Assembly (NCBI GenBank): GCA_947034885.2
Contig: OX344752.2
Location: 25,734,386-25,798,385, forward strand
DNA length: 64,000 nt
Direction: 5' to 3'
Origin: Thuidium tamariscinum
Lineage: Eukaryota > Streptophyta > Bryopsida > Hypnales > Thuidiaceae
The translations under genes were made by a program, and so were the position numbers. Positions 1-64,000 of the stretch are shown here, piece by piece. Position 1 is the first letter of the stretch. Every line of letters begins with the position of its first letter. The notes under the pieces are model-generated. The model was not told the origin of the DNA. It did not search any database and saw only the letters and a program-made list of their open reading frames with translations.

Positions 1-3000
1 TACAAGTGTTTCACAACAAAATGTTTAGATTTGAATCAATAAAAATAGTGAAGAATGGGCCAAATTTGAATAAGGAACTATTCTAATCAAGTTCTAACAA
101 TTTTGGATTGTGTATATAGTTAATGCTTGAAGGTACTTTTATAGTAGCCATTCACATATTAGCATTTCTTCTACTGTCAAGTAGGGGTCATTTTTGGCTG
201 GAGTAACAAGCATGCCAAGGACAACATTGTAGGGTTCATTGTGAATAAGGAGTTGTGCAAGTTTTTTGTAGCATAATCCCTACACTAAAGAGTGATACAA
301 AGATATCCCATCACGTCAAAATTTGGTTTTGAGAATCCAATGTTTGCCATGAGGCCTACGAAGGAAAGCAATTTAGGTTGCATAGAACATTTAACAATGT
401 ACAAAACTATAGATCTAACAATGTAAAAGATACAACAATATGTAGCAAAAATAAAAATTTCAAAGAAGCTACATATAGAACACTCATAATGAATTATTAC
501 TAAATATAATATAATTCAGGTACTACCTACAATAACTTTAGTAAGTGTCACATCTCTATTCTCTATCAAGTGAAGTACAAAGAAAAATACAAATTCAAGC
601 CAAGCATGCAATGGAATTGCACAAAGGCATTGGTACATATACACATCAAAGCAATGAAGAGAATGAGAAGAAAACCACAAATAGTAGATATGAACAACCA
701 ATAAAGCAAAGACAAACAACCACGAAGACTTCACCTTAGTAAATGTTGTCCATTCAACAAAATTGTTGAGTTTTGGTTGAAGTGAGTATTATATTACTAT
801 TCTTACAATTTATTTGTTGATTTGGCTCTAGTTAACAATATAGTCACAAATTTTTTGCTAGTTTAGATAATGCAATGTCTAAATTCACCAAAAAAATTAA
901 AGATTTTTTAATCATTTTCATTTGACAATTTTTTAATCATTTAAAAATTAAAGATTTTGTATATAAAGTTTTGTTATATGGACTATGCTTAAATGACCAT
1001 GGTTGAAATTCTCTACATAATGGAATTTTTTTTCTTCAATAAACATTCACAATTTAGTTTTTTCTAAACCCAATAGCCTTTGGAGGACATTTCAATATAA
1101 TAAATTATTTTTTTCAAAAAAATTTGAACTATAGAAGGTTAGAAATAAGTTAACTTTCATCTCCAAAAATTAGTTTGTACTTTTGACCTCCCCCCCCAAA
1201 GTTGTGGACAAAATTCAAAGAAGATGCTTGAAAATGTCAAGGAAATTGTTCCTTGCTACCCCTATTTGAATTTTGTTATAACCTTTGATTGGGCATTGAA
1301 AACAAATTTCTGGAGATAAATATTGGTTTGATTTTCCAATGTTTTTTTAGTTCTATTTTTTATACAAAGTTGTTCTATTGTGCCAAAAGTCTATTAAGTT
1401 TCAAAGACACCGATTTGTAAATAGTCAAGTTCAAAAGAAACTACATACATTGTAAAATATCCTTAAGCAATGGTTTGGGAAATCCTATTTTTCCATTCAA
1501 AAGAATTTTAGATACTATAAACTATGGTTGGTAATTTCTTTTGCATAATAAATATTCAATTTCTATACAAATCCAATCAAGTGTACTACATATGGGTTTT
1601 AGAAAAGCAAAACTTTGTGAATGTGAAATAGCAAATTAGATTAAACTACCATTGCTACAACTTTGATCACCCTTGAAAAGGCTTTGGAAATTGACCTTTT
1701 TGTCTAAAACTATGATATGTAGTTGAAGATGCAATGTTTCTTTCAAGCATTCTTCTTTTTGAATATTGCATGCCATTGTGACTAGCTTTTTGCCCCAACT
1801 CCCTAAAAGTAGTGCCAAATACTAAGAGCCTATCTCATATTTGCATCTAAACATAGTAGCATATAATTCTACCTTGTATTCTACTTCTTTCCAAGTACTC
1901 TATTGTCTATTGTGACGGCTTGACATGACCTTTGTGATTCAAAGACTTTGGAAACCTATGGCACTTGGACCATAAAAAGTTAAACATGCACTAAATAAAG
2001 ACTTTTGAATATGTGATAGAAATGCCATCCTCCAATACTTTAAAAATGATCCTTAATTTTATTCAAATCCACCACAACTTTTCAAAAATGGTGAATTTCA
2101 TTGAAATGACATATTCTACTATGCCATTTTCAAACCACAAGGTCTAAACCATAAAAGTCACATTTAGGATAGGTATAGATTTGAAACCATGTAGTATAAA
2201 TTGTAAAAGTGACATCTAAGAAAGGTGTAGATTTTAGACCATCTAAGACATGTGTAGATCTCAAACCGTGCATTCCAAATCCTTAGAAGTGCCAAAGTTG
2301 CAAAATGGAGCCATTTTAATGAAATTTCCCATAAAAACAACTAGTGAGAGGTGAGGAGTTTCTTGAAGCAACCAATGAAAGTTGAGACATTTGTGCTTCA
2401 AGGGTCTACATACAAAGAAAGTCTAGTGTTATATATAAGGCATCCTATATTTTCATCTTTAAAAAATCATAAAAGATTACTAGAGCATCAAAAAAAACTA
2501 AAAACCACTTAAAATGCATCTTTCTTGAGTTCATTAGTAATTTTATCAAAAAAATTGGTCACTTGACCTTTGAGATAGTTGGACAAAAAAAGTGTTGCTT
2601 TTCAATGTATCTAAGGTAGAAGACACCATTCCAAACATATTAGAAAAGTCTCATTTCAAATTGTGTATTAAGAAATACAAAAGACAAATGAAGGAAAAAT
2701 TGCTTACTTTAGGGAATCGTTTGCATGAAATGATGAAAACATGTGTCTAGAATGGGCATAATCTATTCCTTAATTACTCATTGTCATGAGTTTACTTTGA
2801 ATTAGCCTCAAGTCAATGAAAATCAATTCATTCTTGCAATTGAAGTACATATTATAGTTCATATTGAGATCATACAAGAGAAGTTGATGGCAAAACATCC
2901 AATATATATATTACAAGGGAGTCCAATATATACATTTATATTTACACATGTGATTTGTGAAAACCCATTCTCTATAAAAGAAAAAAAGATTCCTATTAGA

Positions 3001-3106
3001 AAAAATGAACCAAAAGAAAAAAATTCAATTCTACCAATGGTTCTTGTTGCTTGTCTACAATGAAAATTTATTTCTTCATTTCTAAATAGCAGTATTACAT
3101 TGCATC
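1..3106. other. AT-rich flank with no supportable gene
   Basis: This is low-GC sequence with many short A and T runs. Every open frame is under about 75 codons and shows no recognisable motif or codon bias. I see no RNA gene and no element with two readable ends. It is best read as old, decayed repeat DNA. Confidence 0.6.
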
Positions 3107-4126
3107 AAGGTAACTACACCTAATTTTGACTAATTTCTAAAAGTGATCACTCTATATTCTTGCCTACAAGGTACTCCTATCGATGAGAATCTACAATTAG
3201 TTTTATGAACCATTAAGGTAGGAACATCCATAACCATCAAAATAAGTACTTCAATAGAGTTGAAGGTATTTTTTTCTAGAAAAAATATTTTTACAGTATT
3301 AGCAACTGAAAATCATGAATTTTCCAAAAAAAAATAAAATTTTTGGACAAGTCATCTAATTTCTGTGAATCTTCAAAGTAGAACTCACTAGGACACTCTA
3401 TACCACACTCTAGTAAATCTACCTTGATTCTCACAACAAAATCTAAAAATTCAGAGTTTACCAATCAAAATTAAGAGTGAGTGACAATTTGGAGGTATTC
3501 TTGAAAAAGATTCAAGGACACTCTACTTATCAATTATGGGTGCAGTAATGGTTATGGATGTTGCTACCTTAGGAGGGATTTGAAGGCAAGAAAGCCCGTT
3601 TTAAGGTTGTCTTCCAACCCACTCCTTGTATTGTCAAATAATTGTGAACTAGCCTTATTGGCTGGATTTTTTTTTAATTCTAAAAAGTGTTTAGAAACCT
3701 AAAACTGAATTAAAAAATTATTTTTTTTCCAAAAAAATATTTAAAAATTAATATTTTTCTAACGTGGCACCCTCTTGACTACATCATATTGCTAATGTGG
3801 CATGTTCCCATACTCCAGGAACTCAAAAAAACTCATAGTCTTCCATTGCCCTCAAATTCCTTCTGATGATCACTATTTTAAGCTCTTAAAAAATTTGTAA
3901 TTTATTCATATGATATTCAAAAACTGCATTTTAAAAGAATCCAGAATTTTCTTTTAACTAAAAATAAGATTGCACCAAAAAATTTCAATGAAATAATAGC
4001 AACCATGTTGAAAATAGGTGTTCTTTAAAGCAATTATAGACTCTCATGAAAAATGAGAATACATTATAGGCAAGAATATTGAATGTGCAATTTTGGAAAG
4101 CATGCAATTTTAGGTGTAGTTACCTT
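3107..4126. repeat. Inverted-repeat-bounded element, about 1 kb
   Basis: The left end AAGGTAACTACACCTAA is mirrored exactly at the right end, a 17-bp perfect terminal inverted repeat. The interior is non-coding and AT-rich. Similar ends (AGGTGTAGTYACCTT) recur near 40040 and, more weakly, near 28650, 46790 and 47845, so this is a dispersed family. The interior segment 3860-3970 also resembles 39880-39990 and 61860-61985. I could not read a convincing target duplication, so the superfamily is unknown. Confidence 0.5.
3214..3571. repeat. Inner inverted-repeat element inside the 1 kb element
   Basis: The left arm TAAGGTAGGAACATCCATAA and the right arm differ at one base in inverted orientation and enclose about 310 bp of non-coding DNA. 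A related arm lies at 49020-49050, directly before a TTAA element. It may be a MITE nested in the 3107-4126 element, or an inner part of it. Confidence 0.45.
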
Positions 4127-4239
4127 ACATTGTTGACATCACCAATAAATTGTGGGGCTCTGATTGCAAATATGAAACCAGAATTTGCAAATTTTATAAG
4201 GTGTGGAAAACAAAGAAAATTCAGCGTTTTCATTCAGGG

Positions 4240-5229
4240 CTCCTGATCTCGGAACTAATCGACGACAACCATCCATTATATCCTCAATGCCACGGAAGGA
4301 AAAACGACATTCATCCATCGCGCGCCACTGAACAGCCGTCTCTCCGTATGCATATCTAATTAAATCCTAGATGAGAATTCCTCAATCTAAGAATACATAG
4401 ATTTCGGAAACACAGCCCTAACGCCTTCCACGGGCGAGCTGCGAAAGTTGCCTCTCACGTCTGTGCAGCAGCAACAGGTTGCGACGGAGTTCCGACTTAA
4501 GTTACTGGCTATTCTTTTCCTCGTGCACGGCCCTAGCTCGGTGCGTTTCTGATCTCTCCATCACTGTTGCTCTCTCTTTTCTCTTTCCAACGAGCTCATT
4601 TTCGATCAAAACGGTATCATCTGCGTCGCATAAGGCAGGCGTTAATGGTTTCGCATTGTTCCGCGGGAGCGGCTTAGGTTTGCTTTTGGCTTAGGTTTCG
4701 TACTTTCTTAATTATCCTCTTTCCTTATGATTGTGTGGATTCTGTCTTGAGGCGCTGTTTGTGTTGTTCGCTTTTGTCGGGGGAAGGGGGAGGGGGGCGC
4801 TGGCGAAAGTCGGGTGCGTTTGGGCGGGATATTTTTTTGAATTCTAGTTTTGTCCTTGGAGTCCGTTCAGGCTTATTGTTAGTTTCAATGCTGGGATTTT
4901 GGGTGCGCTTTGGTAAGGCTTGGGCGGCTAGTCTTGCGAACCGCTTGGTGGTTGTGTAGTGTAGGGTTTTAGGCTGGTGTGTATAGACATCGATTTGGTT
5001 CATGTTTGGCAATGTTTTTTCGCTATTTAATTGATTTATTACCTCGAGTTTTGGGGAAATTTTCTTTTGAATTCGTTGTAGTGAGGATGCTTTCATTTTT
5101 TTTGCAGAGGTTCTGCTTGGGAATTGATTACCTCTGTCTGTCGAATTTTGCAGGGTTTTGAACGGCTATTGCATGCATTGGGTTTTGAGTTGAAAGAAAT
5201 ACAGGAAAGGCTGGAGTAGGTTTGGAAAA
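4240..5229 (+). promoter_or_regulatory. Promoter and 5' leader region of the SR45-like gene
   Basis: GC content rises sharply near 4240 compared with the AT-rich flank, as expected at the start of a transcribed gene. Good splice-acceptor-like sites (pyrimidine tract plus AG) lie just before 5108, 5154 and 5205, so the leader probably contains an intron ending at one of them. I could not pick a donor or TATA box with confidence. The short open frames here lack motifs and are treated as untranslated. Confidence 0.5.
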
Positions 5230-8200
5230 ATGGCAAAACCTAGTGGGAAACCTAAAGCGACATCGCCGTCAGTTACCACAGGATCTTCCTCTTACACGGG
5301 GTCATCGTCGGCATCAGGGTCGAGGTCGAGGTCTCGATCGTCTTCATCTTCTGGAAGTGATACCTCCAGGAGTAGGAGTCCTCCTGCGAAGACAAGGTGA
5401 CTGCTCTGAATTTTATCTTGTTCAAGCCAAATTTCGTGCATTTTTTTTTCTGGATAAGTTGGATGAATATGCACTGTGTTTCGGAGGAGGTATCTCTAGG
5501 TTTGTGTTTGAGATTGATTATTTTAGAGCGAGGAATGGTTCTTCAGGAGATCATGTCCGTTTCGTTCCGACTTGTTTGGGGCTTTAGCATGTAACTATTT
5601 CGTTGTCAACGGTTTTCTTGTTCACTTCGCTCTTTCTAAGTTTAAGAGAACGAATCACCTTATCCTCTTTACATTCATCCGTTCCGGGTGTCCAAGCTAG
5701 GGGCAAAGGAGAAGTGAACCTTTATTGAGGTTGACATTCAAGTGTTTACACGAGAAGAGGTTTTCTGAATTTTACTCTCAGTTTAATGAGTCATAGTGTA
5801 CGAGAGCCTGTTCAGCGAGTAGATCAGTGCTTTCCTACTTGTGGAGATAATAGCTTTTTGGTAAATCTTTGTGATCTTTATGTTTTGTGCAGTGATGCTG
5901 CGGGACCAAAGAAAATCAGATCATCGTCACCCCCACCCAAGAAATTTTCTCCAGTAAAGTAAGCAGTTCGTTGAATCCATCAGTGCAGACTCTTTTCGAT
6001 AAGGAAATGAGAACTCTGAATCGGTACCTGGTTCTTAGTCCTGATTGTATTTCTCTTTCTTGAATGCACATCATTTTGTGAACTTATCAGCTTATTTGTG
6101 AATTCATCTTTGTGCACATTTTGAATCGCAGGAAATTACGCACTCCAACTCCCGAGTCTACTGTATTGCATGTAGGTTGTCTTACTCGGAATGTGAATGA
6201 GGCGCATCTGAAAGAAATCTTTGGTATGTGTGCTGAGCTCTTCTCTGTCTCCTTGGCACGTACTTAAGAGTGTGTTGAAGAAATCTTTATTATCTGCTGC
6301 TTTATACTGCCCGGAGATCACACGAAATTGGGCTAGCAAACTGTGTTGATTTACGTCTCCTCATTCTTTTTAATTATGGAGCGAATACACACTGGCACGG
6401 TGCAGGAATTTATGGGGATGTCGTTAATGTGGAGCTGGCTATGGATCGTACTGTAAGTCTTCTATTTTCAATTCTTACATGTTGCGAATAAAGTTTATGG
6501 CTTATCATTGAAGAGGCCACTCCCTGTTGTGTTCGCTTCTTTGTTTTCCTTCTCTCTATCCCCTTCCTTACCTAAACTTAGTTTCGTTCGTGCAGGTTTG
6601 CATCTGTACAATAGTAGATATTATGTTGTTCCGCAGATTGTCGGCGGCTCTAGTATTACTTATCAGCGTGCAGTTTGACCATATTGCATTGCTCGATGCG
6701 TTGTTTAAATTGTAAATGTTTGGTCTCAGAGGGATTGTTCTGTTCATGGTCATAGGAATACATCTGATGTTTTGATGATATAATGAACAGGTGAATTTAC
6801 CCAAAGGATATGGATATGTTGAGTTCAAAACAAGAACCGATGCTGAGAAAGCGTTGTCGCATATGGACGGGGTTCGTGATCTCAGCTACTAGGACGGAAT
6901 TCCATTCCTTGTTGTGATATGAGTTCAGACCTCTTTAGATTTTCTAAATGATTCGTGGTCTAAAATTATGGTATCGTTAAGTCTAAGCTATTCGCTCGAG
7001 CGCTTGTTTGTAGTGACTGGTAGTGCGCTATTGCAGGCGTGCTAAAGTATTTGTCATATTATTATATGAAGTTTGATGCAAGTCTTTCTTGTTTTCTGTC
7101 TTCGTGGAAACACTGGGAATTTCTTTCGAGGTGCCAAACAGCTAGGAGCCAGACTAGTGAAGACGATGACGACAGTAACACAAAGTGGGTCATCACGATG
7201 CAGGGTCAAATTGATGGGAACATTGTGAGTGCTCAGTTCATTTTGGTGCCGAGAAGGAAGGCAACTCCCCCTCCTTTAAGGAGAGAGGTTTCACCTCCTC
7301 CTCCGAAGAGGGAAATAATGGGGCGAGATGTGCCTGCACGTGATGGTCTGAAGGATGGTCCACGCCGGCGTGATTGTAAGTGATATTCTTCAGTTTTTTC
7401 TGTTAGATATAATTTTTGTCATCATCTAGATGCAAAAGTTTTTCAAGAAGTCTTTTGGGCTCACACTCATTGTGAGTCGAACATGTGCCCTCAGCTCCGC
7501 CAATCCGTAGGGGACGATCGCCCTCACCTCCCCCTAGAAGGAGAATGGCTGATTCACCACCCCGTAGGCGGCCTGCCGTGGCGTCTCCCCCTCGCCGACG
7601 GTCTCCTTCCCCCTTCCGTCGACGTCGTTCACCTATCAGGGATATCAGGTTTGCTATTCTTAGACTAAGCGAATTGTTGACTTAATTTGATTATTTTCCT
7701 CAGGGGGTGTCTAACTGTTTTTTTCTCATTTACTCAGATCGCCTCCTAGGAGAATTAGAGGCAGTCCTGTGCGACGTCAACGTTCTCCACCACCATATAG
7801 AAGAAGGTTCGTTATGCTGATTGTCTTGACTGCATCTGAATTTAGTGATTTTTGTTGTTGTGAACAGTGTACATTATAGGGTGTGTTTGTCATGGGATAT
7901 CCATAACCAATGGCGAGTGAATGTATTCAAAGTCAGGGCTAGTCATTATTTCTCATCGACTCTTCTTGGCATAGGAGTATCCTGACGGGAAGGTAAGGGT
8001 GTGAAGTACCAGTCAGTACCTTACATTTTGACTTTTTAATGTGTGCAGAAGTCCTCCACCCGGGAGACGCGCGAGGTCACCCCCTCGCCGATCTTCACCT
8101 CCAAGACGTCGCATCAGCAGGTCTCCTCCGCCTCGTCGACCAGTTCGTTCAAGATCTCGTTCAGCTCCAAGGAGGTACGAGAATCGGCTGTCCTGGTTGG

Positions 8201-9400
8201 TGTTTGTGACTGATTCAGCAGAATAATGTGCATCTTCTTTGGTCAATCCAAGTATGTGTGTTGAAAGTAAAGTCCGGTATGTTTGCAGGGCACGCTCTCC
8301 CATTGGCAAGCGCAGAAAGTCTACCTCCTACTCATCTTCGCCAAGCCCAGCAAAGAAGGTTTTTAATGCTTTAACTTGTGAAAGTGCCCTCTTTCTAATT
8401 TCTACGTTTGGAAAATTAATATGTGAGAGAAAGTGAATGTTCTTTTCAGTAGGTTTTTGGCATCTTTGTGCATCTTTGCTCCAAACATCTCTTTGTATGC
8501 ATGTAGGCGCCAAACCATGCATCCTACATTTACAGAGAATAATAGTCTCTTATTGGCCGAAGAGAATGGTTCTTGTTACCTCTTAATTCCTACCTTCACT
8601 TAGTTGTTGCAAAGTATACTATGGACAGCTGACCTCATTCTAACAAAAAATTTATTACTGCCTTGTGAGTGGAATAGTCCAGCCTGATTCATTCAAAATC
8701 ACACTATTTCTATGATTAATGAAAGCTTTACGCTGACTTCTTGAATGCGATGCTCTTTTTGTAGCGCGCGTCTCCTCCTCGTGGTGCAAAAAAGTTCTCA
8801 AAGAGCCGGAGCCCAAAGAAGTAAGCAAGCTTCGCTGGCTAGAGCCTTGTCCGGGTGACTACAGCTTTTGAACATTAAGTCGACACAATTATGAAATCTG
8901 CTCGCGTTGTCAAGCAGCCCAGCTGCCTGATGTAGACCATTCCAATTGCCGTGGCTGTATTGTTGGTGTACATTGTGAATTAATATTATTCTTTTTAACT
9001 GAATTGCAGGGTCATTGCTAATAGCAGCCCTAGCGGTCGGAGTAGTAGCTCTCCATCACCGTCAAAAAGCAGCCAGTGAGTTGAAGTGGAGTGCATGTTT
9101 TTGCTGAAGGTAGTATCTGTTTGCATAGTTGATTATGAGCTGCGCAGCTTGGTTGTGCACTTTTGTTCTTCCTTTGGGTCGAGTCCCTAGTTGATTGCAG
9201 GGCGTTTGGCAGGCTGGTTCTTCTCCAGCGTGCTGGAGGAATTGAGAAGGGGTACATCTTAATGTTTTTTGAAGAATTTTTTTGAAAGAGATAACATGGT
9301 CTATAGGCAAGAATTTTATATGGTATCCTGGTGAAGTGCTAATTTCAGTCTCTTCTCTTTCTGCAGGGCCTTGGTGAAGCCAATCCCCATCGACAACTAA
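5230..9400 (+). CDS. SR45: SR45/RNPS1-like RS-domain splicing factor (13 inferred coding exons)
   Basis: Nuclear SR-related protein that joins the exon-junction/ASAP complex and guides splice-site choice. Inferred coding exons: 5230-5396, 5893-5958, 6132-6223, 6406-6452, 6791-6871, 7204-7375, 7495-7648, 7738-7806, 8049-8174, 8289-8358, 8765-8820, 9010-9075, 9367-9400. All introns are GT-AG, all phases agree, and the protein is 399 aa. Seen in order: an N-terminal Ser/Arg region (1-60, beginning MAKPSGKPK); one RRM at about 88-168 with RNP2-like VLHVGCL (89-95) and RNP1-like KGYGYVEF (129-136); and a long RS/PPRRR-rich tail (about 170-390). The stretch RNVNEAHLKEIFG in the RRM is what I remember from Arabidopsis SR45. 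The last exon is the least certain: read-through of exon 12 would stop at 9077-9079 and give 389 aa. The start is the first ATG after the leader and opens the conserved MAKP terminus. Confidence 0.9.
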
Positions 9401-10461
9401 GTCTTATATCATAAGACTATGGGCACCTTTTCACATTCTCGCAGGGCACTATCTTTCTCTCAACTATCTACATGCGCGAATTTGTATGTGACGCATGGAT
9501 AGGTGCTTGCATCCTTTATTCTGTGCTAAATTGTGTCAGACATTTTGTTTAGTGGACTTTGTCTGGTTCTGGGTGACTTGCCTTTTCCTTCTGCTACCTT
9601 GTTCTTTGTCTAGTTGTAAGTAGAATTAGTGGGCTTGGCTGTCGTTGTTTTGCAGATTACTTCAGCTGCTATACCTATGTCAGTGGATTACCATTTAGTT
9701 TTGTGCAAGTCCTGTTCGAAGAGGTCTATGGTCTAGAGAAGCGTGACACGCTTAGTTTTTGTTTGTTTCACCCGTCTTGGGACGTGCTGGCTGCCGTCTG
9801 TTATTTGCTCAGGCGATGTCGTCAGACGCAGTTTTGGCTGGCAACTGATGCGTTCTTCAACAAAATCTGGGGCCTTTTTTGGTAGTTAAGGTTGCGTTCT
9901 TCATCAACAGTTCTGTGGAAGGAATCTGGGACATCGTCCGTTGAAAGGGTTTTGGAGACGTCGTACCGCATGCAGCCGCTGAAGTACAAAAATGGATGGA
10001 TATGAAGACTTCATGTGGATAGGTCATAATATCTAGTGGAGAGGTCTTTCTGAAATTGCCTTGAATCTCTTTTACTCTCGAGGTTCTGGCATGTGGAGTA
10101 TCTTATGCTATCTTTTGGTTATGCTCCTCACAGCACAAATTTCAATTGACATTGGGACTGTGCCTACATATTTCACGGCTGGGAGGTGGTTCAATACTTT
10201 TGGTTCTGACCTTTTCGATTCTGCAGAATATGGAGTCTAGTATGGAATGATAGGAATTGAGTTTTACCATCCTCACAACTTTGCATGCAGAAGTCCCTTC
10301 GATGTAACGTGGAACAGATAGTAGCTATTGGTTCACTTGTGTCTTGTTTTAGTTGAACTACGAAAATTTGTAAACTGTTCTTTTCCGCAAGTGGATTGCA
10401 ATGTGTACCTCTCACTACTCTGCTTGAACATTTTGCTCGACGAATTGCTTGGTACGGAGTC
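9401..10461 (+). other. 3' flank and probable 3' UTR of the SR45-like gene
   Basis: This is moderate-GC, T-rich sequence after the inferred stop, without a plausible open frame. It stays unlike the AT-rich repeats until about 10440, which fits a long 3' UTR or 3' gene flank. I could not choose a polyadenylation site. Confidence 0.5.
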
Positions 10462-10542
10462 CTCCCTCTGTTTCAAAATAAAATTGGTGTTTCCTTTGTA
10501 AAATACCATTGAAACACTGGTCTTATTTTGAGACGGAGGGAG
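10462..10542. mobile_element. Stowaway-like MITE (Tc1/mariner), about 81 bp
   Basis: The left end CTCCCTCTGTTTCAAAATAA and the right end (reverse complement CTCCCTCCGTCTCAAAATAA) form a long terminal inverted repeat with two mismatches. The arms continue to a GTGTTTC/GAAACAC core, so the whole copy can fold into a hairpin. TA follows the right end; TC stands at the left. CTCCCTCCGT is the hallmark terminus of Stowaway MITEs described from grasses. It sits just past the SR45-like gene. Confidence 0.85.
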
Positions 10543-10544
10543 TA

Positions 10545-10861
10545 ATAAGATATGGATGTTCCACCAAGTTGTACCTTCTTGAGGTAGCGAACTCTTTCTG
10601 TTCTCGTGGTTTCATATCTGAAGTAAAATGTCGAAAACATATTCTGGTTTTTACTTTGAAACAGAGGAAGTCTTTAATCAGACACTCTTGAGTCCTCTGG
10701 TGCAATTATGCGTTTAGGTCTTAATCTATGACAATTGTGAGAGGCCCTTAGTTCAAAGGGAAGTATACCCCACAATTCTTTTCACAACCTTCAAAATACA
10801 TGAGTTTTTCATAAGATGCTCAAATAATTTTCTTAATCCCTAATTATTCAAATACAAACAT
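10545..10861. other. Non-coding gap after the Stowaway-like MITE
   Basis: Sequence grades from gene-flank composition into AT-rich DNA. A weak second match to the MITE end (TTTGAAACAGAGGAAG, around 10655) may be a relic of another copy. Nothing else is recognised. Confidence 0.4.
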
Positions 10862-11522
10862 CTAATCCCCTAAATGCCCAAGGCACCAAAATCTGGAGTT
10901 TGCAAAACTACGAAGTTATATAAAACTTAACCAAGTTGTTAGGATTTTATATTTGGGAAACTTCTTTTTTAAGCCCCAAAAGCATTTTGAGCATAAAAAA
11001 TCCAATCTTTTAAATGATTGATTATGATTTTTTTATTCAAGATTTTGTCCAAAGGTATCCATTGCAAATTTGCAATCTTGGCTTTTTGTAGTGTTGAGGG
11101 CTCTTGAAAATTAATCTCAAATATACTAGATCTTGAAGAAGAAATCACATTAGAAATTCATTTTTAAAAAATTGTAAGATAGATTTTGAAAAGCCATAAA
11201 TTGATTGGGTAATGCATATTAGGCCCTTCAACCTCATGTTTTTTGGAGACCAAATTTTTAGATTTGACATGTGAAAAGAAGATTGAAAGACTTCAAGTCA
11301 CTTTTGTAGTTTTAACACCTTCATAATCAAACATTATAATTTTCAATCTATAAATATCATTGTTGTGTTTCCTTTTCCTAAGTAATCTCTAGTATGTCCA
11401 CTTTAAATTTGTAAGGTTAGATTTTTTTTAAATTGTTAAAGCTTATCAAAATGTTGGCTTTTTCTTCAATTTAAAGCAAATTCCTAGAAGCTCAAAAAAG
11501 GCCTTGGACATTTAGAGGTTAG
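10862..11522 (+). mobile_element. Family E TTAA element, uninterrupted copy
   Basis: Begins TAATCCCCTAAATGCCC and ends GACATTTAGAGGTTAG, a degraded inverted-repeat pair of the TTAACCCC type. Its roughly 660-bp interior is collinear with the interrupted copy at 40627-44513. It therefore serves as the empty-site reference: it reads an uninterrupted TTTTAACACC near 11310, where the other copy carries a B element. Non-coding. Confidence 0.75.
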
Positions 11523-11687
11523 AATCCACCTGAAGTTTATAAGTTGCAATCGACTCTTAAGATTGCCAATGGCTAAAAGTTAGAATACCCTTATTACAAA
11601 ATATAGATAATATTGTATTTCCATACTAATTACTTAAGAAATTCACAATAATTACAACTTTGGTTCAAAAGAGATATGGGTATGGTA

Positions 11688-13440
11688 TTAACCCCTATAA
11701 GATCAAGGCCTTTTTTCACCAAAAACATTCAAAACTGTCATTTCTATTCCAAAGATTATAAAAATTTGAACATTATTATTTTTTGACATCTAATCACACA
11801 GGTTTATACTCAACTAGTATGAAAATGTGTAGAATAAATTCAAAAGTTTTGACTGTACAGATTGCAAGATATCTACATTTAAAGTAAAAAAACAAGTTCT
11901 TTTGTACATTGTAGGACTAGATTATTTGACTCTAAGCCTTTTTAACCCCTAAAGGACCATTGTCCCCTCGGGGGACAATTTGGAGTTCGGGCAGGTTCCG
12001 TAGACCTCAATTTTTAATGAATCTTTTTGAAACTTTCTCATAATATAGGAAAACCGATTAGCTTCATGGGAATGTAATTTTTATTTCAATTGGTGACCGG
12101 GAGCAAAAGTTATACCACAAAAAGCCCAAATTTTCATTTGGCGGGCAGAAATTTTTTTTGCAAAAAGTCAAAATTTTTTTAATTTTTTTTTTTTTTCTAA
12201 AATAATATATTTTTGCCTACATGTGAAGCTTTGATTCACTCTATTTGGACTTATAATGAGAAAGTTATGGACAATCTTGTTTTTCGGGCAATCTAAACAA
12301 TTTCTTGAAAAAATAACTTATAGGATTCATTTTTGAATGCAATTTTCACAATTTTTCAAAAACAATTGTTGGACAAGGTTATGTTTACTTTCTAGAACAA
12401 TCTCACCATTGGGATTATTGTATTTCAATCCCATCTTAGAGTTATTAACCATTTAGTTTTTCTTTCAATCTTGGACCTACATCTACTTAACAATTTTTTA
12501 AAGAATGAAAATCAAGTGTTTTTTTGTGAAATTTTTTTCCTAGACTCTCAACTCAATTTCTTAACACAAAAAATTATAAATTCAAAGTCTATAGTGCAAT
12601 TTTTTAATACAAATTCCAGTCAAAGTCATCTGAAATTGCAAACCACAGTTCAAAAAAACTTATATTTCCAATTTTGAATGCTCATATCTTCCAATCTGTA
12701 CGGTCAAACTTCATGAAATTTTTACCACTTGATCTCAATCAAGTTAAGTACAAGATCCTACGGTTAGATTCTTAAAAAAAATATTTTTTGTTTTCTTGGA
12801 TGAATGCAACAGAAATGGCAGTTTTGAGAGGTTTTTGACAGAAAAAAGGCCTTGGTCCTTTAGGGGTTAAGTTGAATTTTTTGAACTATAAAGTATTGAG
12901 CTTTAAATCTTTATTGTAGAAATTGAATTGAGAGTCTAAGGACAAAAAATGAATTCAAAAAACTTAATTTTCTTTCTTAAAAAAATTGTCATATATGAGT
13001 AGGTACAAGATAGAAGGATAGTTCAAACTATTAATATGTTTAAGATGGAATTAAAATGCACTAATTCCAATGGTGAGATTGTTCTAGCAAACAAACTGCA
13101 CCATACATTAAAAAAAAATTTAATTGTAAAAATTGCATTTTATACATGAATCATACAAGTTATTCTTTCAAAAAGATGCAACTATGGACAATCTTGCATG
13201 AAAAACAAGATTGTCCATAGCTCTCACATAACTTATTCAAATAAAATAAATCAAAGCTTTTGATGTAGACAAAAATATAATTTATAAGAAAAAAAAATTC
13301 AAAATTCAAAATTTTGAAATTTTTTTGTTAACTAGTGTCTATTATTTTGAGCTTATTTGGACATAACTTTTGTTCATAGAAGATAATTAAAAAATTTCAA
13401 CACTTCCTCTTGTCTAAAGTAATATAAACAAGACCATTGA
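11688..13440 (-). mobile_element. Family B TTAA element (outer, degraded), split by another B copy
   Basis: Starts TTAACCCCTATAAG. The interior matches family B in reverse orientation on both sides of the inserted copy at 11944-12870: the segment with a Cys-free AT-rich core before it, and the AATTCCAATGGTGAGATTGT segment after it. The far end is decayed around 13440. Non-coding. Confidence 0.6.
11944..12870 (+). mobile_element. Family B TTAA element, intact ends
   Basis: Runs from TTAACCCCTAAAGGACC to GGTCCTTTAGGGGTTAA, with a TTAA at each edge. A perfect palindrome, TTGTCCCCTCGGGGGACAA, lies about 20 bp inside the left end. The roughly 925-bp interior has no transposase-like frame, so the element is non-autonomous. 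It lies inside an older B copy. Confidence 0.8.
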
Positions 13441-13961
13441 AGTATTATAAACCAGCCTTGTTCCAATTGTTGTTTGACAAGTATTTATTGGAGAGCAAAG
13501 ACTGTCAAATTTGGATTGGCACAAGCACAATATTTTAGTTTACTTTGGAAGAATATTTTGGGTATTCTTGGAATGATTTATCCACCACTTAGAGACACAT
13601 TCCTATTTTCCTCAAAACATTCCTTGAAAATTCATAGCAATTAGGTGGATTATCCAAAATGACTATTTCTAATTGCACATGGCCAGAGATAGACTTGTAA
13701 TGTATGAAAAATAATTGTGATAACAAGTGCCTCCACCTTGATACAACATTCACAAATCCACATGGTAATACACAGGTTCACCACACCCAAGACAAGTCGC
13801 TAAAAGCACTGTGAAATGTGGTTGAAATTCCGCTTTAAATTTGTGTCCATCTTTCTGTATCTTTACAAAAGGTTTGGTCAAAGTTTCGCTAAATGTAGCC
13901 CCATTTGTGAGAACCCTACACAAGAGTTGAATGAATGAGTGGAAGTCGAGTGCGCATATCA
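13441..13961. other. 3' flank of the GNAT gene
   Basis: AT-rich sequence to about 13740, then slightly richer sequence up to the GNAT stop. Open frames running into it from the GNAT side are shifted frames of that gene. The 3' UTR probably lies in 13740-13961; no clear poly(A) signal was chosen. Confidence 0.4.
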
Positions 13962-15703
13962 TTATCTTTTCCGCGAGTACGCCATGGCTCGAATGCCGTC
14001 CGGGTCCGCAATGAATCCCAGCGGCTGGTAGAAACCCACGACTGTAGACTCCGCGTACAAGGCGATGTTGCTGATGCCCATCTGCACCAGATCCGCCATG
14101 AGGCGCTCCATGAGCACCTTGCCCAGCCCCAGTCCTTGGTACGCGGGATCCACCACCACATCCCAGATGATGGCGTGGAACACCTGGTCGCCGGTGGCAC
14201 GAGCGAAGCCGATCAGACGCTTCGACGCCGTCTCCTGCACCCACGTCAGAGCTTGCGTGTTCTGAAGCGCTCGCAGCAGCTTCTGCTTCTCCCGCTGCGG
14301 AAAGGAGACCTGAGAATGGGGTAGACAGCGTGTGAATTTGGGGCGAAAGGAACAGAGGATGCGTGAGGAAGAGGATACAAACACCATTAGGGACCTCATC
14401 CGGTTTACACCGACTCACCCCTGGTACCAACAACACTAGGGTGGCCTTCAATTAGCAAGTATTGGGCGTAAACAAGCATGGTTTGGCTAATGACGTCTAT
14501 GGCCATTGAAGTTTCTAATGGTATATGGAGTTGTCTACGTTCCCTTCAATAGTGGTGTACATGATCTCCCAGATTGAAAGATTGTATAAGAAATCATCCA
14601 ATACATTGAGTGATAAAACAATTCAATCTCAAGTGAGTTTAGCTCTCCAGCGAACCCTATTGAGTGATCGCCCAATGAAAGCACCCTAGGGCATAACTGG
14701 TGCTGCAGAAAGTATCGTTGTGGTGGAGTTTAAGATTACACCCAGCGTTCTTTAACAGCACCTTCTGTAACGTCAATTGCTCTCTTCTGCCACTAGACCC
14801 TCAGGAATGGACATACCCAGGCTCGAAACTCACTCTGAACTATCGTTATCACATTCACAAGTAGCAGAAAATTGTGATGAATGAGGAGTACAATAATTGT
14901 ATAAAGAATTCAAGACCTCTTTCCTGACTCCTGCGACCCTCCGCAATTTTCTTCACAGGCTACACAATTGATCGCATCACCGTCACAGAACTGGCGTAAC
15001 AATGCACGCGCAGGTTAGAGGATGCAACAGTCAAGAGGTCAGAGAGTATGCATCACCTTGGAGAAGAGAGAATTGAGCTTATCCAGGTCTAGATCGTCAA
15101 GGGTGCAATGGCAAGACAATCCTCGAGATGCCAGCTCCTCGTCACTTTGGCTGAATTTGCCGGACTCTGTCACGCCAGCCGCTTCCGACGACTTGCTGGG
15201 AGCGACGGCCATGGAGGACACGATGCCACGGTTACTACTACTACTACGATTCCTGGGCACGTCGCCATGCCTGACCGCCAACCTGACCTCCCCACCTGAC
15301 TATACAGACTCAATTTTTCATGTCAACTCAACAGTACGCATTCATTGCTCGAACAATTCTTCAATTCGCTTCCACGGGGGAGCATTCAAGAATGTGCACA
15401 AATGGGAGACGTTGAGGGAAATTTCAACATAGCAAACCCCAAAAATTGAACCCCCGAATTGAACAAAAAATCCAGCAACAAGGCAACAGCGTAATTGAGG
15501 AGAGAGATGCACACACCCGTGCACGAGGAATTCGCAGTGGCGCCTGCGACCACGAAGTACGTCCGACGTGATCCGCAAGCAGGTGCTCCAGAAGAACGAG
15601 CCGAGTGGGAAAATCCAGGGGAAGCCATTTGGTGAGGGTAACATGGGACAACGAAGGGGATGGAGCGAAGCGACGCTGCGGCTCTGTCCACGCAGAGCGC
15701 CAT
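13962..15703 (-). CDS. GCN5-related N-acetyltransferase, probably plastid-targeted (GNAT/SNAT-like)
   Basis: Transfers an acetyl group from acetyl-CoA to an amine; related plant enzymes acetylate plastid proteins and, for some, serotonin. Inferred exons (minus strand): 15703-15517, 15295-15057 and 14309-13962, joined by GT-AG introns in matching phase, giving 257 aa. Residues 1 to about 62 (beginning MALCVDRAAASLRS) are rich in Ser, Ala and Arg with few acidic residues, as in a chloroplast transit peptide. ELASRG...DLDKLNSLFSK precedes the catalytic domain. The GNAT fold follows at about 143-253: RLIGFARATGD (173-183), IIWDVVVDPAYQG (190-201), the acetyl-CoA loop QGLGLGK (200-206), and FYQPLGF (235-241). 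The 747-bp intron 2 is GC-richer than the surrounding repeats. The start is the first ATG in the frame that opens the transit-like run; an upstream non-coding exon is possible. Substrate is not readable. Confidence 0.88.
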
Positions 15704-16060
15704 TCTTGCCCCGCACCCCGGGGCACCTCGTGGCTGCTTTGAAACCCACAGCAACCTCGCAGAAGAGTTATTTGGTGATTCTGGTGGCGTCTCCTGCTTC
15801 TTGTGTGCCTGCAGGCGTCTTATCTGCGAGCTGCAGCAGGAATGCGAAGGCGCTTGCGAGGCAAGGGGCGACGAGGGCGGGGAGTCTCGCAAACGGAACC
15901 TCCTTGTCTGTGGCCCGCTTGCTTTGATTTTTCGTTCCCCGTTTCCGTTGTAGATCCGCTTTTCGTTACGATTTCCGGGGTTGTTGGGCGACGAAGGTGT
16001 TTCGGGTTTCCATGCTGCTGTTTCCTTCGTCGGCAGCTCTGCAAGGTGGCCTTTGGGGAA
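15704..16060 (-). promoter_or_regulatory. Promoter and 5' leader region of the GNAT gene
   Basis: A GC-rich block directly upstream of the inferred GNAT start, ending abruptly at the AT-rich repeats near 16060. Open frames here continue the GNAT exon-1 frame upstream but show no further conserved motif. No TATA box could be chosen. Confidence 0.45.
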
Positions 16061-17729
16061 GTAAGTCGCTTATGATTATCAAGTGCCCTTGTTTTAAATG
16101 AGAAACTAAGAGACATGTCTGTACATTGAATGAGTGACTCTCACTATAACTATAACAGAGGTTGGATGCTTGTTTTATCAAGAAATAATAAAAATGTTGT
16201 AACTTAGCACATCAAAAAATAATAATAATAATTTGAAATTGCAAGAAAATTTAAACTTTATTAGTGTGCCCTATATCATTGCTACAGTCAAAATTAAAGT
16301 AGTAAAAAAGAATTTCTAATTTTTTAATCCAATAACTTTCTTACCATAAGTCCAAATGCCACGAAACCTAGTCCATGCACCCTTCCTCACTGTAGATAAC
16401 CTAGTTGAATGGAATTTTTACATTTTTTTTTATGGATTTTTGTAACTTAATTTTGGATTTGGGGTGCCTAATTGTATATTTGTGTGTTAATTTTGTAAAT
16501 TTCAGCGTGGTTTTTCATCTAATTTGAGTTGGGTTTTTATCTTGTTATTGAATTTTGTGGAAGTAGGGTGAGTTTTCGAGTTGTAGAGTCTATGAGTGGA
16601 CAATTTCCAAATAGCTAGTGGTTGTGTAGGAAAGAGGCATTCCTAGTTGGAGATCTTGGTTTTGGTTACCAAATTGGAATAGTTGTGGTTAGTCAAAGCA
16701 TTTCAAGATAGGTAAGTCCTAATGAGATGAGTTGTGGTAATTGGAGATATCCGAATTGGAACCCAATTTTGGGTGATTTGGATTTGTTAGTTGGTATTGG
16801 TAAATCAATTGGTGGTGGTTGTCGGCCTTCATCTTCCCCCAATCTCCTATTAGTTTGTTTTTGGAATTCATTTTTGGGACCCACTGTTGAGAGTATGCCA
16901 GTGCATGTCCTAGCCAGTTGTGCTATGTTTTGATTTCTTTGTGTTTGTGTGTGTGTTTGTTTTGCTTGTATGAGTTTTTGTGTCCTAGTTGGGATATGTC
17001 TGTGTATGATTATGGAATTAATTCCTCCTATTTTGGAATGTCTGTGAGTTGAGAATAAGAGCAGAAATATTTAAGCCTTGTAAAGATTAAACTGTGAAGA
17101 ATCATGAAATCTAATTGGAAGTCTTGTAGTGATTAATTGTAAGAATCCAATTAGGAGAAGAGTAGGAAAACTAAATTACAAACTGGTATAGATGAAATGA
17201 TAAGATTAATTTAGCCATGTATTAGATCTGTAAGACATTGAAAATTTGATTAAATATTGAAAGGTGATTTGTTCACCAATTAAGCATGTGATAAAAGAAA
17301 TATTTTGTACGGTTGCTGCTATAATGTAAAGAATTAATTTTTTCCAATTTGTGTTAATTGATTGAATTTGTGAATCCAAGGTGTATATGAATGAGAATTG
17401 ATGAGTAAATTATCTAATTCAATTTGGATGTGTGTAGCATGGTTATATGAGTGTTAGATGTGAATTGTGTGTATGACCCAAGTTGGTATTGATGTGGGTT
17501 GTTTGCAATACTATTTTTCAATTTAGAGTTTTAGGAGAAACTGGTTGTAATATTTCCAATTTGAGTTGAATTAGAAGTTTGTAATGTATGCTACAATGGA
17601 GAGAATTACCGAATGGTTTAGAAATAAATTAAGGAATTAATTTGAACATGTATTTGAATGAAATGATGGTCATGAAAGATAAATTAATAAATTAATAAAA
17701 AGATAAATTCCTAGTTGCTGAATAAGTGA
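16061..17729. other. AT-rich intergenic stretch with one dispersed-repeat fragment
   Basis: No gene is visible. Positions 16250-16400 match the tandem repeat at 34840-35640: CATTGCTACAGTCAAA, then ATGCCACGAAACCTAGTCCA. The rest is T- and G-rich old repeat DNA with a short GTGTTTGTGTGTGTG run near 16940. Confidence 0.5.
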
Positions 17730-18111
17730 TTAATCCCTAAAGGACCAAACTGCGTTTTTTGGCAACATAGCGATTTTGGGTAGCTCACTATGAATGGAGT
17801 TTTTTTTCTTTTTCTTTGAAATTTTCACACAGCATGCGACCAAGGAGTAGCTTTAAGTTCCAACAAGTTTCATAACATTTGACTACATAGTCAAAAAGTT
17901 ATTGCATGATATGTGATTTTCTTTGATCTTTGGGCAGCCTATGCAGATAAAAAAACTTCTTTGAAAATAATTTTTTGAAAAAATGAAATATTGAAATATT
18001 TTATTTAGAATTTTGTGTATGCAAGAATCTTTGAATCATTCCATTTGGATTAGTGAGTCAAAAGTTATGAGGAGGTTTAGTTTGAGGTAGTTTGTGGCTA
18101 GGTACAAAATC

Positions 18112-19621
18112 AACGATGCTAGAGTATGAGCGGGGAGCAATGAGCGTTGAGCAATGAGCAATGAAACTTGAATGCTCATTGCAAGAATGTTTTCTAAAAA
18201 TAGACATATTAGAGAAATAAATATTACTATCAAATCCAAAAATAATAATGACAAAAAAAATTTAATTTTTAATTTTAAAAAAAATCTACAAAAGAATTAT
18301 ATATAATAGTTGATAGTATAATAAAAGGTTGCATGAATGAACACCCATTCATTCATGTGGGAATGAACTTCGTCGATGTCATCCATCCATCATCCATCAT
18401 TCATCATTCAATTTCCAAATTATTAAAATTTTTGCAACTCATTATAAGCTTCTTTGAAACCAAAGAGGCTTTGAACCATCTATCCTCTTTAATATCGTCT
18501 CCCTAAAAGCCTCTTTGGAGCCAAAGAGCTCTCCTAGTATAGGCTTTTTTAGAACCTAAAGAATGCTCCTCGGATTCGAGGAGCTTTTCTTTAGTTCTAA
18601 AAGACTTTTTTTAATAAGGCTTTTTGAATTCATAAAAGGCTCCTTGAATCCAAGGAGCATTTTTTGGTGCCAAAAAGGTCTTTTATTGAAACCACTTTGG
18701 AACTAATATAAGGGTACTTCAAATCAATGAGTCCTTCATTTTTGCCAAAAAGCTCATTTAGAGCATCTTTGAATCGAAGAGGCCTTAAAACCATCATTGC
18801 TTTTTAATATTGTCTCCCTACAAGCCTCCTTGGAATTCCTAAAAGCCTCCTCGGAACCCAAGGAAGGCTCCTCAGATCCGAGGAGCCTTTTTTGATACCC
18901 AAAACTTCTTGCAATGAAGGCATTAGATGAAATCTGAGGGCATTAGGAGACCGTTTCGGGTCTGTTCCCGAAACGGCTCCCAATGCCGCAGATCCTCGTC
19001 AGGCCGACTTTTATGGAAAAGAAAAAAAAAAAAAAAAAAAATTTTTTTTTTTTTGGGTCCTGAAATATGAAAATAAGTCCAAAAAAAAAATTTGAAAAAA
19101 AAAATATATATATATTACGTGGCAGTGTCCCGACCACGTAGGATTCGGGTTCACAGGGCAGAAACTGCGTTCCCGCAGTCCGGGAACCCGCAGTCTCCTA
19201 ATGCCCTCAAATTTCTTCTAATGCTCCTCGGAATCCAAAGAAGACTCCTCGGATCCGAGGAGCCTTTTTTGGTGCCCAAAACTTCTTGCAATGAAGGTTT
19301 TTTTTAAACCTAAGGAAGAGTCTTCGGATCCAAGGAGCCTTTTGTTGATGCCAAAAAGTTCTTTCAATGAAGGCTCTTTACAATCCAAAGAATAATCTAC
19401 ATCCATAGTTCTTAATTTTTTCATCTACATTTTTCATCTACATTCATCTGGTATTATTTTCATCCATCTAAAGTAATGAATGAAATAAGGCATTTACATC
19501 TAAAGATTCATTTTTTATAAAATTAATTTTTAAGTATTCATTCTTAAATTTTTTTTCTTAAAATTCTTAATGCTCAAATCTTCCCGCTCAATGCTCAACG
19601 CTCATACTTTAGCAACCCTGG
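18112..19621. mobile_element. Mutator-like non-autonomous element with 10-bp target duplication
   Basis: Flanked by GGTACAAAAT at 18102-18111 and 19622-19631, exactly where family A copies read without a break. The ends CAACGATGCTAGAGTATGAG and CAGGGTTGCTAAAGTATGAG (reverse complement) are imperfect inverted repeats. They are followed by short repeats of GAGCAATGAGCGTT type. The middle holds several diverged units built on GCTCCTCGGA-TCCGAGGAGCC, each able to pair with itself. No coding frame. A smaller MITE is nested at 18920-19224. It shares ends with 34428-34664. Confidence 0.75.
18920..19224. mobile_element. MITE nested in the Mutator-like element
   Basis: Terminal inverted repeats of about 32 bp with three mismatches: left GCATTAGATGAAATCTGAGG, right reverse complement GCATTAGAAGAAATTTGAGG, both continuing GCATTAGGAGAC. 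The interior has a CCGTTTCGGG/CCCGAAACGG pair, poly(A)/poly(T) runs and TTACGTGGCA. A second, older copy lies at 27804-28070. Comparison with the host unit suggests a 2-bp GC duplication. Superfamily not assigned. Confidence 0.7.
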
Positions 19622-20204
19622 GTACAAAATTCCTACACTACAAAAAAGGTTTGAAATCCTTTATTTAATTCAATTTTTAATATTTTTGAATAAAAATAAT
19701 TGAAATAGGTGTAGATTTTTTATTACAAAATTCTAACCATTGGGATCAAAATTTTTCAATTCCATAAATAAATTGTTTACAATTTAGTGTTTTGGCTCAT
19801 TTTCTACTTCTTTGTACTTGTTATTTTTTTCCTCTATGTTTTACAACTCCAAATGATTTGAAATTTTTTTTGCATACAGCCAACTTGCCTTTAAGAATGA
19901 ATTTAGAGAGTAACCACCAATTTGAACTTTTTTTCATACAAATGTAACCTTGTGAAGTGCAGCTGCCCGGATTTCCACAGTGGTAAAAAAAGGATTTTTG
20001 TCACTTCAAATACTAATATCTTGCAATCTACACGGCAGAAATTGTTGAAATTTTTTCCACATATTTTTAAACTTTTTCTCTAAAAGATCCTATGGTTATT
20101 TTTGTCCAAAAACTTTTTTTTAAAAAAAATTGGTAGTTGTCTTAAAAATGACAGTTTTGAAGCAGTTTTGGTAAAAACATAGTCAAAAACCTTTAGGGGT
20201 TAAA

Positions 20205-20875
20205 AGTCAAATCGGGAAGTAAGGAGCTTATGATTTTTCAATGAAAAATAAAGAACAAATTGTGGAGATTTGGTCCTAAATGGGAGTTGTAAGTCATATC
20301 AAGCCAAACCTGGTTCAAAGGCTGAATTGGAAGATCTACAAATAAGAGTGAAACCGATTTGGAGATTAAAGTTGAGGTTGTGAAGCCAAATTGAAGAAAA
20401 ATAAAATAAAGAGAAAGAAAGAATAAATGAATAAAGAATTGAAAATTAAAGAAGTATTTGGGAGAAATTCTAACCTTTGTGGCCATTAAGAGTGGAGAGA
20501 CAAATTGTGAAATTAGATTCAATGTGAGGAACATATATTATTACGGTTAAGGAACAAATTGATATTCATTTTCTATAATTGCAATGATCCGATTAGGAAT
20601 TTATTAGAAGTACCTATTTAACAAGCCTCCCTAGGAACAAATCACACTATTAGCCTTGGCTTTTGTTTAATTTTAAATTGACACCAAAGCTTATCTACAC
20701 TCACCAAGGCCTTTTCAACGACACTAAAAACACAATTGGGGGATGGACAAGCTAGGAGATCTCAACATAACAAACAAAACAAATAAAACAAAAGAAACAA
20801 CTTGTCTTAAAGTATAGATTAGAGGATAGGTAGGCTAGGAGATCTAAACATAAAACAAAAAAAACAATTTTCTTA
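20205..20875. other. AT-rich spacer between TTAA elements
   Basis: No gene. 20740-20875 holds two short copies of the GGAGATCTCAACATAACAAAC motif, also seen in the tandem array at 34840-35640. The rest is A-rich and not recognised. Confidence 0.45.
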
Positions 20876-21194
20876 GAATCTAACCATAGGATCTTGTAAA
20901 ATATTTTTTGAGATCATGTGGTAAAAATTTCATGAAGTTTGACTGTACCGATTGGAAGATACTAGCATTTAAAGTTGGAAAAAAAAAGTTTTTTTGAACT
21001 TTGACTTGCAATTTCAGATGACTTTGACTACCATTTGTTGAATTTTTTGGCACTATAGACCATGAAGTTAAATTTTTTTATGTAGAACATTTGAGTTGAG
21101 AATTAATGAAAAAAATTCCCAAAAAAAACTACTTGACTTCATTCATTAAAAAATTGTTAAGTAGAAGTAGGTCCAAGATTGAACAAAACACTAA

Positions 21195-22000
21195 TGGTAT
21201 GTTCGCACTAGCAAATAGGAGCGGTTCTACATAGCAGCACTAGGCGTGCAGATGACCGTCTATTCACACCGGGCAAAAATGTTAACTTCCGATCCTACGT
21301 GGTTACGTCCGAGGAGGTCAGTAAGAGCGGTGGTAAGTGACTTTCACGGCAAGTGCTTTTCCGAGCGGCAAGTAGGAGCGCCGCAGGAGTTTTAAACAAT
21401 GCATCTTCGGGAAATGTACATTTTGCATAGTTAAGAGCGGTGCAAGTCAATGGGGCTTGGCCTGGTACATTAAGTTGGACCTCAGCAGCACCTGAAGGCG
21501 CTGTGCTATGCAGCTGCTCAAACTGCTTCTACTCCCACCACCAGCTTCACTTCCACACGGAGAATGACCTTCAACGTCTTGCGAGTGACACTGTCTTACA
21601 CCACCATCTAAACGCTGTCGATCATATCCACTACAACTCTCTTCCTCAGGCTTGTGATGCATGTCACACTCGAAACAACAAAAACCACAACATATGCTTT
21701 GAAAAATTGAATTCCGCCATGGCTTCTTCTACAATGAGCGTCAAACCATTGTTCATGTCCGTATTTGTGTGAACCTAAAGCATCCCACCCACTTACACAA
21801 AGTTCGATTCCCGTGCAAATGCTCTGATCATAACATCGGCAATTGGTCATTTGCACCGTATTGTAGAAACCTTGTGTAAACAGCAGTCAGTGCCACTCCC
21901 GCTAACAGACACTAACGCATAACACCGCAATGTAGCCCACTCTTCCACTACTTCACGTCAACAGTGACCATTACTCTTATCTGTTGGTGCGAATGTACCA
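21195..22000. mobile_element. PIF/Harbinger-like non-autonomous element with TAA duplication
   Basis: TAA at 21192-21194 and 22001-22003 flank it. The ends TGGTATGTTCGCACTAGCAA and TGGTACATTCGCACCAACAG (reverse complement) are inverted repeats, followed by ATAGGAGCGG/ATAAGAGTAA. A 3-bp TAA duplication fits PIF/Harbinger. The interior is GC-richer than its surroundings and has frames up to 110 codons, none with a transposase or Myb motif that I recognise. Confidence 0.75.
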
Positions 22001-22248
22001 TAAGTTGTTAAGATGTAATTGGAAAACCATGATTCCAATGGTGAGCTTGTTTCTGCAAACATCCTAAACCCTATCAAAAAAGAAAATTTGAAAAATTGCA
22101 TTCAAAAATTAATTCTATAAGCTAATTTTTGAAAAAGGTGCTTAGATTGCCCGAAATACAAGATTGTCTGTAATTTTCTCATTATTAGTCCAAATAAAAT
22201 GAACCAAAGCTTCAGATGTAGAACAAAACATAATCTTTGAGGGAAAAA

Positions 22249-22305
<57 letters not shown>

Positions 22306-22306
22306 T
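22249..22306. repeat. ATT microsatellite
   Basis: About 18 uninterrupted ATT (TTA) triplets inside the B element. The perfect register suggests recent expansion. Confidence 0.95.
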
Positions 22307-22526
22307 TCTGTCCGGCAAACTGCTTTTTGGACTTAGAATGGCATAAATTTTGCTTCCAAGCACCAATTGAAATAAAAATTATATTTTTGGAAAGCTAATC
22401 TGATTTCCTATCTTAAAAAAAACTCAAAAAATCATAACAAAAATTTAGGTCACACAAGCTTGACCAAAATTCCAAGTGTCCCTCGAGGGGACTTTAGTCT
22501 TTTAAAGATTAAGCCTAACAAGATGA

Positions 22527-22755
22527 TTAACCCTAAAACGTCTCAATCCTTTTTTGAATTTTTGCACATTTTCATTTAAAGCTTTGTACAAATATATCAT
22601 TTACCAAAATTTAATGAATTTGGTCATTAAGGAAGGTTGTCTCTTCTAGATTCAAGTGTTACATTTGATAAATGAGAAATTAATTGGATGAAATAGTGCC
22701 TCAAAGCCCTCTGTTCATCATCCAGAATATGGACGTCAGAGTGCTTCAGGGTTAA
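22527..22755 (+). mobile_element. Family F TTAA element, short uninterrupted copy
   Basis: Runs from TTAACCCTAAAACG to CTTCAGGGTTAA with TTAA at both edges, only 229 bp. Collinear with 45165-45394 and with the split copy 62464-63593. It reads CATTAAGGAAGGTTGTC near 22623 without interruption and so supplies the empty site for the A insertion at 62573. Confidence 0.8.
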
Positions 22756-24061
22756 GTAGGGGTTAGAGATTTGAATGTATACTACATGTTAATCTAACAA
22801 ATGTCCCTATGCATGATAAGCATCTAGGTATATATATAGATGAAACCCTAATGACAGGAAGTGTCTATACACACCCTCAATTGAAGATTGGTGAGCTAAT
22901 TTGGTTTATATAGATCATGATTCTTGATAGTCACAGGAGCAGGATGGCCTACATGGAGATGAATCAAATGCAATTGCTAAGGGAACTTGTCAGATCCGGC
23001 AATGTTGCAACATTGGTGTTGTAGATCTTGTTTGTTTTGTTTCCTTGGTTGAAGAAGTTGTATTTTGACATAATGCACACAATAATTGAAAAGTATGCGG
23101 GCACAAAGGATTATTACAATAAGTGTATGGGCAACAAAGCTCAACATCAATCCCATACAAGGTTTTGGGGTCATATTGGGAGACTACAAGTTCTTGAACT
23201 GTGGGAACTCGATGAAATCTGTTCCACAGGTGATCTAATGTGGCAAAAAGACTGCCACATCAAATAATAGTATTTTTAATTTTTTTTCAATTTTTAATTT
23301 TAATTTTTTTTTAATCTAACCAATAGTGACTGGTTCACAAATTGGGGAATTGGATTGAAACAATATCTTAGTACCCTAGAAAAACTCTTCTAGAGATAGG
23401 TGTAGAAGCAAACACTATTAGAAGAATGAATGTTTTATGACTACAAAATATGACTGCAATGAGTCATAAAATCTTAAAATATGATTCATGCCAAAATCAC
23501 TATAGATGATTTGAAACATGAATGGGTTCATTCATTACCAACAAGTTGTATTAGACATTAGTCATATTAGCATTCATATACATTAGGAAGTATAATTAGC
23601 CATAACTAGCTATTTTTTGCCAATGTGGTGTTTAAATTGACCAGCTTTAGAGGCTCGACTTTCTCTTGAAGTGCGTAGGCTGAAAGAAAAATAGCCTATG
23701 TGGCATATGAATCCATCTAAACAAATTTTTGGTTGACGTGGCATATGGATTTGTGCCCTCATATATTTTAGTGCTAAGAAAGGTAATTCTTGTAAATCAT
23801 ATTTTTAATGTTGTAAGAAATGACTCTTATAAGTTATATTTTTTGTTGATGTAGAAAATGACCACTCTGAGTTGTATTTTTTTGTTGATGTGAAATATGA
23901 TTTTTGGATGATGTTGTAGTTTAAATGAAATGTTATTAATAATTTTATGATTGAATGTAGTCATTTCTTCAAAAATTTGGAGTTACATTTATAGGATGAC
24001 TATGAGCATAATGTAACTACAACTAGTGATATTTTGGCCAAGATATATTATAAAATATTAC
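22756..24061. other. Intergenic stretch without a recognised gene
   Basis: 22900-23270 is slightly GC-richer and has an open frame of 79 codons (23028-23267, +) with no motif that I recognise. The remainder is AT-rich. I see no element with two readable ends. Confidence 0.4.
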
Positions 24062-24906
24062 TTAACCCCTAAGCGCTCAAACGACCATTTTCTGGTCGCT
24101 GCCTGACTTCGGGCAGAATTTTCGGGCAAAAAAAAACTTTTTTCAAAATATTTTTTTTTCAGTTTTGAAAAAATTGGGTTTTCTTTCAACATTGATATTC
24201 AAAACTAAGATCAGTACAGTCAAAAAAAAGTTATAGCAAAAAAAAGGAGAAATAGTACAAAGTGTCTAAAATTGCATAGTGTTGAAAAAATTACTAATTG
24301 GGGGAAGTACTAATGCTCTCAGTAGTAAATACTTTTTATTTTTTAACAAGTCAATAAAAACCACAATTTTGACCAATCAAAAAACATTTCAAATCATAAA
24401 AATAGAAATTGTATTTTTGGTGAATTTTTGAAGTTATATCTTCAAAATTTATTTGAAGAGAATCTATAAATATTTTTTAAATTTTGATCATATAGATACT
24501 TTCTACTTTTTGTGCTTTACATTATCTTTTTTGATGCTAACTTCAAAAATGTTGTAAAGCTTATATTTTATAACACATTTGTATTTTGTCTTAATCTCTT
24601 TGGCTTTTAGAGGTTGAATATTTTACATTTTTTTATGAATCAATAAGAAACACAATTTTGACCAATCAAAAAAAATTTCAAATCCTAAAAATAAAAATTA
24701 TATTTTTGGTGAATTTTTGAATTTATATCTTCAAAATTCATTTAAAAATAATCTAAAAATATTTTTTTTACTTTGATTGTATGGATACTTTCTACTTTTT
24801 GTGCTTTACATTATCTTCTTTGATAATAACTTCAAAAAAGTTGTAACACGTATATTTTATAACACTTTTGTGTTTTGTCCTAACCCCTTGGGCTTTTAGG
24901 GGTTAA
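24062..24906 (+). mobile_element. Family C TTAA element with internal tandem duplication
   Basis: Runs from TTAACCCCTAAGCGCTC to GGCTTTTAGGGGTTAA. The left end carries palindrome-like GACCATTTTCTGGTC and CTTCGGGCAG. The interior contains two tandem copies of a roughly 289-bp unit (about 24331-24610 and 24620-24895), marked by CACAATTTTGACCAATCAAA in each. Non-coding; the only C copy in the window. Confidence 0.75.
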
Positions 24907-26292
24907 GCAAGTGATATTCTAGATAAGTGAGAGTCAAATTTTTAAGATTTGTATACATGATTTGTAAATGGGGTGATTGAGGTTTACAATAGCTTATATC
25001 ATAAATTGCAATAATATTTTTCATACATTCTAAATAGATATGACCCATTGTACTCATGCATCAACATGATTTAGTAGCTAAGTAAAAAAGTCTATTCAAT
25101 TAAAAGTGCATTTGTACGATTTTTGAGATGCATAAAGATCAATCATATTAGAAAATGAAATGCAAAAAAAGAATATGTCTCTTTTCAATGACATTTATTT
25201 AGTTAGTGCTACAGGGTGATAGTACGAAAGATCTGTACTATTTGTTGCATTTTGCAATAATACTCTTGACTTTTTCTGGAGTACTATTTAATTAGAAAAA
25301 TAATTTAAATTTTTAAAAAAAAATGAATTATGGATACACCTTTAAGATAAAGGTACCTACAAAAGGAGTTGTATAGGAAAATTTTCTAAGTAGGAGAATT
25401 GGAAAAGTGCCAAACCTCAAGAAAATACATACCTTCATGTTTTAATTAGGGGAAAATAGTAAAAGTAAGTAAATACAAAAAATAAAAAGTGACCATTTGC
25501 AACAACTTTATGGAGATGGTCATTCATCAAAGAACCTACCAAAATAATGTTTTATATGTTTCAAAATACAAGCAAAATGAAGCTCTCTTTGTAGACCTCC
25601 ACATGACATAAAATTAACTATTTTTGAAAATCCTTTTGTGTAAAGCTAGAAGTCTATTAGAAGACCATCTCATCCAAATTTCATCTCAAAATCATTAAAA
25701 AAAAGGTATTCCATAGTACTAAAAACCTCCAAACTGTCATATGTGACATTCAATCACTAGTACTATTTTTATATTAAACTATTTTTGAAAATTATCAGAA
25801 ATTCATGTAAGCTGTATGATAGTTATGAGTACCTTCTTTAGAAATCTTGAGTCATTTGGAGCAAAAATGCAAAAGTTATGGTCAAAAAACAAATCAACAT
25901 GAGACATGTGACGGAAAATACTACAAGTCTTTCATGCAATTGCCCTACAAAACATGTCACAATAACTCTTTATACATGTATATTCCCCCATGCTTATAGG
26001 ACCTATATTCCTTACATAAATGTGGATGTTGTGTCTCTAGTGTTGCAAGTAGCTTCCAATACTTCATTCCAACCTCAAGTATATATACAATCAACAAGGT
26101 TAATTATTAGTGAATGAACAATATAGCTCAACCTTTAAAGATTTAAGGCAATACAATTTATGTAGCACAAGTTTAAAGTAAGGAAAAGCCATAACCACTA
26201 TATCTCTAACAATTGCAAATAAATAAGAAGAAAGAATGGCAATGATGATGGAAGGACCAACTAGCAAAAAGCAACAAATTTTAAGAGCTAAT
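24907..26292. other. AT-rich spacer
   Basis: No gene, RNA or element with two ends was found. The longest frame (25878-26117, +) has no motif and ordinary AT-rich composition. Confidence 0.45.
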
Positions 26293-27242
26293 AATAACCC
26301 CTAAAGGACCAAACTGCGTTTTTTGGCAACATAGCGATTTCGGGCAGCTCATTACAGATGGAGTTTTTGGTTTTATTCTTTGAAATTTTTACACAACATG
26401 TGCCCAAGGAGTATCTTTAAGGCCCAATAATTTTCATAACTTTTGACTACATAGTGAAAAAGTTATTGGCTGATATGTATTTTCTCTACTCAGTGGGCAG
26501 CCTGGGCAGAAAAAAAACTTCTTCAAAAATTATTTTTTTAAGAAATTAAAATTTGAAATTGGTTTCTTTTATTTTTGTCTAAGTGGAAACCTTTGAATCA
26601 TTCCATTTTGATTAATGAATCAAAAGTTATGAGGATTTTTAGTTTGAGGTAGTTTCGGCTAGTTATAAGATCTCTACACTACAAAAAAAGTTTGAAATTC
26701 TTTATTTAATTCAATTTTTAATATTTTTGAAAAAAAATATAAACACTGGATGTATATTGTTTAACACAACATTACAACCATTGGGATTGTCTTCTTCTAA
26801 CTCTATAAATAAATTGTTAATAGTTTAGTATTTTGGCTCATTTTCTACTTCTTTCTACTTACTATTTTTTTACTATATGTTGTACAATTTCAAATGATCT
26901 GAAAATTTCAAGCATGTAGCCAACTTCACTTGAAAAATTAATCCAAAGAGTTACAATCATTTTGGACATTTTTCCACACAAATATGGTCTTCTGAAGTGC
27001 AGCTGCCCGGATTTCCGCAGTGGTAAAAAAATGTTTTTTGTCACTTCAAGCACTAATCTCTTGCAATCTACGCGGTGGAAATTTCTGAAATTTTTTCCAC
27101 ATATTCTTAAACATGTTTTCTAAAAGATCTTACGGTTACTTTTGTCAAAAAAAAAAAATTCTAAAAATTTGATAGTTGTCTAAAAAATGACAGTTTTGAA
27201 GCGTTTTTGGTGAAAACATAGTCAAAAACCTTTAGGGGATAA
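26293..27242 (+). mobile_element. Family A TTAA element, uninterrupted copy
   Basis: Begins ATAACCCCTAAAGGACC and ends CCTTTAGGGGATAAG; the target tetramers are decayed by one base. The interior reads GGCTAGTTATAAGATCTCTA where the 17730-20204 copy carries the Mutator-like insertion, so it is the unoccupied reference for that site. Non-coding, about 950 bp. Confidence 0.8.
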
Positions 27243-27803
27243 GCAAGAGGTAAAATGCAACAAGATGCAACAAAAGCAAGAACATGCAAGAATGAAGAAT
27301 TTAAGATACAAACAAGAAGTATAGGTTAAGATATAACAAAATGCAAGAACTCGTGCAGGAAATAACAAGAAGAAGAAAGAACTAAAATACAAAAGTTAAG
27401 ATGCAACAAAAGAAACTAGAAGCAAGAACTAAAGAAAGGATAAGAAAAAACAAAGAGCAAGAAGCAAGAATTAAAAAGATGAAATAAGAAGCAAGAAGTA
27501 ATAAGAAAAAACTATCAATAAGAAGCAAGAACTAAAGAATAACAAGAAGAAACTATTTATAAAGAGCAAACACTAATTAGAATTAAGGATTAAGAATTTA
27601 TTTTTATTTTTATTAAAAAAGCAAGAGCTAAAAAGGCAACAAGAAGAAAAACTCACAAAGCAACAAAAAAATAAGGAAGAAAAAGCACAATTAGTCAAAT
27701 GTTCATCTTTGAAGGGGTGGCTACAATGGTAGCTTGGGTTCAAAAACCTAAATCAATGGCGACTACAAAAAAGTGTTAGTTAGATTTTTAAAACCACAAT
27801 TAT
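27243..27803. repeat. Purine-rich degenerate simple repeat
   Basis: An almost pyrimidine-poor run built from variants of AAGAAGCAAGAACTAAAG, extending about 450 bp. It looks like a decayed short-period tandem array. No coding sense on either strand. Confidence 0.6.
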
Positions 27804-28070
27804 GCATTAGAAGAAATTTGAGGCCTTGAAAGGGCCATTTTGGGACTGTTCCCAAAACAATTCCCAAAACGGTTGGGAGCTATCAGGTTGTCATTTTTGG
27901 GAAAAATAAAAAATAAAAATAGGGGTCTCGAAATGCAAAAATAAGTCAATTTTTTTTAAAATTACGTGGCACTACCCGTACCACATAGGATTCCTCTTAT
28001 TTTGCAATTTACTGTGTTCCCAAACTGTGGAAACTCGCATTCTCTTGCACCCCTCAAATTTCTTCTAATG
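27804..28070. mobile_element. MITE, second copy of the 18920-19224 family
   Basis: The ends GCATTAGAAGAAATTTGAGG and, in reverse complement, CATTAGAAGAAATTTGAGGG match the family ends. The interior keeps ACTGTTCCCAAAACA and TTACGTGGCACTACCCG, but is more diverged and shorter than the other copy. Confidence 0.7.
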
Positions 28071-29774
28071 TAACTTGTTGAAGTCATGCATGTGATTTGT
28101 TCTAGTTATGTGACTTGACATAGGCATGTGATTGACCAAATATGGCTATATTGTACAACTAAGTAGTTTATAAACCAAATTTGATACAAAATAGATACAT
28201 GATGACACTCCAACTCTACAAAATATTTGAAGAAACGTAAGAAGGCCTTAACCCCTCAAGGCCCAAATGACATTTTGACCATGAAGGTTCTCAATGAATT
28301 GCACCACTTTGATATTAATTCACACATAGATGTGCTTGAAATTTTTAAGTTTAACTATACAAAAGTTACAACTACTTTGTCTAGTATACATGGAATTAAT
28401 TTGTGAAAGATTTTGACTATTGGATTTTTTAGATTATAACAATTTGAGGTGACTAACTTCAAAGGCAAAAAGTGTAGATTTTTAAGATAAAAACTTATAA
28501 AAGATGAATAATTCTTTTTTAACCTAAAAAGAAATTGTCTTAGAATCCAATGCAAATGCATTATTATTTTTCTTTAAAAGTTGAAAAAATGAAAAAATCT
28601 CTCAAATTTGTACACATCTTCAAACAAAAAGAATTTAAAAAATGCTTTGAAGTGGAGGTATGTATAGCTACCTTTGAAATTGAAAGTGCAATCTTCAATA
28701 GGCTATAACTTATATATAGTATTTCTTATTTGCCTTGAATTATAGCAAAGTTGAACAACATTTTATTAATTTTTTTTAAAGCTAAGACATGCTTGATTTA
28801 GAGTTTTAAGCAAGTGTGGCACTCATTCAAAGTCTAACTATGTTTCCAAGGATTTCATAGCATTTATACAATATTATATATGATTTGTATGGTATCATGT
28901 ATATTTGTACAATATATATTGTACATGTATTATACATGGAAGTTACATATGCCTTACATATATGAATATGAAGTTATATACAATTCGTATTATATAACTC
29001 TATGTGCAAAGAATGATGCATTTATTTTGTTCTAGGATGGAAAATCTTACCTTTTATTTTATCATATCCCTTCATATCCTAAGCTAAATTTGGTTGTAGT
29101 AAGAATCCTAGTGTTTTTTCAAAATAATTCTCTCACCACAACAATGGAATTCAAGTTGAGATGGAAAAAGGCTCTAAAAAACATGTATTTGACCATAATA
29201 CATGAAAGTATTAATGACATTGTTCTATACCTTTATAATTATTATGTTTATTTACAGTGACTTTCTTATAAAAAAATGTTATTCGCATGTATAATCTTTG
29301 TGTTTGTATATTATTCCAAAGCCCCTAGCTATCCAAACTCCCCCTTTGATGTACAAGGAACATATCTTTTGTACATGTTTCTACATATTATAGTCATCCT
29401 TGCATATACACAAATATAACTAATGTACGTAATTGCATTTTCAAATCTAAAAATTCTAATTTTTTCTCCATCATATGGATTAGTCATCCTTCTATTTCCT
29501 CACTCACTTCTAATTTTTTTCAAACTAAGTTGTATTTCACTCAATAAAATCCAATTTTTGGTTGCTTAGGACCTATATATGTAGTTAACTTGGTTTTTCT
29601 TAGTCAATTGCAACTTCATAATAGTCTTAAATAGTAGGGTCCTTCTACAATTTTTTTGTACATTAAAGTCCTAAAAGTCGAATTTTCCACATTTGCAAGT
29701 TTTTTTTAACAATAGAATTGGCAACTACTATAATTAGTCAAGTCTATTGATTTAATAACTGTATTTTGTATACC
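28071..29774. other. AT-rich spacer with one TTAA element end
   Basis: At 28248 a terminus TTAACCCCTCAAGGCCC begins, but I could not find its partner end, so this is probably a truncated TTAA element. 28870-28990 is rich in short TATA- and GTAC-type palindromes. No gene. Confidence 0.45.
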
Positions 29775-30067
29775 TGTGAGTCCCGTCATTGTCACTCAAG
29801 CCTCGGATTTTTCTTTTTTTCGCTTATTGCTCGTATTTAGGGTAATTATGGTTAAAAATCAACTAAAAAGAGTACTCACAGTAGGATTGATGCGATTCCT
29901 GCCAATGATGGAGAATTGGGTCTAATTATTTTGGAGTACCTTGAAAGACTCCTTAGAGCCAATTTTTACAACTTATCAGGAGATTAGACATGATATTACG
30001 CGATTCACAGGAAATTGCACTAGCACCACGGGAGTCCGACAATCTCCTACGGGCGTCACGGCGAAGC

Positions 30068-30175
30068 CAACTGGTGAAGATTCCCTTGTATGGGAATGAT
30101 TCCTTCCCGGAGGAATTGAGCCAACTAGTGGAGATTCCCTTGTACGGGAATGATTCCTCCCCGGAGGAATTAATT
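30068..30175. repeat. Tandem duplication inside the LTR fossil
   Basis: Two adjacent copies of a roughly 52-bp unit, each containing GGAGATTCCCTTGTACGGGA (first copy slightly different) and ending in CCCGGAGGAATT. Probably slipped duplication within the upstream LTR region. Confidence 0.75.
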
Positions 30176-30871
30176 CCGCCTCATTGCAATTTCTACTTTG
30201 ATTAGCCAGTGTAGGATTTAGGAAAACTTTGCGCTTGTCATTGGGGGGCTTCCTAGAAGATCCCCTAAAAATTCCGTAATTTTCTAGATCACGGAAATGA
30301 CTCCATGGGAAGTCAACCGCTTTTACTGGCAATTGGAAATTCATAGAAAATTCCACGGTGATGCTAAAATCCCACTAAAAATTAGGATAGTATTTTTTAG
30401 CCTAAATAAGCGTCCCACCAAATTTCAAGACTTTCTGACATCAACAAGTACCAGAACCGGCAGCGTAGACAAGTTTTGATGGTTTTACCAAAACTCTTGC
30501 GAGTTGACCGGCGCACGGGGAGCATACGGAGTCCGATTCGGGTCAACTTAGACTCTTTTCCAACATTCTTGGACCTTCCCGACAACCCGGGCTAGTCAAA
30601 ACCTTTGGGAAAAATCAATTCCAAAAGATAGATTTTCCACCCTTTTTACCGGTTCGTGAATGTTAGCTTTGGAGCGCATTTGGGTTCCGAGAGTAAGGGG
30701 TAGGGGTTCTTCTAGACTAATTTGGGTCTTCTGGAGCTAATGGCGCTGTCCGTTTGGCGATCAGACCATTTCTCCAAAAGTTAGAATAGCTACAGCAGTA
30801 GGGTAGATTTTTAGTTCGTTAATTTGGTTTTTTCGTAGTTAGTTTAGTTCGTAACTTGAGGGGGGAGGAGG

Positions 30872-30905
30872 CCTTGGAAATGTATAAAAGGCCTCCCCCT
30901 CCCCT
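30872..30905 (+). promoter_or_regulatory. TATA-type promoter within the LTR fossil
   Basis: TGTATAAAAGGCC followed by a C-rich run and then a pyrimidine-rich leader, the layout of a plant Pol II core promoter in an LTR. It supports reading this stretch as LTR rather than host gene. Confidence 0.6.
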
Positions 30906-31599
30906 CATTCCACACCTCTTTTGAACACCTCTATTTTCATTTTGAAACCTCTACTATCATTTTCACACCTCTTATTTCAATTACACTTTTTCCATCAATT
31001 CTCTATTCCATCTACACCCCATTACACATCACATGTGACTACCTTGCAAGTTTTTGGAATTCTCCAACTCCTTGTCCCCCTTGATACACTTGAGTTCCAC
31101 CACATTCTTAAGTCTTTTGTCGTAAGCCATTCCAAGGACTTTGAGGTACCTTTGGAATGCTTAATCATTTGCTAGTACTCTCGTTTTGAAGTGTTGATAC
31201 CACCGTTAGTCGATTTAAGTCTTTTGATAAGGGATTCACAGCTTGGATTAGCTTATTGAGGATCCCCCTAAGCTTAAATGATTAATTTTGGTCTTGGTTA
31301 TGTTCTAGGAGTTTGGGTAGGATCCAAATTCCTCTTTATTCCGTGAGTAGGCCAACCTCTGGCAAAATTATCCTAGAATTTGAGGGACAACCCTCTAGTA
31401 CGGCGAAGCTATCGCCAAAATTCTAAAATAGTTTCTTGCCTTAGCCAAAAGTTTGTCAAATCCTTTTTTATTTTGGGACTAGACCTCCCGAGATGGCGAA
31501 GCTTTGCCTTTAGATATAAGAAATTCCAAGTTGTTTTAGTTTAGAGGGTCCCCATAAAAGGAGACCCAATTGTGGCTTGGAAATACCAGAATTGGGGTG

Positions 31600-31795
31600 T
31601 TAACCCAATAAGCCAGCAGTCAAGGCTCGTTAAGCCAGTAGTCAATATAAGGCTCGCAGCCAGCAGTCAGTATAAGGCTCGTAGCCAGCAGCAGTATAAG
31701 GCTCGTAAGCCAGCAGTCAGTATAGGCTCGTAAGCCAGCAACAGTATAGACTCGTTAAGCCAGCAGTCAGTATAAGGCTCATAGCCAGCCGGCAG
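31600..31795. repeat. Short tandem array in the LTR fossil
   Basis: About seven diverged units of roughly 22-27 bp, each with AGCCAGCAGTCAGTATA and GGCTCGTA. Frames read through it show repeated Ala/Tyr/Trp-type peptides, but these reflect the array and not a gene. Confidence 0.8.
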
Positions 31796-33912
31796 TGGCC
31801 AGCTACTGGCCATCCAGGGCTTCCAAACCCTTTTTCCGACCCCCCACCCACACTCACTCGATTGCTTGACTGGGGGGGTCGGCCAATTTTCTCCACATAT
31901 ATCATGCCCCAAAAGACAGATTTGGTCCTTTGATTTAGAAGATTTGTAGACAGAGGAGAGTGGGGGTTTAGTTGAGAAAATTGAGAATTGCCAGAGAGAA
32001 GACAAGGGAGAAAATTGAGAGGTTAGGGTCTTATTCCAATTCTGGAATTTCTCAAACAACCAGAGTGTGAGAGAAGGAAGATTAGTGAATTGAATTGCAC
32101 TGAGAGGGTGAGATTTCCATAATCCAAAACTGAGACCCCCAGTCAAAGCAAGTGACCAAAGCATCAAGGGAGGGTAGTGAGAGCTTGAACTAAGCCAATT
32201 CAAAAATTCAGAAAGTGAACCAGAGCTGAAGGGGAGAGCTTATTACCTCATACTGATCCTGTCAAGAAAGTCAGCCCCCTTGGTCAACTCAGTTTGACCA
32301 GCCCTTGGGGGCCTCCAGCACGTCTAGTTCGTTCCAAATTCAAGCTTACAGATCATATTCCAACCCCAGTTGCCTTCACAGACTGAACTCTCTTGAGTGA
32401 TCTCATTCACGACTTCAAAACTAAACTACAATACTAGTATAGAAGGTAGAGGAAGAAGACCTTAAGTGATTTGGAAGAAGGAAGAAAGGCCTAGGAATAG
32501 GGGTTATGATAAACAATACTAAATTGACTTTCTTGCCATAGTTTAGTGGGTTTCAAAGTCAAATACTAAAAAACGAAATAGAGAATCCATTGACTTTGGA
32601 ATAGGATCTAGAATTAGCTAAAATAGATTAAGGTCAAAAAAACTTAGTTGGCATAGATTTGACTTTGAATTAGGATAGATTTTTCAACAATTTGACTTTG
32701 AAAATAGGATTTAAAAAGATAAAGAAAAGAACAAAATAGAAGGATAAAGAAATCAGTAAAAGGATAAAGAAAACACCCAAAAAAGAAAGAAAAGAAGGAT
32801 GAAGACTTGAAGAGAAAACCAACATCCAAGGCAAATACACATTACAAAGACATTAACCGGAACAAGAACATTGGAGATGGAGGTGGAATTGGCGCCACGT
32901 GAAGAATTCGTGGAAGCAACCGAAGATCTTGAGTTTGTCATGGGAGAGGTTACTCTTTGAATTTACCTTTTTAATTATATTTTCCTTCCCCACAATTTCC
33001 GTAGATTAGATTTTAGCTATTAGTTCCAATTAGACAGCCAATTAGTTTAGGAAGTTCCGATAAAAACAAAGATAGAATTTGCCCAAGCATCTAAAAGATA
33101 ATTCCCAAATTAGACCAAAATAGAATTGACAGGAAAATCAAGCTTAGGAATTTGGACATTTGATTAGAAGTAGAAGTAGAAAGTAAAGCCCACAAGTACT
33201 TCCAAGGGTAAACCAAGCAATAGGTAGATTTTGGAAAACCGGATAACGGTCCAAATCTACTTATAATTCGTTTACCAAAGGATTTAAAAAGTGAATATTG
33301 AGTTGAAGTCAAAACCAAGGAAGGTAAAAGTAACTCAAACTAAAGATTGACACTTAGGTAACAAAAAGGATTCAACTAGGTAAATTTTGATGAACCGGTT
33401 AACGGTCAACATTTACCATAGAAAATTCACATTTATCTTAAGGTCAAAAGTTGAGGTTTTACCTTTGGAAAGGTAAAATTACTCCTTCTGGACTAAACCC
33501 AGTTCACTTATTCCGGTAGTTAGCCAAAATAGTCAAGATTAGCCGAACCGAACATTAAACAAGGTAGAAATAGAATTATCCAAAAGATATCTTAGAACGG
33601 AAAAAACCCAAAGAAAGGAGAAGTTTAGCAAAAGGCTTAGGCCCTACAAGAATAGGAAGTAATCAAAATCACTCATTTGGTTCTGATAAATAGACCTTAT
33701 CAGTCAGAAGTGTGGAAGCCAAGTGGCTAACTCTTAAAGTATAAGATCAACGATTGCAAATAGACTAATTAGGAGTAGGAATTAGAAAGATCCATTGCTT
33801 GGAAGGCGTAATTGGATTGCACGTAGGTTAGGCACCCACTAGGAATTGTTCACCAAATAGTAGAACCTAATTGTGTCCACTTTATTCCAAGGGTGGGAAT
33901 AAAGCGCCCACA

Positions 33913-34427
33913 ATACCGTATTTGTACTTTCAAGCCTTTAATGCTAGAGATGCTTCTACATATGGCCAATTTTGCAGTGTGATTTGGTTAGCGGGCCCAC
34001 CCTTTCAAGCTTGCCAATTGCCTTATCACATATTTTAACATTATAATCCTCAAATTCACAACACAGACAAGTTTGAATTCAAGATTTTTGGAGTGACAGG
34101 AGATTCATCTAAAGCTAGGATTTTTACTATATAGAGTCTCATCCTTTTAGTCTTGAGCCAATAAGTTGGTACATTTGGGCCTAATGGAATTTTTTGGAGG
34201 GAAAGGGGTTGTGCTTATTGTATTGAAAGACAAGATTGTGATATCTATAGGGAAAATTCTTGAAAACTTCAATAAATACTATAAATAGAACTTTAATTTT
34301 CAAAGAATGGAGACCTACTAAACATTGCATTAAAAAAACGCAAGAAGAAGAGAATAAGTAGGTTGGCTCTCTTGGATGATTCAACTTGGGAGATAAGTGC
34401 CACCCTAGCCTATAAAAGGTACCAGAG
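33913..34427. other. Spacer between the LTR fossil and a Mutator-like MITE
   Basis: AT-rich, no gene. The tRNA-primer-like GGTACCAGAGC at 34418 is better explained as the target duplication of the next element. Confidence 0.5.
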
Positions 34428-34664
34428 CAACAATGCTAATATGTGAGTATGAAGATGTGAACATGTGAGCCTTAAGCATGTATATAAGTAGATATATAAC
34501 AACCATTGATGGTAATTATTACATATAGACCTATAATAAAGGTATCTAAAGTATAGTTGTATTAAATTATAGAAAGTTTCTATACTATAGACACCTATAT
34601 CATAGGTATGTAGTCTTTTATGCTCATGGGCTCACACTTTTAGGTTCACATAGTAGCAACCCTT
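34428..34664. mobile_element. Mutator-like MITE, 237 bp, with 10-bp target duplication
   Basis: GGTACCAGAG (34418-34427) and GGTACTAGAG (34665-34674) flank it. The ends CAACAATGCTAATATGTGAG and AAGGGTTGCTACTATGTGAA (reverse complement) align with those of 18112-19621 around the shared TGCTA. Both elements sit at a GGTAC target. The interior is rich in CCTATA/TATAGG palindromes. Confidence 0.7.
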
Positions 34665-34839
34665 GGTACTAGAGTAGAAAATGTTGTACTACACCACCAC
34701 ATGTAATGAAAGTCTTGGCAAGGAGCCCTCTATCTATCCTTGCTACAGTGACTAAGGATGGAGAATATGTAGCTTCTATGTGCCATGCTGGCTAAAGAGA
34801 ACTATTTCATAAGATTTTATTTACCAAACATAAAAATAA

Positions 34840-35640
34840 CTAATATGCCTTGTGCCATTGCTACAGTCAAATCTAAAATGAAAGTAGTTTATCAATTTCG
34901 TAATACATGAAAACTTTGAAATTTAATAACTCTCATTCTATAGGTCCAAATGCCACAAAACAAAGCCCGTGCGCCCCTCCTCGTCAAGGGCTTTTTGACA
35001 GTACCAAGATCACAACCAAAATATAAGTAAAAATAACTTTTTAATTTTTTAAAACCAAAAATATTCAAGAATCCATAACTTTCACACCGTAGGTTAGAAT
35101 GCCACAAAACCAAGCCCATGCACCCCTCTTCGCCAAGAGCTTTCTAACAATATCAAACATGGGACTGAGGGATGTATGGTTCGGGAGATCTCAACGTGAC
35201 AAACAAACAAAACAAGAGAGAATATTCCAAGCTTTCTTAATGTATAGACTAGTGTACCATGTGCCCTTGCTATAGTCAAATCTAATTTTTGAATGCATAA
35301 AAACTTTGAAATTCAATAATTGTCACACCATAGGTCTAAATGCCACGAAACAAAGTCCATGCACCCTTTCTTGTTGAGAGCTTTTCAATAGTACCAAGAT
35401 TGCGACCAAAATCAAAGTAGAAGTCATTTTTCAATTTTTTAGAACCAAAAATAATTCAAAAATCCGTAACTTTCCCATCATAGGTCCAAATGCAAGGAAA
35501 CCAACCCAATGCACTCCCTCCTTGCAAAGAGCTTTCTGACAATATCAAGCACGTGATGGGGGGACGCACGGGTCGGGAGATCTCAACGTGACAAACAAAG
35601 CAAAACAAAACAAATTGCTTGTCTTAAGGTATAGATTTGA
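34840..35640. repeat. Tandem pair of roughly 400-bp units with internal 170-bp subrepeats
   Basis: Two units (about 34850-35255 and 35256-35637) each contain TTGCTACAGTCAAATCTA or a close variant, two copies of an AAATGCCACAAAACAAAGCC subrepeat, and GGGAGATCTCAACGTGACAA near the end. Partial copies lie at 16250-16400 and 20740-20875. Non-coding, so a small satellite-like or element-derived array. Confidence 0.75.
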
Positions 35641-35776
35641 AAAACAATTTCCCTCAACTTTGTAGCTGGGCATCGCCTTGCAGCCAACTGTGAAAGGCTC
35701 ACGGCCTCTCTCTGTGCTTGGGTTGGGGTGTTTGTTTCGGGCTAGCTTTGGGTGTTCAATGCTTATGGATTGTTTG

Positions 35777-36049
35777 GTGCGACGTTAAATCCTGTAAACG
35801 AAACTTACATGGCACAACTGGATTTACCCCGAGATAAACACTGAAGTTTTTTATTTTTTTCAAATTCTAAATTCATATTTGGATTCAGAGACCCCAAATT
35901 AGCGAGGGAGGACCTTGACAAAACCAAAAAAACAAACATAAACATAGACCCCAAAACCCTTACCAACCCCTCGTAAAACAAGTTTTACCTGCTCGGGGCT
36001 TGATTTACCTGCGCCACGTAAGTTTCATTTACAGGATTTAACGTCCTGC
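35777..36049. mobile_element. Mutator-like MITE, 273 bp, with 9-bp target duplication
   Basis: GATTGTTTG stands at 35768-35776 and 36050-36058. Ends GTGCGACGTTAAATCCTGTA and GCAGGACGTTAAATCCTGTA (reverse complement) continue as an inverted repeat of about 35 bp. The perfect 9-bp duplication fits the Mutator superfamily. Same family as 51809-52074. Confidence 0.8.
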
Positions 36050-36058
36050 GATTGTTTG

Positions 36059-36764
36059 TGGGTTTGTCTTGTTCCGGCTAGGCCACTTGTGGCTGGTTGG
36101 CTTGTAACTTAACTTACTTCTTCTTTTTCTGCAATAGAATTTTAAAAAAATAAAAATGGAATTCGTTTCATTTGTTTCAAAAAAGAAAAACAATTTCCCA
36201 AACTCCCTTTTTTTTAAACAAACGGAATTTTCCAAACTGTTCAGATGGATGTCAATTAATGTTTAGAACTTTGAATTATTTTCCACTTAACCTGCTGCAC
36301 AATGACGTGTGTGCAATAAATAATAAGCTCCATAACTGGTGGCTTACTCAACATACCTTATTCAAATTTATTTCCACTGAGTTTGCAATGACGAACAGGA
36401 CCACGGACAGGAAGCTCATGATGAGAAGCTGGCACTGTGGGCTGGCACACATTCAAGTGACATAGACACAGAGCTCTAGTAGGAACATGGGGCATGTTAC
36501 ATGGAAACACCTAAAACTCGTCAAAAGCAATGAATTCTTGGAGCATAGTTTGAGGCACTTTCTTCGACAATTTTTGGGTTTTTGGTAATACTAGAAATCG
36601 AAATTAAAAAAACAAACAAACTATAATATTGGATGAGACTTGTAAGTTCTATGAATTTTTGAATCGAAACTCCCTAGGCCATTGAAACCATCACATAGCT
36701 TGGTACCAAATTAAAATGTACAAAAATTAGCAAGCAACATATTGCAATTAAATGCACTATCAGA
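36059..36764. other. Spacer without a recognised gene
   Basis: Mixed composition. The open frame at 36172-36465 (+, 97 codons) has no motif and starts in low-complexity sequence. No RNA gene seen. Confidence 0.4.
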
Positions 36765-37710
36765 TTAATGTCTAAGTGCCCCAAGAAACCAAAAGTGTTG
36801 TCACACAATCTGAAAGTTTCATTTGAAGTCCATTTCATGTTTGAATCCAATAAAATGTGTTGGAAAATCTACTCTCTTGTGTTGTAAAATTTTCAGATCA
36901 ATTCAAGATGTACTATTTTTTTGGAAGCCATTTGAAGTTCATGGGTTTAATTTGAGTTCATCAAATTGCATTTTGATGGCTACAACTTTGAGGGCTTATA
37001 CCCTTTTCATCCAATGTTTGTTTTCAATGAAATTTGTTGAATTATGTTCTTCAAGTTTGGTTATTGGTTGGGGTAAAATTTTCATGTCAATCCAAGATGA
37101 TTTGAATGTTTTGTAGCAATTCAAAGTTTATAATTTAGGCGTTTTTGGATTATAATGAACTTTGGGCACTTATTTTCTTCTTCATATAATGTTCCTTTCC
37201 AATCATTTTTTGGAAAAAGTTTTACATACTTTGTGTGGTTAATATTTCATAGCAACCCAAAAAGTTACAAGTCCCACTAAGACTAAGAAGCATTTTAATA
37301 GAAGGAGGTTTAGCCATAGATGTGTTTATTGCTATTTTTTTTGCTATTCTTTTTTACATTTTAAAGCCATTTTGTAAACACAATTAGTCAATCGAATGAT
37401 ATTATTTTCACCAATGTATTTGTATGCTAGTTTTGAAGTACTTTATAGTTTAAAGTTTTTCATTTGAATAGGTTTAGAAATCAAATTTCATATCCAAGTG
37501 TGTTTAGAGGAAAATTTCATAATCCTTTTTAAACACTAAATATGACAATCTTGCAATCTATGAGGTCAAATAACTCCAAATTTGATTCATGCCATCTACA
37601 CATGTACACTACAAGATTGTATGGTTGATATATCTATACCTTAGTGATAGTTAGGCAATAACACTTCAAAAAAAATGATGTTTTTAAATCCTTTGGCCTT
37701 TAGAGGTTAA
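36765..37710 (+). mobile_element. Family G TTAA element, uninterrupted copy
   Basis: Runs from TTAATGTCTAAGTGCCCC to TTGGCCTTTAGAGGTTAA, about 945 bp. The interior repeats the theme AAATTTTCATGTCAATCCAA and is collinear with 49053-50917. It supplies the reference for the A insertion in that copy. Non-coding. Confidence 0.7.
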
Positions 37711-37731
37711 TGACATGTTGGGAGACATGGT

Positions 37732-38668
37732 TTAATCCCTAAAGGTTTTTGACTATGTTTCCACCCAAATTACTACAAAACTGCGATTTCTAGTACAAGT
37801 GCAATTTTTTTGGAAAAAAAACATCTTTTGACATATTTGACCGTAGGATCTTGTAGTGAGGTGGTTTGAAAAGATGTGGAAAAAATCTCAAAAACTTTCA
37901 CTATGTAGATTGCAAGATATTAACATTTGAACTAGCAAAAATCCTTTTTTTATCCCTATGAAAATCCGAGCAGCTACACTTCACAAGGTCACATTTGTAT
38001 GAAAAAATACTCAAAATGATTGTTACTCTTTGAATTAATTTTACGATTCAAGTTGGCTATATGTTCAAAAAATTCCAAATCATTTGGAATTGTACAACAT
38101 ATAGGAAAAAAATAGTAAGTAGAAAGAAGTAGAAAATGCTTGAAAATACTAAATTGAGAACAATTTATTTATAAAAATAAAAAATGACAATCCCAATGGT
38201 TAAAATATTTTAATAAAGAATATTCACCCGATATTTTTTTTCCAAAATAATAAAAATTGAATTAAATAAAGAATTTCAAATTTTTTTGTAGAGTAGAAAT
38301 TCTATAACTACCCACAAACTACCACAAACTAAGATTTCTTATAACTTTTGATTCATTTATCGAAATGGAATGATTCAAAGCTTTCCACATAGATAAAAAT
38401 CTAATAAATCTATTTCAAATTTTTATTTCTTAAAAAAACAATTTTTAAATAAGTTTTTTTTTTGCCCAGGCTGCCCACAATTTAAAGGAAACAACATATC
38501 ATGCCATAACTATTAAACCGTGTAGTCAAAAGTTATGAAAATTGTTGGGCCTTAAAGCTAATCCTTGAACACATGTTTTGTAAAAATTATTAAAAAAAAA
38601 ACATTTGTAGTGAGCTACCCGAAATTTCTATGTTGCCAAAAAACGCAGTTCAGGACTTTAGGGGTTAA
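37732..38668 (-). mobile_element. Family A TTAA element, uninterrupted, reverse orientation
   Basis: Begins TTAATCCCTAAAGGTTTTTG and ends GGACTTTAGGGGTTAA. It carries all family A marks in reverse, including AAACGCAGTT near the right end. About 937 bp, non-coding. It lies 21 bp from the end of the G element. Confidence 0.8.
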
Positions 38669-40626
38669 TGGAACTCAACCCAATTGTGACTCCTAGTTTC
38701 CTTGGCTATAATTCCATCCTAGTGTAGTATCATGAAAACTCATAAGTGCAATTGGGTTGAAAAGGTTGAAGTTGTGTTGAAGTTTTACAATTTAATGACT
38801 TTAACAAACACTACAAAATTCATTTACTATTTGACAATCTTAAAAGGATGCTTTAATTTACCTTTGCAACTACATTGGGGGTAATGAGTCACATTAGGGT
38901 CCAAATGGACGAGATTATTCCACCCCCCTCTAGGAGTAGCAATACAAAGCTATATGTTCTTATATTGATCACCAATAATTATTGATTATGTCAATTTATT
39001 TCAAAAATGAATTGATTGACATACTTGTGAAATGGTCTTTGATTTGTTGTGTATTATTGCAACAAAAGTTTGAAAATGTGATCAATGCAATGATATCTAC
39101 CTTAAATCAAGGGAATGACCCTAAATAAAACTCACATGACAACTTTACTTACTAGTGACTTTTCTTGTAGTCATCTCCCTAATCTACAAGGCATGTGCTT
39201 CTAGTATTGTAAAAAAGAAATAGAAAAATTGATGTAATTTTTTCTATTTGTAGAGGTTCAATATCAAAATCACTAACAAAATTAATGTTATTATGAAATT
39301 TTATGTTTGTAAGAATTAAGACCATGCAACCATATTTTAAACTATATTGATGTAATTGTTATACAAATAATGTGACTTTGGTACATTAGAGTCATGCAAG
39401 CTAATTTAGGACATATTAATGTAATCAAATTGACTTACATTACATGTGCTCAAAAAACTCTCAATTGTGAAGGTCAATGAAAAGTTCATGAAATATAAAA
39501 TTATATATATCTTGAATATTTTGGTCTTTGTATTTTCAATAGAAGTTTCTTTTAATTATTTTTAAAAGAATCATCTTTATGGATATGAGACAAATTAATT
39601 GTTTGTATTACATTGACTAGTGCACATTTATTATGTCATGTATCAACTTGAAATATAACATTTTTGAGCTTCAAGGTAAGAGCCTTTACTTTTCAAGAAT
39701 CAAGGTTTTTTTCGCTATAGAAATCTTTGATGCAAGCCTTGCTAGCATATTCTAGGGCATTGTAATACAAAATTATTTTTGAAAATAGTCCTATTATACA
39801 ATACAAGGACCCTTTTAGATTTTTGTCTAAAATGTACTCTCACCATTCATCAGATTCTATTGGATTGATTTTAGAAACACCTATTTTTAACACTTTGAAA
39901 ATTTGTAGTTTATTCATATAGTGTCCAAAAAACGCATCTTAAAAAAATAAATCTAAAATCCCCTTTTGACTACCAACATGACCCCACACAAAAATATAAT
40001 AATGAAAACTATGCCGAATTGCTTATTAGTGTGATTTTAGGTGTAGTCACCTTAAAGGTATGGATTCAACCTGCTCTAGTATTATCAACAAATCAACCTT
40101 GAAGACGTGACCCCATTGAATTTGATATACCATATTTATATAAATGGAAGACAATGCATAGTTATGGCCTATACTAAAAATGCTAAACTTATTGCCACCA
40201 ACGGTGGTCCCATTTGATTCTTGGCAAACAATTTGAAGGAAAAATATTAGATAAAGTTTATTTACATTGAGTAAAGTTGAGTCACTAGTAATCAACCATG
40301 CCCAATTCCCAACTTGTAGGGGGCAATGTTTCCAATCAAGGCTAAACAAATTTCCAACCATATATTGAATTGTGTTTTTTGGATCCTTCTTGAAATTGGG
40401 ACTAATAAAATAATGACACATGCTTTGTGGTAGCTATAGAATGATTGGAATTGAAAGATTCTGATTTTGGTTATGGGTCAAAAGTACTTTTTGCCTCCTA
40501 AAATTCACAGCATTTTTAATTTTAGGAACAATATTATGAAAATTTCTCTATCTTTATATTTCCTATTTTCTTGTATGAGAAAAATTTCTACCACCTCATA
40601 CTATACACAATTTGCTCTAGAATTGT
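38669..40626. other. AT-rich spacer with fragments of two dispersed families
   Basis: 39880-40060 matches 3860-4126 and 61860-62130, ending in TTTTAGGTGTAGTCACCTT. 40070-40620 matches 63600-63920 in part (GTTTCCAATCAAGGCT, TTGGGACTAATAAA, AAATTCACAGCATTT). No gene; the 124-codon minus frame at 40047-40421 lies in this repeat and has no motif. Confidence 0.5.
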
Positions 40627-41514
40627 TTAATCCTCAAATGCCTAAGACACCAGAATTTCGTGTTTCAAAAACTTTGAAGCTAAATAAAACCTAATCAAGT
40701 TTCTATTTTCAATATTTTCTATTTTTGGAGAGTCCTTTTTGAAGTCTAGTTTAACCCCTAAAGGTTTTTGACTATGTTTTTACCAAAATTGATCCAAAAT
40801 TGTCATTTCTAGGAAAACTACCAAATTTTAGAAAAAAAACATTTATGGAATAATGCAACTATAGGATCTTTTAGTGCACAAGTTTGAGAAGATGTAGAAA
40901 AAATTTCAAAAATTTTCACCATGTAGATTGCAAGATAATAGTGTTTGAAGTTACATAAATCATTTTTTTACCATTGAGAAAATTCAGGCAGTTGCGCTTC
41001 AAAAGGCCATACTTGTATGAAAAAATGTTCAAAATGTTTGTTACTCTTTGGATTCAATTTTTCAATTCAAGTTGGCTACATGTTTGAAAATTTTCAAATC
41101 ATTTGGAATTGTGCAACATGTACAAAAAATTAGTAAGTAAAAAGAAGTAGAGAATGATTCAAAATACTAAATTGTTAACAATTTATTTATTGAATTGAAA
41201 AATGCCAATCCCAATGGTTCAAATGTTGTAATAAACAATCTACACCCAATATTTTGATGTTTTTTCAAAAGTATTGAAAATTGAGTAAAATAAAGGACTT
41301 CAAGGTTTATTTTAGAGTAGATAATCCATAACTACCCGCAAACTAAAATTCCTCATAACTTTTGACTCATTAATCCAAATGGGATGATTCAAAGTATATA
41401 TAGATCTATAAAACCAATTGAAAATTTTGGTTTAAGAAAATGATTTTTTATTTGCTCGAATTGCCTGAGTTGAAAAATAAACAACATATTATGCGATAAC
41501 TTTTCAACCACGTA

Positions 41515-41956
41515 TCAGGGACAGACTTAAACATAACAGAATGGAGAGAGAAATCTCCAACAGATATAGAACAAGAGTTTGTCTAATAACCAGATGTATT
41601 TCAAATGACAGAGGTACACGAAGATGACTCAGAATTCGAGCTGAAGTCAGATGCTATGAACTAGAGATCGAAACGAGTTGTTGAGATTGAGGAACTCCTT
41701 AGCCTCGACTCGTACTTATACTAGAAGATGTCAGGTGTTTCTAGAAGCTTCTTCAGCAACTTTTATCTATCAGGAAGCTTCTTGAGGAGCTTCCACAAAC
41801 TTGAGAGCTTCTTGAGCTACTTCCATCTAAGAGGAAGCTGCTTGAGGAGTTTTCTCGAGATTCTAGGAGGTTCCAGGAGGTTCTACAAGGTTCCAGAAGG
41901 TTCCATGAAGTAGAAAGCTTCAAGAGAAGCTTCTTCTATCTTCTTATGTCTGCGAC
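41515..41956. mobile_element. hAT-like insertion, 442 bp, with 8-bp target duplication
   Basis: ACCACGTA (41507-41514) and ACCATGTA (41957-41964) flank it, one mismatch. Its ends TCAGGGACAGACTTAA and GTCGCAGACATAAGAA (reverse complement) pair only partly. An 8-bp duplication plus a CAGGG-type end suggests hAT. The right half is a dense run of GAAGCTTC and GGTTCC motifs (see 41740-41940). Confidence 0.6.
41740..41940. promoter_or_regulatory. Cluster of heat-shock-element-like motifs in the hAT-like insert
   Basis: Repeated inverted GAAnnTTC pairs (GAAGCTTC at least four times) and one three-unit match TTCcaGAAggTTC at 41891-41903. That is the nGAAn/nTTCn spacing bound by heat-shock factors. 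The motifs sit in a short-period tandem repeat, so they may be coincidental to repeat expansion. Confidence 0.45.
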
Positions 41957-42020
41957 ACCATGTAGTCAAATGTCATGAAAATTGTTGGACTTTAAAGATT
42001 CTCTTCATTCACACCTTCTA

Positions 42021-42952
42021 TTAACCCCTAAAGGACTGAAGTCCCCTCGGGGGACACTTGGAATTTTGGGCAAGCTTGTGTGACTTGAATTTTTTATATT
42101 ATTTTTTGAAACTTTTTTTGAAGATAGGAAATCAGATTAGCTTTCCAAAAATATAATTTTTATTTCAATTGGTGCTTGGAAGCAAAAGTTATGCCATTCT
42201 ATGTCCAAAAAGCAGTTCGCCGGGCAGAAAAAAAAAACCACAAAAAAAATTTTTTTTTTATTTTTTATTTTTTTTCTTGAATATTTTGTTTTGTTCTACA
42301 TCTGAAGCTTTGTTTCATTTTATTTGGACTAATAATGAGAAAGTTACAGACAATCTTGAATTTTGGGCAATCTAAGCACCTTCTTCAAAAAATAACTTAC
42401 AGAATTCATTTTTGAATGCAATTTTTTAAAATTTTTAAAATTTTCTTTTTTGATAGGGTTTAGGATGTTTGCAAGAACAAGCTCACCGTTGGGATCATGG
42501 TTTTTCAATTCCATCTTAAAGTTATTAACAACTTAGTGTTTTGTTCAATCTTGGACCTACTTCTACTTAACAATTTTTTAATGAATGAAAATCAAGTAGT
42601 AGTTTTTTGAAATTTTTTTCCCTAATTCCCAACTCAAATTTTCAACATAATAAATTTTAACTTCATGGTCCATAGTGCAAAAAAATTCAACAAATGGCAA
42701 TCAAAGTCATCTAAAATTGCAAGTCAGAGTTCAAAAAAACTTTTTTTTCCAACTTTGAATGCTAATATCTTCCAATCAGTACGGTCAAACTTCATGAAAT
42801 TTTTACCATATGATCTCAGACAAGTAATTTACAAGATCCTACGGTTAGATTCTAATAAAATTGTTTTTCTTGTTTTTTTGGGAGGATGTAGCAAACATGG
42901 CAGTTTTGAGTGGTTTTCAAGCCAGAAAATGCCTCAGTCCTTTAGGGGTTAA
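42021..42952 (+). mobile_element. Family B TTAA element inside the A element
   Basis: Runs from TTAACCCCTAAAGGACTG to CAGTCCTTTAGGGGTTAA, TTAA at both edges, 932 bp. The subterminal palindrome GTCCCCTCGGGGGAC is present and perfect. The interior is collinear with 11944-12870 and has no coding frame. Confidence 0.85.
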
Positions 42953-43361
42953 AGTTTGGTTCCAAAACATGGAAATCTCTAGTCACATGTACCTCCCCAA
43001 AATCGCTAAATTCCAAAAAAAGGCATGTTGGTCCTTTAGGGGTTAAGCATCAAAAACCCAATCATGAAAATGATTGGTTATGATTTTTCTATTCAAGATT
43101 TTGTGCAAGGGTATCCATTGCAATCTTGACTTTCCATAGTCTTATGGACTCTTGGAAACGAGCCTCAAATACATTACATCTTGGATACAAAATCACATTA
43201 GAAATTCATTTAAAGAAATTATAGAGTAGATTTTGAAAAGCTATAAATTGATTGGAGTTATGCATCTTGGGCCCTTCAACCTCAAAAGTTTTTTGGTGAC
43301 CATCTTTTAAGATATGACATGTGAAAATAGGATCAAAAGACTTCAAGTCACTTTTCCAATT

Positions 43362-44292
43362 TTAACCCCTAAAGGCCCACGGCCGTTTTTCAACCCAAAA
43401 CCACTCAAAACTGCCATTTCTGCTCCATTCATCCATGAAGAACAAAAAAACTAAAATTTTAGAATCTAACCATAGGATCTGGTACTTTACTTAACTAAGA
43501 TCATGTGGTGAAAATTTCATGAAGTTTGACCGTATAGATAGGAAGATATGAGCATTCAAAGTTGGAAAACAAAGTTTTCTTAAACTCTAGTTTGCAACTT
43601 CAAATGACTTTGTCCTCCATTTATGTAATTTTTTTGCACTACGGACCTTGAATTTAAATTTTTTTCTATTGATAAATTGAGCTAAGAGATTAGGAAAAAA
43701 AATTCACAAAATAAAGACTTTTTTTTCATTCTTTAAAAAATTATCAAGTAGATGTAGGTCCAAGATTGAAAGAAAAACTAAATTGCAAATATCTCATAGA
43801 TGGAATTGAAACACAATAATCCCAATGGTGAGATTGTTCTAACAAACAAAATCAACCTTGTCCAACAATTTTTTTTGAAAAATTGTGAAAATTGCATTCA
43901 CAAATGAATCCTATAAGTTATTTTTTCAAGAAGATGCTTAGATTGCCCGAAAAACAAGATTGTTCATAACTTTCACATTACTAATCCAAATGGAATGAAT
44001 CAAAGCTTCACTTGTAGACAAAAATAAAATCTATAAGAAAAAAAAATTAATTTTTTAATTTTGAAGTTTTTGTAGATTTTTTTTTCTGCCCGGTGACATG
44101 AAAATTATGTTGAAGATGGCATAACTTTTGCTCCCAGTCACCAATTGAAAAAAAAATAATATTCCCACAGAGCTAATCGGTTTTTCTATCTTATGTAAAA
44201 ATTTCAAGAAAATTCATTAAAAATTGAAGTCACAAATACCTGCCCGAATTCTTAAAGTCCCCCGAGGGGACTCTTGGTCCTTTAGGGGTTAA
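43362..44292 (-). mobile_element. Family B TTAA element inside E, reverse orientation
   Basis: Runs from TTAACCCCTAAAGGCCC to GGTCCTTTAGGGGTTAA. The E sequence reads CCAATTTTAA before it and TTAACACCCTCATG after it; the uninterrupted E copy reads TAGTTTTAACACCTTCAT near 11310. This gives a clean TTAA duplication. The palindrome GTCCCCCGAGGGGAC lies near the right end. Confidence 0.88.
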
Positions 44293-44513
44293 CACCCTCA
44301 TGATCAAACATTATAATTTTTCAATCCATAAGTAATAATGTTGTGTTTTCTTTACCTAAGTGATCTTCAACACATCTAACACATCTAGTTTGAATTTGTA
44401 CGTGTATAATTTTTAAAAATTTGATTAAACACATGTGAATTTTGACTTTTGTTCACTTTAGAGCAAATTCCAAGAAGCTCAAAACAAAACTAACTTGGGC
44501 ATTTAGGGGTTAA

Positions 44514-44977
44514 GCAGTCGGTAACTGGTGCCTCAACCTTGAAGTGTGTGACTACCGGCAAAGGTCAGAAAGGATCAAGTAAGTGAAGTTACTTACTCAA
44601 CGTCCATCCATTCAATTGTGAGTGTATGACAGATTGATTTGTTTTGATTTGAAAAATAATAATAAAATAAAAATAAAAGACAAGGTCAATACGACATTTT
44701 TCCAGCTTGCAGCCACCAGTCCCAGTCGTACACTTCTAGAACAAGCCGTCCACTTGACGTACGTTAGTCCGTTCCCCACTGTCCGTTCATGGGAGTCCCT
44801 TCTTTCCGTCGACAGCACATGTCGGACGAACATAGATAATATAGGAACTCCACCTCTCACCGTCGCGTAGATCTTAGACGGTGCAATGATATCGTGGACC
44901 AGATTAGATAGAGTGTTTGTCAGACACTTCTTCCCCGCTTGTAGATCGCCATTACTGTTCACGAGCATGCAGTAATA
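44514..44977 (-). other. GC-richer island with an unrecognised 118-codon frame
   Basis: A local GC rise with an ATG-started frame on the minus strand (44968-44612) that reads MLVNSNGDLQAGKKCLTNTL at its start and runs into a hydrophobic C-terminus in low-complexity sequence. I recognise no domain. It could be a captured gene fragment or an old exon. The composition is unlike the AT-rich surroundings, but no splice partner or homologue is apparent. Function not assigned. Confidence 0.3.
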
Positions 44978-45550
44978 CAGTAGAACCTCTCTTGCTTGAC
45001 CCTCTCCAAATCAATAAACCTCTATAGGAGAGGGTTCTAAAACCGAGTGGGCTTTTGCAACCATTCACTAGGGGCTCTGAAATGGACATGCGAACTTTGG
45101 AAAAATGAACTCTGGATTATAATGAAGCTTCATGAGATTTGTTATTATTTCTTCAATGGATGGTTTAACCCTTAAGCGTCTCAATCCTTTTTTGAATTTT
45201 TGCACATTTTCGCTTATAGCTTTGTACAGATATATCATTTACCAGAATTTAATGAATTTGGTCATTAAAGAAGGTTGTCTTTTCTAGATTCAAGTATTAC
45301 ATTTGATAAATGAGAAGTGAATTGGATGAAACCGGGCCTTGAAGCCCTTTGTTCTTCGTCCAGAATATAGACGTCGGCGCGCTTTCACGGTTAAGAACCA
45401 CACTTGGTTCATTCCTAACTAAGTGGCTAGGTGTCTACTAATTTAATTCAAAATTAGAATTCATTGTTCAACCACCTTCTTACAAGTATTGGAAAATCTG
45501 AAATAATGATTAAATCAAGCATTCATTTCAGATTTGGAGAGGTTCTATTA
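44978..45550. mobile_element. pogo-like MITE (Tc1/mariner type), split by an F element
   Basis: The left end CAGTAGAACCTCTC and the right end, whose reverse complement reads TAATAGAACCTCTC, are inverted. TA lies just outside both (44976-44977 and 45551-45552). CAGTAGAACC-type ends are typical of pogo/Tigger relatives. The F element at 45165-45394 sits inside. Non-coding. Confidence 0.65.
45165..45394 (+). mobile_element. Family F TTAA element inside the pogo-like MITE
   Basis: Runs from TTAACCCTTAAGCGTCTC to GCGCTTTCACGGTTAA, 230 bp, collinear with 22527-22755. TTAA at both edges. It contains GAATATAGACGTCGGCG, where the other copy has a mutated form. Confidence 0.8.
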
Positions 45551-45552
45551 TA

Positions 45553-46069
45553 TCTTAGAAAAGGGATAAGGTAAAATAGACCATTACAAACCAAATAAGG
45601 AGTTTGTCCTCATGTCACAATTGAAATCTTCTAATTTTTTTCTTACACGTGGACAACTGATAGAAATGATGAGAGTAGTTGAAACTATATTATTTGGATA
45701 AAGTTTGAATTTGTTATGAATTTTTGAAGTATTCCACCCATCAAGGTTTTTAGACTACTCCCAAACCAACTAAAACTATTTTCATAATAGTCATATTACT
45801 CACCTAATGCAATCAAAATATTTCTAATACAAATGGCTTGAAAGAGTCACTTCTTGTAGTGAAATAATACTAGACAGTCGAAAGTTCCTATTATAATCAC
45901 TAATCACCCCATTCAATTAGCTAAGACATTGATTGTGGTCAAAATCTCATTCTCCGAAAGAAAACTGTAATAGGCTCATTCCGAGGAGTTTGTAATGGGT
46001 AAAAAGTCCATAATGGGTTGTTTTACCTTAGATAGAGGGTTTGTGAAACTTTTTTGTGTTTTTTTTTAC
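45553..46069. other. AT-rich spacer
   Basis: No gene or complete element seen. CTTCTTGTAGTG at 45850 resembles a CACTA-type end, but its partner orientation does not fit any nearby end. Confidence 0.4.
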
Positions 46070-46715
46070 TTGTATGATTTCTAACGTGTCTAGTTTGAAT
46101 TTAAATTTGTATAGTTACAAACCAAAAAAATTGACACAATTTATCAAGATGTTGTCTTTTTGTTGAATTTGGAATAAATTTCTAGAAGCTCAAGAAAGGT
46201 TTTGGACATTTAGGGGTTGATAGCACTTATAGATTAAAAGATCATAATGTTTTGTTTATGAGGGTGTTAAAACTATGAAAGTGATTTGAAGTCTTCTAAT
46301 CGTCTTTTCATATTTCAAATCTAAAAATGTGGTCACCAAAATAGTATGAGATTCAAGGGCCTAACATGCACAATCCCAATCAATTTCAGTCATTATCAAT
46401 ATCTACTTTAGTTTTCTTTTTCTAATGTGTTTCTAATGTGAAATTTTCTCCAAGTTTTACTGTATTTGAGGCTCATTTCCAAAAAAACCTTAGCACTATA
46501 GAAAGTGAAGACTGTAATGGACACCTTTGTATAAAATCTTAAATAAAAAAATCATAATTAATCATTTTCAAAATTAGATTTTTGATGCTAAAATTAGACT
46601 TCAAAAAATTAAAAATATAAACTACTAAAAATAGTAAATAGGTTAGATTTTTTTAACTTCAAAGTATCATCAACTCCAAAATTAGGTGTCTCAAGCATTT
46701 AGGAATTATAATGGA
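46070..46715 (-). mobile_element. Family E TTAA element with an inverted terminal segment
   Basis: 46224-46715 is family E in reverse, ending in CTCAAGCATTTAGGAATTAT. 46070-46222 is the last roughly 150 bp of the same family, but in forward orientation, ending GGACATTTAGGGGTTGA. The pair reads as one copy whose end segment was inverted. It gives the unoccupied form of the site used by the A element at 40751. Confidence 0.65.
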
Positions 46716-46955
46716 ATGCAATCATTATATACAATACAACAAAGAAAATTTCCTACAATAAATTAACACTGACACCGCAACTATACCTAAAGTCATTTGA
46801 TGAAGTATTGCATATATTTAACATTACTAAGGGATGTTTTACACTTTTACACTTAGAGGCAATTTTGCACCTAGATGCAAGGTTATACACAAGGAGAATT
46901 TTCTCTGAGGCTTGTTGTAAAATTTCACCCTTTTGTCAAATGACAAGTGAAGATT

Positions 46956-47086
46956 CACTAGTAGAAAATCTGTCTAGTTTTGTTGTTTTGGTCATGTTGA
47001 TGATCAATAGATGTTTGTTAATCAACAAAAATCTGTTAATCATCAACGCGACCAAAACAACAGAAGCGGGAGATTCTCTACTTGTA
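46956..47086. mobile_element. CACTA-type MITE, older copy, 131 bp
   Basis: The left end CACTAGTAGAAAATCTG and right end (reverse complement TACAAGTAGAGAATCTC) pair imperfectly. The inner arms GTTGTTTTGGTC and GACCAAAACAAC pair perfectly, so most of the copy folds on itself. The flanking triplets ATT and ACT differ at one base. Confidence 0.6.
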
Positions 47087-49052
47087 ACTTGATGCCCTTA
47101 CATAAGAAATTGGCCCAACTTGTAGGTGTAAGGCTTCCTAAACTTCTAAGGTAGAACAAACCTATATTGTTAGTTGTCAAATTCAACCATCTATTCGACC
47201 TTACCATTTATATTAATTATCCATTATCACAACTTAGCAACCCTTTAGCATCATAACAATGCACTACAAGAAGGGACACGTCATCCTATGGTTAAGCATT
47301 TATTGCCAAAATGTCTTGCAAATGTCTTTTTTTCAAACTTTTTTATCTTAAAAAATATGTGAGTTGGCAAATAGTTCTTCTAAGATAATTAGATGGCAAA
47401 TCTTTTTGGTAATGAGCATGTTTACCTTGTTGAATTTTGTTAGAAGAATTTAGATTATTGTAGCATCTATTTTTAAACAATGTATGAATATTTTAAGTGC
47501 AAAAAAAAAAAATCCAAATTAACCTTAGACTTTCATATTTAAAAACTTGCCAAGAGTCTTAGGAACAGACTTGAAGCTACCCTCTAGAGGCCTCAAATCT
47601 CTCCAAATGTCATAACTATGACTATGACTATGAATGAAAAAAATCCATATAAGCAACTAAGAAATTAAAACTAGATATGATCAAAATCTATATACAACAT
47701 AGTTGTATTTGCACTTATTGTTGACTGCAATGAAAAACAAATGAATGCTTAAAGAGCTTAGAAAAGGAGCTATGCAAGCAAACAAATAACATGCAAGTAT
47801 GTTGGAAATCCAAAATTTGCTTGTCCTTCATAGGTATAACTACCTTGGTCATTCAATGCTTTTGTGATTTTTGTGCAAGATTTAGAATTAATTCATGTTC
47901 AAATAGAAACAACTTTCTTTTTGAACAATTAGTCTTGCCTTTGCTTCATTGCAATTGACTATTTTTGAGAAACCAAATGGGAGAGGCCAAAATCTATATG
48001 TTGAGGCAATAAATCACCCCAAAAATTCCTTAGTGGAAGGAAATCTTTCTTCAAAAATGAAAATCTAAAGTTTGTGTTTTTTTCAAGTAATTCTTGATTT
48101 TGCCTTGAAAGTTTTAGATCTATATTCTTATTTCTACCATAGTTTTTTATTGGGTAAAAGTAGTGCTAGCTAACTAAATTTAGTCCAAAAGTAGATACAA
48201 CATAAATAATTATGGCTTATAAAGGATCCACTTTGTCTTTAGATTTTCAATTTATCCATGTCTTTTTTCTAGTTATAATATATGAAACAATTCAGACTTT
48301 ACTAACAAAAATCATAAAACAACAACTATTCAATTAACCAAAGATAGCCATATTATCCTCATATACCCCCCTCTAAGAAATATCCTATTCTAAAGGTAGG
48401 CAAATTATTTCTTGTAATCTCTTATTGATGTGTGAAATCCATGTAATCAATGATTATAGATTTTCCATTCATTGAATACATATTTCATCAAATTTTGGAT
48501 GGGAGTATATGTTGGACAATAAATTCACCGTTGGGAATTTTGAAAAACAAAATATGCATTTTCTAATGGATTTTGCCCTCGTCATCAACCTTTTTTTTCT
48601 TCTCTTCAAAATTCCCTTTGCTTCAATGATTACCCTATATGATATTCACTTTTTCAACATACTTGCATGTACATCATCTATCAATTTTGTTTAAGGTAGA
48701 AACACCCAAATCCATCCTTGTATCCATTCATGTACCCTAGACTTGAACCACTAAATGTGTCTATAGATTTTCATCAAAGTGTTAAATTGTCACTTTCTTT
48801 AATTGCTTCGGTTCAATATTTGTTTTGTTAGTCTTTGGTTTCAAATTCATCCATAGGACAAATTTAGTTGTCTAGTGAGCTATCACTTTGAATATTCATA
48901 AAACGCACATGCCATATCCAAGAAATCTAGTCTTTTCTTAAAGTTTATGATTTTCAATTGCTAATACTACAAAAATATTTTTTCTATGAAAAGGTGCCTC
49001 AAAATATGCTAAGTTGCTCATATTGATGGTTATGGATGTTTCCACCATAAGC
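47087..49052. other. AT-rich stretch without a recognised gene
   Basis: CACTACAAGAAGGGA at 47264 looks like a lone CACTA end. 48980-49050 matches 3214-3300 in reverse. All frames are short and motif-free. Confidence 0.45.
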
Positions 49053-50917
49053 TTAACCCTTAAATGTCCTAGGGGACCAGAAGTGTCACCACATAGTTTC
49101 AATTCCAATTCAAAGTGCTTTAACTTTTGTGTCCAATGTTTGAATTCAATAAAACTTGTTGGAAGATTTGAACTTTCTTTTGGTTTGCATGGTAAAATTT
49201 CCAGCTTAAACTAAAAACACTTGATTTTTTGAAAGCCAATGAAAGTTTACATTTTCAATTTGAATTTACTAAATTGCATTTCATGGTTGCAACTTTAGAG
49301 ACTTATATCTTTTTCATCTAGTGTTTTTTTAGTAAAATTTATTAGATTATGTTTTTTTTTAAGGTCTAATTATTGTGGTGAAATTCTCATGTCAATCCAA
49401 ACTAATTTGAATGTTTGGGAGCAATTTGAAGTTCAAACTATCCATACATTTTTGGATTACAATGAACTTTGGTTGTTTATTTTCTTCTTAATATCATGCT
49501 CCTTCTCAATGTTTAACCTTTTAATGCCTAAACAACATTTTTTGGGCAATGTAGCAATTTTGGGTAGCTCACTATAAATGTATTTTTTTTAAAATTCTTT
49601 GAAATTATGTATTTTATTAATAATTAACTAAAATTATAAATGAACGTGTTGAAATTTCCACACAACATTATTCCAAGAAGTATTTTGAAGCCCAACTATT
49701 TTCATAACCAATGATTACATAGTTAAGAAGTTATTAAAAAAAATGTAGTTTTCATTGCTTTGCAAGTAGCTTGGGCAATAGAAAAAACTTCTTTAAAATA
49801 AATTTTAAAAAGATTTTTGAAAATTTGAAATTGTTTTTTTAGATTTACATCTAAGTAAGTGGAAAGCTTTGAATCATTCTATTTTGATCAATGAGCCAAA
49901 AGTTATGAGAAAAATTTGGTTTGGGGTAGTTTTTAGGTATTTATAAAATCTCTAAATTAAAAAAAGGTTTGAAATACTTTATTTGATTCAATCTTTATTT
50001 TCTTTTGAAAAAGAAGAAGAAGGTATAGATTAGTTATTACAACATTTTAACCCTTGGCATTGTCATTTTTCAATTCCGTAAACAAATTGTTTGCAATTTA
50101 GTATTTTGAATCATTTTCTACCTTTTTCTACCTACTATTTTCTCTTCTAAATATTGTACAATCCTAAATGATTTAAAAATTTTCAAGCATGCAACCAACT
50201 TACCTCAAAGAATGAATCCAAAGGATAACCACCAATTCGATTTTTTTCCAAATGTGACCTTGTGAAGTATAGTTACTTGGTTATTTGTAGAATTAAAAAA
50301 TGATTTTTGTCAATTCAACGGTAATATCTTGCAATCTATATGATGAAAAATTTTGAAATTTTTTCTACATCTTTTCAAACCAACGTATGACAAGATCCTT
50401 TTATTATATATGTTAAAAATGTTTTTTTTCCTAAGTTTTGATACTTGTATTATAAATGGCAGTTTTTGGAGTATTTTTGTTGAAAACATAGTCAAAAACA
50501 TTTAGGGTTAAAGTTGTGCATACTAAGCTAGTTTGTATGTGTAAAATTTTATATCAATCTAAGAAGTTGCAAATGATTGTGGAGAATTTTAGTAGAAGGT
50601 TCAATCACAAATGTGCTATTTTTTTATATTTCAAAGCCATTTTGTAGAGACAATGAGTAAATTGAATGATTTTATTATACCAATATGATTGCATGTTGGT
50701 TTTCAATCACTTTAAAATTTAAACAATTTTCATTCAAATTTCAAATTTCACTTCCAAATATAGGAAAATTGTAGGAAAGTTTCAACATCCTTATTCAACA
50801 CTAAAATATTATAATCTTGCAATTTATAAAGCCAAATAACTCCAAATTTTATTCATGTTGTTTAGAACTACAAGATTATACACTAAAAGATTGTATAGAT
50901 GAGATTTTTATACCTTA
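49053..50917 (+). mobile_element. Family G TTAA element, truncated, with an A element inside
   Basis: Begins TTAACCCTTAAATGTCC. The sides of the A insertion (49513-50511) are collinear with 36765-37710. Its right end is lost near 50915, where a Harbinger-like MITE begins. Confidence 0.65.
49513..50511 (+). mobile_element. Family A TTAA element inside G
   Basis: Runs from TTAACCTTTTAATGCC to AACATTTAGGGTTAA with TTAA at both edges. It keeps GCAATGTAGCAATTTTGG and the family A interior, though more diverged than other copies, so it is probably among the older insertions. Confidence 0.75.
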
Positions 50918-51228
50918 GAGCATCTTATGCACCCCTCCAAATATCCCAATCCTTCTAGTTTTTGGATGATAAACAATCAATTTTAGCATGTGTCAGCCTC
51001 TACCTTCACTTTGGTACAACAAGTTAGCCATATTTGCTTCTAGGATTAGCAAGTTGTCATAATAAATGATAGCTTACATTATTACTTTTGCAGGTTATGT
51101 GATTTTTGATTGGTTAGAAGTATATTTTAGTAAGTTGTATCGTTGGTGATACAAATGGCTATCCCCTCTAAATTGGATAGATCTCATTAAAAAGGACTTA
51201 GCTAATTGGAGGGGTACAAGAGATGTTC
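50918..51228. mobile_element. PIF/Harbinger-like MITE, 311 bp, with TTA duplication
   Basis: TTA at 50915-50917 and 51229-51231. Ends GAGCATCTTATGCACCCCTC and GAACATCTCTTGTACCCCTC (reverse complement) are inverted with few mismatches. GAGCATCT-type ends with a TWA duplication are typical of Harbinger MITEs in plants. Non-coding. Confidence 0.8.
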
Positions 51229-51283
51229 TTAGTGACATGTAGATCTATACCAATTCAAAAGCAATAATGTCTTCAATCCTTAA

Positions 51284-51382
51284 CACTAGAAAAAAGGCTT
51301 AAAAATCTGCGTTTGTTTCAACATAACTCACTTGACGCATTATGTTGAAACAAACGCAGATTTTCAAGCCTTTCTTCTAGTG
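51284..51382. mobile_element. CACTA-type MITE, 99 bp near-perfect hairpin
   Basis: TAA at 51281-51283 and 51383-51385. The arms start CACTAGAAAAAAGGCTT and pair with few mismatches over about 43 bp each, leaving a loop of only about 13 bp. CACTA ends with a 3-bp duplication indicate the CMC/CACTA superfamily. The close arm match suggests a young copy. Confidence 0.85.
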
Positions 51383-51385
51383 TAA

Positions 51386-51800
51386 ACATTGACAAGGACA
51401 TTCTATGACCAATGGATGACAAAAAATCTTTCCTTGTAAGACAAAAGTGCAACTATCCATCGTCAACATTAGGGTGGAAAGGAAAGATCTTCTATACTAC
51501 TTCAACTTCTAATGGGTATATTTGGCTTATTCAAAGAAGGTGATGTCGTATGGTATCAAAATGCATAATTTCCATGGCCACCCTCAAAGCCTTTATGGCT
51601 AACATCAGCAAAGTTGGGCTAGACTATTTTAGTGCTATTTTGACACGAAAGGTTGCATTTTGACAATATAGGTACCATTTTCTCCATATTGAGTTGGTAT
51701 GGGGGTTGGCACCAAATTTACTTGATTGCATTTCAATGCACCATCATGGCACTATAATCACATACCTTTAAGTTCCTAATGAAACTCCTATATGAAGCTC
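51386..51800. other. Spacer with a dispersed-repeat fragment
   Basis: 51425-51600 matches 55640-55805 (GGAAAGATCTTCTATACTA in the first copy, GGGAAGATCTTCTATAGTA in the second). No complete ends or gene seen. Confidence 0.45.
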
Positions 51801-51808
51801 TTGAAACC

Positions 51809-52074
51809 AAGGGATGTTAATCCCTGCCATCGAAGGTGGACCCAACAGGTTAAATTTGAGATTGTCTAAAATAGAAGTGAAAAAACCCTCTATCTTATGT
51901 TGTGTCTAAGATATATTCTCAAACTCTCCCTGCAAAATTAAAATCGCTGATTGCAAATATGAATTCAGAAATTGCAAAAAAAATTATTTACAAAAATTAA
52001 GAAATTCCTGTGTTTTCCCCCAGGTAAATCCACCCTGCTGGGCCCACCTTCGATGGCAGGATTTAACGTCCTGG
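51809..52074. mobile_element. Mutator-like MITE, about 266 bp
   Basis: TTGAAACC stands at 51801-51808 and 52076-52083, with C or T before it. Ends GGGATGTTAATCCCTGCCAT and GGACGTTAAATCCTGCCATC (reverse complement) continue as CGAAGGTGGRCCCARCAGG. Same end motif, GACGTTAAATCCTG, as 35777-36049. It lies at the upstream edge of the SPC12/DTM1-like gene region. Confidence 0.75.
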
Positions 52075-52083
52075 TTTGAAACC

Positions 52084-52974
52084 GTTCATCGTGCACTTTA
52101 TGAGGAAGTTAACCTTGTCTATGCATTTGTCAGAGGGCACAGAGGGCTTGTGCCCTCCCCCGCATGCTACCCCGTGGATTCCCCATCAATCTACGTCCAC
52201 GCCCCAGTATCTACGAAACCAGGAGAAGCAGGGGTGGAGAGCGGTTTGTCAGGCCAGGGTGGAGACTGAAGAGAAGCTGCCAGTGCTTTGCTTGGAAATT
52301 GTGGCGGAGGATTCATGTTGAACTTGTGAGCCAAAGCGTGTCGACCTTTGGGGTGAAGGACTTTTGAGGCGGTGAGTCGGGCGGTGAGTCGGGCGGCGAT
52401 CATACTCCACCACCCTATTTACCTCTCACAGATCCACGCCAGGGGCCCCACAGCGACATTATTCAACCGCAACTGCAAGGCGAAGCTGCAAATCCAGCAA
52501 ACGAGAGAGACGCACTCAGTAGAGCTTCACAACTTAGCCGTTTCAGTTTGACGTGCTTGAACTTGAACCGTTCACAGCTGCATTGCTGAGGACTTGTGTG
52601 AGATTGGGTACTTTTACGTTAGGCTGTGTGTGTGTGTGTGTGGTGACCGTAGGTTAATACTCTGTTTGTAGACTGGTTTGGAATCGAAGAAAACGCCGCG
52701 CTTTACGGGTGTGGGGTCACTTGACGTGTCGGTACGGGTGTTGCGGAGCAGTAGGTTGAGAGTGGTTGGAAGTGGGCGGCGCTATTGCGACTTTTTGTTG
52801 GGATTTCGACATTTACAGTGGACTGAGGTTATTGAACAGTGGGGAGTTTCGAGTGCGGAGCCAGCTGCGATACGCATTGCTTTGGTGACGAATTTGTTCA
52901 AGAAGTGACAAAGCCCCCACCGTTCTCTACCTCCATCTTGCGACTGTCATTGCGTTTTTGAAGATTTTGCAAGT
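52084..52974 (+). promoter_or_regulatory. Promoter and 5' leader region of the SPC12/DTM1-like gene
   Basis: GC-richer block between the MULE-type MITE and the start codon. A GT microsatellite lies at 52624-52642. In-frame stops precede the ATG closely. Several short frames here share no motif. I could not place the TATA box or transcription start. Confidence 0.5.
52624..52642. repeat. GT microsatellite in the leader
   Basis: About nine GT repeats roughly 330 bp upstream of the start codon. Confidence 0.9.
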
Positions 52975-53385
52975 ATGGGGGAGGATTTTGTAGGGCAGAA
53001 GCGGCTGCAAGACCTGTTCCAATACTTCATGACCGGCTCGCTGGTGGCGGCGCTCATCTCGGGGTGGTTCTTCCAGTCCCTGAAGACGGGTTGGCACGCT
53101 TACCTCGTCGGCCTGTTCTTCACGTGGTTGTTTAACATTGTGGAGTGGGATTACTGGTTTCAAGAACCGACTTCCTGGGCGGAAGGGAGGTACCTCGATG
53201 GCGCGGGATACTGGGAGCTCGAAAGAATGGCCGCTTTGAACAACTCGCCGTCTGCGTCATCTTCATCGTCGTCGTCGTCACCGAAGCTGCAGCAACGCGC
53301 ACAGATCACTCTCAGCGGCGGGCCTGCGAGGATGACGATCAGCTCGCGACCGCCATCCCCCCAATCCAGATTCAAGAAATGGTGA
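52975..53385 (+). CDS. SPC12/DTM1-like small ER membrane protein
   Basis: Single uninterrupted 136-aa frame. DFVGQK at 4-9 resembles the DxxGQKLxEQ start of SPC12 (signal peptidase complex subunit 1). Two membrane segments follow (about 15-33 and 41-57), joined by a short SLKTGW loop. WDYWFQEPTSW (58-68) then resembles the aromatic-Pro-Trp motif that follows the second SPC12 helix. SPC12 helps shape the signal-peptidase complex and its choice of substrates at the ER. QSLK and the WDY-F-W pattern also recall rice DTM1, an SPC12-like protein needed for the tapetum and meiocytes. The family is usually about 80-105 aa; here a tail of roughly 65 residues is added, with a Ser tract (91-102) and a basic end RFKKW. 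In-frame stops lie just upstream, which supports the start. Assignment is from remembered motifs only. Confidence 0.72.
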   Translation: MGEDFVGQKRLQDLFQYFMTGSLVAALISGWFFQSLKTGWHAYLVGLFFTWLFNIVEWDYWFQEPTSWAEGRYLDGAGYWELERMAALNNSPSASSSSSSSSPKLQQRAQITLSGGPARMTISSRPPSPQSRFKKW

Positions 53386-54700
53386 TATACTTTATTGTTT
53401 CCATTTGATTCAATCTTCCTTTACTCTTTCCGCTAGATTTATTGTATTCAGAGCTGTCAGTATGACTGATTGATGTCGTGCCTGTTGAGGTATGAAGCAT
53501 CATGGTTAGGCTGGTGAAGAAATTAATATCACATACTGCAGCTCTGTGACTCTCTGTCACATTTCTTTTCATTAAATTTCCTCCAGCTGGCCAAGCCATG
53601 ATTGGAGTCAGGAGTCGATCTTAGGAAACGAAATAAGGAAAATCCTAGCCTCGGGGGAGGAGTGGTAGAAAGCACAGTAATTTTTCAGTCTTGGAAGGAT
53701 GGACATGGCGAGAATAGGAATCGGTATTGTTTGCGGCAACGTCGTCGTCGTTCCACTTTTATAAGCAGCAATTGTACAAAGTTTTATCTCTGCATCCATT
53801 ACAGAGATCTTCATGGAACGTCTGATTATCATTACGTTACTTGCAGAGTGTTTGTCTTGTAGTCAGTTATTAGGGTTGCCTCAGGTCTGTGATTTGTGCT
53901 GCAAAATTTCATGATTTCAAATTCAGTAGTCTTCATTCTTGAAGCAGAAAGCTTGCTCTGTGCCTATCCCTAGTTTCGATATGGTTACTGGGAATGTGAT
54001 TTGTATGCATGCGTTTGGACACCCCTACCAGTGTATTGTTACTGTGAGTTTTGGGACTTCTGTTTCGAACCATCTTTGGTTTTGCTTTATTGCTTGGAAC
54101 CATGAGTCTCTTTGAGTTGGTAACGTGCAATTTATTAGTGGGCTATATAAGCGACTTCTTTGCGTGGCTTCATCAATGGAAGGCAATTAAGACCCGGGCT
54201 TATGGCCATGTGGTAGGTCAAGACTTAAGGAATTGCAATCTTAGCATTGAAGTTTTGCTTACATTGATTTCATTTTGATGTGCTGGCTTGAACTCCAGCA
54301 CTTCCCATCCCTTTCCGACTGACATTCTGTCACATCTTAACGTATATTCTGTCAACCCTGTGAGTGGAATTGGTACCTTAGTGTCGCCCGTAAGACATTT
54401 GGTGCAATTTGAACCACCAATTTACAACCACCAATGTGTCCAGAAATTGTCTCATTCTGGTCGAGTGGCTGGAGTCTTGAGATCCATTGTTGCGTGTGTA
54501 CATTATTCCAGCTTCCATTACTGAAACCGTTGTCCTTTCTTCCGAACCTTCTTTTTTTTCCCAAATGAAACGGATTCCTCCGAACCTTCCAAAGTTCCAG
54601 CTGCACGGTGCAGGAGCGTTTTGGTGGACCAGGCAATCGAATAAATAATGCCATCGACCAATTTATGGCAAGAACTCAACTACCGGTAGTTCATGAAGTG
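53386..54700 (+). other. 3' flank of the SPC12/DTM1-like gene
   Basis: Moderate-GC sequence without a convincing coding frame; frames of 74-100 codons on both strands lack motifs. It is probably 3' UTR for the first few hundred bases and then gene flank. No poly(A) site chosen. Confidence 0.45.
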
Positions 54701-55871
54701 CACTTCATTGATTGTTGACTGGACTGTGGCTTTCCATATTTAAGCTTCATGGATTTGGGTGAGGCTCCAGAATCCCGCGTAGTAGTCGAACTTGCAAATG
54801 AATTAGATCACCCAAAAAAACCTCCTCTGGAACAAAAATCTTGAGGATCATCCTGTTCAGCCCTCTCATTTCCAATTTTCATTTTTATCTCCACCTGCCG
54901 GAAACGTAGGTTGGAGGTCGGTCGAATATTTTGCAACCCACCTTTTAATCTGTAGAGGGCAGGTGGCAACACTTTCTCTTTTAGTATTTTGCCTAGAAAT
55001 TTATCCTTGGCTAGAAACTTTCAGCTACCTGTGTGGCAGTTTATTGCGATGTAAAATAACAGTTTTCAAGTTTTTTTAAAATTTATTTTCTGGCTATGTG
55101 AATTGGTGATGTCAAGAATCTTCAATCTTCAATATTTCTTTTATTTTGTTAGTTTTCATGTTGAATGTGGACGTGTGCAAAGTGTAAACTGACAATGCAG
55201 ACAATGCAGACAAAATTTGCAGAGCTCTGTAGAGGCAATAAAATGATAGGGGAAGCAAGAGAAAATTTGTCATGCAAATGAAAGCTTTTAGCACTAGTAG
55301 TAAGACAATTTCTGAAACCAAGAAGCCCTGCCGAATGCAAGTAAAAGGGTATTTCCCATTACATTGAAGCTCTACACAAATGCTAATGAAATTGTAAGGC
55401 AATGGAGAATTGGACCCCAAATCTGCCCACTGTATACTGCCTGTCTTGCAAATTAATAAACAACTTCACAGAAAGAAAAAAAACCCAGAAAAACTCCAAA
55501 TGTTGTTGCTTGCAGCTCCCACCTCAATCTTCCATGTCCAAGTTTCTTGGCCTTCTTGGTGAAGGCTTCAAGCTGCCTACTAAATTAACCCACAAACATG
55601 CTGAGGCCATTTTTTGGTTGATGAATGGGAGAGCATTTTGTTGTGTAGGGTGAAAGTATAATTATTCATCTTCAAAAATAGGGATGGATAGGGAAGATCT
55701 TCTATAGTAGTTTGATTTCCAATGCATACTTTTTGGGATTTTTTAACCAATGACTCCCATGATATGAAAATGGATGAAAATGGATGATTTCCACGGTCAC
55801 TAGGGACACAGATGTACATCCATGACTTCTATGAAGTATGCAGTTGTGTATGCAAAGCCTTCAGTTAGTGT
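54701..55871. other. Spacer with a dispersed-repeat fragment
   Basis: No gene with recognisable motifs. 55640-55805 matches 51425-51600. Composition is between gene flank and AT-rich repeat. Confidence 0.4.
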
Positions 55872-56213
55872 CTAAGCATCTCCATACTTCCCATGTTTGG
55901 AAGCCTCCTGCCACAACCGACTGAGTGGCCTTGGAGAGTTGGAGTACATATGACAAATCTTCAAAAGTGAAGAATTTGTGGCCACACACTCACTCTGACC
56001 ACGATTGGCAAATTCTTCAGTTCCCAAGGCTATTTTAATAAGTTGAATTTCAGAAACTTGGGGCTTCAAAAACAGGCTCAGTTTCCACTGACTGAGCCCA
56101 ACACCAAGCATGACTGTGTCAATCTCTGCCAGCTTATCCATGTACTCTGACATGACAGATCCTTCAAAAGCCAAGAGGAAGAGATGGTCCTCCAAATCTT
56201 TGACAATGGGCAT
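55872..56213 (-). CDS. Unrecognised 113-codon open frame, possibly a gene relic
   Basis: ATG-started frame beginning MPIVKDLEDHLFLLAFEGSV with balanced, protein-like composition and moderate GC. It ends SRLWQEASKHGKYGDA and then stops. I recognise no domain, membrane segment or catalytic motif. It lies next to a dispersed repeat and has no clear splice partners, so it may be a fragment carried by an element. Function not assigned. Confidence 0.3.
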   Translation of the reverse strand: MPIVKDLEDHLFLLAFEGSVMSEYMDKLAEIDTVMLGVGLSQWKLSLFLKPQVSEIQLIKIALGTEEFANRGQSECVATNSSLLKICHMYSNSPRPLSRLWQEASKHGKYGDA

Positions 56214-56689
56214 GTTGTCCTCCTCCTTGTTGTTCTTGTTTTTAAAAAATTTTAAATTTTAAATTTTTTAAATTTAAATTAAATGTTTTAGCAAATGGGG
56301 AGACCCTCTCATCGAGGTTTTGAGTAGTTGCATATCCAAGTTCTCACTACTCAACAATTGAGATGTAACAAAAACTGCTGCATCCCTCTCTCCCATCATA
56401 AGGTAAGTCTGCCTGTGATAGACAAAATTGTACCAATAGTGTACATACCCAAATCTGAAATGTGCACCACTAGAATGATTTTGTCTATAATAAGATGGTT
56501 GGCATTTTGTTTGTCATAGGGCAGTTTTGGCTTATGTGGTTAAGGAGCAACAATTAGAAAAGTGTTTCTTCATGACAACCACATGGTGTGGAAAGCTATC
56601 CTTATTAACCCCTTCTTGTTTCTAATTCAAGTTATTTGGCAGTGCAATGGGGTCCCAATCAAAATGGTGTCTTCGAAATTGCAGTGAAG
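56214..56689. other. Spacer with AT palindromes
   Basis: 56248-56290 is a run of AAATTT/TTTAAA palindromes. GATAGACAAAATTGTA (56417) and GATTTTGTCTATAATA (56475) form a weak inverted pair that may be a small MITE relic. No gene. Confidence 0.4.
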
Positions 56690-58520
56690 GAATTTTCAGT
56701 GCAGCCAACTTTGACACCCTCCCGAGAGTTGAAAAATTTGAATTTTAACACGAAAGTTTTACCACATCATCATCTTTATGTTAATAAGACGTGTACCAAA
56801 TTTCAAGGCCAAAAGATTGACTAAAAAAAGTTATTCAAAATCTACCAACATGGATAGCTATGGAATTTTTTTCACTTTTGCCAACTTTGATAGCCCTCTA
56901 AGGATTGAAAATTTGTTTTTTGCCATGAAATTTTTGGAACACAAGTTACTCTATGCTAATAATATATATTCCAAATTTCAAGCCCAAAAGATCAATACAA
57001 AAAAAGATATTCACAATCTACCAATATGTGTTACTTTGAGAAACACTTGAGGAAACCATTTCACTATTGCCAACTTTGACACCCTCCCAAGGATTGAGAA
57101 ATTGTCTATTTACCATGAAATCTTTGTCACACAATACTCTCTATGTTGATAATATATATGCCAAATTTCAAGGACAAAAAAGTCTTACAAAAAAAGATAG
57201 CTTTGAGAAACCATTCCTCTATTACCAACTTTGACACCCTCCTAAGGGCTGAGATTTCTTTTTATTTATCATGAAATTGTTGGCACAAGATCTTCTCTAT
57301 GTTAATAACATGTGTGACAAATTTGAAGGCCAAAAAATTTATTAAGAAAAAAAGATATACACAATCTACCAACATGTGTAGTTGTGGGAAACAATGGAGG
57401 AAGCCATTTCACTACTACCAACTTTGACACCCTCCAAGGGCTGAAAAATTGTCTATTTACCATGAAATTTTTGGTGCAAGATAAAATTTATGTTAACCCC
57501 TAAAGCCTTGAACTCCATTTTTTGGCAACACAGCGATTTCGGGCAACTCACTACAAATGGAGTTTTTATTTTATTTTATTTGAAACTTTCATACAACATG
57601 TATCTAAGGAGTAGCTTTAAGTCCCAACAGTTTTCATAACTTTTGACTACATAGTGGAAAAGTTATAGCATGATATGTTGTTTCCTTTTAATGTCAGGCA
57701 ACCCAGGCAACAAAAAAAACTTCTTTAAAAATTGCTTTTAAAGAAAATAAAAAATTGAAATTGGTTTATTAGATTTTTATCTATGTAGAAAACTTTGAAT
57801 CATTCCATTTCAATAAGTGAGACAAAAGTTATGAGGAATTTTAGTTTGGAGTAGTTTGCAGGTAGTTTTAGAATCTCTACTCTACAAAAAGTTTGAAATT
57901 ATTTATTTAATTCAATTTTTAATATTTATGAAAAAAAACTAAAAAATTGGGTGAAGAATATTTATTACAATATTTTAACCATTGGGATTGGCATTTTTCA
58001 TTTGTATGGATAAATTGTTCACAATTTAGTATTTTCAAGCATTTTCTACTTCTTCCTACTTACTATTTTTTTCCTATATGATGTACAATTCCAAATGATT
58101 TGAAATTTTTTGAGCATATAGCCAACTTGCATTATAAAATGAATTCAAAGAGTAACCATAATTTTGATTATTTTTTTCATACAAATGTGACCTTATGAAG
58201 TGCAACTGCTTGGATTTTTGAAGGGATAAAAAAGGATTTTTGCTATTTCAAATGTTAATATCTTGCAATCTCTGCAGTGCAAATTTTTGAAATTTTTTCC
58301 ACATCTTTTTATACCGCCTACCCACAAGATCCTATGGTTAATATATCAAAAAAGTTTTTTTTCAAAAAAATTGCACTTGTATTAGATATCACAGTTTTTG
58401 AGTGATTTTGGTGGAAACATAGTTAAAACTGGCCTTTAGGGGTTGATAACAAGTGTGCCAAAATTCTAGGTCAAAAAATTTATACAAAAAAAGATACACA
58501 CAATCTACCAATGTGTATGT
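56690..58520. repeat. Tandem array of about 155-195-bp units, split by an A element
   Basis: Units begin near 56703, 56880, 57068, 57224 and 57417 with CCAACTTTGACACCCTCC (one copy altered). Each contains CATGAAATTTTTGG, TATGTTAATAA, CCAAATTTCAAGGCC and ACACAATCTACCAACATG or close variants. The last unit is cut by the A element at 57493-58446 and resumes at 58447. Non-coding array adjacent to the Tc1 relic. Confidence 0.85.
57493..58446 (+). mobile_element. Family A TTAA element inside the tandem array
   Basis: Runs from TTAACCCCTAAAGCC to GGCCTTTAGGGGTTGA. The array reads TTTATG before and TAACAAGTGTGCCAAAAT after; uninterrupted units read CTATGTTAATAACATGTGTG. This shows insertion at the unit's own TTAA, with the right tetramer later changed by one base. 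About 954 bp, non-coding. Confidence 0.85.
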
Positions 58521-58893
58521 CCTCTATTTGCCTCAATCACTACTTGTCATCTAGAAGGCATAGAATGACATAATTAGAGGAGCTTTGTATCACTAATTAA
58601 CCTTTACTCTCTTTCAATAACTATCTTCAAGTCATCTAAGTTTCTAAGGTATACTGGGCCATATTACACTACATCTTTCAAAATCTTCAAAAAGTTCTCA
58701 GTTGAATTGGAATTGGGAGAGTTTGCAGGCCAATCAAGCTTCTCCAAAAGGTGTATTTGTGTTGCAATATCTTACAAGACCAAACAACTCTATGGGTTCA
58801 CTACAACCCACTTACAACATCACTTGGATCACCAATTGCCTAACACTGCACATGCCAAGTACACAACGTTAGTTTGCATTTCCAACTCATTTT

Positions 58894-60407
58894 GTTAAGT
58901 CCCAATCACTAGGACTATTAGTACGCACTCCCCTCATGACACCAAGCACATCACTTGGTGACATGGGGGCAGAACTTCCACCTTAATGTATAAGGACTTA
59001 TGGTAGCACTACATACCATAGTCGTAATCGCATCTTGAGTGTCACCCCACTCCACACTAACCACTAGAAGAAAACTACACTATTCACACCAGAAATTGCG
59101 TTAAACTTGCCAAACCTGCGTTTTACTTAACAAAGATTGCGTTGGAACTACGATGCGTTCAACATAACGTGTGGAGTAGATTGTGTTGAGTTCTCCCTTC
59201 ATAACGCAAAATTCTGTGTTTCAACTTGTCAACACAAAATTGAACAAGGAAAATGCAGAATTCAACAAGGAAAACACATAATTTTGTGTTAGAATGAAAA
59301 ATTCCGCATGACAAAGCAGGACTTCAATACAATCCACTCCACGCGTTACGTTGAATGCAACATAGTTTCAACACAGTTTTTGTCAAATACAACGTAGTTT
59401 TCTTCTAGTGAACCCTTTTGGTATTTGCTACTTTTCTTCTAATGCTAACCAAGACTCATCACTAACTTGGGAAACCACAAGGAAGGCCTAGTAAGGAGTG
59501 GGAGTCCATCCAACCGATGCCATGGGACACCTATACTAGTGTCCCATGGTGCCTTGGAGCGGTGGTGAAGTTGCATCACCAACCTTAAGTCACTAGGACT
59601 CACCAAAGCTCCAAGAGGGAGAGAGAAGAGAGACCAACCCCTCTTATAGTACTCTCTATGGTATTGGGCGGACCCCCCCTTGTATGATAAAGGAATACCC
59701 CAAACACCCTTGAAATTTGGAAAACCACCCATTTCCAACTCAAAACACCGGCCAATTAAGTTACCTCACCATTTGGACTCCTAAACTCTCAAACAACATA
59801 ATTTTGTGCTCAAAGCTCCAAATTCCACATGCAATTTCATTTCAAACATTTACACAACAAGTAGATGCCAATGGACTCTTCACTTGTCCCATTTGAACAA
59901 GTCCTCACAAAGTTATGGTCCTCTAAAGATTTGGAACAACTGGGACAAGTGTCACGCCTTCACTATGGCTCATCTTTTGGCCATAACTTATAGCTCATAG
60001 CTTGGAACCTTGTAATGCATGTCATCCTAGTTTCCTTGTGTTTGCAGATTTCCAATGATATACTAAATGTCATACTTCCTTGTAAGATTAATTGAGAACC
60101 CCTCACACCTAGCCCTCAAGTGTCCTGGCACCACTAGGACATAGTCAACTTTGAATAGCCATAACTTTTGGCCTACAAGTTCAAATCTCATGTTCTTAAA
60201 ATTTTTGATAGTGTTTATTTAAGAGATTTCTAAGCATGTATGACACATAACCAGATTCTTCATATCTAGGGAGCTATTGCGCCCTATTTGATCAAGAGTC
60301 TCTCATTCCTCCCATCTTAGTTTATTGCAAGACTTGGGAGCTCACCCTAATTTCCCCCCTTGCTCACTAAGGCACTTTGGGCACCCCAAGGAGATAGGGG
60401 TGTGACA
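58894..60407 (-). mobile_element. Solo LTR fossil inside the Tc1 relic, about 1.5 kb
   Basis: On the minus strand it starts TGTCACACCCC and ends GGGACTTAACA, typical plant LTR limits. It carries a TATA-type promoter near 59650 followed by a pyrimidine-rich leader. It is non-coding, with no internal domain visible. The 5-bp flanks (CATTT and GTTTG) do not match, so the limits are approximate or the flanks have decayed. It looks old and broken, and is itself interrupted by a CACTA MITE. Confidence 0.6.
59062..59410. mobile_element. CACTA-type MITE, 349 bp, inside the LTR fossil
   Basis: AAC at 59059-59061 and 59411-59413. The ends CACTAGAAGAAAACTAC are perfectly inverted over 17 bp. The interior contains repeated AACGCAAAATTCTG/ACAAAATT-type words and AACGCGTG-type short inverted repeats near both ends. 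Same end type as 51284-51382. Confidence 0.88.
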
Positions 60408-61160
60408 GTTTGTCTCCATTCTTGACATAGTTTGCTACAATGGACATGTGCACCTTTTTCCATGAGCAATTCCTATGACATTCTACCTATAAAATGAAGC
60501 AACTTGCCATTGTAGACCACTTCAACAAAGTCCTTAGTAGAGTGCCAATATTTAGGCATAAAAACAAGTTGTGAATTTTGCCCTCCAACAAACGCACCCC
60601 AAATCATCAAAGAAGTTCTATCACTCTTAAAAATTGGAACTGTACAATTTGATGCATAGTACTCATATATAGTCCTCCAAACATGAATTTTTCTCTAGAA
60701 TTTTTTTCAATTTCAAAAGTACTCATTTGTCCAAAACAACTTGCTTTCATTCTTCTACACTCCACCTACAATACTACTGAGCAAAAGCCACTCGTTGAGA
60801 CATGTGATGAGGTGTCAAAAAAGTTTTTTTGGCTGCAGTTTGATTGTAAATGTCACTTCCATGTTAAGCCCTTCAAATAGTTATTCTAGACACTTGAATA
60901 GGATACATATTAGTAATCTCTGAAAGCGTCAAGCAATGATTAGCTTGTGAGACACGTATAATAGCACAAACATCTCTATAACTAAGCTTCTTAGTATGAT
61001 TTCCACCACAAGGTTTGCTTTTGTAGGTTCCATCTTCTTGAAATTTCGTCACCAACCTTTGAACTGTTCTAACATGGACTCCAACAATAGCTACAATGTC
61101 AACTCTTGTCTTCCTTGCCTCACTCAAACCTACAATGCGAGTGTGAGTTTCATCTAAAAA

Positions 61161-62463
61161 TAGACATCATTTGCAACTTTTAAAATAGTAATTGGATTCA
61201 AATTCTTTTGACAAGTAATGAGTTTTTTGCAATTTTCCAAAGTTTGTTGAGATTGAATTGGTAAAGCATGAGTCTACCCATGCTAAGCCACATGCTAACA
61301 TGTCCCCTCTCCTAAGTGCATTGTTGTAATGCTAAAGGGCTGCTAAGATTGTAGTAATGTGTAGGTGAGTGATGCAAATGGTAGGTCCAACAAATGTTGA
61401 AATTAAGTGACTGATGGCATTCGATTGTTCTATCTTATAGCTCTAGTGAGTTAGATAATTCATATGACGCACAATGAGGTATCAACACTAAAATGTGACA
61501 TTTCAAGTACAATTTTTATTGTTGGAAGCATCAAATTTTCAAATTTCTTTTCAACAAATCAAAGAAGATTCCAATACACTAACAAATACATTCTTTGAAT
61601 ATCATATGCAAAAGTTATAAGGGTTCTAAGTTTTATTGCTAGAAGGTCAATAAATCCAAGACTATATTTAAGTATGTGGGATTCACATCTTCAAAAATAC
61701 TATGTACCCATTGTTTAAGATTTTAGAGGGTTGATATTAGATAAGATGTTTGTTTGAAAATTAGGTGACTACACTTGAAATCAATACCTTCCTAAAACAA
61801 GCATGTAGAGATTCTTACCTAGATGTGTACTTTGACTATTCAAAAGAGTGTAGTATAGGTTTTAGAAACACCTATATTTAGTACTTTGAAAATTCATAAT
61901 TCATTTACATGGTGTCCAAAAAATACATTCTAGAATCTTCTTTTGAGAACTAACTAGACTCCACAATACCTTTTTCAATATAATAATGGAAATACTAGTA
62001 TTTTGTGAAAGTCAAAAACAATTGGACAAGGGGCACAAAGCCCCCTTCAATTAAAATACAACAAATTAGAATAAAGTGGTAGGTATATCGTACTACTAGT
62101 ATGCTAAATTGCTTATTTTGTTGGTTTAAGGTGTGCTAACCACATAACATTCAATAGCATTGGTTGGCCCTGCCTTTGGAGGGTGTGAAATATTCAACAC
62201 TTCAATAGTGTTTCATCAGTAACTACTTAAGGAAGTGGATAAGTGGAGGATGGAGAGGCTACTGGGTGTGGAACATGCCACACCATTCGCTGTAGAAGGA
62301 AGGCAGTGCTGCAATATGCTACTGAATGTTATGCACACATGCTGATACCTTTGAATCTAATCTCCATTATCAATGACTTTTTACTTTTTACTCCTCCAAA
62401 ATACACTTGAGAGGAGTTCTTCCTACATTGGACCTTCAATAATACAAGGAAGAATTAGGGTGT
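61161..62463. other. Intergenic stretch with dispersed-repeat fragments
   Basis: 61860-62130 matches 39880-40060 and 3860-4126. No gene. 62030-62340 is slightly GC-richer without a supportable frame. Confidence 0.45.
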
Positions 62464-63593
62464 TTAATCTTTGAATGCCTCAATCTTTTTTTTAATTTTT
62501 TGCACATTTTTGCTTATAGAGTTATAGCTTTGTATAAAAAAATCATTTACTAGAATTCTATGAATTTGATCATTAATCTCTAAAAGACCAACATGCAAAA
62601 TTTGGCAACATAGGAATTTTGGACAGGTACGTGTGAGTGAAGATTTTCATATTTTGCTCCCAAATTTTAATAGAAGGTGGAGACAAGGAATATCTTTGAT
62701 GTGTAATAAAAATTAGGGAATTTGGAAATATGAGTCAAAAGTTATCACTTAATATCTTACTTTTTTTGTAATTGGGCATTTCAGACAAATTCGAAAAAAT
62801 CATTTTTTTCAAAAACAAAAATTTGAAATTGGTTTTCATCACTTATGTATGCAAGGAAAGCTTTGAATCATTCCATTTTGATTAGTGAGTCAAAAGTTAT
62901 GAGTTTTTTGTAGCAATTATGGATTCTCTACTCTAAAATAAACTTTGAAGTCCTTTATTTTAGTCAATTTTCAATATTTTTCAAAAAAGAAAAAATCATA
63001 GAATGTGTATTGTTTATTACAATATTGCAACCATTGGGATTGGCATTTCTTAATTTCATAAATAAATCATTTGCTACTTCTTTTTATTTACTATTTTTTT
63101 CCTATATGTTGTACAATTCTAAACAATTTGAAATTTTTTAAGCAAATACCTTATTTGGATTCAAGAATGAATACAAAGACGCATAAATATTTTGGACCAT
63201 TTTTCATATAATTTTTGCCTTCTAAAGTGTAGCTACCTCGTATTCTGTATGGTGAAAAAAAAATTTGAACATTGAAATGCAAATATCTTGCAATCTACAT
63301 GGTGAAAAACTTTGAATTTTTTTTCACATGTTCACAAACCAATTAACTACAAGATCCTACAGTTATAAATCTAAAAAATGTTTAAGAAAAACAGCTTGAT
63401 ATTGGTACTAAAAATGGAATTATGTGACCAATTTTGGAGTAAACATAGTCAAGGAACATAAGGGGTTAAGGAAAGTTATCTTTTCTAGATTCCAGTATTA
63501 CATTGAATGAATGAGAAGTGAGTTGGACTATATAGTGCCTTGAAGCCCTCCATTCATTGTCTAAAATATGGATGTCAAAGCCCTTGAGGTATA
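62464..63593 (+). mobile_element. Family F TTAA element split by an A element
   Basis: Begins TTAATCTTTGAATGCCTC and ends near GCCCTTGAGGTATAA. The parts on each side of 62573-63469 are collinear with 22527-22755 and 45165-45394. The break falls exactly at the CATTAA of those intact copies. Confidence 0.8.
62573..63469 (+). mobile_element. Family A TTAA element inside F
   Basis: Runs from TTAATCTCTAAAAGACC to AACATAAGGGGTTAA. The F sequence reads TTTGATCATTAA before and TTAAGGAAAGTTATC after, against TTTGGTCATTAAGGAAGGTT in an intact F copy. Clear TTAA duplication. The interior is a diverged family A copy, non-coding. Confidence 0.85.
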
Positions 63594-64000
63594 AGGTAGA
63601 ACCACCTATAACCAATCGGCACCTCATAGCCAACTTGTTGATGGATGTGTTTCCAACCAAGGCTAGAATGTTTTTTTTTCTTGCTTTTAAAGTTGGGACT
63701 AAAAGTTTACGGCACATGTCTCAAAGTATAGTTTGCAAGAAAGTAGGAAGGAAGGAGTGAAAAAGTAGTCTTTTGTGTGATTGAAATTAGAAGACTCCAT
63801 AGATTGGCATTGGGTCTAGCACACTTTTCGCCTTCCAAAATTCATAGTAATTTCAATTCATGTGATAAAATTACCAAATTTTTTGCAATCCCTATCATTT
63901 TTATCTTTGCACCTTTGAAAATATTTGTTTTGCCTTGCACTACACCAGATCATGTCTAGAATACCTTAAATGATTGGTTACAAGTGGTTCTCCCTTAACC
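63594..64000. other. Spacer with a dispersed-repeat fragment
   Basis: 63600-63920 matches 40070-40620 in part (CAACCAAGGCTAGAAT, AAGTTGGGACTAAAAG, CCAAAATTCATAGTAATTTC). No gene with recognised motifs before the window ends. Confidence 0.45.

Follow-up and report, generated by a model that had tools for sequence, protein, structure and literature searches.

Does the 64,000-nucleotide stretch of Thuidium tamariscinum DNA analysed here (the window) hold a direct record of one transposon insertion, and, if so, which kind of transposon made it? The question is raised by a short element, B, which interrupts one copy of a repeat, E, with TTAA on both of its sides, and by a second copy of E in the same window that carries a single TTAA at the same place. 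A sequence-only reading of the locus had taken this pair as proof of target duplication by a cut-and-paste DNA transposon with strict TTAA targeting, had named a base-by-base alignment of the two E copies as the check, and had held that breaks away from TTAA in most copies would count against it. The features discussed below are collected in Table 1; numbers preceded by L denote loci fetched from the genome.

Table 1. Coordinates of B, of the E copies and of related elements in the window.
Feature	Position	Strand	Basis
B element with both TTAA copies	43362..44292	+	Alignment to empty E; 40 scored relatives, 97-100% identity
Left TTAA target copy	43362..43365	.	Sequence
Right TTAA target copy	44289..44292	.	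Sequence
Terminal inverted repeat CCCCTAAAGG	43366..43375	+	Sequence
Terminal inverted repeat CCCCTAAAGG	44279..44288	-	Sequence
15-bp palindrome GTCCCCTCGGGGGAC, bases 18-32 from tip; putative cysteine-rich-domain site	44257..44271	-	
E copy 2, interrupted by X and B; ends resemble TTAA-flanked tips	40627..44513	+	
E copy 1, unoccupied; site is TTAA at 11312-11315	10862..11522	+	
E copy 3, empty at B site (46225-46472, TTAA) and X site (TTTA)	46220..46704	-	
X element (other TTAA family) within E copy 2, itself hosting a B copy	40751..43046	+	
Second B-family copy, at TTAA in X; TTAA empty sites in L048, L022, L001	42021..42952	-	
Third B-family copy, at TTAA in another B-like element; TTAA empty sites in L002, L003 (one overlapping locus pair) and L039	11942..12870	-	
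X-family element, TTAA left/TTGA right; empty sites in neighbouring repeat units and L041	57493..58446	+	
X-family element; empty sites 45163-45375 and 22524-22756 read TTAA	62573..63469	+	
X-family element, ATAA on both sides	26294..27242	+	Departure from TTAA

Occupied and empty copies of E

E copy 1 (11000-11522) was aligned globally to the part of E copy 2 that lies downstream of its other insertion, X (43050-44513), with costs that permit a single long gap; of the many alignments tied for the best score, the first was used, and the gap position can slide across the duplicated TTAA. The alignment held a single long gap, at which 11311/11312 meets 43361/44289, between the paired blocks 11236-11311 (43286-43361 in copy 2) and 11312-11339 (44289-44316 in copy 2). 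This gap measures 927 bp, one TTAA less than the 931 bp of 43362-44292, and the remaining internal gaps were of 1 to 9 bases each. The empty copy reads ...CACTTTTGTAGTTTTAACACC... and the occupied copy ...CACTTTTCCAATT-TTAA-(element)-TTAA-CACC.... On this alignment the earlier account of TTAA duplication between occupied and unoccupied E copies in one window is correct to the base, B appearing as one long gap at the TTAA. The stretch it called a 931-bp element was delimited correctly, but that figure counts both TTAA copies, the element proper being 923 bp (43366-44288).

The B site is also empty in E copy 3, cleanly and with TTAA (46472-46225), and in L042, noisily and with TTTA (3384-3156). 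For a chance baseline, TTAA begins at 485 of the 64,000 window positions. The pair of E copies proves insertion with target duplication, and the "cut" half of cut-and-paste, excision, would follow from the family to which B is assigned below. That a TTAA transposon duplicates its target is textbook behaviour, and it is well documented here.

TTAA at other insertions

Joined flanks with one TTAA were compared to the window and the fetched loci for 26 sites in total, made up of a first set of 17 (the three window B-family copies, L044-L054, L003, L039 and L040) and a second set of nine new sites. Empty paralogues spanning the site were found for 8 of the 26 (4 of 17: 43362, 11942, 42021 and L051; 4 of 9: 40751, 57493, 62573 and the L057 element), and seven of these eight testable sites had TTAA in register in at least one empty paralogue. 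TTAA was present in two of three spanning matches at 43362, in six of seven at L051 (the remaining one reading ATAA), in all three at 62573 (two distinct places) and in the single match to the site of L057, a 5.2-kb transposase-bearing element (empty match in L051, 72% identical). It was kept in only three of eight spanning matches at 42021 and in only four of nine at 57493. At 11942, four gap-free rows read TTAA (L002 twice, L003 and L039), one of the L002 rows being the same place as L003, and junction gaps or changes were found in most of the weaker matches to other B-like elements. The X site at 40751 gave TTAA in none of three matches; the empties read TTTA, TTGA and TTCA, in repeats 72-77% alike.

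Seven of nine paired window elements carried TTAA/TTAA, one TTAA/TTGA (57493) and one, the X-family element at 26294-27242, ATAA/ATAA, which looks like a 4-bp target duplication of another sequence. For CCCCTAAAGGCCCACGGCC, the right-end 19-mer that marks the close subfamily of B, there were 43 exact occurrences genome-wide, 42 of them preceded by TTAA; the lone exception, the L053 copy, reads TTAAACCCC, with one extra A at the tip. Because one window element has ATAA on both sides, TTAA targeting is strong and not absolute, and the word "strict" in the sequence-only reading is slightly too strong, as the extra A in L053 also indicates. B is right to be called a TTAA-targeting DNA transposon because of the seven of eight sites, the 42 of 43 right tips, and the piggyBac DDE transposase (PF13843) of larger elements with matching ends (see below).

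Several other repeats were seen in the window. A tandem array with units of ~175-190 bp occupies 56693-57480, and some of its units contain the TTAA at which the X element at 57493 sits. Two head-to-tail units of 288 bp, 86% alike, lie at 24328-24904 and have the ends CTTTTAGAGGTTGA and CTTTTAGGGGTTAA; palindromes like GAAGCTTC are abundant at 41700-41960, inside the X element. GNAT and SPC12 domains are present in window frames.

Copy number and age of B

TTAACCCCTAAAGG occurred 8526 times (4286+4240) in the 363-Mb genome (19 contigs), compared to 0+2 for a reversed control. A DNA search with B returned 6678 candidates, of which 40 were scored and were 97-100% identical to B over the full or nearly the full length. 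In the window and the fetched loci, 18 full-length rows, some of them one place fetched twice, had TTAA on both sides, with the exception of the left side of L053. Twelve close B copies (the window copy and L044-L054), which are the best-scoring 12 of the 6678 candidates and not a random sample, differed from one another by a mean of 0.94% (range 0.1-1.6%), so at least one burst of B was recent; their left flanks were unrelated (at most 24 of 60 bases agreeing). The other window B-family copies are older, at 77-82% to B. Since the E copies are 74-80% alike, compared to the ~1% that separates close B copies, B arrived long after the E copies split, as a young element within an old repeat. Four B copies on the same strand (C3:40739530, 40760825, 40782120 and 40803415) are spaced by exactly 21,295 bp, which suggests a tandem segmental duplication of ~21.3 kb.

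piggyBac transposases of the genome

A genome search with the piggyBac transposase domain (PF13843) returned 659 candidates, at least 116 of which scored above the curated cut-off, and the best 30 loci fell into eight groups (65% identity, single linkage). The frame of L055 belongs to the domain family at 2.1e-79 (267.8 bits, cut-off 22.4), and L018, L033 and others belong to it also. The catalytic aspartates D429, D518, D636 and D639 were invariant in five of five aligned transposases, as were C734, C737, C754, C760, C765 and H770 of a C-terminal cysteine-rich domain recognized by sequence only. Among the 30 loci, simple patterns found GVDxxDQ in all 30 and the DN motif in 27 (absent from L014-L016), and the DE motif was off-register in L033.

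One of the eight groups contains eleven loci (L020-L030) whose identity to L021 is at least 99.9% across some 4 kb. Wider stretches around two of them revealed a common 5.1-kb element, which has TTAA, tips reading CCCTGAAACG/CCCCTAAACG and an open frame of 1023 aa; all eleven copies have TTAA at the visible end and different flanks, which points to very recent activity of this family (L020-L030; L039:2144-7239). In the left flank of L022, the 5.1-kb copy directly follows a CCTTTAGGG tip, which would fit an insertion into the edge TTAA of another element. Two observations concern other genes. An open frame beside the L055 transposon (L055 8811-9998) matches AP2 weakly, at a score under the cut-off of Pfam. 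Domains of NAM (PF02365), a land-plant and streptophyte family, gave 27 exon-level matches, corresponding to 14 genes and one weak piece, and none in 14 control genomes.

Partners of B

A partner was found in a transposase group other than that of the 5.1-kb family. This is the L055 element (5143 bp, 1928-7070), with an open frame of 774 aa whose best solved relative is piggyBac (6x67, 8.9e-33). B 1-315 and 836-931 match its two ends at E values of 1e-27 and 3e-9 (319 bp at 69% and 99 bp at 75%), and the window copy at 42021-42952 matches both ends at 2e-43 and 1e-26, with alignments of 106 bp at 83% and 308 bp at 73%. L057 is a second copy of this type (97.5% identical over 5.2 kb) and L061 a third (95%), with its left tip just outside the fetched stretch. 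In L058/L060 the two ends, separated by 6,453 bp, both carry CCCCTAAAGGCCCAAG, and the left one matches B at 85% over 99 bp (B 835-931). TTAA was found at both ends of L055, L057 and L058/L060. The L058 frame has two in-frame stops despite B-type tips; the frames of L055 and L057 are open, yet their tips, CCCCTAAATG and CCCCTAAGTT, differ from those of B. Perfect B-type tips and an open frame were not found together in one element among the fetched copies (58 scored of 885 candidates), and one may be present among the 885. No match to the middle of B (about 316-835) was found in L055, L057, L058, L060 or L061 at E 1e-3.

B has both ends in common with a transposase-bearing element and no gene of its own (an open-reading-frame scan found no frame of at least 130 aa in 43362-44292), and shows the TTAA duplication and the inverted tips beginning CCC (CCCCTAAAGG at both ends) of piggyBac. 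It is a miniature element without a gene from the piggyBac family, whose members are numerous in this land-plant genome and in part very young; having no transposase, it needs one in trans.

Other candidates were set aside as partners. The 5.1-kb family (L039/L040) was rejected because it has CCCTGAAACG/CCCCTAAACG tips and because its element in L039 (2144-7239) does not include the B matches there, which are at 250-940; L041 gave no end match; L042 matched two B-family copies at the right end only (123 and 107 bp, 70-71%); and L059 matched in the transposase core, with no tips found in the fetched stretch.

The transposase that mainly moves B could instead belong to another piggyBac clade of this genome with nearly equal tips (e.g., of the L042 or L056 type), which we consider unlikely. 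The tips of several clades are only one to three bases apart, the right tip of L056 is identical to the last 19 bases of B, TTAA included, and L042 gives the right-end matches described above. Against this, both-end matches to B were found only with L055, L057, L058/L060 and L061 (its tip cut off) among the wide-fetched loci (L039, L041, L042 and L055-L061), a comparison that is incomplete, the second end of L042 not having been located. Cross-mobilization by the L042 clade is conceivable.

Sub-terminal palindrome

GTCCCCTCGGGGGAC lies in B and its partners at bases 18-32 of one end, or one base nearer. A genome pattern search allowing 3-15 bases from tip to palindrome returned 671 places, and the spacing was 7 or 8 in all of those listed (about 100, the first part); this uniform spacing could be explained by shared descent alone. 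More telling, palindromes of other sequence share this centre in end families that are not related, namely GACCATTTTCTGGTC at window 24062 and CGCCAATTTGTGGCG in L039 and L041. The end at 24062 (+ strand) is that of another TTAA family, with a CCCCTAAGCG tip and its palindrome at bases 18-32.

Dyad symmetry was scored along 21 representative ends, clustered at 60% from 38 collected. The mean score peaked at base 25.0 (z 3.9; maximum reached in 2% of 300 shuffles), in a test that is exploratory because it was devised after the pattern had been seen and because some of the representatives are still related. Another peak, at 19.0-19.5 (z 3.4 and 3.1), is unexplained, and for centres 24-25.5 the score stayed below 7 in 12 of the 21 ends. 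piggyBac has a palindrome at bases 17-33 of one end, to which the C-terminal cysteine-rich domain of its transposase binds as a dimer (PMC7351741), and the centre found here, at bases 24-25, agrees with that position. By analogy, the cysteine-rich domain may bind the B palindrome near base 25.

Origin of B

B is very probably a young non-autonomous (MITE-like) land-plant piggyBac element, whose ends were bound and joined to TTAA by the transposase of a larger relative of the L055/L057/L058 type. Such a transposase would bind B at its CCCCTAAAGG tips and, in one end, at the palindrome near base 25, and would join both ends to a staggered TTAA target, repair of which would leave TTAA on both sides. 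The same outcome is described for piggyBac, in which hairpin-processed ends are joined to unpaired TTAA (PMC7351741). This reading draws on the TTAA duplication, the ends shared with transposase elements, the conserved catalytic residues and the near-identical dispersed copies; mobilization in trans by the L055-type clade and hairpin-mediated seamless excision are inferred.

Three further explanations concern the empty sites and the superfamily. The empty E copies could be precise excision scars and not ancestral empty sites, in which case the pair would show excision; since piggyBac excision is seamless (PMC7351741), such a scar would look identical. With two E copies cleanly empty, a third noisily empty and one occupied, and with B far younger than the split of these copies, scars are very improbable. 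B could come from another TTAA-duplicating superfamily, e.g., Kolobok, as piggyBac is not alone in leaving TTAA target copies and TTAA by itself does not decide the superfamily. This origin was set aside as having hardly any likelihood, because the elements that have both ends in common with B carry PF13843 transposases, to which piggyBac is the best solved relative, and a CCC start is typical of most piggyBac tips (PMC10813416). The occupied/empty pair lies in a nest of repeats, where assembly error or recombination between repeats could have produced it, but TTAA breaks that recur at sites on several contigs and TTAA before 42 of 43 tips leave this practically without credit. The preferred reading is that of a piggyBac MITE moved by an L055-type transposase.

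Relation to known systems

The elements described here resemble piggyBac (PDB 6x67/6x68; PMC7351741) in the TTAA copies, the aspartate order, the C-terminal Cys/His domain and the position of the palindrome; they differ in their land-plant host, in their frames (527-1023 aa stop to stop, compared to a 594-residue chain) and in their length of about 5.0-6.5 kb, and B itself is gene-less. Insect and angiosperm piggyBac MITEs are likewise short, gene-less and of high copy number, whereas this genome also contains elements that have their ends in common with the MITE and carry open transposase frames. piggyBat, a bat element, was also compared. Its structure (PDB 9c0f) matched the frame of the 5.1-kb family at 3.4e-27 and the L055 frame at 2.1e-22, with matches that span the core and a C-terminal stretch that aligns weakly.

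PiggyBac is counted among seven MITE superfamilies of angiosperms (PMC10004981), and piggyBac is said to be isolated from plants (PMC10813416). The annotation of the fern Ceratopteris richardii lists 1230 PiggyBac pieces, 122 kb in total (PMC6890710), so that piggyBac in a seed-free land plant has a precedent, there as annotated pieces. piggyBac is widely used as a transposon for seamless editing (PMC7351741), and in the plant literature searched it also appears as an introduced tool (PMC10794571). piggyBac in plants is therefore not new as a statement, and the scale and youth seen in this land plant are what is notable. No description of an intact, near-identical or active native land-plant piggyBac was found in the open-licence literature searched, which is not proof of absence.

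We propose, tentatively and at somewhat less than even confidence, that this genome hosts a large, still active native piggyBac radiation, in which several transposase clades with open frames and their own tip codes, and in several end families a dyad site ~25 bases from one tip, drive bursts of MITEs that are often nested. If true, this would be the first naturally active plant piggyBac system. The near-identical 5-kb copies and the ~1%-diverged MITEs offer native pairs of transposase and ends, together with a natural series of ends in which the reading of palindromes by the cysteine-rich domain can be studied, and occupied/empty pairs such as that in E allow insertions within one nest to be ordered in time.
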